DNA of 64,000 nucleotides, taken from contig NZ_FRBC01000006.1 in assembly GCF_900142515.1 (NCBI RefSeq), positions 1 to 64,000 of the forward strand, given 5' to 3'. The position numbers were made by a program, and so were the translations under genes. The notes below the pieces were generated by a model. That model saw only the letters and a program-made list of their open reading frames with translations. It did not search any database and was not told where the DNA came from. Positions 1-64,000 of this stretch are shown here, piece after piece (positions within the stretch are counted from its first letter, which is position 1; every line of letters begins with the position of its first letter). The DNA comes from Pseudoselenomonas ruminantium. Its GTDB lineage: Bacteria > Bacillota > Negativicutes > Selenomonadales > Selenomonadaceae.

Positions 1-114
1 GCCTTACACACTCTCCACAGGCGTAACTTCCCGTAGTCCCTACGGTAGTTGTGTACTTGTCGGCCTTTTGACTTAGCACTGACCGCCTAATCATGTTACC
101 ACTTTCGCGCGGTA
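1..114 (-). pseudogene. Possible 3' remnant of an IS200/IS605 tnpB gene (runs off the window start)
   Basis: Read on the minus strand, one frame gives YTTTVGTTGSYACGECVR, which resembles the tail seen at the C-terminus of many TnpB proteins (VGTTG-x-ACG-x-x-VR). The zinc-finger and RuvC parts that should precede it are absent: the same frame is only short and unrecognisable upstream, and position 415 already belongs to another gene. It therefore looks like an internally deleted element, not an active one. The true end lies outside the window. The family assignment rests on one short motif and is tentative. Confidence 0.4.
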
Positions 115-237
115 GATGGTACACGCACCTAGTTATACCTGCTGGCAGCTTACTGCTTGGTTTTCGCGTTTCAGCTGCGTAACGCAATTTCGCAGGTCTT
201 CTCCTTTCTTAGAAGATTTTCGATATTCGTTACCAAG

Positions 238-266
238 ATTATACCGCATAACTATCTACGGAGCAA
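238..266 (-). promoter_or_regulatory. Promoter-like site inside the putative IS remnant
   Basis: TTGCTC, 17 bp, then TATAAT on the minus strand. It would drive transcription toward position 1, across the TnpB-like tail. The match to the sigma-70 consensus and its spacing are good. Activity is unknown. Confidence 0.4.
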
Positions 267-313
267 TTGTCTGGCTCAATTACTTACGTAAATTCGCCAG
301 CCCCGCCTTCATC

Positions 314-332
314 CCCCACCTAAGATGTGGAG
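314..332 (-). repeat. Subterminal hairpin of the putative IS200/IS605 remnant
   Basis: On the minus strand CTCCACATCTTAGGTGGGG folds into a 6-bp stem with a 7-nt loop. IS200/IS605 elements carry such imperfect hairpins near both ends. It lies upstream, in the minus direction, of the promoter-like site at 238-266 and of the TnpB-like tail at 1-114, so it would be the left end of a shortened element. Confidence 0.35.
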
Positions 333-414
333 GACTTCTGGCGGATTAGGTTAAAATTATCTTAAAACATGTTCCTTCATGCTATCCAATCAGCTTTACG
401 GATACCGACACGCC

Positions 415-1131
415 TCAAACAGGCTGAACAGGCGGTAATTCTTCCCTATCTTCAGCGATATCATCTACCACCAGCTCAGCGGTCATGACCTCAGCCAACG
501 CTTGCGTCATCACATCCTGTTCCCCGGAAGCAACAGGTTCTACCGGCGGCAATTCCACGATTTCCCGCGGATGACCTTCTGTTCCTTCGTTTTGAACTGT
601 TACGGGCATGACCGGTGGCAGTTCAATGGTATCTGCCGGCAGCGGCTGTGGCTCTGACACCTGCTGTCTCTGTGGCGGCGTAGGTACCACTGGCTTTGGT
701 GCAGTTTTTGGCGGTGCCGGTTTGATTTGCGGCATTTCCAAAGGACGCGGCGATATCATGGATGGAGCATCCGGTTTCCCGCTCCGCTTCCTGGCCTTTT
801 TCTCACGATCGATATCAGCTGCTGTGATAATGATGGGGATTGCCTTCTTTTGACGTTCCTGTACCCGCTGTTTTTCTTCCAGTTCGGCTGAAGACTTTAC
901 CGCCGCCCAGCGAAACCGGGAATTGAGCTGCGGTAAATCATCCACAGCCTTATCGACCGCCTGTGCAGCCTGCTTTGCTTTATCCTCAGCTTTATCATCC
1001 TTCACTAACTGTGAACGAAATAATTCCTGACTATCCACAGTTGAAACCGCTTCCGCAGCCTCTCCCCAGTTTCCCAGCAGCATCATCCCCATAAAAAAAA
1101 TGATTCCCCACACACGCTTGCTTTGCTTCAT
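415..1131 (-). CDS. Exported protein of unknown function with ELPPV repeats
   Basis: This 238-residue protein starts at the ATG at 1131, which has a GGGGG-type ribosome binding site; an upstream in-frame start would put extra residues before the signal peptide. The N-terminus (MKQSKRVWGIIFFMGMMLL..AEA) is a typical signal peptide. The mature part has a charged, probably helical segment, then a proline-rich region (about residues 125-165). Three spaced copies of ELPPV follow; the last is at the extreme C-terminus (EELPPVQPV). No enzymatic motif is visible. Proline-rich periplasmic linkers of this kind often span the envelope or bind partners, but that is only an analogy. It follows another exported protein of unknown function and may be co-transcribed with it. 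Confidence 0.7.
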   Translation of the reverse strand: MKQSKRVWGIIFFMGMMLLGNWGEAAEAVSTVDSQELFRSQLVKDDKAEDKAKQAAQAVDKAVDDLPQLNSRFRWAAVKSSAELEEKQRVQERQKKAIPIIITAADIDREKKARKRSGKPDAPSMISPRPLEMPQIKPAPPKTAPKPVVPTPPQRQQVSEPQPLPADTIELPPVMPVTVQNEGTEGHPREIVELPPVEPVASGEQDVMTQALAEVMTAELVVDDIAEDREELPPVQPV

Positions 1132-1233
1132 TGACTGTATCCCCCAATGTCCTGTGCTGTAAATTTCTCTACATAGATATAATAAAATTCGGCAGAACCA
1201 ATAAAAAGTCCTGCCGAATCTCATTCACTAAAC

Positions 1234-1902
1234 TCAGATTTCTTTGAAGCTGACTACGCCTTTTTGAAAGACATCCAGTGCCGTGCTGCGCAGATCCGGA
1301 TTGTCAATCAGCTGCACAGAATAGCGGCCACCTTTATTGCCGCGGAAGAACGTCACTGCCATCTGCGTATCAGCCGTTGCCGTCGTGTCCGGCTTGCCAT
1401 CCCCATCGGTATCGATTTCCACTTCCTTGGCGGTGATGGCATAGACAGCCTTATCCTGCGCCGTGCGATTGATCAACATGATGCCTTCATAGCCATTAGA
1501 GGCCATCAGATCGTTCAGATATTTTTTTGCCTCTTCCTCATTGATCGTATTCAGGTTCGGTATTTTATCCTCGGCAAAAGCATCTTTGATAACGATCCAG
1601 GCATTTTTTATATTATAGCCCTCATTAGCAAAAATCAAGACTTCGCCCTGCTTGCCCTCATAAAGCGCACTGGCAGGAATGACATGCGGTTTCTGTGGGC
1701 AATTGATGGTATAGCCGTACTGTTTGCTGGTATATACATAGCTGTTAACGGTCTGGGATGCAGACGCTGCCGATGCCTGCTGAACCTGAGACGCCGCCGG
1801 AGTCTCAGCCTTCTTCTTAGCATCAGCCTGAGACATTCCCATTCCCATAAAAAAGACTCCCATCAGGCCCAAGGCTGTGATAATCTTCGCTTTTTTCCTC
1901 AT
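1234..1902 (-). CDS. Exported protein of unknown function
   Basis: This is a 222-residue protein with a clear signal peptide (MRKKAKIITALGLMGVFFMG, cleavage likely after SQADA) and a GAGGT ribosome binding site. An alanine/serine/glutamine-rich linker (about residues 30-52) precedes a globular domain that begins near YTSKQYGYTINCP. The acidic stretch DTDGDGKPDTT resembles a calcium-binding loop of the thrombospondin-3/EF-hand-like type. The organisation (short domain after a low-complexity linker, one or two per operon) is common for periplasmic proteins of Negativicutes. I do not recognise the family. Confidence 0.7.
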   Translation of the reverse strand: MRKKAKIITALGLMGVFFMGMGMSQADAKKKAETPAASQVQQASAASASQTVNSYVYTSKQYGYTINCPQKPHVIPASALYEGKQGEVLIFANEGYNIKNAWIVIKDAFAEDKIPNLNTINEEEAKKYLNDLMASNGYEGIMLINRTAQDKAVYAITAKEVEIDTDGDGKPDTTATADTQMAVTFFRGNKGGRYSVQLIDNPDLRSTALDVFQKGVVSFKEI

Positions 1903-1926
1903 CGTACATTACCTCTTTTCATAAAA

Positions 1927-1959
1927 GCGTGTTGCGCAAACCTGAATTACGCAACATGC
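1927..1959 (-). terminator. Probable intrinsic terminator after the DEAD-box helicase gene
   Basis: GCATGTTGCG and CGCAACACGC form a 10-bp stem with one mismatch, followed on the minus strand by TTTTAT. It lies 47 bp after the helicase stop codon and before the next gene. Confidence 0.5.
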
Positions 1960-2005
1960 CTTGATTGCTATGCCAGGATTCCTGTTTCTCTAATGCTACA
2001 TTATA

Positions 2006-3586
2006 TCACCGTTTCCGGGCCGGTTCCACATTTACCTTCCAGCCCTTGACCGTATTGCGGTGCATCGTGCTCATGACACGCTCAGCCACATCTTCCGGCA
2101 CTTCCACGAACGTGAACTTGTCATAGATATTGATAACCCCAATGGTTGCGCCCGGAATATCCGCTTCGTCAGCGATAGCCCGGACGATATCAGCCGGACG
2201 GATTTTCTGGCTGCGGCCGATATTGAAGAACAGGCGTACCATGCCAGGTGCCCCGCCCGTATCGCCAAAACCAGTATCCGTGTCACTCTTCTCGTCCTTA
2301 AAACCTTCCAGAGACAGTTTCAGGGCTGCAGCCGCGATATCCACCATATCGAAACCTTCTGCCGCCACATCCGAGATGATTTCATGGTAATCATCATAAT
2401 GATTCTGCTGCAGGGTCTTCACGAGACGCTCCTGCACCAGATCCTTCTGCCGTTCCAGCAGATCCGAAGCCGTCGGCAGTTCCTTGCGCTGGATCTTCGT
2501 ATGGGCCAGCTTCATGATGAGGCGCAGCTGACGATACTCCTTCGGCTCGATAAAGGTCATGGCTACGCCCTTGCGGCCAGCACGGCCCGTACGGCCAATG
2601 CGGTGCACATAGGATTCATGGTCCTGTGGGATATCGTAGTTGATGACATGCGTAATGTCATCGATGTCGATACCGCGAGCAGCTACATCGGTGGCAATCA
2701 GGATATCGATGCGTCCTTCGCGGAAACGCTTCATCACACGGTCACGCTGAATCTGGGACAAATCACCATGCAGGCCGCCAGCAGAATAACCGCGTGCCTC
2801 AAGCGAAGCCGTCAGATCATCAACCGCCCGCTTGGTGCGGCAGAAGATGATGAGCTTGCCCGTCTCTTCCACATCCAGCACCCGGCAAAGGCCCTCGAAT
2901 TTCTCGCGGGTTTCATAATAAAGCTGGTCAATCAAAGAAACTGTGAGATTTTCCTTGGTGATCGTGATGCGCTGGGGATGCTCCATATAACGGCGGGAAA
3001 GCTTTTCAATCGGCCCCGGCATGGTGGCCGAAAAGAGCAGCGTCTGCCGACCTTCAGGAATCTGCTTGATGATGCTTTCAATATCATCAATGAACCCCAT
3101 ATCCAGCATCTCATCAGCTTCATCCAGGACCAGGGTCTGCACATTCTCCAGATCGAGAGTTCCCCGGTTCAGATGGTCCAAAAGACGCCCCGGCGTACCG
3201 ACAACGGCATGCACACCGCGCTTCAGAGAGCGGATCTGCCGGTCAATGGACTGACCGCCATAAATCGGCAGCGTGCGCACCCGCTTGAACTTGCCGATCT
3301 TATTGAGCTCTTCTGCCGTCTGGATTGCCAGTTCCCGGGTCGGCGTGAGAATGAGTGCCTGCACCTTATGGAATTTCTCGGCAATCTTCTCCACCGTAGG
3401 AATGCCAAAGGCCGCCGTCTTCCCTGTTCCCGTCTGGGCCTGACCAATCACATCATGCCCTTCCAGCGTCAGGGGAATCGTCTGCGCCTGAATCGGCGAA
3501 GGCTCCTCAAACCCCATCTCCCGCAGTGCCTGCAGCACCTTGCGGCTCAGTTCAATCTCACCAAAGTTTTTAAGTTCCTGTTTCAA
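2006..3586 (-). CDS. DEAD-box ATP-dependent RNA helicase
   Basis: This 526-residue helicase has the full motif set in order: Q motif (GFEEPSPIQ), AQTGTGKT (Walker A), PTRELA, DEAD, SAT, and HRIGRTGRAG. The C-terminal part (RLFFNIGRSQKIRPADIVRAI) is a DbpA-type RNA-binding domain, which places it in the DeaD/CsdA/CshA group acting on ribosome assembly or mRNA structure, especially in the cold. The start is a TTG at 3586 with a strong GGAGG six bases upstream. The gene follows rimO after 149 bp that hold a palindromic repeat. The exact subfamily (DbpA, CshA or CsdA) cannot be settled by eye. Confidence 0.95.
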   Translation of the reverse strand: MKQELKNFGEIELSRKVLQALREMGFEEPSPIQAQTIPLTLEGHDVIGQAQTGTGKTAAFGIPTVEKIAEKFHKVQALILTPTRELAIQTAEELNKIGKFKRVRTLPIYGGQSIDRQIRSLKRGVHAVVGTPGRLLDHLNRGTLDLENVQTLVLDEADEMLDMGFIDDIESIIKQIPEGRQTLLFSATMPGPIEKLSRRYMEHPQRITITKENLTVSLIDQLYYETREKFEGLCRVLDVEETGKLIIFCRTKRAVDDLTASLEARGYSAGGLHGDLSQIQRDRVMKRFREGRIDILIATDVAARGIDIDDITHVINYDIPQDHESYVHRIGRTGRAGRKGVAMTFIEPKEYRQLRLIMKLAHTKIQRKELPTASDLLERQKDLVQERLVKTLQQNHYDDYHEIISDVAAEGFDMVDIAAAALKLSLEGFKDEKSDTDTGFGDTGGAPGMVRLFFNIGRSQKIRPADIVRAIADEADIPGATIGVINIYDKFTFVEVPEDVAERVMSTMHRNTVKGWKVNVEPARKR

Positions 3587-3697
3587 AAAGTTCCTCCAAA
3601 AAATATATATGAATCTTTATAGGGACAATGCGTGGCAATTTGTCCCTACTTGCCTCCAAAAAGACAAAGCTATATCACTGCCCATCAGGGTATTTGG

Positions 3698-3726
3698 GTA
3701 CTTTTCTTTGCGCCAAAGAAAAGTAC
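3698..3726. repeat. Palindromic repeat, short copy
   Basis: GTACTTTTCTTTG-CGC-CAAAGAAAAGTAC is a perfect palindrome with 13-base arms. It lies just after the rimO stop codon (the stop is followed by TGCGTGG). The same palindrome with 14-base arms occurs at 24120-24150, again just after a stop codon followed by TGCGTAG. The flanks are also shared (GCTATATC..TGCCCA). This marks an interspersed repeat family. Confidence 0.8.
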
Positions 3727-3735
3727 CACCACGCA

Positions 3736-5067
3736 TTATTCTTTAACAGGCTCTCCCACTACATCATAGGTAAAGCCCTGCAATATGCGCACTTTAATAA
3801 CATCTCCCGGCTTGCTCTCCGTATCGCCTTCGATATAGACCTGTCCGTCAACCTCCGGCGCCTCGCGGTAAGAGCGTCCCACCGCGATATTGGGCTGTTC
3901 CTCGTCCCGTCCTTCCACAAGGACTTCAATCACTTTGCCTTCAAAGCTCTGGTTGACCTCCTCGGAAATCTTGCTCTGCACGCTCATGAGGTCATGATAG
4001 CGCTCCTGCATGACTTCTTCGGAAATCTGGTTTTCCATATTATAAGCCGGCGTATCTTCCTCACGGGAATACGTGAACACGCCTACCTTGTCCAGACGCT
4101 GTTCAATCAGGAAGTTGCGCAAAGTCTGATACTGCGCATCCGTCTCTCCAGGGAAGCCGACAATGAACGTCGAACGGATAGTAACACCCGGAATCCGCTC
4201 CCGCAGTTTCTTGATCAGGGTAATCATCTGCTCCTGCGTATCGGGACGATGCATGGATTTGAGCACAGAATTATGGGCATGCTGCAAAGGCAGATCCACA
4301 TACTTGCAGACCTTGGGTTCCGTAGCATATACATCAATGAGTTCATCCGTGAAGAACTTCGGATAGCAGTAAAGGGTGCGCACCCATTTGAGCTTGGGCA
4401 CCTTGACCACTTCGCGCAGCAGCTCCGCCAATGCCGGACGGTTGTAGATGTCCCGACCATAGTTGGTGCTGTCCTGCGCGATGAATACCACTTCCCGCAC
4501 GCCCTGTTCCGTAAGGTTCTCTACTTCCTTGCAGATATCCTCGATTTTCCGGCTGCGGAAACGGCCGCGAATCTGCGGGATAGCACAGAAGGCACAACGG
4601 TTGTCACAACCTTCGGCAATCTTCACATAAGCCGTATAATCCGGCGTCGTGCGGATGCGCGGCGTCTTCTCATCATAAAGGGTATCATCCTCATCGGCGA
4701 TCACCACACGGCGGCCCTTCAGCGTTTCCTCCACGGCCTCCATGATACGCCCCCAGGCCCCCGTGCCCAGAATGGCATCGGCTTCCGGCAGTTCATCCAG
4801 CAGTTCCTGCTTATAGCGCTGGCCTAAGCAACCCGCCACGATCAGGCTGCGGCAACGGCCGGATTCCTTATAATCCGCCATATTCAGCACCGTGGTAATG
4901 GACTCTTCCTTGGCCGACTGGATAAAGGCACAAGTATTGACAATCAAGATATCGGCTTCAGCGGGATTATTGGTCAGTTCGATGCCATGATCCCGGAGCT
5001 CGCCCAGCATAATTTCTGTATCCACCAGATTCTTGGAACAGCCAAGACTGATAAAACCTGCTTTCAC
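3736..5067 (-). CDS. rimO: Ribosomal protein S12 methylthiotransferase RimO
   Basis: This radical SAM enzyme adds a methylthio group to the conserved aspartate of ribosomal protein S12. The 443-residue length is typical. The N-terminal UPF0004 domain carries cluster-binding cysteines (LGCSKNLVDTE, NTCAF, GCLGQRY). The radical SAM motif is EGCDNRCAFC, and PQIRGRFRSR follows it. The C-terminal part fits a TRAM domain. SLGCSKNLVDTE is the RimO-type N-terminus, which separates it from MiaB. It starts at a GTG with AGGAGG upstream. A hairpin upstream separates it from the substrate-binding protein gene. Confidence 0.95.
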   Translation of the reverse strand: MKAGFISLGCSKNLVDTEIMLGELRDHGIELTNNPAEADILIVNTCAFIQSAKEESITTVLNMADYKESGRCRSLIVAGCLGQRYKQELLDELPEADAILGTGAWGRIMEAVEETLKGRRVVIADEDDTLYDEKTPRIRTTPDYTAYVKIAEGCDNRCAFCAIPQIRGRFRSRKIEDICKEVENLTEQGVREVVFIAQDSTNYGRDIYNRPALAELLREVVKVPKLKWVRTLYCYPKFFTDELIDVYATEPKVCKYVDLPLQHAHNSVLKSMHRPDTQEQMITLIKKLRERIPGVTIRSTFIVGFPGETDAQYQTLRNFLIEQRLDKVGVFTYSREEDTPAYNMENQISEEVMQERYHDLMSVQSKISEEVNQSFEGKVIEVLVEGRDEEQPNIAVGRSYREAPEVDGQVYIEGDTESKPGDVIKVRILQGFTYDVVGEPVKE

Positions 5068-5105
5068 AAAAAAACCTCCTAATGAATATACGCTCTAATT
5101 ACGAA

Positions 5106-5141
5106 AGAGGATACAGCCTGTATGGACAGACAGCACCCTCT
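5106..5141 (-). terminator. Hairpin, possible terminator before rimO
   Basis: On the minus strand AGAGGGTGCTGTCTGT pairs with ACAGGCTGTATCCTCT: 16 positions, one mismatch and several G-U pairs. Only a weak T-run (TTTCGT) follows, so it may be a leaky terminator or a processing hairpin. Confidence 0.45.
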
Positions 5142-5171
5142 GCATAACACACAACACACGAAATATGAAAC

Positions 5172-6215
5172 TTATTTGAAGCGGACTTCCTTGACCCATC
5201 GATCCAGAAAATCATGCCGCTGTTGGGCCGTGAAATTCACGGGCTGATCAAAGAGAATCATATTCTTCCCGGCAAAGGATTTGTAAGCCAAAGTGCCAGG
5301 ATTAGTGGGAACAAAGTAAAAATCCTGTTTCTGCAAGACCTGTTGTGCCTCATCAGACAAAAGCCAATCAGCAAATTCTTTGGCCGCCATAATATCAGCA
5401 GGCTTGCCCTTATAGACAATCCCCGTACCGGTAATCATGGCTGCTGTACCATCAGCAGGATAGACAATCTTCAACGGATAGCCCCCCTGCATATAACGGA
5501 TGGCCTCGCTTTCCACGGCAATAGCCACATCCACTTCCCCCATGCCCGCCTGGCGGACCGGGTTGGAAAGATAGCGGGCATACTGTACCACCTTCGGATG
5601 GATCTGCCGCCAGATATCATAGGTAGCCACATCCCCGAATTGCGCCAGCATGCTCAGGAACAGATTCGCCGACGCATCCGCGGCCAAAAAATCTGTGACG
5701 CCCACGCGCATTTTCGGCTGAGCAGCCAATTCCGTCCATGTGTCAGGCACCCGTGACAGGGTCAGAAGATAATCCTTATTCATACAGAACACGATAGGAT
5801 CATACCAGACTCCCACCCAATATCCATCCGCCTGGCGAAAATTCTCTGGTACCTGATCGCCCGCTTCTGAAAGATACGGTGTCAGATAGCCTGCCACCGC
5901 GGCCTGGGTCAACGTATCTTTATCGGCCAGCACCATGGCCACCGTCCCATCGCCCTCAGCTGTCACCTGCGTTTGCAGACGCTTTATGATATCCCCGGAG
6001 GAAAGCGGCACGAAGTTCACCCGTACCTGATGCGATCTCTCATAAGCATTCGTCAAAATAGCCGCATGCTCAGCAGGCAACGTCGTATAGACAGTCACTT
6101 CCCGCAAAGGACGATCTTTTGCCTCATGCCCTGCCCTGGCAAAATAAAAGGAACCTGCCATCACCAGGATAAACAACAAAAAAGCCGTCAGCAACAGGGA
6201 TGTATACCTTCTCAT
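5172..6215 (-). CDS. ABC transporter substrate-binding protein (iron/Fbp-type), orphan
   Basis: This 347-residue exported binding protein has an N-terminal membrane anchor or signal (TSLLLTAFLLFILVMAGSFYF), then REVTVYTTLPAEHAAIL, the start of the type 2 periplasmic-binding fold used by Fe3+, putrescine and related uptake systems (AfuA/FbpA-like). Further features fit the family: the hinge region (YWVGVWYDPIVFCMNK), GEVDVAIAVESEAIRYMQGG, and a WLLSDEAQQVL segment near the end. No permease or ATPase gene is adjacent, so its transporter must be elsewhere, or it may be a sensor-associated binding protein. The ligand cannot be deduced. It has its own promoter at 6252-6280. Confidence 0.8.
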   Translation of the reverse strand: MRRYTSLLLTAFLLFILVMAGSFYFARAGHEAKDRPLREVTVYTTLPAEHAAILTNAYERSHQVRVNFVPLSSGDIIKRLQTQVTAEGDGTVAMVLADKDTLTQAAVAGYLTPYLSEAGDQVPENFRQADGYWVGVWYDPIVFCMNKDYLLTLSRVPDTWTELAAQPKMRVGVTDFLAADASANLFLSMLAQFGDVATYDIWRQIHPKVVQYARYLSNPVRQAGMGEVDVAIAVESEAIRYMQGGYPLKIVYPADGTAAMITGTGIVYKGKPADIMAAKEFADWLLSDEAQQVLQKQDFYFVPTNPGTLAYKSFAGKNMILFDQPVNFTAQQRHDFLDRWVKEVRFK

Positions 6216-6251
6216 TATAACAATACCTCGCTCACAACTCCAATCAAACCT

Positions 6252-6280
6252 ATTCTATCATAAGAAAAGACGTGCCGCAA
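6252..6280 (-). promoter_or_regulatory. Promoter of the orphan substrate-binding protein gene
   Basis: TTGCGG, 17 bp, TAGAAT on the minus strand, 37 bp upstream of the start codon. Its position, downstream of the structured element at 6370-6449, means that element belongs to the 3' end of the nupC transcript and not to this gene's leader. Confidence 0.5.
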
Positions 6281-6369
6281 TAGATTTTGCATACACTTCC
6301 CTCATCCTGCACTCCCTTCCCGGACAGCACAGGAAGCCCGGACAGATAAAGGATAAAATATATACGAAA

Positions 6370-6449
6370 CCCCGGGAGCCGGCAATCCTCTACTATCACA
6401 TCTGACGGCTTGCGTCAAGATCTCAGGAAAGAATTGCCAACCCCCGGGG
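6370..6449 (-). terminator. Long branched hairpin at the 3' end of the nucleoside operon
   Basis: On the minus strand CCCCGGG pairs with CCCGGGG. Inside it GGCAATTCTTT pairs with AGAGGATTGCC (11 pairs including two G-U), and at the tip TGACG pairs with CGTCA. Two positions that are G-U on the minus strand are A-C mismatches on the plus strand, so the minus strand is the folded RNA. T-runs are modest on both sides (ATTTTT on plus; TTTCG..ATTTTAT on minus). It is probably a terminator or a 3' stability element of the deo-nupC mRNA. Confidence 0.5.
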
Positions 6450-6471
6450 CATTTTTATATGAAGTTGGAAT

Positions 6472-7671
6472 TTACCAGATGAACAGGCCGGCGATACCTG
6501 CGGACAGCAGGGAAACCAGGATACCGGACAACAGCATGTAGCCTACATTACGGGAGATGAGCTCATTCTTGTCATCATCCACCAGGCCTTTGAAACAGCC
6601 GATAATCATACCAAGCGTAGAGAAGTTAGCAAAGGAAGTAACGAATACCGTCAGTACACCCTGCATATGCTGGCTGAACTGTCCCATGATATCCTGTACG
6701 CTGAGCATGACTACAAATTCATTCGTAACCAGCTTCGTGCCCATGTACTGCGCCAACTGGAAAGCCTCACCACTGTCCAGACCCATAAGCCAGGCGAAGG
6801 GGAACATGATGCAGCCAAGGATATTTTCCAGCGTGATAGCCGGATGGATCAGCACCAGCAGCATATCGATCAATTTTGCCAGCGCCACGAAAGCAATAAC
6901 GTTAGCACAGATAATGAGTACCAGACGGCCTGCACCCAGGATGGAATTACCCAGGAAGGAGAAGAACGGTTCACGTTCTGCACCACCATCGTTTACACGG
7001 GCAACAGTATCTTCTTCTTCCGAAATCTTGACCGGATGAAGGATATTGGTAACAATCAGTGCATTGATAACGTTCAAAGGAATAGCCGTGATAATGAATT
7101 CACCAGGCATCATCTTCGTGTAAATACCGACCATAGCAGCCGTGATGCAGCTCATGGACATCATTGCCAACGTCAGGCAACGATCAGCCTTCATGCGTTT
7201 AAGCTGCAAGCTGGATACAGCCAGCGCCTCCGTATTGCCCAGGAACATCATTTCAATCGCAAAGAAGGATTCAAACTTGGGAGCATGGGTAAGAATGGCC
7301 AGACCCTTACCGACCCATTTGATAATAAAAGGCAGGACACCGATATAAGTCAGGATATCAAACATCGGTACAACCAGCAAGATCGGCAGAAGTGCCGAAG
7401 TGAAGAAGTTCATCTGCGGAACATGGACCCAATCCGGGAAGGCAAAGGCAATACCTTCATAGGCCACACTGATCAGCCAGTTGAAGCCTGCCGCTGCAGC
7501 CACTATGATCTCGCGGCCCACAGAGAAGGACGTCAGGAACCAGGCCAGGAACACGTTCAAAGCCAGCAAAGAACCTACGCAACGCCACTGAATAGCACTG
7601 CGCTTTTTGGATAAGAGAATGCCGATGCCCAAGAACACCGCCACACCAATGAGGTTTACGATTAAAAACAT
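6472..7671 (-). CDS. nupC: Concentrative nucleoside transporter NupC
   Basis: Cation-coupled nucleoside uptake (CNT family) across the inner membrane. The 399-residue protein has about ten hydrophobic segments. CNT hallmarks are present in the core: LGNTEALAVSS, PGEFIITA, and a late ANFSTLGMIIGC segment. I chose the ATG at 7671, which has AAAGGGG upstream; the open frame extends 22 codons further but without a ribosome site. It is the last gene of deoC-deoB-pdp-cdd-nupC and supplies substrate for the preceding enzymes. An 85-bp gap with a palindrome separates it from cdd. Confidence 0.93.
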   Translation of the reverse strand: MFLIVNLIGVAVFLGIGILLSKKRSAIQWRCVGSLLALNVFLAWFLTSFSVGREIIVAAAAGFNWLISVAYEGIAFAFPDWVHVPQMNFFTSALLPILLVVPMFDILTYIGVLPFIIKWVGKGLAILTHAPKFESFFAIEMMFLGNTEALAVSSLQLKRMKADRCLTLAMMSMSCITAAMVGIYTKMMPGEFIITAIPLNVINALIVTNILHPVKISEEEDTVARVNDGGAEREPFFSFLGNSILGAGRLVLIICANVIAFVALAKLIDMLLVLIHPAITLENILGCIMFPFAWLMGLDSGEAFQLAQYMGTKLVTNEFVVMLSVQDIMGQFSQHMQGVLTVFVTSFANFSTLGMIIGCFKGLVDDDKNELISRNVGYMLLSGILVSLLSAGIAGLFIW

Positions 7672-7702
7672 ATAAATTCCCCTTTGTATGATTACTGTGT
7701 GC

Positions 7703-7724
7703 CAATAGGACACATGTCCTATTG
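7703..7724. promoter_or_regulatory. Perfect palindrome between cdd and nupC
   Basis: CAATAGGACA-CA-TGTCCTATTG has 10-bp arms and lies 31 bp upstream of the nupC start. No T-run follows, so it is not a standard terminator. It could be an mRNA processing or stability hairpin that sets the nupC level, or an operator. Confidence 0.55.
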
Positions 7725-7756
7725 TCGCACAAAACATAAGTCTTTGTCAATATCGG

Positions 7757-8137
7757 TCAAAACTCCGTGAAGGCGTAAGGCATAAGTTCTTCCAGGGTAA
7801 CTACCTTGACATCGCCCTTCATATTGGCCATGATGATCTTCGGAATCTTGAATTCCACCATTGCCTGACGGCAGGCACCGCAGGGTGAACAAGGACCAGG
7901 TGTATCGGCAATCAGAGCAATTGCCTCAAACTCCTGTTCTCCCTCAGAAACAGCCTTGAAGATTGCCGTTCGTTCAGCGCAATTGGTTATCGGAAAGCTG
8001 GAATTCTCCACATTACAGCCACCGTACACATTGCCCTTCTTCGTGAGCACAGCCGCACCAACCTTAAACTTCGAATAAGGGCTGTAGGAAAACTCACGGT
8101 ATTTTTTCGCAGCCGCGATTAATTCTTTATCCTCCAC
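7757..8137 (-). CDS. cdd: Cytidine deaminase
   Basis: Deaminates cytidine and deoxycytidine to uridine and deoxyuridine, feeding the nucleoside phosphorylase encoded next to it. The 126-residue length fits the small tetrameric class. The zinc site is complete: NCAERTAIF (Cys plus catalytic Glu) and PCSPCGACRQ (two Cys). The N-terminal SYSPYSKFKVGAA segment is also typical. It lies between pdp and nupC in the operon. Confidence 0.97.
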   Translation of the reverse strand: MEDKELIAAAKKYREFSYSPYSKFKVGAAVLTKKGNVYGGCNVENSSFPITNCAERTAIFKAVSEGEQEFEAIALIADTPGPCSPCGACRQAMVEFKIPKIIMANMKGDVKVVTLEELMPYAFTEF

Positions 8138-8180
8138 CGCAAAAACACTCCTTCAATACATAATTATGCGATAATTTAGC

Positions 8181-8220
8181 GGAATGATTTGACTGGTCAT
8201 CCGACCAGCCAAATCGTTCC
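8181..8220 (-). repeat. Long hairpin between pdp and cdd
   Basis: On the minus strand GGAACGATTTGGCTGGTC pairs with GACCAGTCAAATCATTCC around a GGAT loop: 18 positions with one mismatch and one G-U. There is no T-run on the minus side. Because cdd and nupC lie downstream in the same direction, it may tune segmental mRNA stability or partially terminate. Confidence 0.6.
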
Positions 8221-8232
8221 TTTATGATAAGC

Positions 8233-9555
8233 TTAGTACTTCTCTACTTTATCTTTTTCCACACGAGCATATACCAGGGGTTTCTTGACCGGAGCTTTCG
8301 CTTCAACCACAACAGCCTTGCGGTACATGTCTTCAGCACTCTTCAAAGATGCTTCCTTGGAAGTGTAAAGGGTGACCATCACGTCGCCTGCTTTCACTTC
8401 GTCGCCGTATTTCTTATGCAGCACGAGGCCAGCGGAGAAGTCAATATCGCTTTCCTTAGTTTCACGACCTGCCCCCAGGATTACGGACATCTCACCAATG
8501 GACTCTGCATTCATGCTGGTGATGAAGCCATCCGTTTCAGCCTTGATCTCAGCTTTGTATGGAGCCTGTGCGAATTTTGTATAATCGCGGAGCACGCTGT
8601 CATCGCCGCCCTGCTCCTTGACCATATTGCAGAACGTTTCAAAAGCAGAACCATCTGCAATGGATTTTTCAGCCATCTTACGGCATTCTTCCGGCGTTCC
8701 TTTGCCTACGAGATAGAGCATGTTGGAAGCCAGCTGGAGGGAAACCTCCGTAAGATCAGCCGGACCATGGCCTTTGAGCACATCCATGGATTCCGCTACT
8801 TCAAGGCTATTGCCAATACCAAGGCCCAGCGGCGTATCCATATCCGTGATCAGAGCAACCGTGCGGCGGCCTGCGCCCTCACCAATAGCCACCATGGTCT
8901 GTGCCAGTTTGATGGAGTCATCCAGCGTCTTCATGAAGGCACCACTGCCGGTCTTTACATCCAGCAGGATGCAGTCAGAACCTGCAGCCAGCTTTTTGCT
9001 CATAATAGACGAAGCAATCAGAGGAATGCTGTCAACAGTTGCCGTCACATCACGCAGCGCATAGAGTTTCTTGTCTGCCGGAGCCAGATTGCCAGACTGG
9101 CCAATCAGGCTGATGCCACATTTGTTAACCGTATCGAAGAATTCCGTGCGATCCAGTACCGTGCGGAAGCCCGGAATGGATTCCAGCTTGTCCACAGTAC
9201 CGCCGGTGTGACCCAGGCCACGGCCGCTCATCTTGGCCACTTTGCCGCCGCAGGCTGCCACAATCGGGCCCACGATCAGGGTAGTCTTGTCACCTACACC
9301 GCCAGTGGAATGTTTGTCAACCTTCTTGCCAGCGATTGCCGACAGGTCGATCATATCGCCGGATTTTGCCATGCACATGGTGAGCTGGGTGATTTCATGG
9401 TCATTCATACCATTGAACCAGATGGCCATCAGCATGGAAGACATCTGATAATCAGGGATCTCCCCCTTGACATAGCCGTCAATCATGAACTGGATTTCAG
9501 CGTCCGTCAATGCTTCGCCATGTTTCTTCTTCGTAATCAGGTCGTACATTCTCAT
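8233..9555 (-). CDS. pdp: Pyrimidine-nucleoside phosphorylase
   Basis: Phosphorolysis of uridine, deoxyuridine and thymidine to base plus (deoxy)ribose 1-phosphate. The 440-residue length and N-terminus (MRMYDLITKKKHGEALT) match the Firmicute Pdp/DeoA family. The phosphate-binding loop KHSTGGVGDKTTL and the KMSGRGLGHTGGT motif are intact, as is a C-terminal barrel-sandwich region. It is third in the operon; its product (deoxy)ribose 1-phosphate is the substrate of DeoB just upstream. Confidence 0.96.
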   Translation of the reverse strand: MRMYDLITKKKHGEALTDAEIQFMIDGYVKGEIPDYQMSSMLMAIWFNGMNDHEITQLTMCMAKSGDMIDLSAIAGKKVDKHSTGGVGDKTTLIVGPIVAACGGKVAKMSGRGLGHTGGTVDKLESIPGFRTVLDRTEFFDTVNKCGISLIGQSGNLAPADKKLYALRDVTATVDSIPLIASSIMSKKLAAGSDCILLDVKTGSGAFMKTLDDSIKLAQTMVAIGEGAGRRTVALITDMDTPLGLGIGNSLEVAESMDVLKGHGPADLTEVSLQLASNMLYLVGKGTPEECRKMAEKSIADGSAFETFCNMVKEQGGDDSVLRDYTKFAQAPYKAEIKAETDGFITSMNAESIGEMSVILGAGRETKESDIDFSAGLVLHKKYGDEVKAGDVMVTLYTSKEASLKSAEDMYRKAVVVEAKAPVKKPLVYARVEKDKVEKY

Positions 9556-9579
9556 AGGAAAAAAGCCTCTTTTCTAAGA

Positions 9580-10761
9580 TTAATCTTTGATAATGCGCGG
9601 GAGCAGGCTCTCGCCCTTGGTCTTCAGGTCACAGTCAAACATATCGGAAATCGTAGCACCGATCATCGCAAACGTAGCATGGGTGCCCAGATTTACATTC
9701 GCCTTGATATGCTTGCCGTAAATCAGCAGGGGGATGTATTCACGGGTATGGTCGGTGCCTGGTGCGCCAGGGTCGCAGCCATGGTCGGCAGTGATCATCA
9801 GCACATCATCATCGCGCATCTTGGCCATGAACTCGCCCAGCTGCTTGTCAAATACCGTTGCGGCATTAGCATAGCCGTCAATATCGCGGCGATGGCCGTA
9901 AGCCATATCGAAATCCACGAGATTGACAAAGCACAGGCCTTCGAAATCTTCATCCATGACCTTCAGGGTCTTTTCCATGCCATCCACATTGTCCTTGTTG
10001 ATGCCAAGGGTGCGGCTGATATTACGGCCGGCAAAGATATCGGAAATCTTGCCGACACCGATGGTATCAAGGCCCTTGCGACGCAGGGCATCCATCATAG
10101 TGTCGCCCGTCGGGTCAAGGGAGAAATCATGACGGCGCGGCGTACGGGTGTAGTTCGGATACTCGCCTACATACGGACGGGCAATCACGCGGCCCACACC
10201 GTGTTCACCCTGCAGGATCTCACGGGCAATCTTGCAGTATTCATAGAGTTTTTCTACCGGTACATCATCTTCATGTGCCGCAATCTGGAACACGCTGTCA
10301 GCAGAAGTGTAGACGATGAGCGCTCCCGTTTCCTTCTGTTCACGGCCATAGTCCATGAGTACCTGCGTCCCGGAATACGGCTTGTTGCAGATGATCTTCT
10401 TGCCAAAGGCCTTTTCCAGCTTCTCGATGAGATCAGCCGGGAAACCATCCGGATAGGTCGGCATAGGACGCTCGGACACGATGCCGGCGATTTCCCAATG
10501 GCCCGTGGTGGTGTCCTTGCCCTGGGAGAGTTCCCGCAGACGGGCAAAGGAGCCGATCGGTTCAGCGACAGGCTCGCCGCAGCCAACACCATCGATATTG
10601 AACAGGCCCAGTTTCTTCATATTCGGGGTATCATACTTGGCAGAACCTACAATGGACTTCAGGGTATTGCATTCCCCATCACCAAATTCAGCGGCATCCG
10701 GCTCATAACCGATACCGTAGCTATCCAAAACAATAATGAATGCTCTTTTGAATTTGCCCAT
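9580..10761 (-). CDS. deoB: Phosphopentomutase
   Basis: Interconverts (deoxy)ribose 1-phosphate and 5-phosphate. The 393-residue protein has the metal-site motifs of the alkaline phosphatase superfamily: IVLDSYGIGYEPD at the N-terminus, CNTLKS with the phosphorylated threonine, and ITADHGCDP and TDHTREYIPLL near the C-terminus. Its start codon overlaps the deoC stop codon by one base (TAATG), indicating translational coupling. Confidence 0.97.
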   Translation of the reverse strand: MGKFKRAFIIVLDSYGIGYEPDAAEFGDGECNTLKSIVGSAKYDTPNMKKLGLFNIDGVGCGEPVAEPIGSFARLRELSQGKDTTTGHWEIAGIVSERPMPTYPDGFPADLIEKLEKAFGKKIICNKPYSGTQVLMDYGREQKETGALIVYTSADSVFQIAAHEDDVPVEKLYEYCKIAREILQGEHGVGRVIARPYVGEYPNYTRTPRRHDFSLDPTGDTMMDALRRKGLDTIGVGKISDIFAGRNISRTLGINKDNVDGMEKTLKVMDEDFEGLCFVNLVDFDMAYGHRRDIDGYANAATVFDKQLGEFMAKMRDDDVLMITADHGCDPGAPGTDHTREYIPLLIYGKHIKANVNLGTHATFAMIGATISDMFDCDLKTKGESLLPRIIKD

Positions 10762-11420
10762 TATTTATCCACCTCGTCCTTCAAAAGTTTTACCGCTGCG
10801 CTGCAGCCCAGGCGAGTGCAGCCAGCCTCGAGATAAGCTTCCATCTCTTCACGCGTGTGGATGCCGCCAGCCGGTTTCATCTGTACGCCTTCACCGATGT
10901 TTGCCTTGAAGAGTTTGATATCTTCCAACGTAGCGCCCTTGGGGCCAAAGCCCGTGGATGTCTTGATGAAGTCCGCACCAGCTTCGGTCACGCACTTGCA
11001 GGCAGCGATCTTCTCTTCTTCCGTCAGGAAGCAGGTTTCCACAATAACCTTCAGCACACGATTGCCGCAGAGGTTCTTGAGCGCCTTGATCTCGCTGGTC
11101 ACAAATTCCGTATTGCCTTCCTTCAAAGCACTGACATTGATGACCATGTCGATTTCCTGGGCGCCATCAGCCAGCGCCTGAGCCGTTTCCGCAATCTTAG
11201 CGGCCGTATTGCAATTACCATTGGGGAAGCCAACAACGCAAGCTACCTTCAGTTTATCACCATATTTCTCCACAATCCGCGGTACATAGCAGGACGGCAC
11301 CATCACCGTAGCCGTTTTATAAGCAATTGCCTCCTCGCAAAGAGCTTCAAATTCTGACCAAACAGCATTCTGTTTCAATAAGGTATGATCAACCTTTGCC
11401 AAAATTTCCTGTGCGTTCAT
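10761..11420 (-). CDS. deoC: Deoxyribose-phosphate aldolase
   Basis: Cleaves deoxyribose 5-phosphate to glyceraldehyde 3-phosphate and acetaldehyde, so the operon can use DNA nucleosides as carbon source. The 219-residue protein has the Schiff-base lysine in FIKTSTGFGPKGA, the second lysine in MKPAGGI, and VDHTLL at the N-terminus. It is the first gene of deoC-deoB-pdp-cdd-nupC and starts behind AGGAGG. Confidence 0.97.
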   Translation of the reverse strand: MNAQEILAKVDHTLLKQNAVWSEFEALCEEAIAYKTATVMVPSCYVPRIVEKYGDKLKVACVVGFPNGNCNTAAKIAETAQALADGAQEIDMVINVSALKEGNTEFVTSEIKALKNLCGNRVLKVIVETCFLTEEEKIAACKCVTEAGADFIKTSTGFGPKGATLEDIKLFKANIGEGVQMKPAGGIHTREEMEAYLEAGCTRLGCSAAVKLLKDEVDK

Positions 11421-11495
11421 TATACATCCTCCTAATCAAACTACAAACGATAAGTGGAAAAAGTCACAATCTTTCCTTTTTCTCTCATTGCTCTT

Positions 11496-11520
11496 ATTGT
11501 ATCGCTTTTTATCGTACAAT
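11496..11520 (-). promoter_or_regulatory. Putative operator/promoter of the deo operon
   Basis: An inverted repeat (ATTGTA..13 bp..TACAAT) lies 76 bp upstream of deoC. On the minus strand one arm also serves as a TACAAT -10 box, with a poor -35 (TTTTAT) 17 bp upstream. An arrangement where a repressor dimer would cover the -10 box suits a DeoR- or LacI-type regulator, but no regulator gene is nearby. Confidence 0.35.
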
Positions 11521-11524
11521 AAAA

Positions 11525-11546
11525 GGACACATGTCTGAATGTGTCC
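11525..11546 (-). terminator. Intrinsic terminator after ahbD
   Basis: GGACACAT-TCAGAC-ATGTGTCC on the minus strand, 8-bp stem, followed directly by TTTTATT. It separates the heme operon from the deo operon. Confidence 0.8.
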
Positions 11547-11574
11547 CGAATAATAATAATTTGATAATATTTTT

Positions 11575-12573
11575 TTATTCACCACGACGCCCATGATAAA
11601 GACACCAGGGTTCTTCGGCCATATAGTCACCACCATGATAATAAGCGGCTCTGGCCCGGCAGCCGCCACAGACTCCCTTGTAGTTGCAGGAACCGCAGCC
11701 ACCGCTGTATTCCAGCGTGCGCAGTTTCTTCAGGACTTCACTGCTGTTCCAGATTTCGTCAAAAGGAGTATCGTGGACATCCCCCAGCTCCATATTGAGG
11801 TAAGCACAGGGCTGTACTTTCCCCCGCGGGCTGATGATGCAATAGGAAAGACCGGCCAGACAGCCGCGATGGAAACGCGTCTTTACCCCCAGCTGGTCAG
11901 CGATGCGCAAGAACTGCGGTGCACAGGTTGGCTTGAGCTCAATATCGACGGTCTGCTGCTTCTTCATAATGCGAGTCAGTACCTCTTCATACGCTTCCGC
12001 CCGCAGGGATTCTTCCTCAATGGTCGCAGCTCTGCCCGTGGGCACCAGGAAAAAGAAATGATGCGCCTTGGCACCGATTTCCACAGCAAAATCGGTCATG
12101 GCTTCCAGTTCATGCTGATTCCAATCCATAACCGTGGTATGGATCTGGAATGGCAGCCCCACTTCCCGGCAGTTCTTCATGCCCTGCACAGCTCCATCCC
12201 AGCCGCCGGGGAAGGAACGGAATCTATCGTGTTTCGCCTTATCGAGCGAATCCAGCGAAATCCCCATCCCCCTGGCACCAGCCTCTTTGAGCGCTTTTGC
12301 CATTTCCAAAGTGATCAGCGTACCATTTGTGCCGAACACCGGGAACAGTCCCAAATCGGCAGCATATCGGACCAGTTCCACGATATCGGGACGGGTCAGG
12401 GGTTCGCCGCCAGAGAAAATCATGATCTTAAAGCCCGCTTTGGCAATCTCCCGCAGAAGCTTCTTCGCTTCTTCCGTAGATAATTCATCCTCAGCCTTGC
12501 AGCCGGCATCACGATAGCAATGGGCGCAATACATATTGCAGTTATTGGTGGTATTCCAGGATACGATTTTCAC
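11575..12573 (-). CDS. ahbD: Radical SAM heme synthase AhbD (NirJ2-type)
   Basis: Predicted last enzyme of the siroheme-dependent route, converting Fe-coproporphyrin III to heme by two oxidative decarboxylations. The 332-residue protein has the radical SAM motif CNMYCAHC near residue 13, SGGEPLTRPD, and a C-terminal SPASM-like cysteine set (GCGSCNYKGVCGGCRARA, then WCLYH) for an auxiliary cluster. Pairing with ahbC 12 bp upstream supports AhbD over other SPASM enzymes. ahbA/B (siroheme decarboxylase) are not in this window. Confidence 0.85.
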   Translation of the reverse strand: MKIVSWNTTNNCNMYCAHCYRDAGCKAEDELSTEEAKKLLREIAKAGFKIMIFSGGEPLTRPDIVELVRYAADLGLFPVFGTNGTLITLEMAKALKEAGARGMGISLDSLDKAKHDRFRSFPGGWDGAVQGMKNCREVGLPFQIHTTVMDWNQHELEAMTDFAVEIGAKAHHFFFLVPTGRAATIEEESLRAEAYEEVLTRIMKKQQTVDIELKPTCAPQFLRIADQLGVKTRFHRGCLAGLSYCIISPRGKVQPCAYLNMELGDVHDTPFDEIWNSSEVLKKLRTLEYSGGCGSCNYKGVCGGCRARAAYYHGGDYMAEEPWCLYHGRRGE

Positions 12574-12585
12574 AGTACGCCCTCC

Positions 12586-13767
12586 TTATTTAATGCCAAT
12601 CTCTTCATCGGTCAGATAACAGGAGGGGTCCGACTCCCAGAAGTCTCCAGTCACAGCTTCGGCCCGCGTACGGAAATTGCCATTGCAGTTATCGAGGAAC
12701 TTACATTTTGCACAGCGTCCCTTGAGCAGATGCTTTCTATCCTTCAATCCGGCCAGAATGGGGCTGGCACTGGTATCCGACCAGATATCGCCAAATTTGC
12801 GCTCCCGCACATTACCAAAGGTATGATGCTGGGTAAACTGATCCGGATGCACATAGCCCAATGGATCGACCTCTCCGAAGGCAATACCGGAGCGATTGCC
12901 GCCATTCATCGATATATATTTCTTGATCTGTGCAGCCACTTCATCACGGCCCTCAGACAAAGCCTTGAGATACATATAGACACCATCACAGTGGTTATCC
13001 ACCGTCAGGATCTCCTTCTCCAGCCCTCGTTCCTCGAAATCACGCGTACGGCGGATAATGATATCCATAGCCCTGCGGGATTCCTCCGGCGTCACATCCT
13101 GATTTACCATTTTTTCGCCGCGGCCAGAGTATACAAGATGATAGAAGCAAACGCGATTGATGCCCTTTTCTTCAATGAAGTCAAAGATATCATCAAGCTC
13201 CATGATATTGTGGTGGTTGATCGTAAAGCGCAGGCCAACCCGCTGACCAACGGCCACACAATTCTCAATGCCCTGCATCGCCTTCTCGTAAGCGCCTTCC
13301 ACACCGCGGAACTTGTCATTGACATCCTTGAGTCCATCCAAAGAAATCCCCACATAGCCCACGCCGATATCCTTGATGCGCTGAGCCACTTCCCGTGTGA
13401 TCAGCGTGCCATTGGTTGAAAGCGTCGGACGCACGCCCTTCTTCTGGGCATATTCCGCCAGTTCGAAGAAATCCGGACGGATCAGGGGTTCACCACCAGA
13501 AAACAACAATACCGGCACATGGAAATCCGCCAAATCATCAATGAATTTCTTGGCTTCTTCCGTGGTCAGCTCATTCTTGTACTTCTGGGCATCCGACTGC
13601 ATATAGCAATGCATGCACTTCAGATTGCAGGTCTTGGTGGAATTCCACACCACCACCGGTCCCATCCCTTCTGCTGCCCCATTTCTCATGCTATGGGCAC
13701 TCTTGGTATAGCGTAGATTATCACCATAATAGTCCCGCGCAAATAATAATTTCGTTACACTAATCAT
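12586..13767 (-). CDS. ahbC: Radical SAM protein AhbC (NirJ1-type)
   Basis: Predicted to convert 12,18-didecarboxysiroheme to Fe-coproporphyrin III. It has 393 residues. The radical SAM motif CNLKCMHC follows VVVWNSTKT, and SGGEPLIRPDF and STNGTLIT follow. The C-terminus has the NirJ1-like cysteine pattern (CAKCKFLDNCNGNFRTRA, then SCYLTDEEI). In Firmicutes, NirJ1 and NirJ2 genes occur as a tandem pair as here; the older name refers to heme d1, but without other nir genes the heme b role is likelier. It lies 44 bp downstream of a tetR gene. Confidence 0.85.
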   Translation of the reverse strand: MISVTKLLFARDYYGDNLRYTKSAHSMRNGAAEGMGPVVVWNSTKTCNLKCMHCYMQSDAQKYKNELTTEEAKKFIDDLADFHVPVLLFSGGEPLIRPDFFELAEYAQKKGVRPTLSTNGTLITREVAQRIKDIGVGYVGISLDGLKDVNDKFRGVEGAYEKAMQGIENCVAVGQRVGLRFTINHHNIMELDDIFDFIEEKGINRVCFYHLVYSGRGEKMVNQDVTPEESRRAMDIIIRRTRDFEERGLEKEILTVDNHCDGVYMYLKALSEGRDEVAAQIKKYISMNGGNRSGIAFGEVDPLGYVHPDQFTQHHTFGNVRERKFGDIWSDTSASPILAGLKDRKHLLKGRCAKCKFLDNCNGNFRTRAEAVTGDFWESDPSCYLTDEEIGIK

Positions 13768-13811
13768 CTGATCCCTCTCCTAAAACAATACACATATTTT
13801 CAGCAGCCACA

Positions 13812-14432
13812 TTATTCCGTTATCTCATCCGGCTGCTTTCTGATCCCATCCAAAAGCAACCGCATCTTCATCGCTACATTTTCCTGGAAAGAAATATCCA
13901 AGGTACTGAAAGCCGTGGCCTGATAAATCGAATGGAACATCTCCGTTATGAGTTCTGCCGGCACATCATCACGCACCTCACCAGCTTCCTGCCCCTCTTT
14001 CAAAATCCGCTCAAAAAGAGGCTTGAATCCCGGTGTAGGCACAGATCTTCGTTCTTCTGCATCCTCTGGCAGTCCCGAATGGTCAGCGGCCGCCAAAAAC
14101 AGTGGCAATACATAGCGATTCTCGTCCAGGAACCGTGCCGTCAGCATACAAGCCACCGATAAGAGCTCGCAGGCTGGCCTTTTATCCTCCCGCAGTTCCT
14201 TGATGCTGGTACTGACCTCTGTCACCAGACGCCCCAAAAGATGCACCAGCAGTTCTTCCTTGGACTGGAAGTAATTATAAAAAGTTCCTGTACCTAAGTC
14301 CGCACCATTCATGATGTCAGCAATCGAAGCCTCACGAAACCCCTTCTTGCTGAACACCACCACCGCCGCGTCCAATATCGCCTGCCGGGACAACATCTTC
14401 TTCCGCTCCCGGCGGCCTATTTTCTCTTCCAT
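13812..14432 (-). CDS. TetR/AcrR family transcriptional regulator
   Basis: A 206-residue dimeric repressor. The N-terminal helix-turn-helix (RQAILDAAVVVFSKKGF, then ASIADIMNGADLGTGTFYNYF) is canonical. The C-terminal ligand domain is divergent, as usual. It precedes ahbC-ahbD in the same direction with 44 bp between, so it probably controls heme synthesis together with itself. Its ligand might be heme or a precursor; that is inference. Confidence 0.92.
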   Translation of the reverse strand: MEEKIGRRERKKMLSRQAILDAAVVVFSKKGFREASIADIMNGADLGTGTFYNYFQSKEELLVHLLGRLVTEVSTSIKELREDKRPACELLSVACMLTARFLDENRYVLPLFLAAADHSGLPEDAEERRSVPTPGFKPLFERILKEGQEAGEVRDDVPAELITEMFHSIYQATAFSTLDISFQENVAMKMRLLLDGIRKQPDEITE

Positions 14433-14510
14433 AATCGCATCTCCCCGTTTCCTCTGTATTTCATTCTGTTTATTATTATATCGGAAAAATCAGTATAAGA
14501 AAAGAAAAAA

Positions 14511-14525
14511 ATGAATTTGATTCAT
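14511..14525 (-). promoter_or_regulatory. Putative operator upstream of tetR-ahbC-ahbD
   Basis: The inverted repeat ATGAAT-TTG-ATTCAT lies about 80 bp upstream of the tetR start. A TATAAT box lies between it and the gene. It could be the TetR site or a metal-regulator site. Evidence is sequence symmetry only. Confidence 0.3.
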
Positions 14526-14551
14526 ATTTATCAGGAAAGCACACGAAAAAA

Positions 14552-14630
14552 GCCACCCTCGACTATGCAGCGACACCATAAGTCAGACCAGGAAATCTAA
14601 CTTACCGGGGTCACTGCACAGAAGGGTGAC
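14552..14630 (-). terminator. sstT terminator carrying an inserted palindrome
   Basis: On the minus strand GTCACCCTTC pairs with GAGGGTGGC and is followed by TTTTTTC, an intrinsic terminator 40 bp after sstT. The loop is occupied by the 53-bp inverted repeat at 14566-14618. The outer stem and T-run still look functional. Confidence 0.7.
14566..14618. mobile_element. Mini-element resembling two back-to-back IS3-family ends
   Basis: The left end TGCAGCGACACCATAAGTCA and the right end, read inward, TGCAGTGACCCCGGTAAGTT are imperfect inverted copies, both resembling IS3/IS150-type terminal repeats (TG-x-A-x-TGACCCC..AAGTTAGA). Only a few bases separate them, so no transposase is encoded. No clear target duplication is visible. 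It is a MITE-like solo element or an excision scar; this is a family guess from the end sequence. Confidence 0.5.
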
Positions 14631-14669
14631 TTCGGAAATTTCTTCAGGACATCAATACCTCAGCTCATG

Positions 14670-15917
14670 TCAGTTCTTCAACACGAGATCCGCATCGGTC
14701 AGGGTACCTTCTTTGGCTTTCTGCGTCAATTCCGCCGTTGCCGTAAACAGCACATCACTGGAGCTGTTCAGTGCCGTTTCACAGGAATCCTGCAATACGC
14801 CAATGATGAAACCGACACCGACCACCTGCATGGCAATATCATTGCTGATGCCAAACGACGAGCAGGCTACGGGAATCAGCAGCAGGGAACCGCCGGCCAC
14901 TCCCGAGGCACCGCAAGCGCCTACCGTAGCAATAATGCAGAGGAGCAAGGCCGTAGGCAGGTCCACATCAATCCCCAGGGTATGCGCACAAGCCAGAGAT
15001 AATACCGCAATGGTGATAGCCGCACCACTCATGTTGATGGTAGCCCCCAGCGGAATGGAAACGGAATAGGTATCCTTATGCAAGCCCAAACGTTCACAGA
15101 GTTCCATATTCACAGGGATATTAGCCGCCGAACTTCTCGTGAAGAAAGCATAGAGCCCGCTTTCCCGCAAAGTCGTCAACACCAGCGGATACGGATTACG
15201 GTGAATGTGCATATAGACAATCAGCGGGTTCATGATCAGGGCTACGGAGAAGAATGCCCCCAGGAGCACAGCCAGCAGATGGAAGTAACCCATGATGGCT
15301 TCCGCGCCGTTGGTGCCGATGGCATCTGCCACCAGGCCCATGATGCCAAAGGGTGCCAAACGGATAACCCACTGTACCAGCTTCGTGACGGCCTTGGCAA
15401 AATCATTCAAGGTTTCTTTCGTACTGTCCGAAGCGCTGTGCAGAGCCAGACCGGTCAGCACACCCCAGGCAAGGATGCCGATATAATTGGCGCTGGCAAT
15501 GGCATGGATGGGATTATCCACCACATTCAGCACGAGATTGTGCAGGACTTCCAGGATGCCGCTTGGCGGCGTAAGCTTCGCATCAGCCAACTGCAGCTGC
15601 AAGGTGGTAGGGAATGCGAATGAATAAGCCACTGCCACCAGCGATGCAAAGAACGTAGCCAACACATAGAGCCGGACAATCGGCTTCATCGAAGCACTGG
15701 CATCCGCATTTTTCTGAGCCATAGCATTCATGACGAGCACGAACACCAATACCGGTGCCACGCCCTTCAATGCCCGTACGAACAAATCACCGAATATAGC
15801 CACCAACGGCACCATTCCCGGTGCAGTCAGGGCGATGATGATACCAATTACTAAACCAACTGCGATTAGCTTGATCAGGGCAGTTTCCATATATTTCCTG
15901 CCAACTTTTCTAAACAT
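14670..15917 (-). CDS. sstT: Serine/threonine:sodium symporter SstT
   Basis: Sodium-driven serine/threonine uptake (DAACS family). The 415-residue inner-membrane protein has family signatures [35 protein letters not shown], and [14 protein letters not shown]. Two ATGs nine bases apart are possible; GGAGG abuts the upstream one (15926) but is eight to nine bases from the ATG at 15917, so I chose the latter. It has a strong promoter (15987-16015) and its own terminator, so it is monocistronic. Confidence 0.95.
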
Positions 15918-15986
15918 GCTAATCATCCTCCTTCAAAAAATTTCTTGTATTACGATAAGTGCGTTCACCTATATTATACATATGTT

Positions 15987-16015
15987 AGTATATACTATAC
16001 TTTACACTTTTGCAA
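15987..16015 (-). promoter_or_regulatory. sstT promoter
   Basis: TTGCAA, 17 bp, TATACT on the minus strand, 70 bp upstream of the start. The -10 box is inside the palindrome TAGTATATACTA, a possible operator. Confidence 0.6.
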
Positions 16016-16069
16016 GAGATAAAGACAAAAATGTTTATTCACAGTGAACTATTGCTATTAAAGCAAAAA

Positions 16070-16104
16070 GAATGCGTACACATTTCGAGAATGTGTACGC
16101 ATTC
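16070..16104 (-). terminator. Intrinsic terminator after rfbD
   Basis: A perfect 15-bp stem GAATGCGTACACATT / AATGTGTACGCATTC with a 5-nt loop, followed on the minus strand by TTTTTGCTTT. Confidence 0.85.
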
Positions 16105-16128
16105 AGAGGACATAACACGAAGAAACTA

Positions 16129-16986
16129 TCACAAAAGCGATTCACTTTGCAATTCAATCAGATAGCGGCCCACAGCATCCTGCCAGCGGGGCAAGAGCGT
16201 AAAGCCATTATCCACCAGCTTTTCCGTACTCATACGGGAATTCTTCGGTCGTACAGCTTTGACCGGATAAGCCGATGAATCAACAGGTGTAACCATAACA
16301 TCCCTGCCCGCCTGACGAAAGACTTCCGCTGCCAGCTCCGCCCAGGAACAGAAGCCTTCATTGGTGGCATGGTAAACGCCATATTTTTCCGTATGCACCA
16401 TATCAGCCAGCAGCACCGCCAAATCACGGGTATAAGTCGGTGAGCCGATCTGATCGTTCACAACGTTGAGTTCCTTATGGCTCTTAGCCAGATTCAGCAT
16501 GGTACGGATAAAGTTCTTGCCATGAATGCCAAATACCCATGAAATACGCACAATGAAATATTTTTTCAGCAGCTCCTGCACCGCTTCTTCCCCGGCCAGC
16601 TTAGAGTGGCCATAGACATTCTGCGGCCCCTTGGGCGCATCCACCTCATAAGGCTTATCGCCATCCCCGGGAAACACATAATCCGTGCTGATATAGACCA
16701 TCTTGGCACCGATTTCAGCGCAGGCCCGCGCAATATGACGGGTACCTTCCTCGTTGATGGCATGGCAGAGTTCCGGCTCATCCTCAGCCTTATCCACAGC
16801 CGTATAGGCAGCACAGTGAACCACCACATCCGGCTGATAATTTCTGATATAGTTTTCCGTAGCTGCACCATCGGTCAGGGAGAAATCCTTGCTGGATACG
16901 CCCTGTACTTCCACGCCCCGGCTTAAAAATTCATTGACACAATCATGGCCCAACTGGCCTGTCACCCCTGTGACCAAAACTTTCAT
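16129..16986 (-). CDS. rfbD: dTDP-4-dehydrorhamnose reductase
   Basis: Last step of dTDP-L-rhamnose synthesis for cell-surface polysaccharide. The 285-residue short-chain dehydrogenase has the NADPH-binding GVTGQLGHD at the N-terminus, the catalytic STDYVFPG, and the YGHSKLAGE motif (Tyr-x3-Lys). QIGSPTYTRDLA is characteristic of RfbD. The start at 16986 (MKVLVTG) fits the family; the open frame begins eight codons earlier. rfbA, rfbB and rfbC are not adjacent, so the pathway genes are dispersed. Confidence 0.93.
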   Translation of the reverse strand: MKVLVTGVTGQLGHDCVNEFLSRGVEVQGVSSKDFSLTDGAATENYIRNYQPDVVVHCAAYTAVDKAEDEPELCHAINEEGTRHIARACAEIGAKMVYISTDYVFPGDGDKPYEVDAPKGPQNVYGHSKLAGEEAVQELLKKYFIVRISWVFGIHGKNFIRTMLNLAKSHKELNVVNDQIGSPTYTRDLAVLLADMVHTEKYGVYHATNEGFCSWAELAAEVFRQAGRDVMVTPVDSSAYPVKAVRPKNSRMSTEKLVDNGFTLLPRWQDAVGRYLIELQSESLL

Positions 16987-17086
16987 CAAAGATCCATCCT
17001 CTCCATACATTCCGCTTGATTCAGCATTTCTCCATGTTGTTTATAAATTCTATACAAATAAAAAAATTCCTGCCTCACATAAAAAA

Positions 17087-17108
17087 AGCCTTCCCAGATG
17101 AGAAGGCT
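17087..17108 (-). terminator. Terminator after the histidine kinase gene
   Basis: AGCCTTC-TCATCTGG-GAAGGCT on the minus strand, followed by seven T. It lies directly downstream of the kinase stop codon. Confidence 0.8.
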
Positions 17109-17112
17109 CTCT

Positions 17113-18561
17113 CTATATCAGAGGAATCCTCAAATGAATCGTAGTTCCCTTACCCAATTCGCTGCTCATGGATATCTCAATACCATGCTGTTCGGCAATC
17201 CAGCTGGCAATGGACAAGCCCAGCCCCGTGCCACTGACGCCCTTGGCCTTGGTACGGGAGGTATCTACACGATAAAAACGTTCAAATACCTTTTTCTGAT
17301 CTTCCGGAGCAATGCCAATGCCGTCATCAGACAGATCTACCTGCATGAATTTTCCCTGTGGCTCGGCCACATAACGGGAAGTTACCGTAATCCGCCCTCC
17401 TGCCGGTGTATATTTCTGGCTGTTGTCCAAAAAGATGCGGAACATCTGCCGCACCGTCACCAGATCACCATACATCAGACCATCGTCATTTTGCAGCAGC
17501 TCCACCGTATGTTCCTTGGTCACCAGCTGCATCTTCTTTATGATATCAGCCAAAACTTCACTGATTTCGATATTTTCCTTGTGAAGCACCTGACGCTTCT
17601 GGTCAGCCCGGGCCAGGAACAGGAGTTTTTCAATCAGCTGCTGCATGTTTTCCGCTTCAGAGCGGATGGCCGCAATGCCCTCATCCAAAACCTCTGCATC
17701 CTCCCGTCCCCAACGGGACAACAGATCCGAATACCCCAGGATAACCGTCACCGGCGTGCGCAACTCATGCGAAGCATCCGACACGAAACGCTGCTGCTGC
17801 TTGAAGCCACCTTCCAGACGATCCAGCATATGATTGAATGTCTCCGCCAGTTCCATCAGTTCATCCCGGGCAGGCGGCACCATCAGGCGCCGGTCCATCT
17901 TCTCCACCTCGATCTTCCGGGCCGTAACGATCATATCCCGAATGGGCTGCAAGATCTTGCGGCTGACAAAGAAACCTGCCAACAGCGCCAACAGGAAGCC
18001 CAAAATAGTCATCAGGAACAGAATCTTCTGCAGCGTTTCCAAGAAATGCTTTTCCGCCGTGATGGTCTTGAAAAAATGCATCTGATAGATCTTGCCCCGA
18101 TAATCCACATCCATGCGGGCATGATAGAATGTTGCATTGCGAAATTGCACCACGCGCATATTCTTATTGGCCCAAAAGGGTGGATTTTTGACCGTATTTT
18201 CCTCAATCCGGCGCAACGGGGGAAAATGACTGTCGTTTTCAAACACGATCTGACCGGTCGTATCTGTGATACGCAGGACAACACCTGGCAGGACTATATC
18301 ATCCCGGCCAAAATCCATATCAATCGATCGGCCCTGTTCCATCACATCCAGCACATGGTTCATGCTCATTTCAAGCTCTACTTCCGCTTGATGATAGAAG
18401 GAAAAGAACACGCCCAAGCCAGTCAGGACACTGGTAAGGATCAAAACGAGGAGCAGCACCGCCGCATAGAAACAGGTGATCTTCGTGGATATCTGCGCAT
18501 AGCGCAGACGAGCAAACATCAGCCGGGGATGCCGAAGCCAGGCTTTAATCCCGAACTGCAT
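17113..18561 (-). CDS. Sensor histidine kinase (ArlS/CssS-like)
   Basis: This 482-residue membrane sensor has TM1 near residues 30-55, an extracytoplasmic domain of about 120 residues, and TM2 near residues 180-200. HAMP follows, then the H-box FVSDASHELRTPVTVILG, N-box DNSQKYTP, and G boxes DDGIGI and GTGLGLSI. All catalytic motifs are present. Its start lies inside the response regulator gene (17-bp overlap), so the pair is translationally coupled. The signal is unknown. Confidence 0.93.
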   Translation of the reverse strand: MQFGIKAWLRHPRLMFARLRYAQISTKITCFYAAVLLLVLILTSVLTGLGVFFSFYHQAEVELEMSMNHVLDVMEQGRSIDMDFGRDDIVLPGVVLRITDTTGQIVFENDSHFPPLRRIEENTVKNPPFWANKNMRVVQFRNATFYHARMDVDYRGKIYQMHFFKTITAEKHFLETLQKILFLMTILGFLLALLAGFFVSRKILQPIRDMIVTARKIEVEKMDRRLMVPPARDELMELAETFNHMLDRLEGGFKQQQRFVSDASHELRTPVTVILGYSDLLSRWGREDAEVLDEGIAAIRSEAENMQQLIEKLLFLARADQKRQVLHKENIEISEVLADIIKKMQLVTKEHTVELLQNDDGLMYGDLVTVRQMFRIFLDNSQKYTPAGGRITVTSRYVAEPQGKFMQVDLSDDGIGIAPEDQKKVFERFYRVDTSRTKAKGVSGTGLGLSIASWIAEQHGIEISMSSELGKGTTIHLRIPLI

Positions 18562-19237
18562 AACCTATGCCCCGTACCGTATGAATGTATTTATCCTGGA
18601 AACGTTCATCAATCTTGGAGCGCAGATAACGAATGTAAACATCCACTACATTCGTGTCCCCATTATAGTCATATCCCCAAACTGCCTGCAGGATCTGTTC
18701 CCGGCTCAATACATTGCGCTTGTTGCGCAGAAGGTATTCCAGCAGGGTATATTCTTTTTTCGTCAGCTGTACGAATTCGCCTTTCACCCGTACTTCAAAG
18801 CGGCTGGGGATCATGATAAGATCCTTTACCGTCAGGCGCTCATTCTCATCCGCATCCTCCTGACGATCTTTATAATGGCTGCGCAGGGCACGCCGGATGC
18901 GCGCCAGGAGTTCCTGCATATCAAAGGGTTTCGTGATATAGTCATCAGCACCCAAATCCAAGCCGGAAACCATGTCCGATACATCATCCCGGGCCGTGAG
19001 CATGATGATTGGTACCTCCGAAACCTCCCGCACCTTGCGGCAGATCTCCATACCATCCATCTCCGGCAGCATCACATCTAAGAGTACCAGATCGAAGCTA
19101 CCCTGCACGATGCGGTCAAGTGCCCGCCGGCCATTATCCTCCACGGCTGTATCATAACCTTCATGCTCTAATTCAATCTGTAAAAAACGGGCAATCCGCC
19201 GTTCATCTTCCACGATAAAAATCTTCGGGTTAGCCAT
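18545..19237 (-). CDS. OmpR/PhoB-family response regulator
   Basis: A 230-residue regulator with a receiver domain (acidic VEDE pair, phospho-aspartate in LVLLDVMLPEMDG, lysine in DYITKPFD) and a C-terminal winged helix (LTKKEYTLLEYLLRNK, VWGYDYNGDTNVVDVYIRYL, then RGIGY). It is encoded first, with the kinase overlapping downstream. OmpR-type regulators bind direct repeats with about 11-bp period; such repeats occur upstream of the gene at 48046-48369, but no link is proven. Confidence 0.95.
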   Translation of the reverse strand: MANPKIFIVEDERRIARFLQIELEHEGYDTAVEDNGRRALDRIVQGSFDLVLLDVMLPEMDGMEICRKVREVSEVPIIMLTARDDVSDMVSGLDLGADDYITKPFDMQELLARIRRALRSHYKDRQEDADENERLTVKDLIMIPSRFEVRVKGEFVQLTKKEYTLLEYLLRNKRNVLSREQILQAVWGYDYNGDTNVVDVYIRYLRSKIDERFQDKYIHTVRGIGYAVRD

Positions 19238-19283
19238 TCTTTATTCCTCCTGCATCACAACATACATACATAATATAACGAAA

Positions 19284-19306
19284 GGCAAGGTTTGAAAAGC
19301 CTTGCC
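19284..19306 (-). terminator. Probable terminator after the thioesterase gene
   Basis: GGCAAGG-CTTTTCAAA-CCTTGCC on the minus strand, 7-bp stem, followed by the weak T-run TTTCGTT. Confidence 0.55.
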
Positions 19307-19325
19307 GGTTAATTATAATCAAAAA

Positions 19326-19721
19326 TTAATGTTTGGCCTGTGCCTTGGTCAGGAACTTTTCCTTGAGCACTGCAAAGCGCTCATGAGTTCCCACACCGAT
19401 TTCCTCTGCATCATCAAAAGCCCGCACCGTAAAGATGATCTTGCGGCCCTCCACAGCCGTGACCTCAGCTTCCGCCCGCACCTGCATGCCCACTGGCGTA
19501 GCAGCCTTATGCGCCACATGGAGGCTGATACCTACGGTAGTCCAACCTTCTGGCACCAGCGGTTCCAGCGCCTCAGTGGCCGCCTTTTCCATCAGGCAGG
19601 TCATGGCCGGTGTGGCATAGACCGGCAGGCTGCCGCTGCCCATAGCCTGAGCTGTCTTTTCCTGCGTAACTTCTTCCGTAACCACATTCTTCAAACCAAC
19701 TTTTACATCCGTAAGTTCCAT
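19326..19721 (-). CDS. Thioesterase of the FlK-like hot-dog family
   Basis: This 131-residue single hot-dog domain protein has VTQEKTAQAMGSGSLPVYAT, then ATPAMTCLMEKAA, the pattern of FlK-like acyl-CoA thioesterases in which Thr/Glu/His form the active site. HVAHKAATPVGM contains the likely catalytic His. Most family members in anaerobes have unknown acyl-CoA substrates; fluoroacetyl-CoA specificity should not be assumed. It is 19 bp downstream of the LysR gene and probably co-transcribed with it. Confidence 0.8.
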   Translation of the reverse strand: MELTDVKVGLKNVVTEEVTQEKTAQAMGSGSLPVYATPAMTCLMEKAATEALEPLVPEGWTTVGISLHVAHKAATPVGMQVRAEAEVTAVEGRKIIFTVRAFDDAEEIGVGTHERFAVLKEKFLTKAQAKH

Positions 19722-19740
19722 TATGATGCGCCCCTTTGCA

Positions 19741-20631
19741 TTATTTTTTCCCAGAACCTAAAAACATTTCCCGGAAGAGCTCAATCAAATGCTCCGCGGA
19801 GGAGGATAATGTACGGTTTTTGAGCCAGGCAATAACCGTATGCGTGCTCATTTCCGGTTCTACCAGCTTTTTATAAACCAGATTGCCATCGGTCAGGAGA
19901 GTCTTGGAGGACACCGGCAGCAAGGCCATGCCCATGCCCATCTTCGCCAGGAGCAGATCCTGCACGATGCTGTCGCTGACACAGACAATCTTCGGCTCAA
20001 AGCCCAGCTTGCGGCAATTGGCGATAAACACCGACTGCCAGCGCAGCGGTACAATGATTGGCTGGTCTTTGAGCTCAGACAGTTCTACTTTCGTGCTGTC
20101 GGCACCGATTTCCTGTTCCTTGTTCATGATAAGCACCAATGGTTCATTGGGTAGCACAATGGATTCATAAACCTTGGAATCCACCTGCGTGCGGGTGATG
20201 CCAATCTCAATCACCCGGTTATCCAGCAGTTCCAAGATTCTGGCGCCCTCCGCTTCCCAAATCTGATAAGTCACATTTGGGTAGCGGGAATGGAATTCCG
20301 AAATCAATTCCGGCAATAATAAGGCTCCGGAAGTCGTGATCGTCCCCAGACGAATGGAACCGGCAATGCCGGAACCAATCTCCGTGATCTCCCGCACAGT
20401 GCCATCCACCATCCCCAGAATATGCTCGACACGGGTGTACATGACCCGCCCCGCATCGGTCAGGCGGATGCGGCGGCTGCCCCGTTCAAAGAGCTGCACC
20501 CCCAGGGAGCTTTCCAGCCGCTTCATCTGCCGCGATAAGGCAGGCTGGGCAATATCCAGCCTCTGCGCCGCATGACTGATATTTCCTTCCTCCACAATGG
20601 CATAAAACGCCCGCATATCCTTAATATCCAT
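19741..20631 (-). CDS. LysR-family transcriptional regulator
   Basis: A 296-residue regulator. The N-terminal winged helix-turn-helix is canonical (MDIKDMRAFYAIVEEGNISH, AAQRLDIAQPALSRQMKRLE), followed by the periplasmic-binding-like effector domain. I chose the ATG at 20631 because the family begins there; the open frame runs 30 codons further upstream with unrelated sequence. It is followed by the thioesterase gene, a possible target; the divergent gene is a diguanylate cyclase. Confidence 0.93.
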   Translation of the reverse strand: MDIKDMRAFYAIVEEGNISHAAQRLDIAQPALSRQMKRLESSLGVQLFERGSRRIRLTDAGRVMYTRVEHILGMVDGTVREITEIGSGIAGSIRLGTITTSGALLLPELISEFHSRYPNVTYQIWEAEGARILELLDNRVIEIGITRTQVDSKVYESIVLPNEPLVLIMNKEQEIGADSTKVELSELKDQPIIVPLRWQSVFIANCRKLGFEPKIVCVSDSIVQDLLLAKMGMGMALLPVSSKTLLTDGNLVYKKLVEPEMSTHTVIAWLKNRTLSSSAEHLIELFREMFLGSGKK

Positions 20632-20692
20632 TTCCGGCCTCTTTCTCAAAACTATATCCCAAACTTCATAGTTAGTATAACCATTTAGGTTT

Positions 20693-20721
20693 ATTATAAC
20701 TTTTTTGACAAAATAGAGCAA
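20693..20721 (-). promoter_or_regulatory. Promoter of the lysR gene
   Basis: TTGCTC, 17 bp, TATAAT on the minus strand, 62 bp upstream of the chosen start codon. The divergent cyclase gene begins 145 bp further on, so the two promoters share this region. Confidence 0.55.
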
Positions 20722-20865
20722 CGTTTTTTAAAAATAGTTATAAATATCCCAACGAGACCGTTCTTCGATACGGGAAGAAAATCTTCCTGATTAGCAGGTT
20801 TTTGCTGGTCAGTATGGAATATACAAAATGAACTACTCAAATAACCGGAAGGAGGATACACCCCG

Positions 20866-22524
20866 ATGCACTCCATTCGCACAAAATTCACATTGCTGAC
20901 CGTAGTATCAATCATCATCGCTATGAGCATCGCTACATTGATTGGTGTTTTCTCCATCAAAGAGCTGGGCAGAAGTGATGCCGACCAGATGCTCCATCTG
21001 AAATGTACCACAGGCGCCATGAATCTGGAATCCTATTTTGACAGTGCAGAGCATTCTACGGAAACAGTCGCCACACTCATACAGGACAATTTTGAAAACA
21101 TGCCCTATGACCAACTGGACAGCCAGGTTGAACACACCCGCCAGCTGTTCAATAAGATTGCTGCCAGACTCCCGGGGGTGCTCACTTACTATTTCCGCAT
21201 TGACCCGCAATTTTCCCCTACAGTAAAAGGCTTTTGGTATGTAAAGACCGCCGAAAACGACTTCCATGAATACCCTACGACAGACCTCATTCCATACAAT
21301 GACAATATCTCAGCTGCCCCCAAATGGTTTTCCGTTCCTAAAATGATTGGAAAAAGCATCTGGCTGCCCCCTTATTATACCGAAAACCTGGGTATGCGGG
21401 TTATTTCCTACAATGTCCCCGTCTATTGGAGGGGACAATTTGTCGGTGTGGTTGGGATTGAACTCGACTATGAAACACTGGCACGCGAAGTGGAAAAAAT
21501 CAGGCTCTTTGACAATGGCTATGCTTTTCTCCTCGACGCAGATTCCAATATCGTCTATCACCCGCAAATGGATACACTCCTGCAATATGGCGAAAAAGTA
21601 GCCATGGACACCCCTGACCGGATCGTGGGAAGCAATCATGTGCAATACCATTTCAACGGGATCAGCAAGGAAGCTGTCTGGCTCCCCTTGCGCAATAGCA
21701 TGCAATTATATGTAACCGTTCCGTTGTCGGAAATCAACAGCGGCTGGCAAACGATGGTCCGCCGCATACTCTTCGCTTCGCTCGTCATCCTGCTGATTGT
21801 CAGCCTCATCATGATGCGCTTTGGCGAGCGCATCACGAAGCCGCTTTGCGATCTCACAGAATCAGCCAAACAAGTAGCGGATGGCAAATATGAGTTCGTA
21901 CTGAATTACAATGGAAATGATGAGATTGGTCTTCTCACGCGCACATTCAAACAGCTGGTCACACATACAAAGGAACATATCAGCAAACTCAACCGGCAGG
22001 TTTATATCGATGCGATGACTTCTGTCCACAACAAAGCCAGCTATGAAGCTTATATACAAAAATTACAGGAACAGATAGAAGATCCTGCAAAGAAACTGGA
22101 GTTTGCCGTGGGTGTCTTTGATTGTGACAATCTCAAACACATCAACGATGTCTATGGACATGACAAGGGTGATGTGTATATCAAAACCGCCAGTCAATTG
22201 ATATGCCATACGTTCAAACACAGCCCTGTGTTCCGCATCGGCGGGGATGAATTTGCAGTCATCATACGAAATGAGGATTTCCAAAACCGCGATGAACTGT
22301 TCCGCCTCTTCCGCCAAAAACGGGAGGAACTCTGTGCCGCAGCCACATCTGCCTGGGAACAGGCACATGTGACCATGGGACTGGCCGTATACGATGCACA
22401 GATTGATGCGCATGTGATTGATGTTGCCCGCCGGGCAGACCAATGTATGTATGAAAACAAACGACTCCGCAAGGAAAAACAACGCCTGACTAAGGAACTC
22501 AGGAAAACAGAAGCGGACGGCTGA
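20866..22524 (+). CDS. Membrane diguanylate cyclase (dCache-HAMP-GGDEF)
   Basis: Predicted to make cyclic di-GMP in response to an outside signal. The 552-residue protein has TM1 near residues 10-32, a periplasmic dCache sensor of about 270 residues (including FWYVKTAENDF and GVVGIELDYETLA), TM2 near residues 300-320, a HAMP linker, then GGDEF with the intact signature RIGGDEF near residue 458. There is no RxxD inhibitory site five residues before GGDEF. GGAGG precedes the ATG. It is transcribed alone, against the direction of its neighbours. Confidence 0.93.
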   Translation: MHSIRTKFTLLTVVSIIIAMSIATLIGVFSIKELGRSDADQMLHLKCTTGAMNLESYFDSAEHSTETVATLIQDNFENMPYDQLDSQVEHTRQLFNKIAARLPGVLTYYFRIDPQFSPTVKGFWYVKTAENDFHEYPTTDLIPYNDNISAAPKWFSVPKMIGKSIWLPPYYTENLGMRVISYNVPVYWRGQFVGVVGIELDYETLAREVEKIRLFDNGYAFLLDADSNIVYHPQMDTLLQYGEKVAMDTPDRIVGSNHVQYHFNGISKEAVWLPLRNSMQLYVTVPLSEINSGWQTMVRRILFASLVILLIVSLIMMRFGERITKPLCDLTESAKQVADGKYEFVLNYNGNDEIGLLTRTFKQLVTHTKEHISKLNRQVYIDAMTSVHNKASYEAYIQKLQEQIEDPAKKLEFAVGVFDCDNLKHINDVYGHDKGDVYIKTASQLICHTFKHSPVFRIGGDEFAVIIRNEDFQNRDELFRLFRQKREELCAAATSAWEQAHVTMGLAVYDAQIDAHVIDVARRADQCMYENKRLRKEKQRLTKELRKTEADG

Positions 22525-22545
22525 CCAACGTCAGCCGTCCGCTTC
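22510..22545 (+). terminator. Terminator that contains the stop codon of the cyclase gene
   Basis: GAAGCGGACGGCTGAC and GTCAGCCGTCCGCTTC form a perfect 16-bp stem with a CAAC loop, followed by TTTTATT. The left arm encodes the last residues and the TGA stop. It also separates this gene from the convergent rng. Confidence 0.9.
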
Positions 22546-22555
22546 TTTTATTGAT

Positions 22556-23998
22556 TCAGTTTTGCTGCAAAATGGAATAATTCTCGGGATGCATGCCCGG
22601 TGCTGCCGTAACCTTGATATCCATGGCAAACTCTGCCGCCAGATTCATCAGCAGCTGGTTGTGCCGCAGTTCCTCAGCCACGGTTTCATGCACTTCGATT
22701 TCATAACCGTCTTCCGCATGGGATTTATGCTCCATGCGGCGGATATCCGCCGCAATGCGGATGCTGACCGTTTCGGGGGATTCCACCCGTCCGCGCCCAT
22801 GACAGACCGGACATTCACTGTAGATGATGCTGTCGAGGTTCTGCCGGGATTTCTTGCGGGTGATCTCTACCAGCCCCAGGCTCGTGATATCCACGATATT
22901 GGTCTTGGTGGGATCGAGCCTGGCCAGATTCCGCAGATGCGCGAGCAGATTCTCCTTCTGCGCCTCTTTCTCCATATCGATGAAATCCACGATGATGATG
23001 CCACCGATATCCCGCAGCCTGAGCTGTCGCATGATTTCCTCAGCTGCTTCCTGATTGGTGGCATATACAGTCTCACCTAAATTCGTGGAACCCGTATACT
23101 TACCGGTATTCACATCAATCACCGTCAAAGCCTCGGTCTTGTCAATGACGAGAAACCCTCCGGATTCCAGCTCTACTGTACGGCTGCCCAGGCTGGCCAG
23201 TTCCTCATCAAGCCCATACGCCTTGAACAGCGGTTCTTTGGCATCATAGTAACGAATCTTTTCCACCAGCTCCGGTGACAACAGCTTCACGAAGTCATGG
23301 ACACGCTGATAGACAGCCTGATCGTCAATCAGCATCTCCGTCACCTCAGCGGTCAGATTGTCCCGCACGATGCGGATGATCAAGTCCGCATCCCGGTAAA
23401 GAAGATTGGCCCCCTTGCTTTTCATCTTGAAGCGGGAAAGCAGGGAATGCCAGAGCTTGGCCAAATACTCCACATCCTCCCGCAGTGCCTCTTCGCTGGC
23501 ACCTGCCGCCACAGTGCGGATAATCAGTCCCATGCCCTGGGGACAGATTTTCGCCGCAATATCATGGAGCCGCGTGCGCTCTGCCTCATCTTCAATGCGC
23601 CGGGACATGCCGATATAGGCTGCCGTAGGCAGAAGCACCACATGCCGCCCGGGCAGGGTGATATGTGTCGTAGCCCGCGGCCCCTTGGAGCCAATGGCAT
23701 CCTTGATGATCTGCACGGGAATCTGCTGCCCGATGTGGATTTTCTGTGTCTTGGGAAGTGCCTGCTTCATATCCGCCGGCATCCCATCCCCGATATACAT
23801 GAAGGCATTCTTTCCCGTACCGATATCCACAAACGCCGCCTGCATCCCCGGCAGCACATTCTGTACCTGTCCCTTATAGATATTGCCCACCAGATGCGAA
23901 TGCGTAGCCCGCTCCACCTCGATAGAGGATAATTTATCATCCTCAAGGATGGCAACCTTCATTTCCTCCGGTACTACGGTAACAAGAATAGATTTCAT
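22556..23998 (-). CDS. rng: Ribonuclease G/E family endoribonuclease
   Basis: Endonuclease for 16S rRNA 5' maturation and mRNA decay. The 480-residue protein has an N-terminal S1 domain (HLVGNIYKGQVQNVLPGMQA), the metal-binding aspartates in LTVIDVNTGKYTG and IIIVDFIDM, and the zinc-link CPVCHGRGR. There is no long C-terminal scaffold, so it is RNase G-like. The ATG at 23998 is six bases after GGAGGT. It follows the radical SAM gene, with a palindromic repeat between. In many Firmicutes rplU-rpmA follow rng; here a convergent cyclase gene does. Confidence 0.95.
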   Translation of the reverse strand: MKSILVTVVPEEMKVAILEDDKLSSIEVERATHSHLVGNIYKGQVQNVLPGMQAAFVDIGTGKNAFMYIGDGMPADMKQALPKTQKIHIGQQIPVQIIKDAIGSKGPRATTHITLPGRHVVLLPTAAYIGMSRRIEDEAERTRLHDIAAKICPQGMGLIIRTVAAGASEEALREDVEYLAKLWHSLLSRFKMKSKGANLLYRDADLIIRIVRDNLTAEVTEMLIDDQAVYQRVHDFVKLLSPELVEKIRYYDAKEPLFKAYGLDEELASLGSRTVELESGGFLVIDKTEALTVIDVNTGKYTGSTNLGETVYATNQEAAEEIMRQLRLRDIGGIIIVDFIDMEKEAQKENLLAHLRNLARLDPTKTNIVDITSLGLVEITRKKSRQNLDSIIYSECPVCHGRGRVESPETVSIRIAADIRRMEHKSHAEDGYEIEVHETVAEELRHNQLLMNLAAEFAMDIKVTAAPGMHPENYSILQQN

Positions 23999-24039
23999 CC
24001 ATTCACCTCCCTCACAATCACCACGAAACAAATAACGCT

Positions 24040-24150
24040 ATATCGTTGCCCAGCGCCCAGGGAAGGGCGCAGGCGGGCGTAAATCCCCGGATGGGATTTC
24101 AGCCCGCGTTTTCTTTTTGGTACTTTTTCTTTGCGCCAAAGAAAAAGTAC
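24040..24150. repeat. Composite palindromic repeat, long copy
   Basis: Three hairpins in a row: GCGCCC..GGGCGC; GCGGGC..AAATCCC / GGGATTT..GCCCGC; and GTACTTTTTCTTTG-CGC-CAAAGAAAAAGTAC (24120-24150). The copy near 3660-3735 keeps only the outer parts (GCTATATC..TGCCCA and the last palindrome). Each copy starts right after a stop codon of a minus-strand gene. It looks like a REP/BIME-type extragenic repeat. Confidence 0.75.
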
Positions 24151-24163
24151 AGCGAACTACGCA

Positions 24164-26776
24164 TTAAACAAGTTCCACAAGCCTTTTCCCATTCGAGAGC
24201 ATAGCCGTGCGGGTAATCTTAGCCTCTGCCGCCTTAACAGGCAAATCGAACTGTTCGACCAAGACACTGATTACTTCGCTGGGCTTCACGCTCCCGCTAT
24301 CTGTAATCGCAATATCAATAGCAAGTTTCAACTTATCATCAATGACTTCCAACTGCACAGGTTTCTTCATGAACTTCTTAAGTTCAATCTCTCTTTTCTT
24401 CTTCGGCGTAACACGCTGATAATTCACTTCATCAGTTTCATTGTACTTCTTCACCGCTGCTTCGGCAAGGGCAAAATCCCCCTGCAGCGGCATATAGGCG
24501 GCGTATCTTGCTTCATCGGCCTGAGCCATCATGGCCTTCTGCTTGGTCTTTACCTCACGCAATTCCTTGAGCTCCACGCCCGGCGGCAGCTGGGCCTTCA
24601 ATTTATCAAAGACCTCCGGCTGGCAGACGGGCTTCAGGAGTTCAAACTCCATATATTCGGCTTCACTGGTCACCCCCAGCGACAGAGCCGAAGCGAAGGA
24701 AACCTTCATATGATGGTTGAAGCCCTCGGAATAAGCCATGGGCAGGCCTGAACGCTTGAAGGCGCGGATGAATATATTGGCATAATCCAGATGCGAAACA
24801 TAGCGCAGATCCTCCCCCTTGGTGATTTCTGCCCGGAACTTATAAAGAGTGCGGGGACGTCCGGAGTCCTTGGGATCGCGGTGAACCTTCTTGGGCAGTT
24901 CCGGTGACTGATAGTTGCGTGCAGCCTCTTCCTTGGCATAATCCATCACATGCACGCCCAGATTCGGACAGATGCCGCAGGCCGAGCATTTGCCGCGGCG
25001 GCAGTCCTCGGTCAGCGATCCTTTCATCGCCTTCTGCCATTCGCGCAGCAGGAATTCCGTGTTGACGCCCGGAGAAGTGATCGCCCAGGGCAGTGCCTCA
25101 TTGAAGTCACGGGTACGCTGGCTGTAGTATTTGCCATCAATGCCGCATTTTTCCATGGCCTCAATCCAAACTTCATGCTTATAAAGATCCGTCCAGCCAT
25201 CGAACTTGGCACCATCCAGCCAGGCCTGATAGAGCACCTGGGAAAGGCGGCGGTCACCGCGGGCGAACACGCCTTCAATCACGGACAGGCGCGCATCATG
25301 ATAATTGAAGGTAATGGCCCGGTCTGTGATATGCTCCTTCAAAAGTTCCTGACGGCGCTGGAATTCTTCAATGGGCAGCTGACCGAACCACTGGAACGGC
25401 GTATAAGGTTTCGGCACAAAGCAGGAAACGGATACCGTAACCTTGCAGCCCCGCTTGCCCTTGATTTCCGTATAGAGATCAACGACCTTCTTAGCCAATT
25501 TCGCAATACCGATAACATCTTCATCGGTTTCCGTGGGCAGACCCATCATGAAATAGAGCTTGACCTGTTTCCAGCCCTGCTTGAAGGCCGAGGCACAGGC
25601 GTTCATCAGATTTTCCTCGGTTACGCCCTTGTTGATCACATCGCGCAGACGCTGCGTCCCTGCTTCGGGCGCAAAGGTCAGGCCGGATTTCCGCACCTGC
25701 TGCATCTTATGGGCAAGGTCGATGGAGAAGGAATCAATGCGCAGGGATGGCAGGGAGAAGCTTACTTCTTCATCCTGGAAATCCAGCATCAGATCATCCA
25801 CCAGGCGGCCCAGACAGGAATAATCGGCTGAGGACAGTGACGTCAGGCTCATCTCATTGTAGCCTGTGCTGTCCACGAGATTGCGGGCCATCTGCTTGAG
25901 ATTTTCCTCGGTGCGCTCGCGGGCAGGACGATAGCAGATCCCCGCCTGACAGAAACGGCAGCCACGGGAGCAGCCACGGAAGAGTTCCAGCATGGCACGG
26001 TTATGGACGATATCCATGGAAGGCACCAGTGGATGCTCCACACTCATGGTCTCATCCATATTCTTGCAGACGCGCTTATAGATAATGGACTTGGCATTTT
26101 CATGCAGCGGTTCCAGCTTTTCATAATGGCCATCCGCCGTATATTTCGGCTCATAGAAGGACGGCACATAGATGCCATCCATGGTCAGCAGGCGTTCCAG
26201 GAAACCACGCCGGCCACCGGGACGGCCTGCCTTTTTCCACTGGATAAAGGCCTGAGAAACTTCCACAACGGCGTCTTCCGCTTCACCGACAATGAAGAAA
26301 TCAAAGAAATCTGCGATAGGCTCTACGTTGTAGACGCAGGGGCCGCCGCCCACCACGAAGGGCATATCCTCGCCGCGCTCCCTTGCCCAGAGGGGAATCC
26401 CGGCTAAGTCCAGCATATTGAGCACGTTCGAGTAGATCATCTCATACTGCAGGGAGAAACCGAAGAAATCGAACTGAGAGAGCTCATGCTTCGTTTCCAG
26501 CGAGAACAGCGGGATATTGCGCTGCCGCATCTCCTCTTCCATATCCGTCCAGGGAGCATAGACACGCTCTGCGGCAATCCCCTCTTCCCGGTTCAGGATC
26601 TCATAGAGAATCGCCAGCCCCAGGTTGCTCATGCCCACTTCATAGACATCAGGCAGAGCCAGGGCAAAAGTGCAATCCACCTTATCCCAATCCTTGACCA
26701 CTGCATTCCACTCGCCACCGGTATACCGGGACGGTTTCAATACCGACTGGAGCACCTCATGATTGAGTTGTACCAT
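24164..26776 (-). CDS. B12-binding-type radical SAM protein fused to a DUF2344 domain
   Basis: An 870-residue protein. The N-terminal part resembles the TIGR03960 radical SAM family: a cobalamin-binding-like domain (residues about 1-200), then the cluster motif RGCSRGCRFC with CYRPARERT after it. From about residue 640 (LYKFRAEITKGEDLRYVSH) it has the DUF2344/TIGR03936 domain, which in some species is a separate gene next to it. The pair regularly precedes rng and the L21/L27 genes, suggesting a role tied to RNA or ribosomes. The substrate is unknown. Confidence 0.85.
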   Translation of the reverse strand: MVQLNHEVLQSVLKPSRYTGGEWNAVVKDWDKVDCTFALALPDVYEVGMSNLGLAILYEILNREEGIAAERVYAPWTDMEEEMRQRNIPLFSLETKHELSQFDFFGFSLQYEMIYSNVLNMLDLAGIPLWARERGEDMPFVVGGGPCVYNVEPIADFFDFFIVGEAEDAVVEVSQAFIQWKKAGRPGGRRGFLERLLTMDGIYVPSFYEPKYTADGHYEKLEPLHENAKSIIYKRVCKNMDETMSVEHPLVPSMDIVHNRAMLELFRGCSRGCRFCQAGICYRPARERTEENLKQMARNLVDSTGYNEMSLTSLSSADYSCLGRLVDDLMLDFQDEEVSFSLPSLRIDSFSIDLAHKMQQVRKSGLTFAPEAGTQRLRDVINKGVTEENLMNACASAFKQGWKQVKLYFMMGLPTETDEDVIGIAKLAKKVVDLYTEIKGKRGCKVTVSVSCFVPKPYTPFQWFGQLPIEEFQRRQELLKEHITDRAITFNYHDARLSVIEGVFARGDRRLSQVLYQAWLDGAKFDGWTDLYKHEVWIEAMEKCGIDGKYYSQRTRDFNEALPWAITSPGVNTEFLLREWQKAMKGSLTEDCRRGKCSACGICPNLGVHVMDYAKEEAARNYQSPELPKKVHRDPKDSGRPRTLYKFRAEITKGEDLRYVSHLDYANIFIRAFKRSGLPMAYSEGFNHHMKVSFASALSLGVTSEAEYMEFELLKPVCQPEVFDKLKAQLPPGVELKELREVKTKQKAMMAQADEARYAAYMPLQGDFALAEAAVKKYNETDEVNYQRVTPKKKREIELKKFMKKPVQLEVIDDKLKLAIDIAITDSGSVKPSEVISVLVEQFDLPVKAAEAKITRTAMLSNGKRLVELV

Positions 26777-26822
26777 TTATTTTTTCCTCCATACATCTTT
26801 CATTCAGCTCTGTAAAATAATA

Positions 26823-26845
26823 AGCCTCCCCTTCAGGGGAAGGCT
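26823..26845 (-). terminator. Hairpin between rodA and the radical SAM gene
   Basis: AGCCTTCCCC-TGAA-GGGGAGGCT on the minus strand (one bulge), followed by TATTATTTT. It could partially end the mre-min-rodA transcript. Confidence 0.6.
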
Positions 26846-26893
26846 AAAACACACAATCCGTCAGAGGTTTTTCTTTTATCGTAACCTCTTCAA

Positions 26894-27997
26894 CTAAAAT
26901 TCTAATTTCTTTTTCCTTAACTGGATATTCAGCAATATCGCTATCGCCATGATATTTGTCGTCAACGAGCTGACGCCATAACTCATGAGCGGCAGCGGGA
27001 TACCTGTTACCGGCATGATGCCCAGGGTCATGCCAACATTGACCAGTACATGGAAGGCCAACATGGATGTGATGCCCACAGCCAACAGCCTGCCGAAGAT
27101 ATCACTGGCATTCTTGGCAATCTGAGCTCCCCGCCAAAGCACCACAAGGTATAGCAGGAGCAGACAGACCACACCGATAAAGCCCAATTCCTCTCCGACC
27201 ACAGCGAAGATAAAGTCCGTATGGTTCTCCGGCAGGAAGTTCAGCTGGCTCTGTGTGCCTTCAAAGAGCCCCTTGCCAAAGAGCATGCCGGAACCAATGG
27301 CAATCTTGGATTGGATGATATGATATCCCGACCCTAAAGGGTCCACATTCGGGTCCATGAAGACCATGATACGCATTTTCTGATAATCTTTCAAGAAATG
27401 CCACAGCAACGGCATCATGGCAATCCCGGCGGCAAAGAGGCCGCCCAGGAGCCGCAGATTGATGCCGCAAACAAAAACCATGCCCAGAAAAATAGCCATA
27501 AACACCAAGGATGTTCCCAAATCCGGCTGTTTCAGAACCAGCAGGAAAGGAACGCCCACATAGGCTGCCACCGGCAGGAGATCATGGATGGTATTGAGCT
27601 TGCCCACCCGTTCCTCCAGCATGGTAGCCAGAGACACAATCATGATGATCTTGGAAAACTCCGATGGCTGGATACTGATCGGACCAATGGAGATCCAGCG
27701 CTGAGCGCCAAGGGCTGACTGCCCTACCAGCATAACAGCCACCAACATGATCAGATTGAAAATGTAGAGCTTATTGCCATACCCCTGCAGCATCTTGTAG
27801 TCAAAATTCATCAAAAAAGCTGCAAAAGCGATATTCACTGCCGCAAAGAGGCCCTGACGGGCCACATACCAATAGCGCTCCTCACCAGGAGTATTGACAT
27901 GGGTGGCACTGCCGATAATGATAAGGCTCATGATGATGATTCCGGCAGTTGCCGCCAGCAAGGTGAGGTCTGTGCGGCGTAAAATGGATTTAGTCAT
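26894..27997 (-). CDS. rodA: Peptidoglycan glycosyltransferase RodA
   Basis: SEDS-family glycan polymerase of the elongasome, working with the PBP2 encoded nearby (mrdA). The 367-residue protein has about ten membrane segments. SEDS motifs are present: ISIQPSEFSKI, KQPDLGTSLVF, the periplasmic FLPENHTDFIFAVVGEELGF, and TGIPLPLMSYG near the C-terminus. It is at the end of the mreB-to-rodA cluster, 25 bp after minE. Confidence 0.96.
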   Translation of the reverse strand: MTKSILRRTDLTLLAATAGIIIMSLIIIGSATHVNTPGEERYWYVARQGLFAAVNIAFAAFLMNFDYKMLQGYGNKLYIFNLIMLVAVMLVGQSALGAQRWISIGPISIQPSEFSKIIMIVSLATMLEERVGKLNTIHDLLPVAAYVGVPFLLVLKQPDLGTSLVFMAIFLGMVFVCGINLRLLGGLFAAGIAMMPLLWHFLKDYQKMRIMVFMDPNVDPLGSGYHIIQSKIAIGSGMLFGKGLFEGTQSQLNFLPENHTDFIFAVVGEELGFIGVVCLLLLYLVVLWRGAQIAKNASDIFGRLLAVGITSMLAFHVLVNVGMTLGIMPVTGIPLPLMSYGVSSLTTNIMAIAILLNIQLRKKKLEF

Positions 27998-28021
27998 TTT
28001 TGTCGTTCAACTCTTCTTCCG

Positions 28022-28288
28022 TTAACCCTTGTCATGTTTCATGCTGCTGACAGGGATGTTGGCCACCAACGCCACAGAATCATCATCATTGGCCAGGGAT
28101 ATTTCCATATCATGCTGATTGATTTCCATATAGTTGGAAATCACTTTGATAATGTCATTTTTCAGATTATCCATAACTTCGGGGGAAATATTTGCACGGT
28201 CATGGATAAGCACCACTTTCAAGCGGTCATGGGCAATTTTGCCTGACTGCTCCTTCTTGCCAAATATTTTCATCAATGCCTCCAACAT
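28022..28288 (-). CDS. minE: Cell division topological specificity factor MinE
   Basis: Stimulates the MinD ATPase and sets up Min oscillation that places the Z ring at midcell. It has 88 residues. The anti-MinCD helix region DRLKVVLIHDRANISPEVM is well conserved, followed by the dimerisation domain. I chose the ATG at 28288 with AGGAGGGG upstream; the open frame continues 15 codons into minD. MinE is absent from many Bacillus-type Firmicutes, so minCDE fits the diderm lineage. Confidence 0.95.
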   Translation of the reverse strand: MLEALMKIFGKKEQSGKIAHDRLKVVLIHDRANISPEVMDNLKNDIIKVISNYMEINQHDMEISLANDDDSVALVANIPVSSMKHDKG

Positions 28289-28299
28289 ATAACCCCTCC

Positions 28300-29088
28300 T
28301 TATCTTCTGAACATATGCTTGAGACGAGTCCACCAGCCCTCTTTATGGAAATCCATAAAAGGCACATCTTCGCCGAGCATACGGCTCACGATATTACGAT
28401 AAGCCTGACCTGCCTGGCTGTCATCCGAAGCCACACAGGGCTCACCCTTGTTGGCCGCTGTAACGACCTTGATGTCATCAGGCACCTGACCAATGCAGTC
28501 CAGAGAAAGGATGTCGTTGATATCATCCATATCCAGCATTTCGCCGCTTTCCACCATGGAAGGACGGATACGGTTGACAATGAGTTTGATATTCTCCTTG
28601 TCAGCACGGCCTAGCTCGCCGATGATCTTATCGGCATCACGGACAGCCGCGATTTCCGGCATGGTTACCACCAGCGCCGTATCAGCAGCAGCGATGGCAG
28701 TCTTGAAGCCCTGCTCGATACCAGCGGGGCAGTCGATCAGGATGTAATCAAATTCCCGGCGCAGTTCATCACAAAGTTTCACGAGCTGTTCGGGGTTCAC
28801 AGACATTTTATCCTTCACCTGCGAAGTCGGGAGTAAAAAGAGATTCTCATATTTCTTATGACGGACCAGTGCCTTCTTGAAAGCTACCCGGCCTTCCGTC
28901 ACGTCAATCAGGTCATACATGATGCGGTTCTCAAGCCCCAGCATCAGGTCGAGGTTTCTAAGCCCCGTATCGGTATCCACCAATACAACCTTCTTCCCCC
29001 GCATAGCCAGTCCCATACCCAGATTAGCCGTGGTCGTAGTCTTGCCAACACCGCCTTTGCCAGAGGTAATTACATAGATTTCGCTCAT
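28300..29088 (-). CDS. minD: Septum site-determining ATPase MinD
   Basis: Membrane-cycling ATPase of the Min system. It has 262 residues with the deviant Walker A SGKGGVGKTTTTANLG, switch II VDTDTGLRNLDLMLGLENR, and a C-terminal amphipathic helix (WWTRLKHMFRR) for membrane binding. Its start overlaps minC by four bases (ATGA) and minE follows after 11 bp. Confidence 0.97.
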   Translation of the reverse strand: MSEIYVITSGKGGVGKTTTTANLGMGLAMRGKKVVLVDTDTGLRNLDLMLGLENRIMYDLIDVTEGRVAFKKALVRHKKYENLFLLPTSQVKDKMSVNPEQLVKLCDELRREFDYILIDCPAGIEQGFKTAIAAADTALVVTMPEIAAVRDADKIIGELGRADKENIKLIVNRIRPSMVESGEMLDMDDINDILSLDCIGQVPDDIKVVTAANKGEPCVASDDSQAGQAYRNIVSRMLGEDVPFMDFHKEGWWTRLKHMFRR

Positions 29089-29756
29089 ATTGTCTTATCC
29101 TGCCTTTCTATTGGTTCGATTACGATTTGACCATCCTTGATAGATGCACGCTCCGCGCGCTCTGTCTTTTTCATTTCATCCGGTGAACGGGCGATCAGGT
29201 TCGATATTCTGATCTGAGTAGGCATCAAGTGATCAGCGACGATAAAGGCTGTGCTATCACCGTAGGCACCGGCATGTACCATGCCCCGGCAAGTGCCCCG
29301 GATATCGATGCTGCCTCCGGCAATGATCTGTGCCCCCGGATTCACATTGCCACAAACCAATACCGAAGATTTCGTGCGGATTTCCTGTCCTCCCCGCAGG
29401 GTCTTATTGATCACAACCATCTCCTGCGGTTTCAGTTCCTCCGGCTGATTTACCGGCTGAGACGCAGGCTGCGGTGGTGGTGCCTGTACCTGAGGCACTG
29501 GCTTTTCTACAGGTTCCGGTTTCTGGGTACGGCAGATCAGGCCATATTCATGGAACAGATGCTGCAATTCATCTCTTTCGCTGCCCATAAACACATCCCG
29601 GGGGATCAGCACTAAAGTGCCCCGCAAGAAGAACGTGGTACCGGATTCTAATTTCTTTCTCAGATTCTCCCGCACCTCTTCAAAGGATGCCTCTGGGGCA
29701 AAGCTCAGCTGTAACCCAAGGGAAGTTCCCTTGATTTTTACAATATCTTCACTCAT
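29085..29756 (-). CDS. minC: Septum formation inhibitor MinC
   Basis: Inhibits FtsZ assembly away from midcell when bound to MinD. The 223-residue protein has the N-terminal FtsZ-inhibiting domain (MSEDIVKIKGTSLGLQLSF), a proline-rich linker around residues 105-125, and the C-terminal beta-helix (RGGQEIRTKSSVLVCGNVNP, GGSIDIRG). Its stop overlaps the minD start. Confidence 0.95.
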   Translation of the reverse strand: MSEDIVKIKGTSLGLQLSFAPEASFEEVRENLRKKLESGTTFFLRGTLVLIPRDVFMGSERDELQHLFHEYGLICRTQKPEPVEKPVPQVQAPPPQPASQPVNQPEELKPQEMVVINKTLRGGQEIRTKSSVLVCGNVNPGAQIIAGGSIDIRGTCRGMVHAGAYGDSTAFIVADHLMPTQIRISNLIARSPDEMKKTERAERASIKDGQIVIEPIERQDKTI

Positions 29757-29795
29757 GATTGCCCTCGTTTCTATATAAATATAGTCTTGATAACA

Positions 29796-31604
29796 TTACT
29801 GTTTTTTCTGCTCATTGGCAGGCTGCTTGGCCGGATCCGGCTTATTGAGACCAAACCAGGCTTCCAGGATCTTCCGTCCGATCGGTACGGCAGACTGGGC
29901 ACCGTAACCACCCTGCTCCACAATAACCGCGACAACGATATTTGGGGCACCAAAAGGCCCATAAGCGACAAACCAGCCATGATCGCGGCCATGCGGATTC
30001 TCCGCGGTACCGGTTTTACCGGCAATCTCTATGGGGAACCCCCGGAAAATAGATGCTGCTGTACCGTACTTGGTAACATCATGCAGACCATCCTGCACCA
30101 GCTTGATATCCTCCATCGGTACATCCAGCGTACTCAGAAGTTCCGGTGTAAACTCCTTGACCGTCTTACCATCCGGCCCGACAATACGGTTTACCAGATG
30201 AGGTTTATAGCGTTTGCCATCCGCGGCAATCTCCCCCATGACCATAGCGGCCTGCAAAGGCGTTACCAGATTGAACCCCTGACCGATAGCAGCATCGAAG
30301 GTTTCCGACAGATACCATTCGCCATCTTCAAAGTTCTTTTCCTTATAGCGGCGATTAGCAACCAGACCATCTGATTCATAAGGCAGATCGATGCCAGTGA
30401 TCTTGCCCAGCCCAAACATCCGGGCATATTTTTCAATCCGGTCAATGCCCAGGCGATTTCCCATTTCATAGAAATATACGTTATCGGAATGGGCCATGGC
30501 CTGCTGGAAGTTAATGAGCCCCAGTGCTTCACCATCCGCATTTCCTTTCGGGATGATCCAATGATGACCACTATCCATGATCAGTTCAGAAGGACTCACG
30601 ACTCCCTCCGTCAGCGCCGCAGTGCCCGTAACGATCTTAAAGGTCGACCCCGGCGGATACTCACCCGTGATGGCCTTGTTATCCATAGGGTGATAAGGAT
30701 TATTATTGAGCTTGTTCCAATCCTTGGCTGAGATTCCATGCGCAAAGAGATTCGGATCGAACGCCGGCCGGCTGACCATCGCATAGATTTCCCCGGTCAT
30801 GGGATTCATGGCCACCGCAGCTGCTGCATTGGCATGGATCAGCTTGAGCTGTTCATCCACAGCCTTTTCCGCAGCAGTCTGTAAATTCTTGTCAATGGTC
30901 AGATAGAGGTCATCACCAGGTGTCGGCGGTTTGTTGCCGATGATCTGCACAGGCTTGCCCGTTACATCCACTTCCACCTGCTGGCCGCCATTGGCGCCCC
31001 GCAGCTCTTTATCGTAAATCTTTTCCAGACCGAATTTGCCGATGATGTCACCGCTTTTATAGCCTTCGTCTTTCTTTTTCTCCAACTCCATGTCGTTGAT
31101 TTCACTGACGTAGCCATAAGTATGCGCAGCCTCTTCCTTATTCATATAATCGCGGATAGGCTGAACCTCTATGATGACACCCGGGTACATATTCTTTTGT
31201 TCTTCGATGATGGTGACAATATCAGGTGTCACATCCGCCTTGATGCGGATTGGATCGAACCCTGTATGGGCATCGATCTTCTTGTTGATCTCCTCCACTG
31301 GCACCTTCAAAAGTTCCGCCAAGCGGTCAATCACCACAGGGTCAATCTTGGTCATCACCGGCATCAAGGACACAGCAAAGCCCGGACGATTCTGCACCAA
31401 AAGTTCCCCGTTGCGATCAAAGAATGTCCCCCGGGGTGCCATGGTAGGAATGATGCGGATGCGGTTGCCTTCAGCCAGCCGGGCATAATGTTCTCCGTCA
31501 TAAATCTGCAGATACCCGGCCCGGGCGATCAATACAGCGATAACCAGCACTGACAGCCAGCCCAGGACCTGTAATCTGCCGCCAAATTCGTCATTTTCGA
31601 CCAA
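29796..31604 (-). CDS. mrdA: Penicillin-binding protein 2, elongasome transpeptidase
   Basis: Class B PBP that crosslinks lateral-wall peptidoglycan together with RodA. It has 602 residues, with one N-terminal membrane anchor (about residues 13-30), a pedestal/dimerisation domain (APRGTFFDRNGELL), and the transpeptidase with STFK (about residue 320), SDN (about 373) and KTGT (about 535). All three active-site motifs are intact. It is in the mreBCD-mrdA-minCDE-rodA order. Confidence 0.96.
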   Translation of the reverse strand: MVENDEFGGRLQVLGWLSVLVIAVLIARAGYLQIYDGEHYARLAEGNRIRIIPTMAPRGTFFDRNGELLVQNRPGFAVSLMPVMTKIDPVVIDRLAELLKVPVEEINKKIDAHTGFDPIRIKADVTPDIVTIIEEQKNMYPGVIIEVQPIRDYMNKEEAAHTYGYVSEINDMELEKKKDEGYKSGDIIGKFGLEKIYDKELRGANGGQQVEVDVTGKPVQIIGNKPPTPGDDLYLTIDKNLQTAAEKAVDEQLKLIHANAAAAVAMNPMTGEIYAMVSRPAFDPNLFAHGISAKDWNKLNNNPYHPMDNKAITGEYPPGSTFKIVTGTAALTEGVVSPSELIMDSGHHWIIPKGNADGEALGLINFQQAMAHSDNVYFYEMGNRLGIDRIEKYARMFGLGKITGIDLPYESDGLVANRRYKEKNFEDGEWYLSETFDAAIGQGFNLVTPLQAAMVMGEIAADGKRYKPHLVNRIVGPDGKTVKEFTPELLSTLDVPMEDIKLVQDGLHDVTKYGTAASIFRGFPIEIAGKTGTAENPHGRDHGWFVAYGPFGAPNIVVAVIVEQGGYGAQSAVPIGRKILEAWFGLNKPDPAKQPANEQKKQ

Positions 31605-31625
31605 AAAATATCTCTCCCATAAAAG

Positions 31626-31647
31626 AAGGCACCCATACAGGTGCCTT
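31626..31647 (-). terminator. Hairpin between mreD and mrdA
   Basis: AAGGCACC-TGTATG-GGTGCCTT on the minus strand, 8-bp perfect stem, followed by CTTTTAT. It may be a partial terminator or attenuator within the shape cluster. Confidence 0.65.
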
Positions 31648-31649
31648 AA

Positions 31650-32150
31650 TCAGTTCGTTTCTTTTGTGCTGAGTTTCTTATCCAATTGGTAGGTCAGATA
31701 ATGCACCGGATAGGCAAACGCCAGCTGATAGATAAGCATCGGCAAGAGCGTTACCTGCACATTGCTTATTGGATTAAAGCGATACCCTAATAATACCATA
31801 AGTAATGCTAAAATAAAATAGTTAAACGTAGTTGCTCCCAAAGAAGCAAATACCGGCAAAAAAAACTGTTCCTTATAAACCCGATTGGCAAAACGGCCGC
31901 AAATATTTCCGACCAAAAGATACGTGAATGCATGAATGCCAAAGAAGGTTCCCGTAGCCAGGTCCGTCAACAGCCCCGAGACGAAGCCCATAAGTGTTCC
32001 CTTTTCCATGCCGCGCAGGAATGCATAAGACACGGTGAGAAGCAGCATGAAATTCGGACTGATGCCATGATAGGCAATCAGAGGGAAAAATGAAGATTGC
32101 AGTACATAAAGTGCCGCAGTAAAGGCGGCCAGCTTGCCGAAATTACTCAC
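31650..32150 (-). CDS. mreD: Rod shape-determining protein MreD
   Basis: Small inner-membrane protein (166 residues, about five hydrophobic segments) that joins MreC and the elongasome. YHGISPNFMLLLTVSYAFLRG followed by GFVSGLLTDLATGTFFGIHA is the usual MreD pattern. Its start overlaps mreC by four bases. Confidence 0.92.
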   Translation of the reverse strand: MSNFGKLAAFTAALYVLQSSFFPLIAYHGISPNFMLLLTVSYAFLRGMEKGTLMGFVSGLLTDLATGTFFGIHAFTYLLVGNICGRFANRVYKEQFFLPVFASLGATTFNYFILALLMVLLGYRFNPISNVQVTLLPMLIYQLAFAYPVHYLTYQLDKKLSTKETN

Positions 32151-33085
32151 TGCCCATTCCCCTCTGCTTTCTGTTGCGCTGCTGGATCCGTTTCTGTTCC
32201 CGGTGTCTGTGGCGGCGGTTTGATCGGTTCTGGCGGAGCCTCACGAGAAGCCGTGATGACTAACACATCCTCCAGCTTCTGAAAGTCCACAGCCGATTCC
32301 AGGACGCCAATCTTCAAAAGCCCGCCATCATCATTCTTGAGGCTGCTTACCAGTCCCACGATGATGCCCTTGGGAAAGATGCCGCCAAAGCCAGAAGTCA
32401 CGATGACATCTCCTTCGACCACATCCGCGTTCTTCGGAATGTTCACCATCTGCGGCATGGTTGGATTATCCATGTCTCCCTGCACAATGCCCGTAACCCG
32501 GGATTCAGCCCGCTGCACAATAGTACCGACCGAAGAGCGCGGGTCCAGGATAAGCTGTACCTTGGAGGAATTGGGGCCGGCCTCTATGACCCGGCCAACC
32601 AATCCCTGCGGGGTCACCACTGGCATATCTTCCTGCACGCCGCTGGCAGTTCCCCGGTCAATCACAATCATCCGCGACCAGGTATCCGACTCGCGGCCGA
32701 TGACCCGGGCCGCAACCATATCAAACTGACGGACAGAATGCTCATAACCTATCATAGCCCGCAGGCGTTCATTTTCCGCCAGTGCCTCATTAGCCTGCAG
32801 ATTGATTCCCCGCAGCTGTTCCACTTCATTCCGGAGCATCTTGTTTTGCTCATAAAGGGTGGCCACTTCCCAAACAGCACTGGTCGCATAATGGATCTCA
32901 TTAGCCACCCAGGCTACTGCCTGCTGGAAAGGAGACAGCGCCAATGACACAGCCTGGCTGCTTACAGGGGCCTGGAATCTGCCCCGGGCAGCGAAAAAGA
33001 TGAGGCAAAAGAGGCTGATGACGACAAACGCCATAGCCCAGCCCTTGCGTCCATCTTCTTTATCTCTTCTTACACGATTACTCAT
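32147..33085 (-). CDS. mreC: Rod shape-determining protein MreC
   Basis: Membrane-anchored scaffold that activates PBP2. It has 312 residues: one N-terminal membrane segment (about residues 17-33), a coiled coil (about residues 75-110, NKMLRNEVEQLRG), and the beta-rich domain with VIGRESDTWSRMIVIDRG, GVLGRV-like GLVGRVIEAG, and VIVTSGFGGIFPKGI. A proline-rich tail follows. It lies 8 bp after mreB and overlaps mreD. Confidence 0.95.
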   Translation of the reverse strand: MSNRVRRDKEDGRKGWAMAFVVISLFCLIFFAARGRFQAPVSSQAVSLALSPFQQAVAWVANEIHYATSAVWEVATLYEQNKMLRNEVEQLRGINLQANEALAENERLRAMIGYEHSVRQFDMVAARVIGRESDTWSRMIVIDRGTASGVQEDMPVVTPQGLVGRVIEAGPNSSKVQLILDPRSSVGTIVQRAESRVTGIVQGDMDNPTMPQMVNIPKNADVVEGDVIVTSGFGGIFPKGIIVGLVSSLKNDDGGLLKIGVLESAVDFQKLEDVLVITASREAPPEPIKPPPQTPGTETDPAAQQKAEGNGQ

Positions 33086-33093
33086 TTTTTATA

Positions 33094-34134
33094 TCAGCTT
33101 CTCAATTTTTTGCTGGTCATGACTACGCGTTTCAATAATTCTATGTTCTCCAGAGAACGGCCTGTACCTTCACCTACACAGGAGAGTGCATCCTCAGAAA
33201 CCAATACAGGCATGCCCGTCTCATGGGACAGCAGCTTGTCGAGATTCGTCAGGAGCGCACCGCCGCCCGTCATCATGATGCCATGGTCCATGACATCGGC
33301 TGCCAGCTCAGGCGGAGTCTTTTCCAGGGTGCCTTTGACTGCATCAATGATCTTGTAGATGGGATCATTCAGTGCTTCACGGATTTCCTTTGCCTGAATG
33401 GTCAGCGTCTTGGGCAGGCCGGAAACAAGGTCACGGCCACGGATATCCATAGTCTTATCAGCTTCCGGCGTCACGATAGCCGTACCGATGGTCATCTTGA
33501 TCTCTTCAGCCGTGCGCTCACCGATCATGAGGTTGTACATGCGCTTGATGTACTGCACGATGGCGCTGTCCATCTCATCACCGCCGATGCGGATGGAGCA
33601 GCTCACTACGATACCGCCCAGGGAAATCACGGCGATTTCCGTCGTGCCGCCACCGATGTCAACTACCATGCTGCCAGTAGCCTCTTCCACAGGCAAGCCG
33701 GCGCCAATAGCAGCAGCCATAGGCTCCTCAATGAGATATGCCTCACGGGCACCAGCCTGCTGCGCAGCATCTATTACAGCACGCTTTTCCACTTCCGTGA
33801 CACCAGAAGGAACGCCAACCACTACGCGGGGACGAACGAAAGACTTCGTGTTCATAGCCTTGCGGATAAAATACTTCAGCATGGCCTGCGTTACGTCGAA
33901 GTCAGCAATCACACCATCCTTCATCGGACGAATAGCGATGATATTACCCGGCGTGCGGCCGATCATCTGCTTTGCTTCCTCACCCACAGCCAGGACATCA
34001 CCCGTATCGCTTTTGATTGCTACTACGGAAGGCTCACGCAGCACAATACCTCTGCCCTTTACATGCACCAGTGTGTTAGCCGTGCCCAGGTCAATACCCA
34101 TATCGTGCGAAAAACCGCCAAACAGACTCCACAT
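33094..34134 (-). CDS. mreB: Rod shape-determining actin homologue MreB
   Basis: Actin-like filament protein guiding lateral wall synthesis. The 346-residue protein has the nucleotide-binding motifs [36 protein letters not shown] and MTGGGALL. It heads the mreBCD-mrdA cluster, with radC and maf upstream and a hairpin between. Confidence 0.97.
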
Positions 34135-34201
34135 TTTGTCAAAAAACTCCCTTCAGATAACCATATAAGCAAGAGCTCATAAGCTCAGCATATTCAAAAC
34201 A

Positions 34202-34239
34202 AAAATAACTACCTTATTGTAACACAAGATAGTTATTTT
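34202..34239 (-). terminator. Terminator between radC and mreB
   Basis: AAAATAACTATCTT pairs with AAGGTAGTTATTTT (14 positions, one G-T), followed on the minus strand by TTGTTTTG. It separates the maf-radC transcript from mreB, which must then have its own promoter downstream. Confidence 0.7.
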
Positions 34240-34278
34240 GATAACAGGAAAACTATTTTTTTTTCAATAAAATTTAAA

Positions 34279-34968
34279 TCAGTGCAAAAGCCCTTTTTCC
34301 TTGAAGCTGGTAAAGCGCCCATTCCCCAGCACCACATGATCCAGAACGGGAATATCCATGATCTTTCCCGCTTTCACCATACGCTCGGTGACAGCAACAT
34401 CCTCCCGGCTGGGAGTAGGATCCCCGCTAGGATGATTGTGCAGCAGGATCATCGCCGCTGCCGCATAATCGATAGCGGCCCGGAAGACTTCACGCGGATG
34501 AACCACAGAAGCAGACAGACTCCCGACGGAAACCTCCGGCATCCCCAGGATATGATTCTTGGTATTCAGCAGCAGCACCGCAAAATGTTCCTTTTGTTCA
34601 AAGCGGAAGCGCGGCATAGCATAATGTGCCACATCCTCAGGTCCATGAATGATTTCGATCTTGGACGCCTGCTGCACGGAAAGCCGCCGCCCCAGCTCCG
34701 CAGCAGCTTGCAACGTAGCAGCTTTCACCTTCCCCACGCCATCGATCTTGCCCAGTTCCGCCACGGAAATATGCATCATTCCCGAAATCCCCTGCTCCTT
34801 GATATGGGCCAGGATTTCCTCAGCAATACGCAACACAGATTTTTTCTTCGTGCCACTACGCAAAAGAATCGCCAAAAGTTCCGCATTGCTCAATGCTGCC
34901 GCGCCATAAAGCAATAATTTCTCTCGGGGCCTTTCCTCAGGGGGCAGATCCCTCACCATAATCGCCAT
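34279..34968 (-). CDS. radC: RadC/JAB-domain protein
   Basis: A 229-residue protein of the RadC (UPF0758) family. The N-terminal helix-hairpin-helix part includes GAAALSNAELLAILLRSGT and ISVAELGKIDGVGKVKA. The C-terminal JAB/MPN metalloprotease-like fold has FAVLLLNTKNHILG, then the zinc motif HNHPSGDPTPSREDV. A repair role was doubted for E. coli RadC, so the function is open. Its start lies within the end of maf (32-bp overlap), as often seen for maf-radC-mreB. Confidence 0.95.
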   Translation of the reverse strand: MAIMVRDLPPEERPREKLLLYGAAALSNAELLAILLRSGTKKKSVLRIAEEILAHIKEQGISGMMHISVAELGKIDGVGKVKAATLQAAAELGRRLSVQQASKIEIIHGPEDVAHYAMPRFRFEQKEHFAVLLLNTKNHILGMPEVSVGSLSASVVHPREVFRAAIDYAAAAMILLHNHPSGDPTPSREDVAVTERMVKAGKIMDIPVLDHVVLGNGRFTSFKEKGLLH

Positions 34969-35527
34969 ATAAATTCACGCCTGCCTTTCGCGCCAGCCGC
35001 ACAGTCGCGTTAAGTGGCAGACCAACCACATTGGTAAAGGAACCTTTGATTCCGACGATAAACTCAGCTGCCGCCCCCTGAATGGCATAGGCACCAGCCT
35101 TATCCATAGGCTCACCGCTCTTCACATATCGCTCGATCTCCGTATCGGCCAGTTGCGCGAATTCCACTTCCGTGATCACCACATCCGTGAATAAATGGCC
35201 ATTATACGCCCAGGCAATACCGGTGAGCACCTGATGCGTCCTGCCGGAAAATTCCTTCAGCATCCGCACTGCATCCTCACGACTGCTCGGTTTCCCATAA
35301 GTATGCCCGTCCAATGCTACTACAGTATCCGCCCCTAAAACCGCATGGTTGGGATGCAGTTTTGCCACCGCGCTGGCTTTGGCAGCCGCATTTTTCTCCA
35401 CCAATTCTGCCGGCGCCAGATCATCGCCAGTAAGTTCCTCTGCGGTACTGATACGAATCTCAAAACGGGTATTTATCTGCTGAAGGAGTTCTTTTCTCCG
35501 CGGTGAACCAGATGCCAATATAAACAT
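34937..35527 (-). CDS. maf: Maf-family nucleotide pyrophosphatase
   Basis: Hydrolyses non-canonical nucleoside triphosphates such as dTTP/UTP analogues; YhdE-type Maf. The 196-residue protein has the family signature ASGSPRRKELL at the N-terminus, LGADTVVALDG and KPSSREDA, and MDKAGAYAIQG with the catalytic residues. It overlaps radC. Confidence 0.95.
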   Translation of the reverse strand: MFILASGSPRRKELLQQINTRFEIRISTAEELTGDDLAPAELVEKNAAAKASAVAKLHPNHAVLGADTVVALDGHTYGKPSSREDAVRMLKEFSGRTHQVLTGIAWAYNGHLFTDVVITEVEFAQLADTEIERYVKSGEPMDKAGAYAIQGAAAEFIVGIKGSFTNVVGLPLNATVRLARKAGVNLYGDYGEGSAP

Positions 35528-35545
35528 AAATTTCCGCTCCTTTCT

Positions 35546-35818
35546 TCAATAACGACGAAACAGCACCAAAGCGACGACAATGCCCAGGATACTCATAAGG
35601 TTCGGTGCAAAAGCCACCCCGATAGTCAGCTGGATCACATAAAGATTGATCGTAAAAACAGACGTGTCAAATACCGGAAACGTATTGACCAGATAGGGCA
35701 TCACACTACCCAAAGCCTCCACACTCAGAAGCAGCTGCCCTAAAATACCGCCTAAGATCGCACCGATCACCACAAAGAGAACAGCCATGCCATAGCCGTG
35801 CCCACCAAATTTTGCCAA
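35546..35818 (-). CDS. Small membrane protein of the DUF4321 type
   Basis: A 90-residue protein with two or three hydrophobic segments (MAVLFVVIGAILGGILGQLL; NLMSILGIVVALVLF). Many Firmicutes carry such a protein just upstream of maf. I place the start at a TTG (35818), eight bases after GGAGG; a start further upstream would add residues that are not membrane-like and lacks a ribosome site. The function is unknown; the location suggests an envelope or division role. Confidence 0.75.
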   Translation of the reverse strand: MAKFGGHGYGMAVLFVVIGAILGGILGQLLLSVEALGSVMPYLVNTFPVFDTSVFTINLYVIQLTIGVAFAPNLMSILGIVVALVLFRRY

Positions 35819-35897
35819 GAAAAATTCCTCCTTCAATGCACAAACTTTCGCTTTGTCCGGAAAAAGTCCTGCTAAAAAAGACATTTTTACAAAAAAT

Positions 35898-35934
35898 TAT
35901 GGCTCACAAATTCCACCGGAATTCATGAGCCATA
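35898..35934 (-). terminator. Terminator after the ArsB/NhaD-type permease gene
   Basis: TATGGCTCA..AATTCC / GGAATT..TGAGCCATA forms a long hairpin with a small internal mismatch, followed on the minus strand by ATTTTTTG. Confidence 0.8.
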
Positions 35935-35940
35935 TACCGG

Positions 35941-37218
35941 TCAAATCAGGTACCGGATATAAACATACACCGTTGACAGTACAATCGTCAAGAGCATAAT
36001 GGGAAAACCAATCTTAAAGTAATTGATAAACGTGATCTTGACACCGCGTTCTGCAGCCAGACCCGCTACAATCAAGTTAGCCGAAGCACCGACCAGTGTG
36101 CCGTTGCCGCCCAGGCAGGCACCCAATGCCAGGCTCCACCAGATAGGTTCCAGATTGCTGACCCCCATAGCGCCCATGTTCTGAATCAATGGAATCATTG
36201 TCGCTACAAAGGGAATGTTATCCAATACAGACGATACAATAGCGCTGAGCCACAATACCAGCAGCGATGTCGCGGTCACATCACCGCCCGTGAGTTCCAC
36301 TGCATGGCTGGCCATGCTGCCGATGATCCCCGTTTCAATCAAGCCGCCCACGGCAATGAACAGGCCGATAAAGAAGAAAATCGTCGCCCATTCCACGGAT
36401 TTCATGGAACTTTCCACCAAATGATGGCTGCCCCCTGCCAGCAGCAGCAGCAGGAAACCACCAGTCAGGGCAATCATGGAAGATTCGATATGCGTGAACG
36501 AATGCGTGAAGAAGCCCAGAATAACCAGTCCCAATACAAACAGTGACTTCTTCAGCAGACGGCGGTCCTTCAGAGCCTTGTGTTCATCCATAGCCATGAG
36601 TTCAGCCTGCAGCTCCGGCTTGGTATGCAGCCCCTTCTTGTAGACCAGCTCCACGATGAAGATCACGATGATCAGGTTCAGGATGGCAATCGGGGCCAGA
36701 TTCTCAATAAAGGCCACGAAGGTAAGCTCCTTGACCGCACTGCCGATCATGATGTTCGGCGGGTCACCGATAAGAGTAGCCGTGCCGCCGATATTGGAGG
36801 CAATGATCTGCGTGAGCAGGAATGGATTGGCCTTCAGATGCAGCTTCTGGGTGATGCTGAAGGTCACGGGCACCATCAGCAGTACCGTAGTCACATTATC
36901 CAGGAATGCTGAAAACACCGCTGTGATCAATGCCAGGTAAATCAAGATCCGTTTAGGTTCAGCCTTGGCTACCTTGGCAGCTTTGATGGCCACATAGTCA
37001 AAAAGTCCCGTATGGCTGGTAACGCCGACCAGCACCATCATGCCCACCAACAGTCCTAACGTGTTGAAATCAATATGGTGCAGTGCCGTTTCCTGGGATA
37101 AGATTCCCAATAGTATCATGGAAGTAGCGCCCAACATAGCCGCCACGGTGCGGTGGATTTTCTCCGACACGATCACCATATACATGAAAACGAAAATTAT
37201 TCCTGCCAAAACTTCCAT
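35941..37218 (-). CDS. ArsB/NhaD-family ion transporter
   Basis: An inner-membrane permease of 425 residues with about eleven hydrophobic segments, of the ion transporter superfamily (ArsB, NhaD, CitMHS). Conserved parts are ILSQETALHHIDFNTLGLLV, FSAFLDNVTTVLLMVPVTF, IGGTATLIGDPPNIMIG, and SSVLDNIPFVATMIPL with GANGTLVG-like GGNGTLVGASAN. The pattern SAFLDNVTT/GDPPN is close to NhaD-type Na+/H+ antiporters and P-protein-like permeases. No ars genes are nearby, so arsenite export is not supported. The start at 37218 follows GGGAGG. Confidence 0.85.
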   Translation of the reverse strand: MEVLAGIIFVFMYMVIVSEKIHRTVAAMLGATSMILLGILSQETALHHIDFNTLGLLVGMMVLVGVTSHTGLFDYVAIKAAKVAKAEPKRILIYLALITAVFSAFLDNVTTVLLMVPVTFSITQKLHLKANPFLLTQIIASNIGGTATLIGDPPNIMIGSAVKELTFVAFIENLAPIAILNLIIVIFIVELVYKKGLHTKPELQAELMAMDEHKALKDRRLLKKSLFVLGLVILGFFTHSFTHIESSMIALTGGFLLLLLAGGSHHLVESSMKSVEWATIFFFIGLFIAVGGLIETGIIGSMASHAVELTGGDVTATSLLVLWLSAIVSSVLDNIPFVATMIPLIQNMGAMGVSNLEPIWWSLALGACLGGNGTLVGASANLIVAGLAAERGVKITFINYFKIGFPIMLLTIVLSTVYVYIRYLI

Positions 37219-37248
37219 TATTTTCCTCCCTTCAATCTGCACTATTCC

Positions 37249-39000
37249 TTAGTGCACAACAACATTATTTTTTCCCCGGATGAGCTTGGCCTCATAGAGA
37301 GCACCATCTGCCCGCTTGAAAAGGGTATCCGGTGTATCATCAGAAGCAGCCGTCACCACACCGATACTGGTGGTAACTATCGCTCCATCCGGCAGCAATG
37401 CATGCTCATTGATCTGCCGGCCTATGCGCTCGGCAATCATCCTGGCGCGTTCGTTGCCAGATCCCGACAGGACCACGAAAAATTCATCGCCGCCCCAGCG
37501 CCCGGGAATATCCACTCCTCGTCTGGTGTTTTTCTGCAGGATTTTGGCAATAGTCTTCAACGTATCATCACCGATGGCATGACCATAGCTGTCATTGATG
37601 ACTTTGAAATCATCCACATCCATCATGAGCACAGACAAGGGCTCATTAAAGGCATGTGCCCGCTGCAGCAGCTCCCGCAGATTTGCCTCTGTCTCGCCAC
37701 GATTGAAAAGTCCGGTCAACCGGTCAATCTGTGCCAAATGTGCCAGCTTGCGGTTAGACTCCTCCAATTCCTGCGTGGTGGTCTCGATGAAATGCACCAG
37801 ACGAGCCATCAGGGAACGATGCTTGTTCAGCTTAGGCCGGGGCGGCACAGTATTGGACTGACGCCCCTGGCTGATCCCCTCCCGCATGCCGATGGTCACC
37901 AATGTCATATTGGACACCATGATCTCACCGCTCTCATTGCGCATGAATTCACCGTAAGCATAGAAACCGGCCGAAGGAGCCAGATGTTTACTGATAGCCA
38001 ATTCCTTTTCTGTATCGCTGCCCAGGAGCATCCAACGGGCCACACAGCTGACCACGAAAATGGCTTCCGGTTTGAAGCTGGCCATTTTTTCCTGCAGGGC
38101 CATCGCGTTATCAATGATATCCCCTGGATCACCATAGGCCAGACGCACCCTTTCCCCCACCCGGAAATCAGCGCCAAACATCATGCTGCCATCATCCCGG
38201 CACCGGCGCGGGTGACGCGCCAGCGTAGTACCATGCCGTTCAAAGTAGAACGGAAACGTGAGTGCCTCAAACAAGAAACTATCGTTGTTTTTTATGCCCA
38301 GATAGCGGTCAAAAACCTCCAAGGGCGGACGGCCATCGAGTTCCTGCAGGCAGAAATCCCCATCCATCTTCGTTACCGTCATCGTACGGCCCAAAGGCTT
38401 CCAGCCGAAACTGGAACTGGACTGCACATGAAGATTGGCTCCACTGAAGATAACCGCCACTACTCCATGCCGCAACTGCGCCGTATGGGTGAACACCAGG
38501 CCATTCTTCCCCAAGCTGCCATCATCTGCCAGCCCGCCAAAAAACACAATCTTCCGGCGGCAGGCAGACAGTTGCTTAAAAAAGGGATTGATATCCAGAT
38601 GGAAACCTGCGGATATCACTTCCACTGCTGCCGCTTCCTTGTCAGCCTGCAAGATAGCCAGAAGCTCACGGCCAGCCGCATTGCTTTTTTTCTCATGGAA
38701 ATCATAGGCTACCACCCGCACCGAAGCCTCTTCAAAGAGCGTGAAGTTCACTACCAGCCCCTGCTCCAAAAGGTTGCCATTCACCAATTCGCCACTGGAT
38801 ACGGAACCGATGATCTGTGCTTCTGGGAACACTGCCCGGATATGAAGCTGGATGTCTTCCAGCATATTCACTCTGGTCGGGTCCATAAAAACGGAAACCA
38901 GGACACCGGACAGTTTCTGATTGCGGCTCTCCGCCCGGACTTCCTCCACACAGGTCTGCAAATCCTTGATCGTTTTTATCGCATAGGGTATCTGTTTCAT
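37249..39000 (-). CDS. FIST sensor domain diguanylate cyclase
   Basis: A cytoplasmic 583-residue protein with no membrane segment. The first 380 residues fit the FIST_N/FIST_C pair, a fold thought to bind small ligands such as amino acids (GVLVSVFMDPTRVN, AQIIGSVSSGELVNG, CVARWMLLGSDTEKE). A GGDEF domain follows with a short helix linker; GRWGGDEFFVVL near residue 500 is intact. RGVD lies five residues before GGDEF, a good product-inhibition I-site. It lies 29 bp before gpsA and 30 bp after the permease start, suggesting one transcript. Confidence 0.9.
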   Translation of the reverse strand: MKQIPYAIKTIKDLQTCVEEVRAESRNQKLSGVLVSVFMDPTRVNMLEDIQLHIRAVFPEAQIIGSVSSGELVNGNLLEQGLVVNFTLFEEASVRVVAYDFHEKKSNAAGRELLAILQADKEAAAVEVISAGFHLDINPFFKQLSACRRKIVFFGGLADDGSLGKNGLVFTHTAQLRHGVVAVIFSGANLHVQSSSSFGWKPLGRTMTVTKMDGDFCLQELDGRPPLEVFDRYLGIKNNDSFLFEALTFPFYFERHGTTLARHPRRCRDDGSMMFGADFRVGERVRLAYGDPGDIIDNAMALQEKMASFKPEAIFVVSCVARWMLLGSDTEKELAISKHLAPSAGFYAYGEFMRNESGEIMVSNMTLVTIGMREGISQGRQSNTVPPRPKLNKHRSLMARLVHFIETTTQELEESNRKLAHLAQIDRLTGLFNRGETEANLRELLQRAHAFNEPLSVLMMDVDDFKVINDSYGHAIGDDTLKTIAKILQKNTRRGVDIPGRWGGDEFFVVLSGSGNERARMIAERIGRQINEHALLPDGAIVTTSIGVVTAASDDTPDTLFKRADGALYEAKLIRGKNNVVVH

Positions 39001-39028
39001 CTATCCATATACCTTCTTACACATCTTT

Positions 39029-39994
39029 CTAATCCTGTTCGGCTTTATTGTCCCGCAAAAATAATTTCAAGAGTTCTTCCCTGGGATCCCTATGCTCATG
39101 AATGATTGCATATACCGTAGCACAGATGGGCAGTTCCAGATGATAATCCCGGGCAATGTCCATCAAAGCTTCCACCGTATACACCCCTTCAGCCAGTTTG
39201 GCAAAGTGCTCTCCCTTGATAAATGCCTCGCCAAAACAGCGGTTATGGCTGAAGGGTGAAAACAACGTCGCCTCATAATCTCCCAGATGGGACAGGCCAT
39301 AAACGGTCATCTTGTCTCCCCCCATCTTTTCAATGAGGCGCGAAAGTTCCCGGGTTCCTCTGGCCATCAGCGCCCCTTTCAGGCTGCTGTATCCCATGCC
39401 ATCCAACATGCCGGCTGCCAGGCCCATGACATTTTTCGCCGCTGCACCGATTTCTGTGCCCAACAGGTCTTCGCCAAAATAGAAACGGATCAGCGGGCTG
39501 CCAAAAGCCTTCACCAGCTCCTTGGTCAGTTGCATTTCCTTGGAGGCAATCACCATGCAGTTGGGGATTTCCCGTACAAAATCCTGCACATGCCCCGGAC
39601 CTACCCACACAGCCACCTGCTTGTCTGTGCCCAATTCCTCCCCAAAAATGGTGCTCAGACGCTTGCCGGTGTCAATCTCCAGCCCCTTCATGCAAAGAAC
39701 AAATTTCTTTTGTTCCAATTGGGGCAAATTCTTTAATTGACCGCAGAACTCCCGCAGTCTTTGCGAACTGATAGAAATCACAACGATTTCAGCAAAGGCT
39801 ACAGCCGCAGCCAGGTCATCCGTAAGCTCAACATCCGCAGGCAATACCAGATATTCATTCCGCCCCTTTTGTCTAAGCTCTGTCAGATGCTGGGAGCCCG
39901 GACGCCCCCAAAGCATCACCTGATGACCAATCCGCCGGGCATACCAGGCGTGGAAAGAGCCCCAGCGCCCGCAGCCCAATACTGCTACTTTCAT
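39029..39994 (-). CDS. gpsA: NAD(P)H-dependent glycerol-3-phosphate dehydrogenase, divergent
   Basis: Predicted to make sn-glycerol 3-phosphate for phospholipid synthesis. The 321-residue protein has an N-terminal Rossmann fold (VAVLGCGRWGSFHAWYARRI) and the family segments LCMKGLE, VWVGPGHVQDF, and GAAAKNVMGLAAGMLDGMG with the catalytic lysine. It is divergent from common GpsA: GCGRWG for GAGSWG, and GLSHLGDYEATLFSPFSHNR for GLSGLGD..SRNR. It could be a specialised paralogue. It overlaps tcdA by four bases. Confidence 0.8.
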   Translation of the reverse strand: MKVAVLGCGRWGSFHAWYARRIGHQVMLWGRPGSQHLTELRQKGRNEYLVLPADVELTDDLAAAVAFAEIVVISISSQRLREFCGQLKNLPQLEQKKFVLCMKGLEIDTGKRLSTIFGEELGTDKQVAVWVGPGHVQDFVREIPNCMVIASKEMQLTKELVKAFGSPLIRFYFGEDLLGTEIGAAAKNVMGLAAGMLDGMGYSSLKGALMARGTRELSRLIEKMGGDKMTVYGLSHLGDYEATLFSPFSHNRCFGEAFIKGEHFAKLAEGVYTVEALMDIARDYHLELPICATVYAIIHEHRDPREELLKLFLRDNKAEQD

Positions 39995-40740
39995 TTGACT
40001 GCCTCCCCGAAGTTACCTGTCAGATCTTTCACGACTTCACTGGCAATAATGAGTCCGGCCACCGAAGGCACAAAAGATATACTGCCGGGAGCAATCCTGC
40101 CGGCAGTGCCCTTCTGCTCCACCTGGCCGTCCGTCGGCAGGATGACCTGACGCGGTTCCTCCGTCGAATATACGACCTTCAGCTTCCTGATGCCCAAAGT
40201 CCTGAGCTTGCGGCGCATCACCCGGGCCAAGGGGTCCACACTGGTCTTATAGATGTCTGCAACCGCAAAGCGGGTAGGATCCAGCTTATTGCCGGCTCCC
40301 ATGCTGGCAATAAGCGGCAGATGACGCTTATTGCATTCCACGGCCAGGCTCACCTTGCCAGCTACCGTATCAATGGCATCCACCACATAATCATAATCAC
40401 CAATAAAAAATCTGTCGGCGTTATCCGGCAGATAGAAATCATTGATTACGGTTACCCGGGCCGCCGGATTGATATCCAGAATGCGTTGCCGCATCAACTC
40501 GGTTTTCGCCATTCCTACTGTGGACGTCAGGGAATGGAGCTGCCGATTGATATTCGTCAGACTGACCACATCATTATCTATGAGCACAAAATTTCCCACA
40601 CCAGCCCGGGCCAGACCTTCTACCACGTAGGAACCGACACCGCCTATGCCAAACACAGCCACAGCGGCATCAGCCAGTTTCGCCAGCCCCGCCTGCCCTA
40701 AGAGCAGTTCAGAGCGGGAAAATCTATGTATATCACTCAA
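39991..40740 (-). CDS. tcdA: tRNA threonylcarbamoyladenosine dehydratase TcdA
   Basis: E1-like enzyme that cyclises t6A37 to ct6A in tRNAs. The 249-residue protein has RFSRSELLLGQAGLAKL, the ATP-binding GIGGVGSYVVEGLARAGVG, and the conserved DNDVVSLTNINRQ. GAGNKLDPTRFAVADI is characteristic for TcdA/YgdL and not for ThiF or MoeB. It overlaps gpsA (ATGA) and follows the ftsZ gene after 18 bp. Confidence 0.93.
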   Translation of the reverse strand: MSDIHRFSRSELLLGQAGLAKLADAAVAVFGIGGVGSYVVEGLARAGVGNFVLIDNDVVSLTNINRQLHSLTSTVGMAKTELMRQRILDINPAARVTVINDFYLPDNADRFFIGDYDYVVDAIDTVAGKVSLAVECNKRHLPLIASMGAGNKLDPTRFAVADIYKTSVDPLARVMRRKLRTLGIRKLKVVYSTEEPRQVILPTDGQVEQKGTAGRIAPGSISFVPSVAGLIIASEVVKDLTGNFGEAVK

Positions 40741-40758
40741 AATCCCACATTTCCTTTC

Positions 40759-41898
40759 TTATTGCTTATCCAGCCCATCTGTCAGCTTAAACGCAGGGAT
40801 AGCAAAAGGCTGGGAAGTCTCTGCCTTCTGTTTGTTCATGAAGGAAGGCACATCCATCTGAAAACTATCTTTCTTCAACGTTTCCTGCTTGATGGCACTT
40901 TCGGGAACTTTCACCGTGGGTGCCTTCATCACCACGCTGTCCACAAAGTCCGTAGCAATGATGGTGGCCTGCACTGCACCATTCATGCTCTCATCTTCCA
41001 CGGTCCCCAGAATGATGTTCACTTCAGGATCCGTATGTTTCACAATATAACGGGAAGCTTCATCCACGTCATAAAGACTGAGCGTGCTGTCACCTGTCAG
41101 ATTGAGGATCAGGCCGCGCGCACCAGACAAGTCCTTGTCAATCAGCGGACTTTCAGCGGCAATCTTCACAGCATCCACTGCACTGCGGGTGCTGACACCA
41201 ATCCCCAGCAAAGCATCACTGCTCTCACTCTGACGGAAAATAGTCGTGACATCCGCAAAATCCACATTGATGACGCCTGTGGTCAAAATCAGTTCTGCCA
41301 CACAGTTGATCGCCTGCTTCAGGATATTATCCGCGCATTCAAAAGCCTGTACCAAGGACATACGGCGGTTTTCCGGCAGTTTGGACAGATTGTCATTTTC
41401 CACGGCAATCAGGGCATCCATCTGCGACTGCATCTTGGTGATCCCTTCCTGCGCGGCTTTCTTCTTACGATTGCCCTCGAAGGCAAAAGGCACCGTTACC
41501 ACCCCGACCGAAAGGATTCCCATCTCCTTGGCCAGACGGGCAACGATAGGTGCTGCGCCGGTACCTGTTCCGCCTCCCATGCCAGCCGTGATAAACACCA
41601 TATCTGCGCCATTCATGGCAGCCTGCAGTTTCGCAGTATCATTCTTTGCTGCCTGCTCGCCAATCTGAATATTGCCACCAGTGCCCCGTCCCCGGGTCAA
41701 AGCTTCACCGATCTGGATGCAGCTGACACCAACCTTTTCCACCTGCTGCAACTGCTTGGCATCAGTATTCACAGCATAGAGCTCGATATCCAGCTCATTA
41801 TGCTGTCCCATGCGCATGAGTACGCTATTGCCACCGCCGCCAACACCGAATACCTTTATCTTGACTTTTGGTTTTACCAATGTATCATCTGTGGTCAT
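40759..41898 (-). CDS. ftsZ: FtsZ-family cell division GTPase
   Basis: A 379-residue tubulin homologue. The GTP-binding signature GMGGGTGTGAAP (about residues 106-117) and the T7 loop with catalytic aspartate (NVDFADV) are intact, and so is a C-terminal conserved peptide (DVPSFMNKQ), so it can likely polymerise and bind FtsA/ZipA-like partners. It lies outside a dcw cluster, beside tcdA. Its short tail, and VENDNL where IPNDRL is usual, point to a second, divergent FtsZ rather than the main one; this must be checked against the genome. Confidence 0.9.
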   Translation of the reverse strand: MTTDDTLVKPKVKIKVFGVGGGGNSVLMRMGQHNELDIELYAVNTDAKQLQQVEKVGVSCIQIGEALTRGRGTGGNIQIGEQAAKNDTAKLQAAMNGADMVFITAGMGGGTGTGAAPIVARLAKEMGILSVGVVTVPFAFEGNRKKKAAQEGITKMQSQMDALIAVENDNLSKLPENRRMSLVQAFECADNILKQAINCVAELILTTGVINVDFADVTTIFRQSESSDALLGIGVSTRSAVDAVKIAAESPLIDKDLSGARGLILNLTGDSTLSLYDVDEASRYIVKHTDPEVNIILGTVEDESMNGAVQATIIATDFVDSVVMKAPTVKVPESAIKQETLKKDSFQMDVPSFMNKQKAETSQPFAIPAFKLTDGLDKQ

Positions 41899-42016
41899 GG
41901 AGACTTCCCCTCCCTAAGGCTTATATCTTACTTGTTATTCGTTATACCCAGGACAGTTTCCTGCCCCCCACTAGTGAAAATTTTACCATATCACTGCACT
42001 ATCTGCAAATATAAAA

Positions 42017-42041
42017 GAGCAGAGGCCAACATCCCCTGCTC
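42017..42041 (-). terminator. Terminator of the 19-residue ORF
   Basis: GAGCAGGGG-ATGTTGG-CCTCTGCTC on the minus strand forms a 9-bp stem (one G-T) followed by TTTTAT. It lies 26 bp after the small ORF. Confidence 0.75.
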
Positions 42042-42066
42042 CCTCTCTTCAGATTCCATCCCCGGA

Positions 42067-42126
42067 TCAGCTGAAGAGAAATACTGCTAAACATGCTAAG
42101 ATCAATTTCAAGCTGTCAAGCTTCAC
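42067..42126 (-). CDS. 19-residue hydrophobic peptide with its own promoter and terminator
   Basis: GTG start with GGAG eight bases upstream, encoding MKLDSLKLILACLAVFLFS and ending at TGA. A single hydrophobic span after a short charged start is what type I toxins, small membrane regulators or leader peptides look like. A consensus-like promoter (42197-42225) and an intrinsic terminator (42017-42041) bracket it. An overlapping upstream frame (starting ATG near 42172, stop just before the GTG) has no clear ribosome site. I do not recognise the sequence. No antisense RNA promoter is obvious. Confidence 0.5.
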   Translation of the reverse strand: MKLDSLKLILACLAVFLFS

Positions 42127-42196
42127 GTTACACACTCCTTATCGCGCCTCCAGCAAAAATTTCACATCCAGCGTACATGTGTAAACCGTTACCATG

Positions 42197-42225
42197 ATTA
42201 TACACTTGCCACCACAAAATAGCAA
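42197..42225 (-). promoter_or_regulatory. Promoter of the 19-residue ORF
   Basis: TTGCTA, 17 bp, TATAAT on the minus strand. It points away from the tRNA promoter eight bases further on and gives a leader of about 65 nt. Confidence 0.65.
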
Positions 42226-42232
42226 TAAATAT

Positions 42233-42261
42233 TTGACTTTTTTCCTGTTTTCTGCTACGCT
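42233..42261 (+). promoter_or_regulatory. Promoter of the tRNA-Ser genes
   Basis: TTGACT, 17 bp, TACGCT on the plus strand, with the first tRNA base 14 bp downstream of the -10 box. Confidence 0.6.
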
Positions 42262-42275
42262 TATATTGCTTTGTT

Positions 42276-42364
42276 GGAGAGGTACTCAAGTGGTTGAAGA
42301 GTCCGGTCTTGAAAACCGGTAGGCCTTTCGGGGTGCGTGGGTTCGAATCCCACCCTCTCCGCCA
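42276..42364 (+). tRNA. tRNA-Ser(TGA)
   Basis: Acceptor stem GGAGAGG/CCTCTCC, anticodon stem CCGGT/ACCGG with loop containing TGA, a long serine-type variable arm, TTCGAATCC T-loop region, discriminator G and encoded CCA. It reads UCA and, by wobble, other UCN codons. Confidence 0.97.
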
Positions 42365-42380
42365 TAATTGCATAAGACAT

Positions 42381-42471
42381 GGAGTGGTACTCAAGAGGCT
42401 GAAGAGGACGGTTTGCTAAATCGTTAGGCTGGGTAACCGGTGCGGAGGTTCGAATCCTCTCCACTCCGCCA
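42381..42471 (+). tRNA. tRNA-Ser(GCT)
   Basis: Acceptor stem GGAGTGG/CCACTCC, anticodon loop TTTGCTAAA (anticodon GCT, reading AGC/AGU), a long variable arm, TTCGAATCC, discriminator G and encoded CCA. It is 16 bp after tRNA-Ser(TGA), most likely one transcript. Confidence 0.97.
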
Positions 42472-42487
42472 CTATGAAATGACAAAA

Positions 42488-42511
42488 GGTCATCCCCTTT
42501 CGGGGATGACC
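42488..42511 (+). terminator. Terminator after the tRNA genes (probably bidirectional)
   Basis: GGTCATCCCC-TTT-CGGGGATGACC with CTTTTT on the plus side and AAAA (a T-run on minus) on the other. It serves the tRNAs and the convergent nagZ. Confidence 0.85.
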
Positions 42512-42523
42512 TTTTTACTATTG

Positions 42524-43651
42524 TCAGCGCGGGGAATTGCCGCGCAATAATTTCATCCTGACAATACGCTTCACCGATTCATTGAGCCGTTCCTGGCTGA
42601 TCGTACCCTTTTCCGCCGCTTCCAACAGCCCCAGATACACATCGGTTTCATGGGGATATTCATGGCACACAAGCACGATATCCGCACCTGCCAGTACCGC
42701 CTGCACGCCCAGCTGTCGGAAATCGCCATACTTGGACACAGCTCCCATCTCCAGATCATCCGTGATGATCACGCCGTTGAAGCCCATTTCCTGACGTAAA
42801 AGCTTGGTCTGTATCTCAGGGGACAAGCTGGCCGGATTGCTGGCATCAATCTCCGGATATATGAGGTGCGACATCAGCACCATGAAATCTTCCGTATCAT
42901 GCTGGCTAATGATTTCCTTAAAGGGCAATAGATCTTCCTCTGCCAACTGCTGTTTGGTAGCGATGATATTGGACCTATCGATATGTGAATCCACCTGCCC
43001 TTTCCCGATTCCCGGGAAATGCTTCAATGTATATATCATATGCGCAGACTCATATCCCTGAGCAGCCGCAGCTACAAACTTTTTCACCACCTGCGGGTCC
43101 CGGCTGAAATCTCTCGAACTGTCACCGACATCAGCCACCGGAGCAAAATTCACATTGAACCCCAGCTTTGCCAGCTGTTCACCAGTCCTGCGCGCCCAGG
43201 CCTCAGCCTGGGTATTATCCCCGGCCGTGCCCAAACTCTGGGCAGAGGGCGGCGGAGTGATAAAGCTCTTGCCACGCACCACGGTACCCCCTTCTTCATC
43301 AAGACCAATGAGAAGCGGGACTTTTTGTGCCTCCCCTTGCAACTCTGCCGTAAGCCTGGTTGTCTGTTCAGCAGACTGCAGGTTGCGGTCAAAGAGAAGC
43401 ACGCCACCGATATGATACTGGTTCAGCATATAACGGCTGTCATCATTGAGTTCCGTACCATGAATCCCAATCATCACCAGCTGGCCAACCTTCTCCGGCA
43501 AAGTCATGGATTCCACCACAGCATCCACCTGCTCATCAAATGTCTGCTGGCGTGTCTCCTGCATCGTATCTACCTTGCTACAGCCAGCCAAGGTAAATAT
43601 CATAACGAATGCCAATACCATACACTTACCATAATTTTTCATGTTTATCAT
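42524..43651 (-). CDS. nagZ: Beta-N-acetylhexosaminidase NagZ, lipoprotein
   Basis: Glycoside hydrolase family 3 enzyme that removes N-acetylglucosamine from muropeptides. The 375-residue protein has a lipoprotein signal peptide (FVMIFTLAGCSK), so it acts in the periplasm, unlike cytoplasmic E. coli NagZ. The catalytic histidine is in KHFPGIGKGQVDSH and the nucleophile aspartate in IITDDLEMGA; LIGLDEEGGTVVR binds substrate. The alternative start at 43642 removes three residues. It closes the rsmI operon four bases after rsmI. Confidence 0.92.
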   Translation of the reverse strand: MINMKNYGKCMVLAFVMIFTLAGCSKVDTMQETRQQTFDEQVDAVVESMTLPEKVGQLVMIGIHGTELNDDSRYMLNQYHIGGVLLFDRNLQSAEQTTRLTAELQGEAQKVPLLIGLDEEGGTVVRGKSFITPPPSAQSLGTAGDNTQAEAWARRTGEQLAKLGFNVNFAPVADVGDSSRDFSRDPQVVKKFVAAAAQGYESAHMIYTLKHFPGIGKGQVDSHIDRSNIIATKQQLAEEDLLPFKEIISQHDTEDFMVLMSHLIYPEIDASNPASLSPEIQTKLLRQEMGFNGVIITDDLEMGAVSKYGDFRQLGVQAVLAGADIVLVCHEYPHETDVYLGLLEAAEKGTISQERLNESVKRIVRMKLLRGNSPR

Positions 43652-43655
43652 CTGC

Positions 43656-44507
43656 CTATTCGTCTGCTAACATTGCCTGATACACATCCCGCCGTGAGAG
43701 CCCCAACGCCTTGGCAGCTTCCCGCATGGCGGCTTTCTTTTCCATCCCCTGAGCCATAAAATGCTCACAGCAGGCTTTCGGGTCCTGAGGCAATTCCGTC
43801 TCCGCCTCTGCCGCTTCTCCTGTAAAGCCTTCGACAATGATCACATATTCGCCCCGCGGATCGTTTTCTTCATAATGGGCTATGATGTCCATAAGGCTGC
43901 CCCGCTGGAATTCCTCAAATTTCTTGGTCAATTCCCGTCCCAAAGCCACATTCCGGTTTCCCAGCACCTGCAGCATTGCCTTCAAGGTTGCCTTCAGATG
44001 ATGAGGTGCCTCATAGAAGATCAATGTATCAGGATATTTTGCTACCTGGCTGAGCACCTCCTGCTGTTTTTTACCCGTTTTGGGCAAAAAGCCAACAAAA
44101 GTGAAACGGGTAGTATCCAGGCCGGAGCAAATCAACGCGGACAGCCCGGCATTGGCCCCCGGCAGAGGTGTTATCCGAAAGCCAGCTTCAATAGCCAGCT
44201 GAACCAGCTGGCTGCCCGGATCACAGATACCAGGCAAGCCTGCGTCACTGACACAGACCAGGTCATGCCCTTCCCGCATATAAGCGATCAGTTCCGGCCC
44301 TTTCGTTGATTTGTTATGTTCATGATAGCTGGTCAGCTTTGTATGGATATCAAAGTGAGTCAGAAGCTGCCGCGTATGCCGGGTATCCTCGGCAGCAATC
44401 AAGTCAGCCTCACCTAATATGCGCACCGCACGATAGGTCATGTCCTCCAAATTGCCAATAGGTGTGGCACAAAGATAGAGAGTAGGAATCGTTTCTTTTG
44501 TCATCAT
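43656..44507 (-). CDS. rsmI: 16S rRNA 2'-O-ribose C1402 methyltransferase RsmI
   Basis: Methylates the 2'-O of C1402 in the decoding centre. The 283-residue tetrapyrrole-methylase-fold protein has LYLCATPIGNLEDMTYRAV, AAEDTRHTRQLL, SYHEHNK, SDAGLPGICDPG, and PLPGANAGLSAL, the full set of RsmI motifs. It lies in the holB-ricT-trmN6-rsmI block as in Bacillus. Confidence 0.96.
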   Translation of the reverse strand: MMTKETIPTLYLCATPIGNLEDMTYRAVRILGEADLIAAEDTRHTRQLLTHFDIHTKLTSYHEHNKSTKGPELIAYMREGHDLVCVSDAGLPGICDPGSQLVQLAIEAGFRITPLPGANAGLSALICSGLDTTRFTFVGFLPKTGKKQQEVLSQVAKYPDTLIFYEAPHHLKATLKAMLQVLGNRNVALGRELTKKFEEFQRGSLMDIIAHYEENDPRGEYVIIVEGFTGEAAEAETELPQDPKACCEHFMAQGMEKKAAMREAAKALGLSRRDVYQAMLADE

Positions 44508-44562
44508 TGCTTATAATACCCCTTTCGGTGCTGCGTACCACTTCCCCCTGAAGGGACAGCTC

Positions 44563-45303
44563 CTACATTCCATATATTTGTAAGATCTCATCCGTATAAG
44601 TACCATCGTCATTATGCACGATCAGCGGCGGCAGGACTTTGAGTCCCCCGGGGCTGGCCCCTACCACCGCTTCCAACAGCATCATATTCGGGGCCTTGCC
44701 CCATTTTGGCTGCACCATCTGCAAGCGTTTTATTTCCATCTGATGTTCATGAAGGGTAACGATGATCTCGCCCAGGCGCTCCGGCAGATGAACCATGCCA
44801 AAATGACCACCGAAACGCAAGGCATAACGAGCAGCCCTGCCCACATCCTTGAGAGTAGCGGTAAACTCATGCCTGGCCCGGGCCACACCGGAGAGTTTGT
44901 TGGCCTGACCCTCCCCCACGGGCCGATAAGGAGGATTGGCCAGTACCACATCAAAGGATTCTGCCTTATACAGATCCCGGATGGAACGGTAATCGCCCTC
45001 CTGCACAAAAATCTTTTCTTCCAGCTCATTAAGCCATACATTGCGCGCAGCAAGCCGGGCCATGACCGGATTCAGTTCCACCGCATCTACTCTGGCCACC
45101 TCATCAGCGATGATCAAGGGGATAACCCCCGTCCCCGTTCCTAATTCCAACACCTTATGACGAGATTTTAACGACAAAAAATGAGCCAGCAGCACGGCAT
45201 CCAGTGAGAAGCAGAATTCCTGCGTATTCTGGATGATATGCCGCCCGCTCTTCATTAAGTCGTCCAGCCGTTCATAAGGGCCTAAAACGACTTCTCTCAT
45301 CAA
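44563..45303 (-). CDS. trmN6: tRNA(Val) adenine-37 N6-methyltransferase-like protein (YabB/TrmN6)
   Basis: A 246-residue SAM-dependent methyltransferase with VLELGTGTGVIPL (SAM binding) and the N6-adenine motif VLANPPYRPVG. The N-terminal QNTQEFCFSLDAVLLA segment and gene order fit B. subtilis YabB/E. coli YfiC. It overlaps ricT by four bases. Confidence 0.88.
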   Translation of the reverse strand: MMREVVLGPYERLDDLMKSGRHIIQNTQEFCFSLDAVLLAHFLSLKSRHKVLELGTGTGVIPLIIADEVARVDAVELNPVMARLAARNVWLNELEEKIFVQEGDYRSIRDLYKAESFDVVLANPPYRPVGEGQANKLSGVARARHEFTATLKDVGRAARYALRFGGHFGMVHLPERLGEIIVTLHEHQMEIKRLQMVQPKWGKAPNMMLLEAVVGASPGGLKVLPPLIVHNDDGTYTDEILQIYGM

Positions 45304-46415
45304 TGTTTCTCCCGCTTGTCACGATTGCGCCGATCGCGCTTGCCATTGTTCTTCTGGCGATTCTCCCGGAAATTCCTCTGGCGGTTTTCCTTATTCTCCC
45401 GGTTTTCCCGATTGCCGCGATGCGAACGGTGGTTATTGTCACGACCTTCACGGGAAGACCGGCGTTCACGCCGCTCGTGACGTTTTTCCTGTCCGGAATT
45501 ATCATGGCCAAAGTCTTCAGCGATGATCCCTTCAGCCACTTTTTCCTGTTCTTCGTATGCAGCCATCAAAGTTGCAGCCAGACTGGTCTCTTCCTCGTCC
45601 TTTTCAATGACATCCTCCCAAGAGGCTACAATGGTACGACCATTATCCAGCAATATCGTAGCGGAACGGCGCTGCTGGTTCAGGGAAATGACCTTCCCCT
45701 CTCCCTCTACGGAAACGACACGGCTTCCCTGCGCCGGCGGTTGTATTTTCTTCTGCTGATGGGGACAATCCCCACCACAATAACAGTCATTCTCATATTT
45801 CAGGCAGCACATCAAGCGGCCGCAAATGCCGGAAATCTTCGTAGGATTGAGGGAGAGGTTCTGATCCTTGGCCATGCGGATGGATACAGGTTCAAAGTCC
45901 CCCAGGAAAGAAGCACAGCACAAAGGCCGGCCGCAACAACCAATCCCCCCCATAAACTTTGCTTCATCCCGAACGCCGATCTGGCGCAGCTCAATACGCG
46001 TACGGAAAACTGCGGCCAAGTCCTTCACCAGCTCACGGAAGTCAATACGCCCATCAGCAGTAAAGTAAAAAATGATCTTGTTCATGTCGAAGGTGTATTC
46101 CACCTCCACCAGCTTCATCGGCAGGCCATGAGCAGCAATCTTTTCCTCACAGATTCCATAAGCCTCTTTCTCTTTCGCCTTGTTTTCCGCGATACGGTGA
46201 ATATCCGAATCATTGGCAATGCGGTGTACTACCTTCAGCGGCAGCGTGATGTTTTCATCTTTCTCTTCACGGGGGCCAATCACCGTCTCACCGCATTCCA
46301 TCCCCCGGGCCGTTTCCACAATGACCCGATCGCCGATCTTGATATCCAGATGTCCCGGCGCAAAATAATAAATCTTGCCCGCCTTCTTGAAGCGGACACC
46401 GATAATTGTCTGCAT
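45300..46415 (-). CDS. ricT: RicT (YaaT/PSP1-domain) protein with a basic low-complexity tail
   Basis: A subunit of the Y-complex (RicA-RicF-RicT) that guides RNase Y and affects mRNA maturation in Bacillus. The 371-residue protein has the PSP1 domain (ARGMECGETVIGPREE to RVDFRELVKDLAAVF) and cysteines typical of the family (GGIGCCGRPLCCASF, CGRLMCCLKYEND). From about residue 305 it carries a tail of some 65 residues rich in Arg, Asn, Glu and Lys, with RENRENKENR repeats, longer than in Bacillus RicT. The tail may bind RNA. Confidence 0.93.
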   Translation of the reverse strand: MQTIIGVRFKKAGKIYYFAPGHLDIKIGDRVIVETARGMECGETVIGPREEKDENITLPLKVVHRIANDSDIHRIAENKAKEKEAYGICEEKIAAHGLPMKLVEVEYTFDMNKIIFYFTADGRIDFRELVKDLAAVFRTRIELRQIGVRDEAKFMGGIGCCGRPLCCASFLGDFEPVSIRMAKDQNLSLNPTKISGICGRLMCCLKYENDCYCGGDCPHQQKKIQPPAQGSRVVSVEGEGKVISLNQQRRSATILLDNGRTIVASWEDVIEKDEEETSLAATLMAAYEEQEKVAEGIIAEDFGHDNSGQEKRHERRERRSSREGRDNNHRSHRGNRENRENKENRQRNFRENRQKNNGKRDRRNRDKREKH

Positions 46416-46459
46416 AAAAGTCTCCTAATATCTATATTAATCTGCCCTAGTGCCAAACA

Positions 46460-47458
46460 CTAGCAACAGTCCTTCAACCGAATAAAAAAGCCTTCCAGCT
46501 GCAGGCGCAGATTAACATTGGCCTGCAGGCGGCGTGTGATTTCCCTGGTTTCGGCCAGCATGGCAAAAAGCTGTTCCGGCGAAAACTGCGCCAGCCTTCC
46601 AGCCAGCTGTGCCCGTAAATCATCATTATACAGGAGGGGACTCGCACCATCTGCATAAAGGAGCAGCATATCCCTGAGCAGCATATTGAAATACTGCACC
46701 CATTCACTCAATTTTTCCTGCTCCATTTCGCCCATGGCAGCCGCCTCTTTCCACACCTGAGTCATGGTAAGTTCCGGCAACTGGTCCAGGAAGCGCAAGG
46801 CATCATCCCGCAGTTCCAACCCGCCACGGGCACTTAGTTGCAAAGCCTGCCCCAAACTTCCATCAGCCAGAGTCGCGAGTTTCTCCACCAGGTTTCCGGG
46901 CACCTGCCGTCGGGACAGTTCTGCCTTCATCTCCTCCACAGTCAATGTGCCAAAGGACATCGGCATGCAGCGGGATACAATGGTATCCAGAAGGCTGCTG
47001 CGGTCATGAGCAAGCAAAATGAATGTCACCTGCCCTTCCGGCTCCTCCAAAGTCTTCAAGAGGCTATTCGCGGCCGGTTCATTCATGGTGTCTGCATCAT
47101 CTATGAGCACCACACGCCGCCCAGCCTGCACAGCGGAACGGGAGACCACCGTCTGCATCTCCCGGATGGCTTCAATCCGGATGATGCGGTTGGATCTGCC
47201 CCGCACCTCCGGCAAAAGCTCGTAATAATCAGGATGGGTGCCCGCCGCCATCGCCCGGCAATTATCACAAACACCACAGGGGGCATTTTCATGACCACAG
47301 AGGATTGCCGCCGCCAAAATCTGGCCAACCAGTTTTTTGCCGATTCCTGCTTTCCCCGTAAACAGCAAGGCATGAGGAAGCCGCCCTTCCGCAAGGAGCG
47401 TCTTCAGTTCCCGTATTTCATTGCCATGCCCTGTAATGGCTGCCCAATCAACTTCCAC
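46460..47458 (-). CDS. holB: DNA polymerase III delta' subunit
   Basis: Clamp-loader subunit, 332 residues. It has HALLFTGKAGIGKKLVGQIL (modified Walker A), the zinc-binding CGHENAPCGVCDNC, VLIDDADTMNEPAANSLLK, and TLEEPEGQVTFIL. It is between yaaR and ricT, the usual Firmicute order (yaaR-holB-yaaT). Confidence 0.94.
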   Translation of the reverse strand: MEVDWAAITGHGNEIRELKTLLAEGRLPHALLFTGKAGIGKKLVGQILAAAILCGHENAPCGVCDNCRAMAAGTHPDYYELLPEVRGRSNRIIRIEAIREMQTVVSRSAVQAGRRVVLIDDADTMNEPAANSLLKTLEEPEGQVTFILLAHDRSSLLDTIVSRCMPMSFGTLTVEEMKAELSRRQVPGNLVEKLATLADGSLGQALQLSARGGLELRDDALRFLDQLPELTMTQVWKEAAAMGEMEQEKLSEWVQYFNMLLRDMLLLYADGASPLLYNDDLRAQLAGRLAQFSPEQLFAMLAETREITRRLQANVNLRLQLEGFFIRLKDCC

Positions 47459-47475
47459 TGCTCACAACTCTCTAA

Positions 47476-47928
47476 CTACATATACAAATCCACCAGCATC
47501 CCGCGGATGGCATCATGGCTGGCAATGATATTCAGCTGATCCGCCTGTCCCAGACGAATCCGCTCTGCCATTTCCTCCAGTTTCTTATCCACCTTACGCA
47601 CGGTGGTATAAACCTTCTGGCGCCCCATACGATCCCATCCCGCCTGACTGTGCAGGGCATACATGCGATTTACAGCTTCTCCCACAAAGTTTTTGATCAG
47701 CGTACGATAGGATTTCAACTCATCATAAGTAGGTGTCTTAGACAGCCGTGCTCCTTGCTCGTCAATCTGCTTCAACAGCTTATCCAATTGCTCACCAGAG
47801 AGGCTGTCTTCCTGCTCTAAAAGCTCCATGCTGAATTCCGTGTCGCCGCCTTCCACCCGGTCATCACGCCCCACAGAACGTGTAAAGGTTGTTTCCTGAG
47901 TAGTACGGACATCAACTTTCAATGGCAT
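47476..47928 (-). CDS. YaaR-like protein (DUF327)
   Basis: A 150-residue helical protein, starting at MPLKVDVRTTQETTF; the open frame begins nine codons earlier. LTGEQLDKLLKQIDEQGARL-like and YRTLIKNFVGEAVNRMYAL segments match DUF327 proteins located upstream of holB in Firmicutes. The function is unknown. Confidence 0.8.
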   Translation of the reverse strand: MPLKVDVRTTQETTFTRSVGRDDRVEGGDTEFSMELLEQEDSLSGEQLDKLLKQIDEQGARLSKTPTYDELKSYRTLIKNFVGEAVNRMYALHSQAGWDRMGRQKVYTTVRKVDKKLEEMAERIRLGQADQLNIIASHDAIRGMLVDLYM

Positions 47929-48004
47929 ATTCATCACCCGCTTCGCTTTTCTCACACTTAGCTATAATAAATTATAACGTCTAAAGGATGAATATGCAAC
48001 AAAA

Positions 48005-48031
48005 AGCCGCCTCCAAAAAAGGAGACGGTCT
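48005..48031 (-). terminator. Terminator after the small exported protein gene
   Basis: AGACCGTCTCC-TTTTTT-GGAGGCGGCT on the minus strand (one bulge, one G-T), followed by TTTTTG. Confidence 0.7.
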
Positions 48032-48045
48032 GCTTATCTCACCAA

Positions 48046-48369
48046 TCAGTTATGGCGATACTTATGCTTCTCGTAATCAGCTTTTACATTGCGCACAACA
48101 CGGTCATGGCGCTTCTGTTCTTTTTTGATTGCCTTTTCATATTCCTTTTCGGAAATCTCACCCTTGCGCTTCTTATACTTCAAGGCACGAACATTCTGCT
48201 CATGAATGCGGTCTTCCTCTTTCAGTTCATGGCTGTACTTATTGTGCGTGCCATCCGAAAAAGCCGGCTTGGCAGCAGCTTCCGTTACAGAGGACATAGC
48301 CACACCAGCAAAGCCAAAGCTCATCACACCAGCCAAAGCCAAAGCTACAACTTTCTTACGCTTTTCCAT
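48046..48369 (-). CDS. Small exported helical protein
   Basis: A 107-residue protein with a signal peptide (MEKRKKVVALALAGVMSFGF, cleavage after VTEAAA). The mature 78 residues are highly charged (many Lys, Glu, Arg, His) and predicted helical, with no cysteine. The size and charge are like those of CpxP/Spy-type periplasmic proteins, but the LTxxQ motif of that family is not seen. The promoter region has three 11-bp direct repeats (48442-48471), so control by a response regulator is possible. Confidence 0.65.
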   Translation of the reverse strand: MEKRKKVVALALAGVMSFGFAGVAMSSVTEAAAKPAFSDGTHNKYSHELKEEDRIHEQNVRALKYKKRKGEISEKEYEKAIKKEQKRHDRVVRNVKADYEKHKYRHN

Positions 48370-48415
48370 AAACATTTTATCTACCCCTTCATCCTAAATT
48401 CACATTTATGGGGTT

Positions 48416-48471
48416 AATATACCGCAAAAATCTATGATTGTCATTAGAATTTGATTAGAATTTGATTAAAA
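48416..48471 (-). promoter_or_regulatory. Promoter with three 11-bp direct repeats
   Basis: On the minus strand, ATGACA, 17 bp, TATATT lies 47 bp before the small exported protein gene. Overlapping and upstream of the -35 box are three repeats in 11-bp steps: TTTAATCAAAT, TCTAATCAAAT, TCTAATGACAA. Direct repeats with 11-bp period are typical of OmpR/PhoB-family binding sites. Confidence 0.5.
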
Positions 48472-48532
48472 AGGATAGCTGTTCCCTACCATTTGTCCCG
48501 GATGAATATTTTGTATACATAGATTTTGCCCA

Positions 48533-48561
48533 TTGACAAGACAGCCTTTGCCCTATATAAT
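48533..48561 (+). promoter_or_regulatory. amtB promoter
   Basis: TTGACA, 17 bp, TATAAT: an exact consensus promoter 195 bp before amtB. Its strength suggests that control is mostly exerted downstream, in the leader RNA. Confidence 0.8.
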
Positions 48562-48578
48562 GGCCTCATAAGCAAACA

Positions 48579-48690
48579 GGACAACGTAGTCCCAGAGTAT
48601 CAGGTACCGGATACTTTGGGACTTTTATGTTTTCAGGACAATGGCGTCCATAGTGCAGAACTCTCCCTGCGCTATGGACGCTTTCTGTTT
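48579..48690 (+). promoter_or_regulatory. amtB leader with two tandem hexaloop-hairpin/terminator modules
   Basis: Module 1: hairpin GGAC-AACGTA-GTCC (48579-48592) overlaps the left arm of terminator 1 (48588-48623, 14 bp with one G-T, then TTTATGTTTT). Module 2: hairpin GGAC-AATGGC-GTCC (48636-48649) overlaps terminator 2 (48644-48681, 15 bp with one G-T, then TTTCTGTTT). In both six-base loops position 1 is A and position 4 is G, the signature of RNA sites bound by ANTAR-domain antiterminators (known from AmiR, NasR, EutV). The small hairpin and the terminator cannot form together. No ANTAR gene is in the window. Confidence 0.65.
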
Positions 48691-48755
48691 GCAGGACTTA
48701 TCCAGATGCAAAATGTTTCAAAATGCAATCGCAACTAGGGAAAGGATGTTTTATT

Positions 48756-50069
48756 ATGATTGATACTGGCGATACGGCCTGGGTACTCATTAGTGCCGCC
48801 CTGGTCTTCATCATGACTCCCGGTCTGGCCTTCTTCTATGGAGGCATGGTGCGCAGCAAGAACGTGCTCACCACCATTATGCAGAGTTTCTTTGTGCTGG
48901 CGATGGTTTCTGTGGAATTCATCGTTCTGGGCTATACCATGGCCTTTGGCCCTGACGTCAACGGCTTCATCGGCAGCCTCGACAAACTCGGTCTTGCCGG
49001 CGTCGGACTGCAGGTGCTGGAAGGCAGCACCATTCCGGAACTGGCTTTCGTAGCCTTCCAGTGCATGTTCGCCGCGCTGACGCCAGCCCTTATCACTGGT
49101 GCCTTTGCCGAACGCATGAAATTTGCCGCCTTTGCGGTCTTCATCCTGCTCTGGGCCATCTTCATCTATAATCCCATGGCACATTGGGTATGGGGCGGCG
49201 GTTTCCTGGCCGAGCTCGGTGCCCTGGATTTTGCCGGCGGCCTCGTCATCCACATCCTCTCCGGTGTATCGGGCCTTACCATCTGCCTGCTTCTTGGCAA
49301 ACGCCATGGCTATCAGCATACGGCCATGCTGCCCCATAATCTTCCCATGACGGTTCTCGGTGCTACTCTCCTCTGGTTCGGCTGGTTCGGCTTCAATGCC
49401 GGCAGCGCTCTTGGCGCCAACGCTTTGGCTGCCAATGCTTTCGTTACCACGCAGGCCGCTGCCGCTGCCGCTGCTGTTTCCTGGGTACTGACTGAATGGA
49501 AACTCAACGGCAAGCCCACCATCCTCGGTGCTGTTTCCGGCTGTGTGGCTGGTCTTGTGGCCATCACCCCGGCTGCCGGTTTCGTCACGCCGATGCCTGC
49601 CGTGCTGATTGGTCTGATTGGCGGCGTTGTCTGCTACTTCGCCGTTGCTGTCCTCAAAGAAAAACTCGGTTATGATGATTCCCTTGACGCCTTCGGCGTT
49701 CATGGCATCGGTGGCACCTGGGGTGCCATCGCCACGGGCCTCTGGGCCACCACGGAAGTCAATCCGGACGGTGCCAACGGCCTCTTCTATGGTGACACTC
49801 ATCTCTTCATCGCTCAGCTCATCTCCATCGTTGTGGCTTACGCTCTGGCCATTGCCGGTTCCTTCGTCCTCTATCAGCTCGTGCACTACTTTATGGAAAC
49901 CCGTGCTGATGAAGCCGAAGAACTCACAGGCCTCGATATCGTCGAACACGGCGAACGCGGCTATACCCGTGGTGTACTGACCTCCAGCCCGCTCCTCGGT
50001 TCCTTTGAGACCTCCAGCGAAATGCTGGCCAACACCGTAATGCAGATGAATATGGCAGAGAAAGGATGA
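48756..50069 (+). CDS. amtB: Ammonium transporter AmtB
   Basis: Trimeric inner-membrane ammonium channel, 437 residues with eleven hydrophobic segments. Family motifs are present: FFYGGMVRSKNVL, NPMAHWVWGGGFLA (first pore His), WFGWFGFNAGSALGANA, and DAFGVHGIGGTWGA (second pore His). The ATG at 48756 has AAAGGA nine bases upstream; the open frame starts 11 codons earlier inside the leader. glnK follows with a small gap, the usual pairing. Transcription is probably controlled by the leader. Confidence 0.97.
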   Translation: MIDTGDTAWVLISAALVFIMTPGLAFFYGGMVRSKNVLTTIMQSFFVLAMVSVEFIVLGYTMAFGPDVNGFIGSLDKLGLAGVGLQVLEGSTIPELAFVAFQCMFAALTPALITGAFAERMKFAAFAVFILLWAIFIYNPMAHWVWGGGFLAELGALDFAGGLVIHILSGVSGLTICLLLGKRHGYQHTAMLPHNLPMTVLGATLLWFGWFGFNAGSALGANALAANAFVTTQAAAAAAAVSWVLTEWKLNGKPTILGAVSGCVAGLVAITPAAGFVTPMPAVLIGLIGGVVCYFAVAVLKEKLGYDDSLDAFGVHGIGGTWGAIATGLWATTEVNPDGANGLFYGDTHLFIAQLISIVVAYALAIAGSFVLYQLVHYFMETRADEAEELTGLDIVEHGERGYTRGVLTSSPLLGSFETSSEMLANTVMQMNMAEKG

Positions 50070-50074
50070 GCGCC

Positions 50075-50455
50075 ATGCTGACAAAAATCGAAATCATCAC
50101 CCGTTCCACGAAATTAGACGACCTGCTGCGGGCTTTGAACAAAATAGGCGTCTTGGGCATCACCGTCAGCCAGGTATTCGGCTGCGGTCTGTCCAAGGGA
50201 CATCAGGAAGTCTACCGCGGCAAGACATACGATGTCAAGCTTGTCCCCAAGATAAAGGTGGAAACCGTCGTTTCCGAAATTCCTGTAGATAAGGTGCTCG
50301 ACACCTGCGAGCGCGTCCTGCGCACCGGCCACTTCGGTGACGGCAAGATCTTCGTCACCGAGCTGTCCGATGCGGTCCGCATCCGCACCGGCCAGCACGG
50401 TGATGATGCCATCCGGGATATTCCCGGCGAAGCCAAAGAACAGGCTAGTGCCTGA
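50075..50455 (+). CDS. glnK: PII signal protein (GlnK/GlnB)
   Basis: Trimeric sensor of 2-oxoglutarate, ATP/ADP and nitrogen state that blocks AmtB when nitrogen is plentiful. It has 126 residues. The T-loop EVYRGKTYDVKLVPK keeps the tyrosine that is uridylylated in some species, and the B-loop and C-loop parts TGHFGDGKIFV and VRIRTGQHGDDAI are intact. I prefer the ATG at 50075, eight bases after AAAGGA; the one at 50066 overlaps the amtB stop and is too close to the ribosome site. Confidence 0.96.
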   Translation: MLTKIEIITRSTKLDDLLRALNKIGVLGITVSQVFGCGLSKGHQEVYRGKTYDVKLVPKIKVETVVSEIPVDKVLDTCERVLRTGHFGDGKIFVTELSDAVRIRTGQHGDDAIRDIPGEAKEQASA

Positions 50456-50460
50456 TCATA

Positions 50461-50488
50461 AAGGAGCGGTCTTCCAAGACCGCTCCTT
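50461..50488 (+). terminator. Terminator after amtB-glnK
   Basis: AAGGAGCGGTCTT-CC-AAGACCGCTCCTT, perfect 13-bp stem, followed by TTCTT. Bidirectional use with the convergent gene is possible. Confidence 0.85.
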
Positions 50489-50491
50489 TTC

Positions 50492-51169
50492 TTATGCCCA
50501 TATGATATTCTTTGCCCCTGTCGGCACTTTCACCTGCGCATTGTAGGCAATACTCTTGGCCGTAGCATCGGCCACCTCTTCCGGAGTCGCTTCGGGATTG
50601 CGGCGGATTTCGTAGACACCATGTGAAGCCTGCTTGATGGCATAGGACTGCGGGGTATGGAACTGCAGTTCCGTCTTTACCCCGGCAGGACTCAGCAGCT
50701 GCACATTGATGCCCTGATAGAACTTGCCGCCCCAGGCATTGCGGAATTTCAGCACTTCGTAACCGCTGGCCGTCAACTTTTCCATGGCTTCCGGCACGCG
50801 CCGACTGTAGTCCTGTTCTTTTATCACCAAAGTATAGCGCAGTACATCGCTGATACCATCAGCGGCCTGCCCCAAATCCACATTATCCTTCACTGCATCG
50901 GTCAGGATTTTCTGCATCAGGCTGTCCTCGGCCTTGATGCGGTTCGTGAGACCGGTCAGATAAACGCCCTTTTGTTCCAGCGCACGCATATCCCGGGTGA
51001 CATCCGGCTCTGCTGCCTGCGCTTCGGCGATCAGGCTCTGAGCCAGCACGGTCATGGTCACTGCCACCACAGCCGTGATTTTGGTCAGGGATGCCCGCAT
51101 CTGCTGCAAGCGTATATTTTTCATGATATTGCTACTTATATTCTTACTGATTTTCTTCATCTGATTCAT
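50492..51169 (-). CDS. Exported protein with a RelA/SpoT-like domain
   Basis: A 225-residue protein with a long signal peptide (hydrophobic ITAVVAVTMTVLAQSLIAEA, cleavage after AQA at about residue 53). The mature part recalls the RelA/SpoT nucleotidyltransferase fold: D108 followed by LRYTLVI, a helix, GYEVLKFRNAW, YQGINVQL where synthetases have YRSLH-like sequence, and TELQFHTP where they have EIQIRT. Similar domains occur in secreted toxins and phage proteins. An exported (p)ppGpp synthetase would be odd because substrates are cytoplasmic, so another activity or a degenerate role is likely. The start follows TGGAGGA. Confidence 0.6.
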   Translation of the reverse strand: MNQMKKISKNISSNIMKNIRLQQMRASLTKITAVVAVTMTVLAQSLIAEAQAAEPDVTRDMRALEQKGVYLTGLTNRIKAEDSLMQKILTDAVKDNVDLGQAADGISDVLRYTLVIKEQDYSRRVPEAMEKLTASGYEVLKFRNAWGGKFYQGINVQLLSPAGVKTELQFHTPQSYAIKQASHGVYEIRRNPEATPEEVADATAKSIAYNAQVKVPTGAKNIIWA

Positions 51170-51289
51170 AATCTTGTTTCCTCCAGTCTTGCTTTACGCT
51201 AACCTTTGAACAAGATGAAGTATAACAAATGTAAATGAAAATATGATGATTGACTATGAAAACAACCTGAAGACAAACGCGATATCGTG

Positions 51290-52603
51290 TCACAGGATGT
51301 CAATATACTCGTGGTTCAATGCCTTGTTCATGCTGCGGACGGCACAGAACTTGCCACACATGCTGCAGGTCTCGCTATGGCCATCCTCCGGCATGCGGCT
51401 CGTGCGGATGGCTTGCGCAGTTTCCTTGTCCAGGGCACAGGCAAACTGTTTTTCCCAGTTGAGTTCCCGGCGGGCCGCAGCCATCTTATCATCCTGTTCC
51501 CGGGCACCGGGCAGGCCCTTGGCAATATCAGCGGCATGGGCGGCAATCTTGCTGGCAATGATTCCCTGCCGCACGTCTTCCAGATTCGGCAAAGCCAGAT
51601 GCTCTGCCGGCGTCACATAACAAAGGAAGGCCGCGCCATGCATGGCAGCCACCGCCCCGCCGATAGCTGCCGTGATATGGTCATAGCCCGGAGCGATATC
51701 CGTGACCAATGGCCCCAGCACATAGAACGGAGCACCGTGGCAAAGCGTCTTCTGGATTTCCATATTGGCCGCAATCTGATTGAGGGGTACATGACCCGGT
51801 CCTTCCACCATCACCTGCACATTGCGTTTCCAGGCGCGCTCCACCAGTTCACCAAGGCGGGAAAGCTCATCAATCTGACAGTTATCGGTGGCATCCGCCA
51901 GACACCCGGGACGGCAGGCATCCCCCAGCGAAATCGTCACATCATATTCCGCACAGATATCCAGGATTTCATCAAAATATTCATAGAAGGGATTTTCCTC
52001 CCCGGTCATGCTCATCCAGGCGAACACCAGACTGCCGCCCCGGCTCACGATATTCATCTTCCGGGACTGGCCGCGAATCTGCCGCACGGTATCCCGGGTA
52101 ATGCCACAATGCAACGTCACGAAATCCACGCCATCCTCAGCGTGCAGACGAATCACATCGAGGAAATCCTGTGCCGTAAGCTCCGCCAAATCACGCTGAT
52201 AGTGGATCACGCTGTCATAGATGGGCACCGTGCCAATCATCGCGGGACATTCGGCCACGAGCTTCTGCCGGAACGGCTGGGTGTTGCCATGACTGGACAG
52301 ATCCATGATGGATTCTGCCCCCAAGTCCACAGCACTCATGACCTTCTGCATCTCCAGATCATAATCCTTGCAATCCCGTGAAACACCCAGATTCACATTG
52401 ATTTTCGTCCGCAGCATGCTGCCCACGCCCTCAGGATCCAAAGCCTTATGCTTCTTGTTGGCACAGATGGCCACCTTGCCTTCGGCCACCAGCTGACGCA
52501 GTTTTTCCGGATCCATCCTTTCCTTCTGCGCCACGATTTCCATCTCCCGTGTCGTGATTCCCTTGCGGGCTGCATCCATCTGGGTTGTGTAATTAATGTT
52601 CAT
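51290..52603 (-). CDS. thiC: Phosphomethylpyrimidine synthase ThiC
   Basis: Converts aminoimidazole ribotide to hydroxymethylpyrimidine phosphate for thiamine, a radical SAM reaction. The 437-residue length is that of the short anaerobic type. The C-terminal CSMCGKFC (CX2CX4C) binds the cluster; [39 protein letters not shown] and [10 protein letters not shown] are conserved. The ATG at 52603 has AGGAGG upstream. Expression is under the TPP riboswitch at 52672-52747. Confidence 0.97.
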
Positions 52604-52629
52604 CTGATAACCTCCTGCATAATAAAAAT

Positions 52630-52659
52630 GTGGATGAACTTTGAATAAAGTCCATCCAC
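52630..52659 (-). terminator. Terminator of the TPP riboswitch
   Basis: GTGGATGGACTTT-ATTC-AAAGTTCATCCAC on the minus strand, followed by ATTTTTATT, located between the aptamer and the thiC ribosome site. It is the expression platform: TPP binding should favour termination. Confidence 0.85.
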
Positions 52660-52671
52660 TATCTATCATCT

Positions 52672-52747
52672 TTCCCTACGTTGGCATTATCCAAATCAGG
52701 TTCGGTCGAAACGCACAGTTTCCTCTCAGCCCGTCTGCGAGCTCCCA
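52672..52747 (-). ncRNA. TPP riboswitch (THI element)
   Basis: On the minus strand the hallmark segments occur in order: GGGCTGAGAG, CGAACCTGA, TTTGGATAATGCC, AACGTAGGGAAAG. This is the thiamine pyrophosphate aptamer, directly before thiC. Confidence 0.95.
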
Positions 52748-52822
52748 TTCTATTCATTTTTGGTTATCCCACGGGGGAAATCTGCATTTATTCTAGCAGG
52801 TTTGCGAGGGAAATACAATAGT

Positions 52823-53695
52823 TCAGCAACAGAAGTTTGCCACCGCGCCCAAAAGATTGGCATCATTGCCATGTTGGCAAGGCAACAGTTTCGGCACCAC
52901 CCGGGCTACACCGACCTTTGCCAGGATTTTCTGCAGCCGCTGATCGATGGCAGGGATGAAATCCGGACGGGAACTGATAGCACCGCCGAAGAGAATGGCC
53001 TCCGGGTCATAGGTATACTGGATATTGTAAACGGCCCTGGCCAGATACTCATACATATTGTCAATGAGCCGCTGTGCATCTTCCTCTCCCTGCGCTGCCA
53101 TTTCATAGACCATGCGGCCATCATAGGTATCCTCCGGCACATTGCGGAGCATGGCCAGCTGGCGGCAAAGCCCGCCGGTGGAACCCACTTCACTCAGAAT
53201 ATCGTAATCATCATTCATCACCATATAGCCAAATTCCCCGCCATGCTGATGCGGGCCACGAACGACTTTCTTGTCATGCACCACAGCACCGCCCACACCA
53301 GTGCCTATGACGAAATAAGCCAGAGAGTCATAATCGCGTCCAGCACCAGTCCAGGCTTCACCCAGCGCCGCGCAATTGGCATCGTTTTCCATGCTTACCG
53401 GCAGTCCCAGCTTTGCTGCCAATGCCTGCTTGATGGGGAAATCATGGATATAATCCAGCGCACTGCTGCCGCCAATCACACCGCTTTCGTCATCCACCGC
53501 CCCTGGCATGCTGAATCCGGCCCCGGTAAGGTCCCGGCCTTTGCCCAATTGCTGACAGGCCTCGACCACTTCAGCATAGAACTCCTCCAGCGTCCCCGGT
53601 GTCACAAAACCGCCCTTGCCTGACAGTTTGCCCTGCTCATCCACCAACGCATATTTCACACTGCTACCGCCCACATCATAAGCCAGATAATTCAT
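52823..53695 (-). CDS. ROK-family sugar kinase-like protein
   Basis: A 290-residue protein with the ROK ATP-binding start (YLAYDVGGSSVKYALVD), NDANCAALGEAW, and GTGVGGAVVHDKKVVRG followed by GGEFGYM. The zinc motif CxCGxxGC of glucokinase/NagC-type ROK proteins is missing (GSTGGLCRQLA instead), as in several Firmicute members, so the substrate (glucose, N-acetylmannosamine or other) is uncertain. There is no DNA-binding domain, so it is an enzyme. The ATG at 53695 is better spaced from AAGGAG than the GTG at 53704. Confidence 0.88.
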   Translation of the reverse strand: MNYLAYDVGGSSVKYALVDEQGKLSGKGGFVTPGTLEEFYAEVVEACQQLGKGRDLTGAGFSMPGAVDDESGVIGGSSALDYIHDFPIKQALAAKLGLPVSMENDANCAALGEAWTGAGRDYDSLAYFVIGTGVGGAVVHDKKVVRGPHQHGGEFGYMVMNDDYDILSEVGSTGGLCRQLAMLRNVPEDTYDGRMVYEMAAQGEEDAQRLIDNMYEYLARAVYNIQYTYDPEAILFGGAISSRPDFIPAIDQRLQKILAKVGVARVVPKLLPCQHGNDANLLGAVANFCC

Positions 53696-53953
53696 TTCCG
53701 TCACGCTCCTTCTTGATTCTTATTGTATCAATTAAAACGCGACAGGACAGCATGCCGAAACAATTCCGATACATTGTTACAGATTTTTCCGCCTGCTTCC
53801 CAAAAAATTGAAACCACGCCACAATAAAGAAGCTATTGCATGAATGAGAAATCTTATGCACAGCCCCATACACACTTTGCTGATGCCATTAAATTTTCCA
53901 ATCGATGGCCTCGGGCATCTGGCAGCTATACTCCTCATCAGCAATGACCAGGG

Positions 53954-54736
53954 TTATTTTGTAATATTAGCATGCGCTTTTAGTGGTGTAATTGCTTTCA
54001 ATATAACATTGAAATGTTTTTGCACATAAGCAGATTTTTCCCAAGGAGTCGATAGCATCATATCCTTAAAAAGCCCTGTGGAATGATCGGGATTTGTAAT
54101 CGCAATCATAGAAGAATATTTTGCTTTAAGTACCAATCTAGTGCTCTTTAGATAATTTTTCCGAACATCGTCATTGTTTTCAAGAAGTGAAACGTACTTT
54201 TGCGCTTCTTCATAAATTATTTTACCACTTTCGTTTTTTTCTTTAACTGCATTCATTAAAAGTGTTTCTATTGCACCCTGTTCATAAAAAGGAAATATCA
54301 CTGGCGTAATTTTTGTAGATGCTATTTCTCCATTGGGGCATTCTATATTACACATAGTTGAAGTATTATTTTGAAGTGACAAACCATCTATTATATTTTC
54401 AGCCATACCAGCCAATATTTCTTTCTCATCGTCATTATCTCTATCACGTACAATAACAACAGATTCCGGAGATGCTGATGGTATTTCCTTTACAAATTTA
54501 TCGATTATTATATGTAAAGGTTCTGCAAAACTATCCTTTCCGCCTACACTCCATATAGCAACACCATCATTATCTTTTTTCATATAAATTACCTTGCGAC
54601 CAGATTTGTTTTCCGGAATCTTATAACTTGTCCACAAGGATTTACCATTGTCCATCATCCATCCATCGATTTTATGCAGAAAATAGGAAATAAACCAAAG
54701 GTCATCCTGACCTTCACATAATATAACGGATTTCAT
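53954..54736 (-). CDS. TOPRIM-domain protein (DUF4435/DUF3226-like), partner of an AAA ATPase
   Basis: A 260-residue protein. SVILCEGQDDLWFISYFL carries the TOPRIM glutamate (E8) and VVIVRDRDNDD carries the DxD pair (D98, D100), the metal site of OLD-type nucleases. The rest is unlike known domains to me. It overlaps the ATPase gene by four bases, in the order ATPase then TOPRIM, as in PARIS systems (AriA-AriB) and as a split version of OLD nucleases. AT content is clearly higher than in the flanking host genes, so transfer is likely. DUF family choice is uncertain. Confidence 0.75.
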   Translation of the reverse strand: MKSVILCEGQDDLWFISYFLHKIDGWMMDNGKSLWTSYKIPENKSGRKVIYMKKDNDGVAIWSVGGKDSFAEPLHIIIDKFVKEIPSASPESVVIVRDRDNDDEKEILAGMAENIIDGLSLQNNTSTMCNIECPNGEIASTKITPVIFPFYEQGAIETLLMNAVKEKNESGKIIYEEAQKYVSLLENNDDVRKNYLKSTRLVLKAKYSSMIAITNPDHSTGLFKDMMLSTPWEKSAYVQKHFNVILKAITPLKAHANITK

Positions 54737-55803
54737 ATTCGCAGCTCCAATTCATAATCTTCTCGGTCGTTATATGCTTCTTCCCCAGTTCGTATCTTGC
54801 TTCTCGTGATTTGCGAAGCATTATCTTTCCTCAAGGTAATGACACGTAATAAATCATCCTGTGAGAAATGGCTATGTGCAATAGATAAAATCGCATCTAA
54901 AGCTTCTGCACTATGCGTAGTAATAAATGCCTGTACATGATATTTCCTGCAAGCGTTCAAGAACCAATAGAATACATCTCTAAATGCCGAAACATGTATT
55001 GCATTATCAATTTCGTCTACCAGTATGATACCATTTTTACAATTTGCAATTTCCACAGCCAAGCAAAGAGCTTTTTGCATTCCCGCACCATACGAAAATA
55101 ACGGAAGCACTCCTCTTATTGTACTATGTAAGTAAATATCCTCATCTATGATACTAATATCCATAATGGTATCATCAAATGGTTTAATAATTTCTATCAA
55201 TTCTTCTTTACCATTATTTATAATATAATCTTTTATAGCATTCGCCGTGGTGCGATAGTAATTTATACCAGAAAACACATACGTTACATGATATAAATCA
55301 TTTTCATCAGCTGTGAATAGCGTATCTGTATTATTTATGATTTTATCATATTTATATTTTGGTTTTTTACTGGAAGTATTTGATATCTTTACAGATAAAT
55401 CCATCATTGTTTGCGGTTCACCTGATGTATTCGTTATTTTTCCAACAGTACCACCGGCTTCATAAAGATATCTTATATTTTTTATGTTAGCTCCGATTTT
55501 AATACGATATGATGCACTTGCTTCATCTGATTCTGTATCTTTTTGAAAAACACTTAAAACATATTGAACAATATTTTTCTTTCTAGCCTCTGGCGATACG
55601 CTAACTCTTATGGCCGAAAGGCTAATCAATTGTCCAATGTCGCTGGGGTTGGATAGGATACGAATTGCTTCTAGCGCACTTGTTTTCCCACAATTATTAG
55701 GGCCAGCAAGCACATTTACAAAGGATAAATCATTTATTTCTAATTCATTTATCCCTCTGAAATGATGGATGTTCATTCCGTTCAATATAAGTTGTTTCTC
55801 CAT
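54733..55803 (-). CDS. AAA15/OLD-like ATPase of a putative PARIS-type defence pair
   Basis: A 356-residue SMC/ABC-like ATPase. Walker A GPNNCGKT is at residues 34-41, just after the typical HHFRGINELEINDL start. The signature-like segment FSYGAGMQKAL, Walker B IILVDEIDNAIH (about residue 254), and the H-loop TTHSAEAL (about 296) are intact. The insert between Walker A and the signature is AT-rich and lacks known motifs. The size and partner fit AriA of PARIS or the AAA half of an OLD nuclease. It begins 19 bp after the restriction enzyme gene, so all three form one operon. Confidence 0.8.
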   Translation of the reverse strand: MEKQLILNGMNIHHFRGINELEINDLSFVNVLAGPNNCGKTSALEAIRILSNPSDIGQLISLSAIRVSVSPEARKKNIVQYVLSVFQKDTESDEASASYRIKIGANIKNIRYLYEAGGTVGKITNTSGEPQTMMDLSVKISNTSSKKPKYKYDKIINNTDTLFTADENDLYHVTYVFSGINYYRTTANAIKDYIINNGKEELIEIIKPFDDTIMDISIIDEDIYLHSTIRGVLPLFSYGAGMQKALCLAVEIANCKNGIILVDEIDNAIHVSAFRDVFYWFLNACRKYHVQAFITTHSAEALDAILSIAHSHFSQDDLLRVITLRKDNASQITRSKIRTGEEAYNDREDYELELRI

Positions 55804-55822
55804 AAAAACAATTTGTCTCCCT

Positions 55823-58800
55823 TCATTTGAAATATTTTTGGATTGCCGCTTCCTTTTCCTGCTTTAGCTTGAGAATTCGAGCTTGAGCAGCATTTTTCGA
55901 TTTGTCGGCCTGGGCTACAAAGTCGGCGAATTGGTTTTGAAGGTCTATTGGTGGCAATGTAATCGTAAATTTCTTTGCATCAGCAACATTTACGTGTGGA
56001 ACAGTAGCCCCTGTGTTTTTACTATCGGCCTGATGTTTGACGTCATCTGATATAAGAGCATACAGTAGATACTCTGGACAACACATACAAGGATTGGCTC
56101 TAAACAACATCACCCTTTGTCCTAAACAGAAATTATATCCTCTTGGCAATATAGCAGCATTACCATACGTTCCCTCACGACCGTATACAATATCGCCTGG
56201 CATAGGCTTGAGACGTTTGATTCGTTCTATATATTCATCTTTCGAAACATATTTCATGGTTGACCAGTCTATCCCCCCTAATTTTATTTCATTAGTTCGT
56301 ATAGCTGGATATACAAGTTCTCCTTGATATTTAGGAGTTGTATGTGGGCAATCTACAATATCCGAACAAACTTCTTCAATCTTAACAATAGGATATTCAC
56401 TACTTCCAAGTATCTCGATAAACCGTGATTTAATATCATCGTCACATTTTTTTATATCCTGCTCCAGATTCGTCACCTGCGAATCGATGACTTCGATTTC
56501 CTCCACCACTTTGCTTTGCACAGCAACGCTGGGAATTTGTACAGTCAAGCTCTTTATTCTTGCCGTAGATGCCCGGTTGCTGCGAGAGAATCTTTCGTAT
56601 TCGCCCTCTACCTGCAAAGCCAGGGCCAGGTATTTCGGCAATATCTTATCCGTATTTACCCGAATTACGCCGCAATGGTCGGTAGGATAGAACGGATAAT
56701 TTTCCGGCAGATAATTGACCATCCAATCCCCATCAATGCCCCAGATAACCGAAGGCTGGCTGAAATCTGTCAAGTTTTGCCTATTGATACGACCAAATTC
56801 CTCAAAGACATTAGCACTATAAACAGGATATTCGCCATCTTCTTCAATCTCTGAGGCCACTACACGATTGCCAATGCTGACAGAAAACTCCTTACCGTCC
56901 AGCTTGTAAGCCGTCATGCCTTCCTTTATCACCTGATGACGCACTTTTGTGGTTTTGATGGCCTTGTTGAAATTCACGCCGCCAAAATCCAGCATATCCG
57001 TTGTAGCCATGTAATGATAGTATTCACCCAAGTCACCAGTCGGTTCCTCCTGCGTTCCAAAGGACGCACGAACCACGGCTGCCAATGTGTCTGCGGCTTG
57101 CCTGTCCTGCGGATTATACAGCAGTCCTCCCAGCTTTTTGATTTGTATGCCTTCCTGCCCTTTCCGATTGCTCCAGCCATAGCCTAGGAATTTTTCCTGT
57201 CCCTTGTTGTCGTCCGGGGCTGTAATAATTAATGTGGTCTGTCCATAAGCCAAGGAAAAATACAGGAGCTTTTCCGCTTCTTTGCCGATAGCAAATTCAT
57301 AGAAAGCGACATTGCACCACTCCAGTTTTTCTTTCTCGCTCTTGGCCTGATAGCCCTTTTGCTTGACCTTGGCACTGTATTCTGCTGAGGACAGGAACGC
57401 TTTGGTATAGGCATCTATATAAGGTACATCTGCCCAACCATTGAAGTTACGTTGCCGGGTTACAAATTCGCCGTAAATGTTCCTCTCTACTTGAATTTTA
57501 TCCAAATATGCTGCCAGAATATCCTTATCTTCCCAATCCTCCAAGCTCTGCGCAGTTAGTATAGCTTGTACGCTGTCCTCACAAAGATCAATCTTTTTCG
57601 GTGGCTCTACAAACTTTTCGAGGAACATAATAACCGTATTCGTCCCTGTTGCGCCAAAAGTCTTGCTCCCCAACTTAACAATAGCGCGCAGACAGAAATT
57701 TTGCAACAGGGATTCACGAGCAGCAATAAAGCTCTCGCTTTCCTTGTTTAGAATACTACTGGGCAGAATCACAGCCGCTACCCCTTGGGGCTTTAACAGC
57801 TGGGCAATGCGCTCCACAAAAAGCGTTTCTATCTCCGAACCATTGTTGCTTATCTTGGCCAGAATGGTAAAATCATTGTCCTTCAATTTCAAATGCGGCT
57901 TAAAAGCCGCCACCGAATAGGGTGGATTGGCCACTAAAATATCGAAACTATGCGGACGGATATTTTTATCCACGTAATTTTCCAAACCATCGCCAAATAC
58001 AATGTTGCCAGCGCCAGCCCCATGCATAAAGAGGGAGATTTTGGACACTCTAGCCAAACGGTAATCTTTCTCTACACCATACAATTTTTCGCTCACCCAA
58101 GCATGTTCATCTTTTTGCACTAGGGCATTTACCGCCTCATACCCCTGGGTAAGAAAGTGCCCAGCTCCACAGGCATAATCAATGATTTTGGGATATTCCT
58201 GCTCTTTTTTCCGCAATATCTCGCTTAAAGGCAAACTGTCCCATACAAAACGAGTAATTGGCATAGGTGTAAAAAACTGCCCCTCATTTTGCTTGAAACC
58301 CTTGCTCAAAAGTTGCTCAAAAAGATCCCCCAGTGTCTGCAGGTCACGAGAACCTATAATACGATATTCTTCAAAGAGTTGTACCACTTCCACCAGTATT
58401 TTACCGTTCTGATAAAACAGCTCTTCATTATGCACATCTTTGAAGGCAAAATCATTGTTGGTATAAAATTTCAAACTACGCAAAGTCTTCTTCAGTTCCG
58501 CTATCAGCTTGTTTCTTTTCTGCCCCGTATATTGCTGGATTAAATTTTCAGCATAGTCATCTGCTACATAGAAAATCTGTTCCCGCATGAATTTCTCCAT
58601 GCCGTCACGATGCAAGCGCTGTAACCTGTCCTGGAGATTTTCATAGGTGTCCGTACCTACCTTGTACTGAAATTCCACCTCATCATCTTCATCTTTTTGA
58701 ATTTCATCCACCAGCTTGCAGATAAAGAGGGCAATCAGACGATTAAAAGCATTTTCCTTATCCGACACATTGTTGTGACGCAAGATTTCCTCAAAGCGGT

Positions 58801-59548
58801 TTACAATTTTGTCATTTTCGCTGAAATCCCGCAAATCTTTCTTCCGCAAGGGTTTGGCCCCAATCTCATAGGCCACAGTATCATCACGGAAGACCACATC
58901 GCCAAACAAGCGTTTCTCATAAGTTTCATCCCAAACAGCAAAAAGCTCCTCCACAGTATGTGCATCGTCATAAAGTTTTATGGAACTGTCCTGTTTTTGC
59001 GCAATCCGCATATTACTATCGTCATTACAAGAGATGCTGTCTGTTCGATAGGTAATCCGATTATCTTCCCAATCAGAAGCATACAGCAAAAGCCATTGAC
59101 AGGCATCTTCCTGCTTCCAGTATGAGATAAGCTGACCTCCATCAATCTGTGTTTGGCGCAGTTCGTTATCATACTCCCGGCCCGCTGTCTTGCACTCAAT
59201 GATAAAGAGCATCTTTCCGTCAGCTCCGGTCACACATATATCAGCTCGGCCGCTTTTAGCGTCATGCCCTAAGTGCCATTCCTTTTCCAGCTCGATGTGC
59301 TCTGGGCGATACCCCTTATCCAACAAACGATTCACACACTCGAAGACCACCATATTTTCCTTATGGGCCTCATCAAAATAAGCGTTACGTTCCCGCCCCT
59401 TTATCTTCTCCGGGTAAATCAGCTTTCTATTTTCCCAATCCACTTTCAGATAATCGTCATACTCCGGGAAATATTTTGCATACCCGCCATCGCTTTCTAT
59501 AAATTGCATATATTTTAATGCCGCCACAAAATTTTTAACAGTTATCAT
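55823..59548 (-). CDS. Single-chain restriction-modification enzyme (nuclease-methylase-specificity fusion)
   Basis: A 1241-residue protein, start at 59548 behind GGAGG. From the N-terminus: a PD-(D/E)xK nuclease of HsdR_N type (RADIC with D103, FIIECK with E118/K120); a linker; an HsdM-like N6-adenine methylase (GQFFTPMPITRF, SAM motif DYACGAGHFL about 457, catalytic VANPPY about 541); and from about residue 900 an HsdS-like part with two target-recognition regions separated by helices (DSQVTNLEQDIKKCDDDI; RILKLKQEKEAAIQKYF). There is no helicase, so it is a Type IIG/IIL-like enzyme. It leads the ATPase/TOPRIM pair. Confidence 0.88.
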   Translation of the reverse strand: MITVKNFVAALKYMQFIESDGGYAKYFPEYDDYLKVDWENRKLIYPEKIKGRERNAYFDEAHKENMVVFECVNRLLDKGYRPEHIELEKEWHLGHDAKSGRADICVTGADGKMLFIIECKTAGREYDNELRQTQIDGGQLISYWKQEDACQWLLLYASDWEDNRITYRTDSISCNDDSNMRIAQKQDSSIKLYDDAHTVEELFAVWDETYEKRLFGDVVFRDDTVAYEIGAKPLRKKDLRDFSENDKIVNRFEEILRHNNVSDKENAFNRLIALFICKLVDEIQKDEDDEVEFQYKVGTDTYENLQDRLQRLHRDGMEKFMREQIFYVADDYAENLIQQYTGQKRNKLIAELKKTLRSLKFYTNNDFAFKDVHNEELFYQNGKILVEVVQLFEEYRIIGSRDLQTLGDLFEQLLSKGFKQNEGQFFTPMPITRFVWDSLPLSEILRKKEQEYPKIIDYACGAGHFLTQGYEAVNALVQKDEHAWVSEKLYGVEKDYRLARVSKISLFMHGAGAGNIVFGDGLENYVDKNIRPHSFDILVANPPYSVAAFKPHLKLKDNDFTILAKISNNGSEIETLFVERIAQLLKPQGVAAVILPSSILNKESESFIAARESLLQNFCLRAIVKLGSKTFGATGTNTVIMFLEKFVEPPKKIDLCEDSVQAILTAQSLEDWEDKDILAAYLDKIQVERNIYGEFVTRQRNFNGWADVPYIDAYTKAFLSSAEYSAKVKQKGYQAKSEKEKLEWCNVAFYEFAIGKEAEKLLYFSLAYGQTTLIITAPDDNKGQEKFLGYGWSNRKGQEGIQIKKLGGLLYNPQDRQAADTLAAVVRASFGTQEEPTGDLGEYYHYMATTDMLDFGGVNFNKAIKTTKVRHQVIKEGMTAYKLDGKEFSVSIGNRVVASEIEEDGEYPVYSANVFEEFGRINRQNLTDFSQPSVIWGIDGDWMVNYLPENYPFYPTDHCGVIRVNTDKILPKYLALALQVEGEYERFSRSNRASTARIKSLTVQIPSVAVQSKVVEEIEVIDSQVTNLEQDIKKCDDDIKSRFIEILGSSEYPIVKIEEVCSDIVDCPHTTPKYQGELVYPAIRTNEIKLGGIDWSTMKYVSKDEYIERIKRLKPMPGDIVYGREGTYGNAAILPRGYNFCLGQRVMLFRANPCMCCPEYLLYALISDDVKHQADSKNTGATVPHVNVADAKKFTITLPPIDLQNQFADFVAQADKSKNAAQARILKLKQEKEAAIQKYFK

Positions 59549-59585
59549 TGATCCTCCAATGCCTTTTTGCAAAAATGTCCCTTTA

Positions 59586-59614
59586 ATTATACCGCAAACA
59601 GGAAAATTAACCAA
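59586..59614 (-). promoter_or_regulatory. Promoter of the defence operon
   Basis: TTGGTT, 17 bp, TATAAT on the minus strand, preceded by TGCGG, a near-extended -10. It lies 38 bp before the restriction enzyme start. Downstream genes have no obvious promoters of their own. Confidence 0.6.
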
Positions 59615-59624
59615 ACAAAACAGA

Positions 59625-59651
59625 CTGACCAATCAAAAAGTGACTGGTCAG
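59625..59651 (-). terminator. Terminator after hydG
   Basis: CTGACCAGTC-ACTTTTT-GATTGGTCAG on the minus strand, 10-bp stem with one G-T, followed by TCTGTTTTGTTT. It insulates hydG from the defence operon. Confidence 0.75.
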
Positions 59652-59663
59652 CCCTAGATATCG

Positions 59664-61121
59664 TTAAAACCGGAAATCCCGTTTATCTGAATGTTTGATA
59701 GCCTCGATATGTTCAGCGGCAATCTCTCTTACTTTTTCTTTCGGTATTTTCTTCAGCTCTTCATCTATGAGCTTATAGCCCAATGCTTTCGTTTCCTCAC
59801 TGGCATAATCCGTGAGATATTCCGTCAGCGTCATCAGAGCGTTAGGCGTGCAGCAGTTGACGATCTGGCCGCTCTTGCAAAGGCTCATGAACCGGTCACC
59901 GGTACGTCCCTCCCGATAGCAGGCTGTGCAGAAGGAAGGGATATGCCCCGTTTCCATCAGCCATTTGATGACCTCATCCAAGGTTCTCTGGTCCGATACA
60001 TTGAACTGTTCTGTATCGGTGGGGCGTTCTTCTTCCGTATAACCGCCCACACTGGTACGGCTGGCACCGCTGACCTGGCTGATGCCCACCTGCAGCATCT
60101 TCTCCCGCACCTGTTCAGACTCTCTGGTCGAGATGATCATGCCGGTATAAGGCACCGCCAGACGGATGCAGGCCGCAATCTTGGTGAATATCTCATCACT
60201 GATGGAATTATCAAAGGCCTCGGGATCGATATCATCCGCCTTTTTCACCCGCGGCACGGAAATCGTATGCGGGCCGACACCATGCACAGCTTCGAGATGT
60301 TCGGCGTGCATCAGCATGCCTGCGAATTCATATTTATAACCATCAAGGCCAAAGAGCACACCAATGCCCACATCATCAATGCCGCCTTCCATGGCGCGGT
60401 CCATCGCTTCGGTATGATAGGCGTAATCATGCTTCGGCCCCGTAGGATGCAGGCGGCCATAGCTTTCCTTGTTATAGGTTTCCTGAAAGAGGATATAGGT
60501 GCCGATACCCGCTTCCTTGAGCTTGCGGTAGTTCTCCACCGTGGTCGCAGCGATATTGACATTGACGCGGCGGATGGCGCCGTTCTTATGCTTGATGCTG
60601 TAGATGGTATGAATACAATCCAGGATATACTCGATGGGATTGTTGACGGGATCCTCCCCGGCCTCAATCGCCAAGCGCTTATGCCCCATATCCTGCAGGG
60701 CGATAACCTCAGCCTTCACTTCCTCCTGCGTGAGCTTCTTGCGCGGGATATGCTTGTTCTGCCCATGATAAGGACAGTAGACACAGCCATTCACGCAGTA
60801 ATTGGACAGATAAAGCGGTGCAAACAGTACAATGCGATTACCATAGAAGGCCTGTTTGATTTCCTCGGCAATCTCATACATCCGGGCAACCTTCTCCGGA
60901 TTCTCACAGGCCAGCAGTACCGAAGCCTCCCTGTGACTGAGGCCACGGCACACATAGCCGTTGCCCTTCTTCACTGGGCGGGCCTTCTCCATGATCTCAT
61001 CAATCAGTTCATAATTTTCTTTATTCGCCTCTGCGTAAGCCAGTGTCTCCTGGATCTCCGCATCATTGATAAACTCTTCTGCACGTAAAGAACGGGGATT
61101 GTATTCATACATAGTGGTCAT
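59664..61121 (-). CDS. hydG: [FeFe] hydrogenase maturase HydG
   Basis: Radical SAM tyrosine lyase that makes the CO and CN ligands of the [FeFe] hydrogenase H-cluster. The 485-residue protein has the cluster motif CVNGCVYC and the C-terminal CTACYREGRTGDRFM..VNCC region that binds the auxiliary cluster, which separates HydG from ThiH. LFQETYNKESYGRLHP is conserved. ATGs at 61121 and 61112 both lie near AAAGGA; I give the first. hydE and hydF are not in the window. Confidence 0.95.
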   Translation of the reverse strand: MTTMYEYNPRSLRAEEFINDAEIQETLAYAEANKENYELIDEIMEKARPVKKGNGYVCRGLSHREASVLLACENPEKVARMYEIAEEIKQAFYGNRIVLFAPLYLSNYCVNGCVYCPYHGQNKHIPRKKLTQEEVKAEVIALQDMGHKRLAIEAGEDPVNNPIEYILDCIHTIYSIKHKNGAIRRVNVNIAATTVENYRKLKEAGIGTYILFQETYNKESYGRLHPTGPKHDYAYHTEAMDRAMEGGIDDVGIGVLFGLDGYKYEFAGMLMHAEHLEAVHGVGPHTISVPRVKKADDIDPEAFDNSISDEIFTKIAACIRLAVPYTGMIISTRESEQVREKMLQVGISQVSGASRTSVGGYTEEERPTDTEQFNVSDQRTLDEVIKWLMETGHIPSFCTACYREGRTGDRFMSLCKSGQIVNCCTPNALMTLTEYLTDYASEETKALGYKLIDEELKKIPKEKVREIAAEHIEAIKHSDKRDFRF

Positions 61122-61228
61122 CTTCCTTTCAGAATAGCTCTCCACTTATTATTATAGCACAATCTCCGCCCATTTATAATTATTTATTTTTTTTGTTTAT
61201 TAATTATATCGTCTGCCAAAATACCTGA

Positions 61229-62314
61229 TCAATACACACGCACCGTAAGTGTATTATAACTGATTTCCACCAATTCCAGGTTAGCATCCGTAGCTCGCTG
61301 CATCTCATTCCAAAGCGTTTGCGGACTGCCACTATACATCACATTGAATATAGCCTTGCCACCGCTGTAACTGGCCAGATTCAGATTCCTTACGCCGTGC
61401 ACCCCCTCCACAGCCGTCTGCACCTGATTTATCTTGCTGAAATCAGCACCATATGCCACAACTTTCAGGTCCTGCCGATTCGTATACAATCCCGTGATCT
61501 GCCCGACAAAATATTCACCAATCTGTTTGCCAGCCTTGGCCAATGCCTTTTTGGCCGCTATGTTTTCCAAATTATCCACACCGGAACCATATTTCCCATC
61601 AGCAGCTATGATCTGCCCGGTTTTCGCAATGAACATCTTGGCCTCCACACGGGCACGGCAAGCCTGCAAACGGGAGCTTTTATTCCCTGGCAGCAACTGC
61701 GCCGGATCACCCGCCGATTCGCTGAAAGCCTCGCCCACGATCATGATATCCACGCCAAATTCCTGCGCAGCCTGACGCAAAGCCACCGCTGACATATTGT
61801 ACGGATTGCCATTGGGAATATCCACAGCTACTACATTGGAAAATCCAGATTCCACCAACGCCTTCACCACTGCCGTTTCCCCTGCAGGGTCAGGTATATT
61901 ATGACTGATATGCGTTTCCGGAATGCACACAGCAATACGTGGATTGCGTAACGTTACATCAATGATGCCCAAGCGGGCCAATTCCGTCATCAAAGCCGAA
62001 TTGGGCTGATCATCCACTACGGCATCAATGGTCACCTGCCAGCCGCTCACCGTCTGTGCACGCTGCCTGACTGTATAATCCCGGACAAAGCCACGCGCCT
62101 GGGTATAGATATTATCCCGGATAACGGTACTTTTATCTACCAGGGTCTGTGAATCCACCAAAACTCCCAGAGATTTTTCCACCGCCATGCGCAAAGCTTC
62201 GTTCTCCGCCTGCGAAGCCGTTACTCCGATGCCGGTGACGGTAACACTTTTGGCTGCTGCCGGCAGGCTCATCATCAACAGCAAAAGTCCCATGATCAGT
62301 ATGATTCGTTTCAT
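61229..62314 (-). CDS. Exported FlgT N-domain-like protein
   Basis: A 361-residue protein with a signal peptide (ILIMGLLLLMMSLPAAAKS). The first 110 mature residues (VTVTGIGVTASQAENEALRM, AVEKSLGVLVDSQTLVDKS, ARGFVRDYTV) resemble the N-terminal domain of FlgT, a periplasmic protein of Vibrio flagellar H rings. The rest (NPRIAVCIPETHISHN onward) has the alpha/beta pattern of TolB_N/CsgG-like domains, then an unassigned C-terminus. It starts immediately after the stop of the CsgG-like gene. A role in flagella or in another envelope structure is open. Confidence 0.65.
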   Translation of the reverse strand: MKRIILIMGLLLLMMSLPAAAKSVTVTGIGVTASQAENEALRMAVEKSLGVLVDSQTLVDKSTVIRDNIYTQARGFVRDYTVRQRAQTVSGWQVTIDAVVDDQPNSALMTELARLGIIDVTLRNPRIAVCIPETHISHNIPDPAGETAVVKALVESGFSNVVAVDIPNGNPYNMSAVALRQAAQEFGVDIMIVGEAFSESAGDPAQLLPGNKSSRLQACRARVEAKMFIAKTGQIIAADGKYGSGVDNLENIAAKKALAKAGKQIGEYFVGQITGLYTNRQDLKVVAYGADFSKINQVQTAVEGVHGVRNLNLASYSGGKAIFNVMYSGSPQTLWNEMQRATDANLELVEISYNTLTVRVY

Positions 62315-63169
62315 TTATTTTCCCCTCTTGACAATATCACCCTTTTGAATGGAACCGCCGCCTTCTGTTATCCGGCAAATGGCATAATCAGCCAACACCT
62401 CGGTCACTCTGGCTTTGCCCAGATTGATCTGCGTCATCCCAATGATCTTGCCATTGGCTTCCAAAGGCGTATCCTCCCGGGCAATCAGTAAGACATCCCC
62501 CTTGTGCAAGCCACTGCTCTGTCCCTGATCAATATAGATCTCACTGCCTTTTACTTCAATGATCCTGCCCGTAAAGGGATGCTGCGCCTGAATATCACGC
62601 ATGAAATGCTCTGCTACTTCCTTGCAGGCATTATACAGCGAATCATTCGCATCCTTGCCGCCACGGTCTGCCTCTACTGTCTTTGCCAGGACGACCTCAC
62701 TGGTCTGGCAGTCAACCATGCGCAATTCCACAGCGATACTGGTACGGTACGCTGCATCAAACTTGGCCGTAATGCGTTTCATGAAATTGGATTTATCCGC
62801 GGCCCTGGTCTTGACCATCGTTATTTTTCCTACCAGAATATACTGCCCGCCAAATATTTTCCCCATCTCTGCTACATATTCCGGATCGGCATATAAATTC
62901 TGAAAGCCCTGCTCCTGCATCGCCTTATCGAATTGTGTACGCTCCACCACCGTATAATTACCGCTTTCCTGCACAGCTACCACCAGCTGATCAGACATGA
63001 CATTCGCCACCGTCTCTTCACTTTCTGCAGAATCGGATAACACGAAGGTCTTTTCCAGCGGCATGATCGCCACTCGCTTCTTAGCCGCTTCTGTGGTCAT
63101 CATCCCCGCCCCCCATACGGCTGCAGCCAGGATTGCTATCCCTAAACATCTAAACAACGATCTCCACAT
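62315..63169 (-). CDS. Exported CsgG-like protein with a FlgT C-domain
   Basis: A 284-residue protein with a signal peptide (CLGIAILAAAVWGAGMMTTEA). Residues about 30-190 fit a CsgG/TolB-N-like domain (KKRVAIMPLEKTFV, DQLVVAVQESGNYTVVERTQ, GGQYILVGKITMVKT). From about residue 200 it has a domain like FlgT_C (GRIIEVKGSEIYIDQGQSSG, LHKGDVLLIARE, QKGDIVKR). There is no lipoprotein cysteine, unlike CsgG. It is 12 bp after the next gene upstream, which shares this C-terminal domain. Confidence 0.7.
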   Translation of the reverse strand: MWRSLFRCLGIAILAAAVWGAGMMTTEAAKKRVAIMPLEKTFVLSDSAESEETVANVMSDQLVVAVQESGNYTVVERTQFDKAMQEQGFQNLYADPEYVAEMGKIFGGQYILVGKITMVKTRAADKSNFMKRITAKFDAAYRTSIAVELRMVDCQTSEVVLAKTVEADRGGKDANDSLYNACKEVAEHFMRDIQAQHPFTGRIIEVKGSEIYIDQGQSSGLHKGDVLLIAREDTPLEANGKIIGMTQINLGKARVTEVLADYAICRITEGGGSIQKGDIVKRGK

Positions 63170-63181
63170 AATACACTCCTG

Positions 63182-64000
63182 TCATTTCACCAAACGCTTC
63201 ACCACATCATTTACCTTGATGTCCTCTGTACGAGACAATACAACGCATACCGCATATTCTGACAAAACTTCCACCACTTTGGCTTTGCCAATCTTCAATT
63301 CCTTCTTGCCTACCACTTTGCCGTTGATTGTCACATCCCCGCTGATGCGGAAGACCTCGAGTACCTCACCGACCTTGAGTCCGCTGGCACTGCCTTGATC
63401 AATATACAGGTTATCGCCGCCAATATCTCCTATAATCCCCCGGAAATTTCCTTTGGATTCCGCAGCCACCGGCTGTTGTGCCTCTTCCGGAGTTTCTGAC
63501 TTTGGCGTATCGGATGGTGCTTCCTCCGGAACTGCTGCCGTTTCCATAGCCTGCAGGATATTTTTGGCCATGTTCTGGCAAACATTGTATACAGCCTTCT
63601 CGCTGCTTGTCCCCACCTTGTCACTGGTAAAATTTTTCGTCAGGACGTTATGATTCGCAGATGCATCAAATAACCGGGCCTCTACAACCAGTTTCACCCC
63701 ATTGGTACTCGCAGAAATATCCTTCAACTCTTGTTTGGCTGCTTCCCGTTCTTCCGGAGGAACCGGTGTTCCATCGGGATTGTTCTCATGTCCCAGCCCC
63801 TTCCGGATCAGCGCTGTCACCTTCTCCCGATTGCTCTTGGGATCGTACAGGGCCACATCCGTAATGGTACAGCTCAGTTTATACGCCGGCTTGCTGCTAT
63901 CATCTTTCTCAACCGGGGTATAGATGCTGCTTTCCCGCAAAGCTGCAATCAGCTGTTCCTGCAGTTCCTTGACGGCTGCCGTTGCCTGTTCCCCCGCCAC
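63182..64000 (-). CDS. FlgT C-domain-like paralogue, N-terminus outside the window
   Basis: Partial; at least 272 residues are visible and the reading frame runs off the window end, where a signal peptide is expected. The visible first part (VKELQEQLIAALRESSIYTPV, LVVEARLFDASANHNVLTKN) looks like the second half of a CsgG-like domain. A proline/glutamate-rich linker (about residues 155-175) leads to a FlgT_C-like domain (GGDNLYIDQGSASGLKVGEV, VVEVLSEYAVCVV, VNDVVKRLVK), a paralogue of the one encoded at 62315-63169. Confidence 0.6.
   Translation of the reverse strand: MAGEQATAAVKELQEQLIAALRESSIYTPVEKDDSSKPAYKLSCTITDVALYDPKSNREKVTALIRKGLGHENNPDGTPVPPEEREAAKQELKDISASTNGVKLVVEARLFDASANHNVLTKNFTSDKVGTSSEKAVYNVCQNMAKNILQAMETAAVPEEAPSDTPKSETPEEAQQPVAAESKGNFRGIIGDIGGDNLYIDQGSASGLKVGEVLEVFRISGDVTINGKVVGKKELKIGKAKVVEVLSEYAVCVVLSRTEDIKVNDVVKRLVK

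What the first reader, a model, noticed from the sequence alone, without database searches (positions are those of the whole stretch)
53954..55803. PARIS-like ATPase/TOPRIM pair behind a restriction enzyme
Seen: an AAA15-like ATPase and a TOPRIM protein, overlapping by four bases, 19 bp downstream of a restriction-modification gene, all AT-rich. Known: PARIS (AriA ATPase plus AriB DUF4435 TOPRIM nuclease) senses phage anti-restriction proteins and is often near restriction systems; split OLD nucleases share this layout. Inference: a backup defence triggered when the linked restriction enzyme is inhibited. The TOPRIM protein is only weakly like known DUF4435 members and may be a new branch.
Basis: partly seen in the sequence, partly recalled or inferred. 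Interest (0 to 1): 0.65.

Follow-up and report, generated by a model that had tools for sequence, protein, structure and literature searches.

The report
DUF3226 ATPase-TOPRIM pair beside restriction enzyme
A two-gene cassette, probably a sensor ATPase that restrains a nuclease, rides with a restriction enzyme in a Selenomonas-type bacterium; it probably works much like the anti-phage PARIS system but belongs to a different, already catalogued and still untested family (PADLOC PDC-M38).

Summary
Minus strand: a type IIG restriction-methylation gene (55823-59548), 19 bp, an AAA_21/AAA_15 ATPase (54733-55803), then a TOPRIM protein (53954-54736) overlapping it by 4 bp. The TOPRIM protein is not DUF4435/AriB and not RloB/AbiLii. 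It is DUF3226 (38.3 bits, cut-off 27), and both proteins match PADLOC's catalogued, unvalidated candidate PDC-M38 (E 8e-103 and 4e-113). So it is not PARIS by family, but it probably works like PARIS, AbiL or OLD: an ATPase sensor plus a nuclease effector.

The pair is conserved elsewhere and mobile. The trio occurs in three genomes of the genus, at two chromosomal sites. The pair also sits inside an Hma operon, beside BREX genes, behind a type I HsdS, in P2-like phage contigs, and alone on tiny Klebsiella plasmids. Behind one other homologous type IIG gene the same slot holds a Septu (PtuAB) pair. One relative lost the TOPRIM catalytic motif while keeping the ATPase intact.

Backup defence triggered by failure of the linked enzyme is plausible but unproven: the pair often stands alone, and most homologous type IIG genes lack it. 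A new member of a known kind, of moderate interest.

The parts
53954..54736 (-). TOPRIM protein (260 aa), DUF3226 / PADLOC PDC-M38B; likely nuclease effector. Invariant across ten divergent relatives: E8, D98, D100, G154, E157, K204
   Evidence: DUF3226 38.3 bits, cut-off 27; PDC-M38B 375 bits; invariant residues; profile matches PH0156, PDB 2p62, E 7e-5
54733..55803 (-). ABC/OLD-type ATPase (356 aa), AAA_21/AAA_15, PADLOC PDC-M38A; likely sensor that restrains the TOPRIM protein. Walker A GPNNCGKTS, signature-like SYGAGMQKAL, Walker B GIILVDEID, H-switch TTHS
   Evidence: 4-bp ATGA overlap with the TOPRIM gene
55823..59548 (-). Type IIG restriction enzyme-methyltransferase (1241 aa from ATG 59548; mechanical ORF to TTG 59632): N-terminal PD-(D/E)XK-like stretch (RADICV...FIIECK), N6-methylase, S-type recognition domains
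   Evidence: REase_MTase_IIG 940 bits
59586..59614 (-). Possible promoter of the three-gene operon (TTGGTT-17 nt-TATAAT), just downstream of the hydG-side terminator; read by eye, the consensus scan did not list it
   Evidence: sequence; terminator-like hairpin 59654-59622 (-); no terminator-like site on the minus strand between the restriction gene and the ATPase gene
53823..59670 (-). Approximate extent of the inserted three-gene cassette between hydG and the ROK kinase gene; the site is about 155 bp and empty in relative G007 (L069)
   Evidence: same cassette at the same site in G017 (L017) and between the MNQ gene and glnB in G016 (L006)

Best explanation
The pair is an abortive-infection type anti-phage module of the PDC-M38 (DUF3226) family. 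The ABC/OLD-type ATPase probably binds and restrains the co-translated TOPRIM nuclease in resting cells. On sensing a phage product, ATP-dependent rearrangement would release or activate the TOPRIM protein, which would cut a vital nucleic acid (most likely host tRNA, by analogy with AriB and OLD; DNA remains possible) and stop growth before phage release. In this genome it appears to form one operon with a type IIG restriction enzyme and moves with it as a cassette, acting as a second layer behind restriction. Shown here: the genes, their family, catalytic residues, gene layout, selection, mobility and recurring contexts. Inferred: defence activity, restraint by the ATPase, the substrate and the trigger.
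For: Both proteins match PDC-M38A/B end to end, and the TOPRIM protein is DUF3226. TOPRIM residues E8, D98, D100 and a further G154-x2-E157 are invariant over ten relatives, all 14-28% identical to P0001; the ATPase keeps the ABC motifs. The 4-bp overlap recurs in most relatives. Purifying selection: dN/dS 0.12-0.13. The pair sits between HmaA and HmaB (L018), beside BrxP/BrxC (L023), behind HsdS and PDC-M14 (L028), in a P2-like phage contig (L029), and on Klebsiella ColRNAI plasmids. Behind a homologous IIG gene (L046) the slot holds Septu PtuAB. The trio is found at two sites. L006 lost the DxD motif through an in-frame 72-bp deletion while its ATPase stayed intact, and L024 has a broken TOPRIM gene with an intact ATPase. 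Literature: AriA sequesters AriB, a two-metal tRNase (PMC12409363); AAA proteins neutralise TOPRIM toxins from C. algidicarnis and S. agalactiae (PMC10440598); HEC-04, an Hma-embedded ATPase-TOPRIM protein, defends against T4 and T5 (PMC12111858).
Against: No PDC-M38 member has been shown to stop a phage in anything I could read; one study discards PADLOC's PDC class among systems not experimentally verified or unpublished (PMC12409356). AlphaFold models were poor (mean pLDDT 31.8 and 44.9), so neither fold nor complex was tested. Nothing here tests substrate or trigger. Decay of TOPRIM genes with the ATPase kept rests on two genomes, one a metagenome assembly.
Confidence: 0.7

Rival explanations
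1. Restriction-linked backup: the ATPase specifically senses phage inhibition of the linked type IIG enzyme (an anti-restriction protein or the loss of restriction/methylation), as PARIS senses Ocr.
For: Trio moving as a unit to two sites. The same pair type beside three further kinds of methylation-based defence: Hma, BREX, type I. Another ATPase-nuclease pair, Septu, in the same slot behind a homologous IIG gene. The pair is conserved while the recognition domains diverge (dN/dS 0.51 against 0.12-0.13). PARIS is set off by Ocr (PMC9122126), and OLD-ABC/TOPRIM modules are described as backup effectors in BREX (PMC12839542).
Against: About half of the independent pair loci have no restriction neighbour (L019/L020, L022, L026, L027), and the Klebsiella relatives stand alone on 4-kb plasmids. 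Of 38 genomes in the family with a match to the IIG enzyme, only 3 carry the pair behind it in what I read. Clustering in defence islands explains adjacency without functional coupling.
Confidence: 0.25
2. A toxin-antitoxin or addiction cassette: the ATPase is the antitoxin, the TOPRIM protein the toxin, and the pair mainly stabilises the restriction locus or the mobile element that carries it, with phage defence secondary.
For: Two-gene overlapping layout; pair on small Klebsiella plasmids; effector decay with the ATPase retained; AAA proteins neutralise TOPRIM toxins in E. coli (PMC10440598). Other IIG genes are followed by toxin-antitoxin-like small genes by eye (XRE-like in L045, MqsA-like in L036, DUF4160/DUF2442-like in L058).
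Against: In PARIS, deleting either gene is non-toxic (PMC9122126), and no antitoxicity was seen for F. nucleatum AbiLi against AbiLii (PMC3985639). The pair is embedded in several immune systems, which an addiction module alone would not predict.
Confidence: 0.2
3. An auxiliary DNA-cutting arm of restriction: the ATPase-TOPRIM complex directly degrades unmodified or damaged phage DNA, as OLD/Gabija-type nucleases do in vitro, without killing the host.
For: OLD-family ATPase and TOPRIM domains; several OLD proteins cut DNA in vitro (PMC10568477); gene order with a restriction enzyme.
Against: The TOPRIM family is DUF3226, distinct in sequence from OLD/GajA. Several ATPase-nuclease systems of this kind act on tRNA: AriB (PMC12409363), Septu and, as proposed, OLD (PMC13096335).
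Confidence: 0.2

Closest known systems
PADLOC candidate PDC-M38 (PDC-M38A + PDC-M38B)
   Same: Both proteins match nearly full length with E 7.9e-103 and 3.9e-113; same two-gene layout.
   Different: A catalogue entry without known experimental proof; the cassette with a type IIG enzyme and the slot that can hold Septu instead are described here.
PARIS (AriA/AriB)
   Same: AAA_21/AAA_15 ATPase plus separate TOPRIM protein, overlapping genes, defence context; the ATPase matches AriA profiles (79.5 bits).
   Different: TOPRIM is DUF3226, not DUF4435; no AriB match; profile-profile probability 0.3% against four DUF4435 relatives.
AbiL / RloA-RloB
   Same: The ATPase matches an AbiLi profile (139 bits); a TOPRIM-type partner; RloB is known from type I restriction operons (PMC10440598).
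   Different: The TOPRIM partner is not RloB/AbiLii (no match; profile-profile probability 2.3%).
OLD nucleases and Gabija GajA
   Same: Same ATPase and TOPRIM superfamilies.
   Different: Those are one fused polypeptide; Gabija also needs the GajB helicase; here two separate genes of other subfamilies.
Septu (PtuA/PtuB) and Hma-embedded candidates (HEC)
   Same: ATPase-nuclease modules placed inside or behind methylation-based systems; Septu occupies the same slot behind a homologous IIG gene.
   Different: Septu uses an HNH nuclease; HEC-04 is an ATPase-TOPRIM fusion.

Membership tests
PDC-M38 (PADLOC) | ATPase matching PDC-M38A | tested here: met
   343 bits, residues 6-355
PDC-M38 (PADLOC) | TOPRIM-like protein matching PDC-M38B, adjacent gene | tested here: met
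   375 bits, residues 1-251; 4-bp overlap
PDC-M38 (PADLOC) | protection against phages | not testable with these tools
   no experimental report found
PARIS | AAA_15 (>=32 bits) or AAA_21 (>=27 bits) ATPase | tested here: met
   AAA_21 80.3 bits, AAA_15 68.3 bits; rule from PMC9122126
PARIS | DUF4435 protein (>=27 bits) | tested here: not met
   no DUF4435 match at E<=10 for P0001 and none at E<=0.1 in eight relatives; the DUF4435 control L080 scores 36.3 bits
PARIS | triggered by an anti-restriction protein such as Ocr; cuts tRNA | not testable with these tools
   needs experiments
AbiL / RloAB | AbiLi-type ATPase | tested here: met
   PDLC02336, 139 bits, below the PDC-M38A match
AbiL / RloAB | RloB/AbiLii TOPRIM partner | tested here: not met
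   no RloB match, no AbiLii match at E<=10; hhalign 2.3%
OLD / Gabija | ATPase and TOPRIM in one polypeptide; GajB helicase for Gabija | tested here: not met
   two separate ORFs; no helicase in the cassette
DUF3226 (PF11536) | score over the curated cut-off | tested here: met
   P0001 38.3 bits against 27; of eight relatives tested, L099, L018, L020, L026 and L023 also pass, L027, L028 and L029 do not
Type IIG restriction enzyme | nuclease, N6-methylase and recognition domains in one chain | tested here: met
   N6_Mtase 115.5 bits, Methylase_S 83.5 bits, HSDR_N_2 24.4 bits (just under its cut-off of 25); REase_MTase_IIG 940 bits

The most novel reading that the evidence does not exclude
DUF3226 TOPRIM proteins with their ATPases form a distinct class of split-OLD immune system, separate from PARIS and AbiL. 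They are repeatedly recruited as a plug-in behind or inside methylation-based defences (IIG, type I, Hma, BREX) and are interchangeable there with Septu, so that failure of restriction sets off cell suicide whichever enzyme is linked.
Probability: 0.2. Interest if true: 0.6.

Novelty: new member of a known kind. Interest (0 to 1): 0.4.

Why it matters
ATPase-TOPRIM modules are common in bacterial immunity, but only AriB, OLD and a few relatives are understood. This locus places the DUF3226 branch among them, shows that it turns up with several restriction-type systems and that one such slot can hold Septu instead, and points to compact test systems (a pair on 4-kb plasmids with ColRNAI replicons) in which substrate, trigger and dependence on restriction could be measured directly.

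Tried and rejected
Sequence search of the PDB with the DUF4435 control alignment did not find AriB either, so the missing AriB match of our profile cannot exclude a shared fold; the DUF4435 membership test rests on Pfam instead. tblastn of the TOPRIM protein found nothing in plasmids or phages; the ATPase as query opened the Klebsiella lead. Viral contigs held no close relative of the window's TOPRIM protein, only the ParB-fused sister branch. PARIS membership was rejected for lack of DUF4435; AbiL membership for lack of RloB. No paper in the library mentions DUF3226 or PDC-M38.

Full report
Observation. On the minus strand the window holds, in order of transcription, a type IIG restriction-methylation gene (55823-59548, ATG start with a ribosome-binding site by eye; a mechanical ORF extends to TTG 59632), a 19-bp gap, a 356-aa ATPase gene (54733-55803) and a 260-aa gene (53954-54736) overlapping it by ATGA. 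The GC content is 43% for the restriction gene and 33-34% for the pair, against mostly 47-55% around them.

What the proteins are. The ATPase matches AAA_21 (80.3 bits) and AAA_15 (68.3 bits) and carries Walker A (GPNNCGKTS), a signature-like motif (SYGAGMQKAL), Walker B (GIILVDEID) and the H-switch (TTHS); their key residues are conserved across eleven relatives. The downstream protein matches Pfam DUF3226 (38.3 bits, cut-off 27) with a just sub-threshold OLD-like TOPRIM match. It has no match to DUF4435 or RloB, nor any primase or RNase M5 match, at E<=10. PADLOC assigns the two proteins to PDC-M38A (343 bits) and PDC-M38B (375 bits). The restriction protein matches REase_MTase_IIG at 940 bits.

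Is the TOPRIM assignment sound? An eight-sequence profile finds PH0156 (PDB 2p62), a solved protein listed only as hypothetical, at E 7e-5. Over ten divergent relatives, including a phage-borne and a plasmid-borne branch, the invariant residues are E8-G9, D12, G66, D98-x-D100, G154-x2-E157, Y195 and K204. E8 and D98/D100 are the classical TOPRIM EG and DxD positions. Profile-profile comparison with a four-member DUF4435 alignment gives 0.3% probability and with a six-member RloB alignment 2.3%. The DUF4435 control itself does not find AriB in the PDB by sequence, so a common fold is not excluded; only family membership is.

Is it functional? Against the copy in relative G017 (protein identity 96.5% TOPRIM, 91% ATPase), dN/dS is 0.118 for the TOPRIM gene, 0.134 for the ATPase gene, 0.075 for residues 1-860 of the restriction protein and 0.51 for its recognition domains. 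Pair and enzyme core are thus under purifying selection while the DNA specificity has probably changed.

Distribution. PDC-M38B is found in 11 of 380 genomes of the class, 10 of 189 of the family and 4 of 398 drawn across the phylum. The ATPase gene lies directly upstream in every locus where both genes survive, usually with a 4-bp overlap. The trio with the type IIG enzyme occurs in three genomes of the same genus: the window, G017 (same site) and G016 (L006). In G016 the cassette lies between the MNQ gene and glnB instead of between hydG and the ROK kinase gene. In relative G007 the hydG-ROK site is about 155 bp and empty (L069). The three genes therefore seem to move as one cassette of about 5.8 kb (roughly 53823-59670). 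I saw no target-site duplication.

Contexts elsewhere. In L018 the pair lies between HmaA and HmaB of an Hma operon, the ATPase start overlapping the HmaA stop. In L023 it lies beside BrxP and BrxC. In L028 it follows a type I HsdS and the candidate pair PDC-M14. In L024 an AbiL-type pair lies about 4-5 kb away. In L019/L020, L022, L026 and L027 no restriction system is seen nearby; for L019 four neighbours were scanned against PADLOC without a match, the others were judged by eye. In viral contig L029 a sister branch, with the ATPase fused to a ParB-like domain by eye, lies between replication and portal-like genes of what looks like a P2-like phage. In 134 plasmid records, mostly Klebsiella (128), an ATPase about 25% identical over nearly its whole length is found; in the two records opened (4-5 kb, ColRNAI replicons) a DUF3226 protein gene follows (95 bits for the L099 copy). 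That second protein is itself found in 144 plasmid records.

The slot behind the restriction gene. A match to the type IIG protein was found in 38 of 189 genomes of the family (weaker hits include S-domain-only matches). I read the downstream flank in 19 further loci, several cut short by contig ends. One (L046) has a Septu PtuA-PtuB pair 13 bp behind the gene. Others have, by eye, an XRE-like gene (L045), an MqsA-like gene (L036) or DUF4160/DUF2442-like genes (L058, where the restriction gene is largely deleted); most have nothing recognisable. The position is thus used by different ATPase-nuclease and toxin-antitoxin-like cassettes.

Decay of the effector. In L006 the TOPRIM gene has an in-frame 72-bp deletion that removes the DxD motif, and its C-terminal sequence diverges after about residue 191, while the ATPase is intact and the restriction gene is a full-length ORF. 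In L024 the TOPRIM gene is split and the ATPase intact; L025 keeps only a remnant. I saw no case of an intact TOPRIM gene without its ATPase. This suits a costly effector restrained by the ATPase, but it rests on few genomes.

Mechanism. Best supported is an ATPase sensor that restrains a TOPRIM nuclease and releases it upon infection. This is inference from related systems: AriA sequesters AriB, a two-metal tRNase (PMC12409363); AAA proteins neutralise TOPRIM toxins from C. algidicarnis and S. agalactiae (PMC10440598); an Hma-embedded ATPase-TOPRIM protein, HEC-04, protects against T4 and T5 (PMC12111858); Septu cuts tRNA-Tyr and OLD is proposed to act on tRNA (PMC13096335). tRNA is therefore my first guess for the substrate and DNA the second.

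Backup behind restriction. TOPRIM-linked OLD-ABC modules were recently described as backup effectors within BREX and related loci (PMC12839542), and PADLOC's PDC families were found by their embedding in immune systems (PMC12988326). The cassette with the IIG enzyme, the joint movement and the Hma, BREX and type I contexts fit this idea. The standalone loci, the plasmid relatives and the many IIG homologues without the pair show that the pair does not depend on this enzyme. I give the strict version 0.25.

Verdict. Not PARIS by membership; probably PARIS-like in action; a new member of a known, catalogued and untested kind.

Noticed in passing
L063, L066 and L068, between hydG and the ROK kinase gene: An element of about 650 bp with inverted-repeat ends (TTGCAGTTTGT...ACAAACTGCAA) and no obvious ORF sits at the site where the window carries the restriction cassette; it is present in either orientation and has no Rfam match.
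   Followed up: partly
L099 (CP067562.1) and L100 (NZ_CP043381.1): Small ColRNAI plasmids of Klebsiella carry a standalone ATPase + DUF3226 pair; 134-144 plasmid records hold one or both genes.
   Followed up: partly
L029 6738-9822: A viral contig that looks like a P2-like phage carries a ParB-like/ATPase fusion (744 aa) followed by a PDC-M38B protein between replication and portal-like genes; near-identical copies of the second protein in other viral contigs.
   Followed up: partly
L028 1070-2312: A second PADLOC candidate pair, PDC-M14A/B, lies between HsdS and the PDC-M38 pair.
   Followed up: no
L058 2731-5213: In relative G020 most of the type IIG gene is deleted and followed by DUF4160/DUF2442-like small genes, at the same site as the L006 cassette.
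   Followed up: no

What the first reader, a model, noticed from the sequence alone, without database searches (positions are those of the whole stretch)
61229..64000. FlgT domains distributed over tandem CsgG-like exported proteins
Seen: a FlgT N-like domain in one gene and FlgT C-like domains in the next two, each joined to CsgG/TolB-N-like parts; genes are 0 and 12 bp apart. Known: Vibrio FlgT has N, middle (TolB-like) and C domains in one chain and builds the periplasmic H ring of the flagellum. Inference: a split or duplicated ring or export system in a diderm Firmicute, possibly for its flagellum, whose motor must cross a periplasm.
Basis: partly seen in the sequence, partly recalled or inferred. 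Interest (0 to 1): 0.5.

Follow-up and report, generated by a model that had tools for sequence, protein, structure and literature searches.

The report
Flagellar-ring-like periplasmic proteins without flagella
Next to each other in a diderm Firmicute lie genes for exported proteins built from the same domains as flagellar ring proteins of other bacteria, and some relatives that lack flagellar marker genes keep close copies, so they probably build a ring or scaffold in the cell envelope that does not depend on the flagellum.

Summary
Three minus-strand genes, 0 and 12 bp apart, encode exported proteins: orf1 has an SHS2 (FlgT_N/FlgP-type) domain and a CsgG/FlgT_M-like middle; orf2 is CsgG-like plus FlgT_C; orf3, a diverged orf2 homologue, starts at 64114, outside the window. 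The FlgT_N link appears only through homologues and fold, not from the window protein alone by Pfam. The pair is conserved in Negativicutes: 33 of 35 copies examined have an orf2 homologue within 443 bp, often with a FlgP-like gene. All 98 genomes with an orf1 homologue have FlgP-like genes, against 23 of 154 others. Class-wide, carriers are mostly flagellate, so a role beside flagella is not excluded. Best reading: a FlgT/FlgP-type periplasmic ring or scaffold not dedicated to the flagellum; ring and function are inferred.

The parts
61229..62314 (-). orf1: exported 361-aa protein (signal-peptide-like start, SHS2/FlgT_N-like domain, CsgG/FlgT_M-like middle, C-terminal ferredoxin/HMA-like domain)
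62006..62251 (-). orf1 residues 22-103: SHS2 domain of the FlgT_N/FlgP kind
   Evidence: A1 profile v 9hmf E 5.9e-5; hhalign v FlgP-like family 97.9%; model aligns to FlgT 3w1e residues 1-90, Z 7.6, 69 residues, rmsd 3.4
62087..62167 (-). orf1 residues 50-76: insert between SHS2 helix and second strand, where FlgP carries its ring-forming hairpin
   Evidence: gap-free alignment to 9hmf through this stretch; low confidence in the model; meaning of the insert from PMC12222027 (passages)
61469..61963 (-). orf1 residues 118-282: CsgG/TolB-N/FlgT_M-like middle domain (moderate support)
   Evidence: hhalign A7 v A2 95.6%, E 1.1e-8; no PDB match by sequence, best E 0.12 to an unrelated ligase
61232..61483 (-). 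orf1 residues 278-361: C-terminal alpha/beta domain, not FlgT_C
   Evidence: model pLDDT block means 74-87; weak HMA match E 0.0043
62315..63169 (-). orf2: exported 284-aa protein, CsgG-like domain plus FlgT_C
62663..63028 (-). orf2 CsgG/LpoB/FlgT_M-like domain
   Evidence: Pfam CsgG 55 bits; family profile v CsgG E 2e-6, FlgT 1.4e-4, LpoB 4e-4
62327..62545 (-). orf2 FlgT_C domain
   Evidence: Pfam FlgT_C 27.7 bits, just above cut-off; 29 of 29 family members match at E <= 0.1; TsaP C-terminal region E 5.9e-11
63182..64000 (-). orf3: diverged homologue of orf2, 310 aa; start at contig position 64114, outside the window
63197..63418 (-). orf3 FlgT_C-like domain (sub-threshold alone)
   Evidence: 16.4 bits; homology to orf2

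Best explanation
orf2 and orf1, with FlgP-like proteins encoded beside them in many relatives and elsewhere in this genome, are parts of a periplasmic ring or scaffold built from the domains of the flagellar H-ring and basal disk proteins (FlgT, FlgP), but used as a cell-envelope structure of Negativicutes and not as a dedicated flagellar part. Proposed working: the proteins are exported by Sec and not lipidated; the SHS2 domain of orf1, with its hairpin insert, and that of the FlgP-like protein polymerise side by side into a ring or disk under the outer membrane; orf2 joins through its CsgG/TolB-N-like domain and puts its FlgT_C domain on the ring as a contact to the outer membrane or to a machine passing through it. 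orf3 is a second, diverged FlgT_C subunit, seen in this genome and in two relatives (G129, L005). Shown: domains, conserved pairing, genome co-occurrence with FlgP-like genes, presence in genomes without flagellar markers. Inferred: export, ring formation, location, function.
For: Domain matches. orf1 SHS2 by profile and by fold: Foldseek's best match is FlgT 3w1e (E 7.5e-3, prob 0.85), 9hmf prob 0.97; Z 7.6 to FlgT's first 90 residues, level with dodecin at 7.8. Insert kept without gap; PMC12222027 (passages) reports that ring formation in this family correlates with that insert. Third gene A3 v 9hmf E 1.8e-22 and v Vibrio FlgP 9.4e-11. Pair kept: in 30 of 30 loci within 443 bp (26 with orf2 upstream on the same strand, 1 downstream, 3 on the opposite strand) and in 3 more; exceptions below. 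Co-occurrence with FlgP-like genes 98 of 98 v 23 of 154; their best E in orf1-positive genomes is <= 3.1e-36, while the A3 profile's cross-match to an orf1-type gene in the window's genome scored 1.3e-6. Close orthologues in four genomes without FlhA, FlgH and flagellin, which in the tree fall between the window's flagellate family clade and the other flagellates (drawn with a midpoint root).
Against: Class-wide, orf1 orthologues and FlgP-like genes are commoner in flagellates (29 of 152 v 4 of 100; 110 of 152 v 11 of 100); 55 FlhA-less genomes of other families have neither, and in family f2 (39 genomes, no FlhA) only 6 have an orf1 homologue. The within-family control rests on 6 genomes; three genomes first counted as FlhA-less (G130, G154, G170) carry FlgH or flagellin. 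Two of 35 orf1 copies looked at have no clear orf2 homologue next to them (second copy of G098, about 6 kb away; G182:C22, only a weak one). No ring was shown; no Foldseek match to orf1 reaches E 0.001; the orf2 model is unusable (pLDDT 41.7), the orf1 model weak (50.3). In the window's genome the FlgP-like genes are not adjacent. The window's three proteins have no lipobox-like motif, and 9 of 10 FlgP-like ones have none.
Confidence: 0.5

Rival explanations
1. Flagellar accessory ring: in flagellate Negativicutes the proteins form an H-ring or basal-disk-like structure around the L-ring, and the non-flagellate carriers keep or reuse it.
For: Domain similarity with FlgT and FlgP; class-wide enrichment in flagellates; the window's genome has FlhA, FlgH and flagellins.
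Against: Close orthologues in four genomes without three flagellar markers; no association inside the window's family; most flagellates lack a close orf1 orthologue (29 of 152 have one); no flagellar neighbours recognised.
Confidence: 0.2
2. Collar around a type IV pilus or other secretin, in the way of TsaP.
For: The best solved match of the orf2 family is TsaP, through its FlgT_C-like region (E 5.9e-11); secretins occur in 247 of 252 genomes, including all four non-flagellate carriers of close orthologues, and in G054 a secretin gene (C8:71062-71541) lies about 5 kb from the pair; one FlgP-like gene of this genome lies near a gene whose start reads like a type IV pilin (L076, by eye).
Against: No LysM domain in orf1-orf3; secretins are near-universal, so presence does not discriminate; G054 is the only locus where I noticed a secretin close by (the list is capped).
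Confidence: 0.15
3. LpoB-like activators of peptidoglycan synthases, or other envelope regulators using the CsgG/LpoB fold.
For: LpoB matches 28 of 29 orf2-family members at E <= 0.1, the window's orf2 above Pfam's cut-off (24.0 v 22.3 bits), and LpoB structures match at 4e-4.
Against: NCBIfam LpoB far below its cut-off (19.2 v 110.55 bits); no lipobox; does not explain the FlgT_N, FlgT_C and FlgP-like partners.
Confidence: 0.1
4. A CsgG-type outer-membrane secretion pore.
For: CsgG matches all 29 orf2-family members.
Against: No lipobox-like motif in 29 of 29; no curli genes recognised nearby by eye; barrel hairpins not testable on the poor model; CsgG, LpoB, TolB-N and FlgT_M share one kind of fold (recalled), so the name alone is weak.
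Confidence: 0.05

Closest known systems
Vibrio FlgT (H-ring; PDB 3W1E, 8Z5N)
   Same: N (SHS2), M (CsgG/TolB-N-like) and C domains are all recognisable; exported
   Different: Split: orf1 has N and an M-like part plus another C-terminal domain, orf2 has M-like and C; kept in genomes without flagellar markers
FlgP of Campylobacter and Vibrio (LPP20 family)
   Same: Third gene of the module matches it at E 1.8e-22 and 9.4e-11; orf1's SHS2 domain keeps the insert
   Different: Negativicutes proteins have an extra C-terminal domain and, in 9 of 10, no lipobox-like motif
TsaP (secretin-associated, PDB 3JC8)
   Same: FlgT_C-like domain (E 5.9e-11)
   Different: No LysM domain in the window proteins
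CsgG / LpoB
   Same: Core domain of orf2
   Different: No lipobox; extra FlgT_C domain; no curli or PBP context recognised
Vibrio FlgO
   Same: Match in 5 of 29 orf2-family members at E <= 0.1, best 1.9e-6
   Different: The window protein is below the cut-off (14.8 v 22.6 bits) and carries FlgT_C

Membership tests
FlgT (Vibrio H-ring protein) | N, M and C domains in one chain | tested here: not met
   N and M-like in orf1, M-like and C in orf2
FlgT (Vibrio H-ring protein) | FlgT_C above Pfam's gathering score | tested here: met
   orf2 27.7 v 27 bits, 31 bits in the genome scan; orf3 16.4, below
FlgT (Vibrio H-ring protein) | FlgT_N above Pfam's gathering score | tested here: not met
   window orf1 no hit; three relatives printed 13.9-22.7 v 28.8 bits; 16 of 25 relatives at E <= 0.1, best 1e-5, bits of the best not shown
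FlgT (Vibrio H-ring protein) | Part of the flagellum; found only with flagellar genes | tested here: not met
   close orthologues in G017, G026, G038, G098 without FlhA, FlgH, flagellin; class-wide enrichment in flagellates remains
FlgT (Vibrio H-ring protein) | Forms a ring around the L-ring | not testable with these tools
   needs microscopy
FlgP / LPP20 (third gene in relatives) | LPP20 domain above the gathering score | tested here: met
   4 of 6 third genes scanned above 25.9 bits, two below; both own-genome FlgP-like genes above it
FlgP / LPP20 (third gene in relatives) | Lipoprotein | tested here: not met
   lipobox-like motif in 1 of 10 (simple pattern)
CsgG curli channel | CsgG domain above the gathering score | tested here: met
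   orf2 55 v 20.8 bits
CsgG curli channel | N-terminal lipidated cysteine | tested here: not met
   0 of 29 orf2-family members with a lipobox-like motif (simple pattern)
CsgG curli channel | Membrane-spanning hairpins forming the barrel | tested here: inconclusive
   orf2 model unusable, pLDDT 41.7
LpoB | NCBIfam equivalog cut-off | tested here: not met
   19.2 v 110.55 bits
TsaP | LysM domain joined to FlgT_C-like domain | tested here: not met
   no LysM match in orf1-orf3

The most novel reading that the evidence does not exclude
Diderm Firmicutes keep a flagellum-independent outer-membrane ring or disk system made of FlgT-, FlgO/CsgG- and FlgP-type proteins, in places enlarged to arrays of more than ten exported genes, and the flagellar H-ring and basal disk of Proteobacteria and Campylobacterota were recruited from such an envelope system.
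Probability: 0.2. Interest if true: 0.75.

Novelty: new variant of a known kind. Interest (0 to 1): 0.52.

Why it matters
FlgT, FlgO and FlgP are known as flagellar accessories. A conserved module of the same domains in diderm Firmicutes, kept by some members without flagellar markers, offers a place to ask where the flagellar periplasmic rings came from and what such rings do without a motor. Genomes without flagellar markers (G098, G017, G026, G038) would make a ring, if one exists, visible without the motor in the way.

Tried and rejected
Flagellar dedication: tested by presence in genomes without flagellar genes and rejected as the sole role; class-wide enrichment in flagellates is real and is reported. 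The first count of FlhA-less family members (9) was wrong as a count of non-flagellates for three of them (G130, G154, G170 have flagellin or FlgH), so the count was redone with 6. The secretin test did not discriminate (247 of 252). Structure of orf2 unusable. A search of viral contigs with the orf1 alignment found no relatives; the orf2 alignment had no stretch conserved enough for such a scan. Middle domain of orf1 found no solved relative by sequence. An orf1-like paralogue on contig C20 found none either. Promoter and terminator scans gave nothing clear: 10 promoter-like sites v 5.3 expected, on both strands; 2 terminator-like sites v 2.5 expected, both on the strand opposite to the genes. 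Literature (5.39 million open-licence papers): no paper held FlgT with CsgG, FlgT with CsgG and LPP20, or TsaP with FlgT; searches combining FlgT/FlgP with Negativicutes (12 papers, none with the word Negativicutes) or with genus names (20 of 1,575 listed) showed by title no paper on such a module. (FlgP and basal disk; Negativicutes outer membrane) likewise, by title. Absence from that library is not absence from print.
Full report
What is there. On the minus strand the window ends in three genes read in the order orf3, orf2, orf1: orf1 61229-62314 (361 aa), orf2 62315-63169 (284 aa), orf3 63182-64114 (310 aa), 0 and 12 bp apart. orf3 starts 114 bp outside the window (contig C14 is 127,296 bp long). 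All three have a hydrophobic N-terminal stretch that looks like a signal peptide (by eye) and no lipobox-like motif (simple pattern). Upstream genes on the contig read by eye as recR and ybaB, followed by glycoside hydrolases GH9 and GH16; a further diverged orf2-like gene lies about 12 kb upstream (contig C14:76549-77412).

Domains. orf2: CsgG 55 bits and FlgT_C 27.7 bits, both above Pfam's cut-offs (FlgT_C only just); LpoB 24.0 (above its 22.3), FlgT_M 24.4 and FlgO 14.8 (below theirs). Over 29 family members CsgG and FlgT_C match 29 of 29 at E <= 0.1 and LpoB 28. The family profile against solved structures: TsaP E 5.9e-11 through the C-terminal domain, CsgG 2e-6, Vibrio FlgT 1.4e-4, LpoB 4e-4. 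CsgG, LpoB, TolB-N and FlgT_M share one kind of fold (recalled), so this part does not by itself fix a function.

orf1 alone gives no useful Pfam match, but FlgT_N matches 16 and LPP20 9 of 25 family members at E <= 0.1; the profile matches the lipoprotein of the Campylobacter motor scaffold structure 9hmf at E 5.9e-5 over 77 columns without a gap. The PDB sequence file calls that chain 'Lipoprotein, putative'; that it is FlgP is my inference and PMC12222027. A two-sequence AlphaFold model has mean pLDDT 50.3, with block means of 58-79 in the SHS2 core and 74-87 in the C-terminal domain, the rest low. Foldseek ranks FlgT 3w1e first (E 7.5e-3, prob 0.85) and 9hmf has prob 0.97, but no match reaches E 0.001 and unrelated chains follow closely; the structural aligner puts dodecin (Z 7.8) and FlgT residues 1-90 (Z 7.6) on top, values that may be reached by common arrangements. 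What makes them worth more is that dodecin, Lpp20, FlgP and FlgT are just the group that PMC12222027 reports as sharing this SHS2 fold (passages seen). The same passages say that ring formation in the family goes with an insert between the SHS2 helix and the second strand; orf1 has that stretch at 9hmf's length. The middle of orf1 resembles the orf2 family's CsgG-like domain (hhalign 95.6%, E 1.1e-8) but matches no solved chain by sequence. Its C-terminal domain is not FlgT_C; a weak HMA match (0.0043) fits a ferredoxin-like fold.

A conserved module. Among 252 Negativicutes genomes (the class search, at least 90% complete), 98 have an orf1 homologue at E <= 1e-3 and 33 a close one at E < 1e-44, in 36 copies. 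In 30 of 30 loci that one search returned, one for each of 30 of those 33 genomes, an orf2 homologue (over 100 bits) lies within 443 bp: in 26 upstream on the same strand, in one downstream, in three on the opposite strand. Of the other six copies, three (G175, G177, G178) have one within 48 bp, the second copy of G098 has one about 6 kb away, one copy of G182 (C22) has only a weak one, and one copy of G182 (C25) was not looked at. In 10 of the 30 loci (about 1.5 kb of flank each) a third exported gene of the FlgP/LPP20 family lies in the flank, and further ones appear in longer stretches. That family's profile matches 9hmf at E 1.8e-22 and Vibrio FlgP at 9.4e-11. It occurs in 121 genomes: in all 98 with an orf1 homologue and in 23 of 154 without. 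The A3 profile can cross-match the SHS2 domain of orf1-type genes, but such a match scored only 1.3e-6 in the window's genome, while the best A3 match in every orf1-positive genome is at most 3.1e-36; shared ancestry still inflates the count. In the window's own genome the FlgP-like genes are on C45 and C19, away from orf1.

Flagella. FlhA was found in 149 of 252 genomes. Close orf1 orthologues in genomes without it: G017, G026, G038 and G098 (two copies, single contig), all with a full-length orf2 homologue: adjacent in G017, G026, G038 and beside the first G098 copy, about 6 kb away from the second. FlgH and flagellin searches found neither in these four, but showed that three other FlhA-less genomes (G130, G154, G170) do have FlgH or flagellin. 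With that correction, within the window's family orf1 homologues occur in 74 of 101 genomes with flagellar markers and 4 of 6 without (p = 0.66), FlgP-like genes in 84 of 101 and 5 of 6. Against this, over the whole class the close orthologues are commoner with flagella (29 of 152 v 4 of 100, p = 4e-4), FlgP-like genes too (110 of 152 v 11 of 100); in family f2, where none of 39 genomes has FlhA, only 6 have an orf1 homologue (3 of them close), and 55 FlhA-less genomes of other families have neither orf1 nor FlgP-like genes. Only 12 of the 103 FlhA-less genomes were re-tested with FlgH and flagellin; the other 91 were not. G017 is 91% complete, so single absences there mean less. In a tree of 25 orf1 proteins and six paralogues, drawn with a midpoint root, the non-flagellate sequences fall between the window's flagellate family clade and the other flagellates, as expected for a gene kept through loss of flagella, though transfer is not excluded and some branches are long. 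No flagellar gene was recognised near the pair; most neighbours were judged by eye from their first residues, and eight flanking genes around six of the loci by Pfam, one of them without a match.

A second, related cluster. On contig C20 the genome has an orf1-like gene next to CsgG-like genes, a CAP-domain and a TPR protein. The genomes G017 and G038, without flagellar markers, carry relatives of several of these genes (an orf1-like gene, short CsgG-like genes, uncharacterised exported proteins, a CAP protein) in one run together with the orf2-orf1 pair and a FlgP-like gene (L044, L047). An autotransporter-domain protein lies inside the G017 run. Such runs of exported ring-family genes in bacteria without flagellar markers are the strongest hint at a separate envelope system.

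How it may work. Inferred: Sec export, polymerisation of SHS2 domains through the insert into a ring or disk under the outer membrane, orf2 as the partner carrying FlgT_C outwards. FlgP and FlgT form disk-like motor accessories, and in Helicobacter the lipoprotein FapH, whose gene is in an operon with flgP, forms a ring near the outer membrane that is suggested to help preserve its barrier function during flagellar rotation (PMC11756786, passages; PMC12222027, passages). An envelope-bracing role or a collar around another outer-membrane machine (TsaP-like) both fit; the data do not choose between them. For the second, one locus (G054) has a secretin gene about 5 kb from the pair.

Verdict.

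Noticed in passing
window 53954-59632 (-): Defence island: a Type IIG-like restriction-methylase (1269 aa; PADLOC REase_MTase_IIG E 6.6e-283), an AAA ATPase (PDC-M38A E 7.9e-103, AriA E 1e-22) and a partner (PDC-M38B E 3.9e-113) with a weak OLD-like TOPRIM match just below its cut-off.
   Followed up: partly
L038 (contig C20:15001-35000): Second cluster of exported CsgG-like genes with an orf1-like gene, a CAP-domain and a TPR protein; several members are conserved in G017 and G038, which lack flagellar markers.
   Followed up: partly
L044 1167-15956: Run of 14 genes, mostly exported by eye, in a genome without flagellar markers: two orf1-type, several CsgG-like, one FlgP-like, an autotransporter-domain and a CAP protein.
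   Followed up: partly
L004 18549-19412 (contig C14:76549-77412): Diverged full-length orf2 paralogue (30% identity) beside a gene that reads as dnaX by eye.
   Followed up: no
L076 8338-9243 (contig C45): FlgP-like (LPP20) gene of the window's genome, next to a TPR protein and a few kb from a gene that starts like a type IV pilin by eye.
   Followed up: partly
L052 about 15063-15542 (G054:C8:71062-71541): A secretin gene about 5 kb from the orf2-orf1-FlgP-like cluster of G054.
   Followed up: no
genome G000, contigs C16, C26, C27 and C29: Twelve matches to the flagellin N-terminal domain, eight of them on C26.
   Followed up: no
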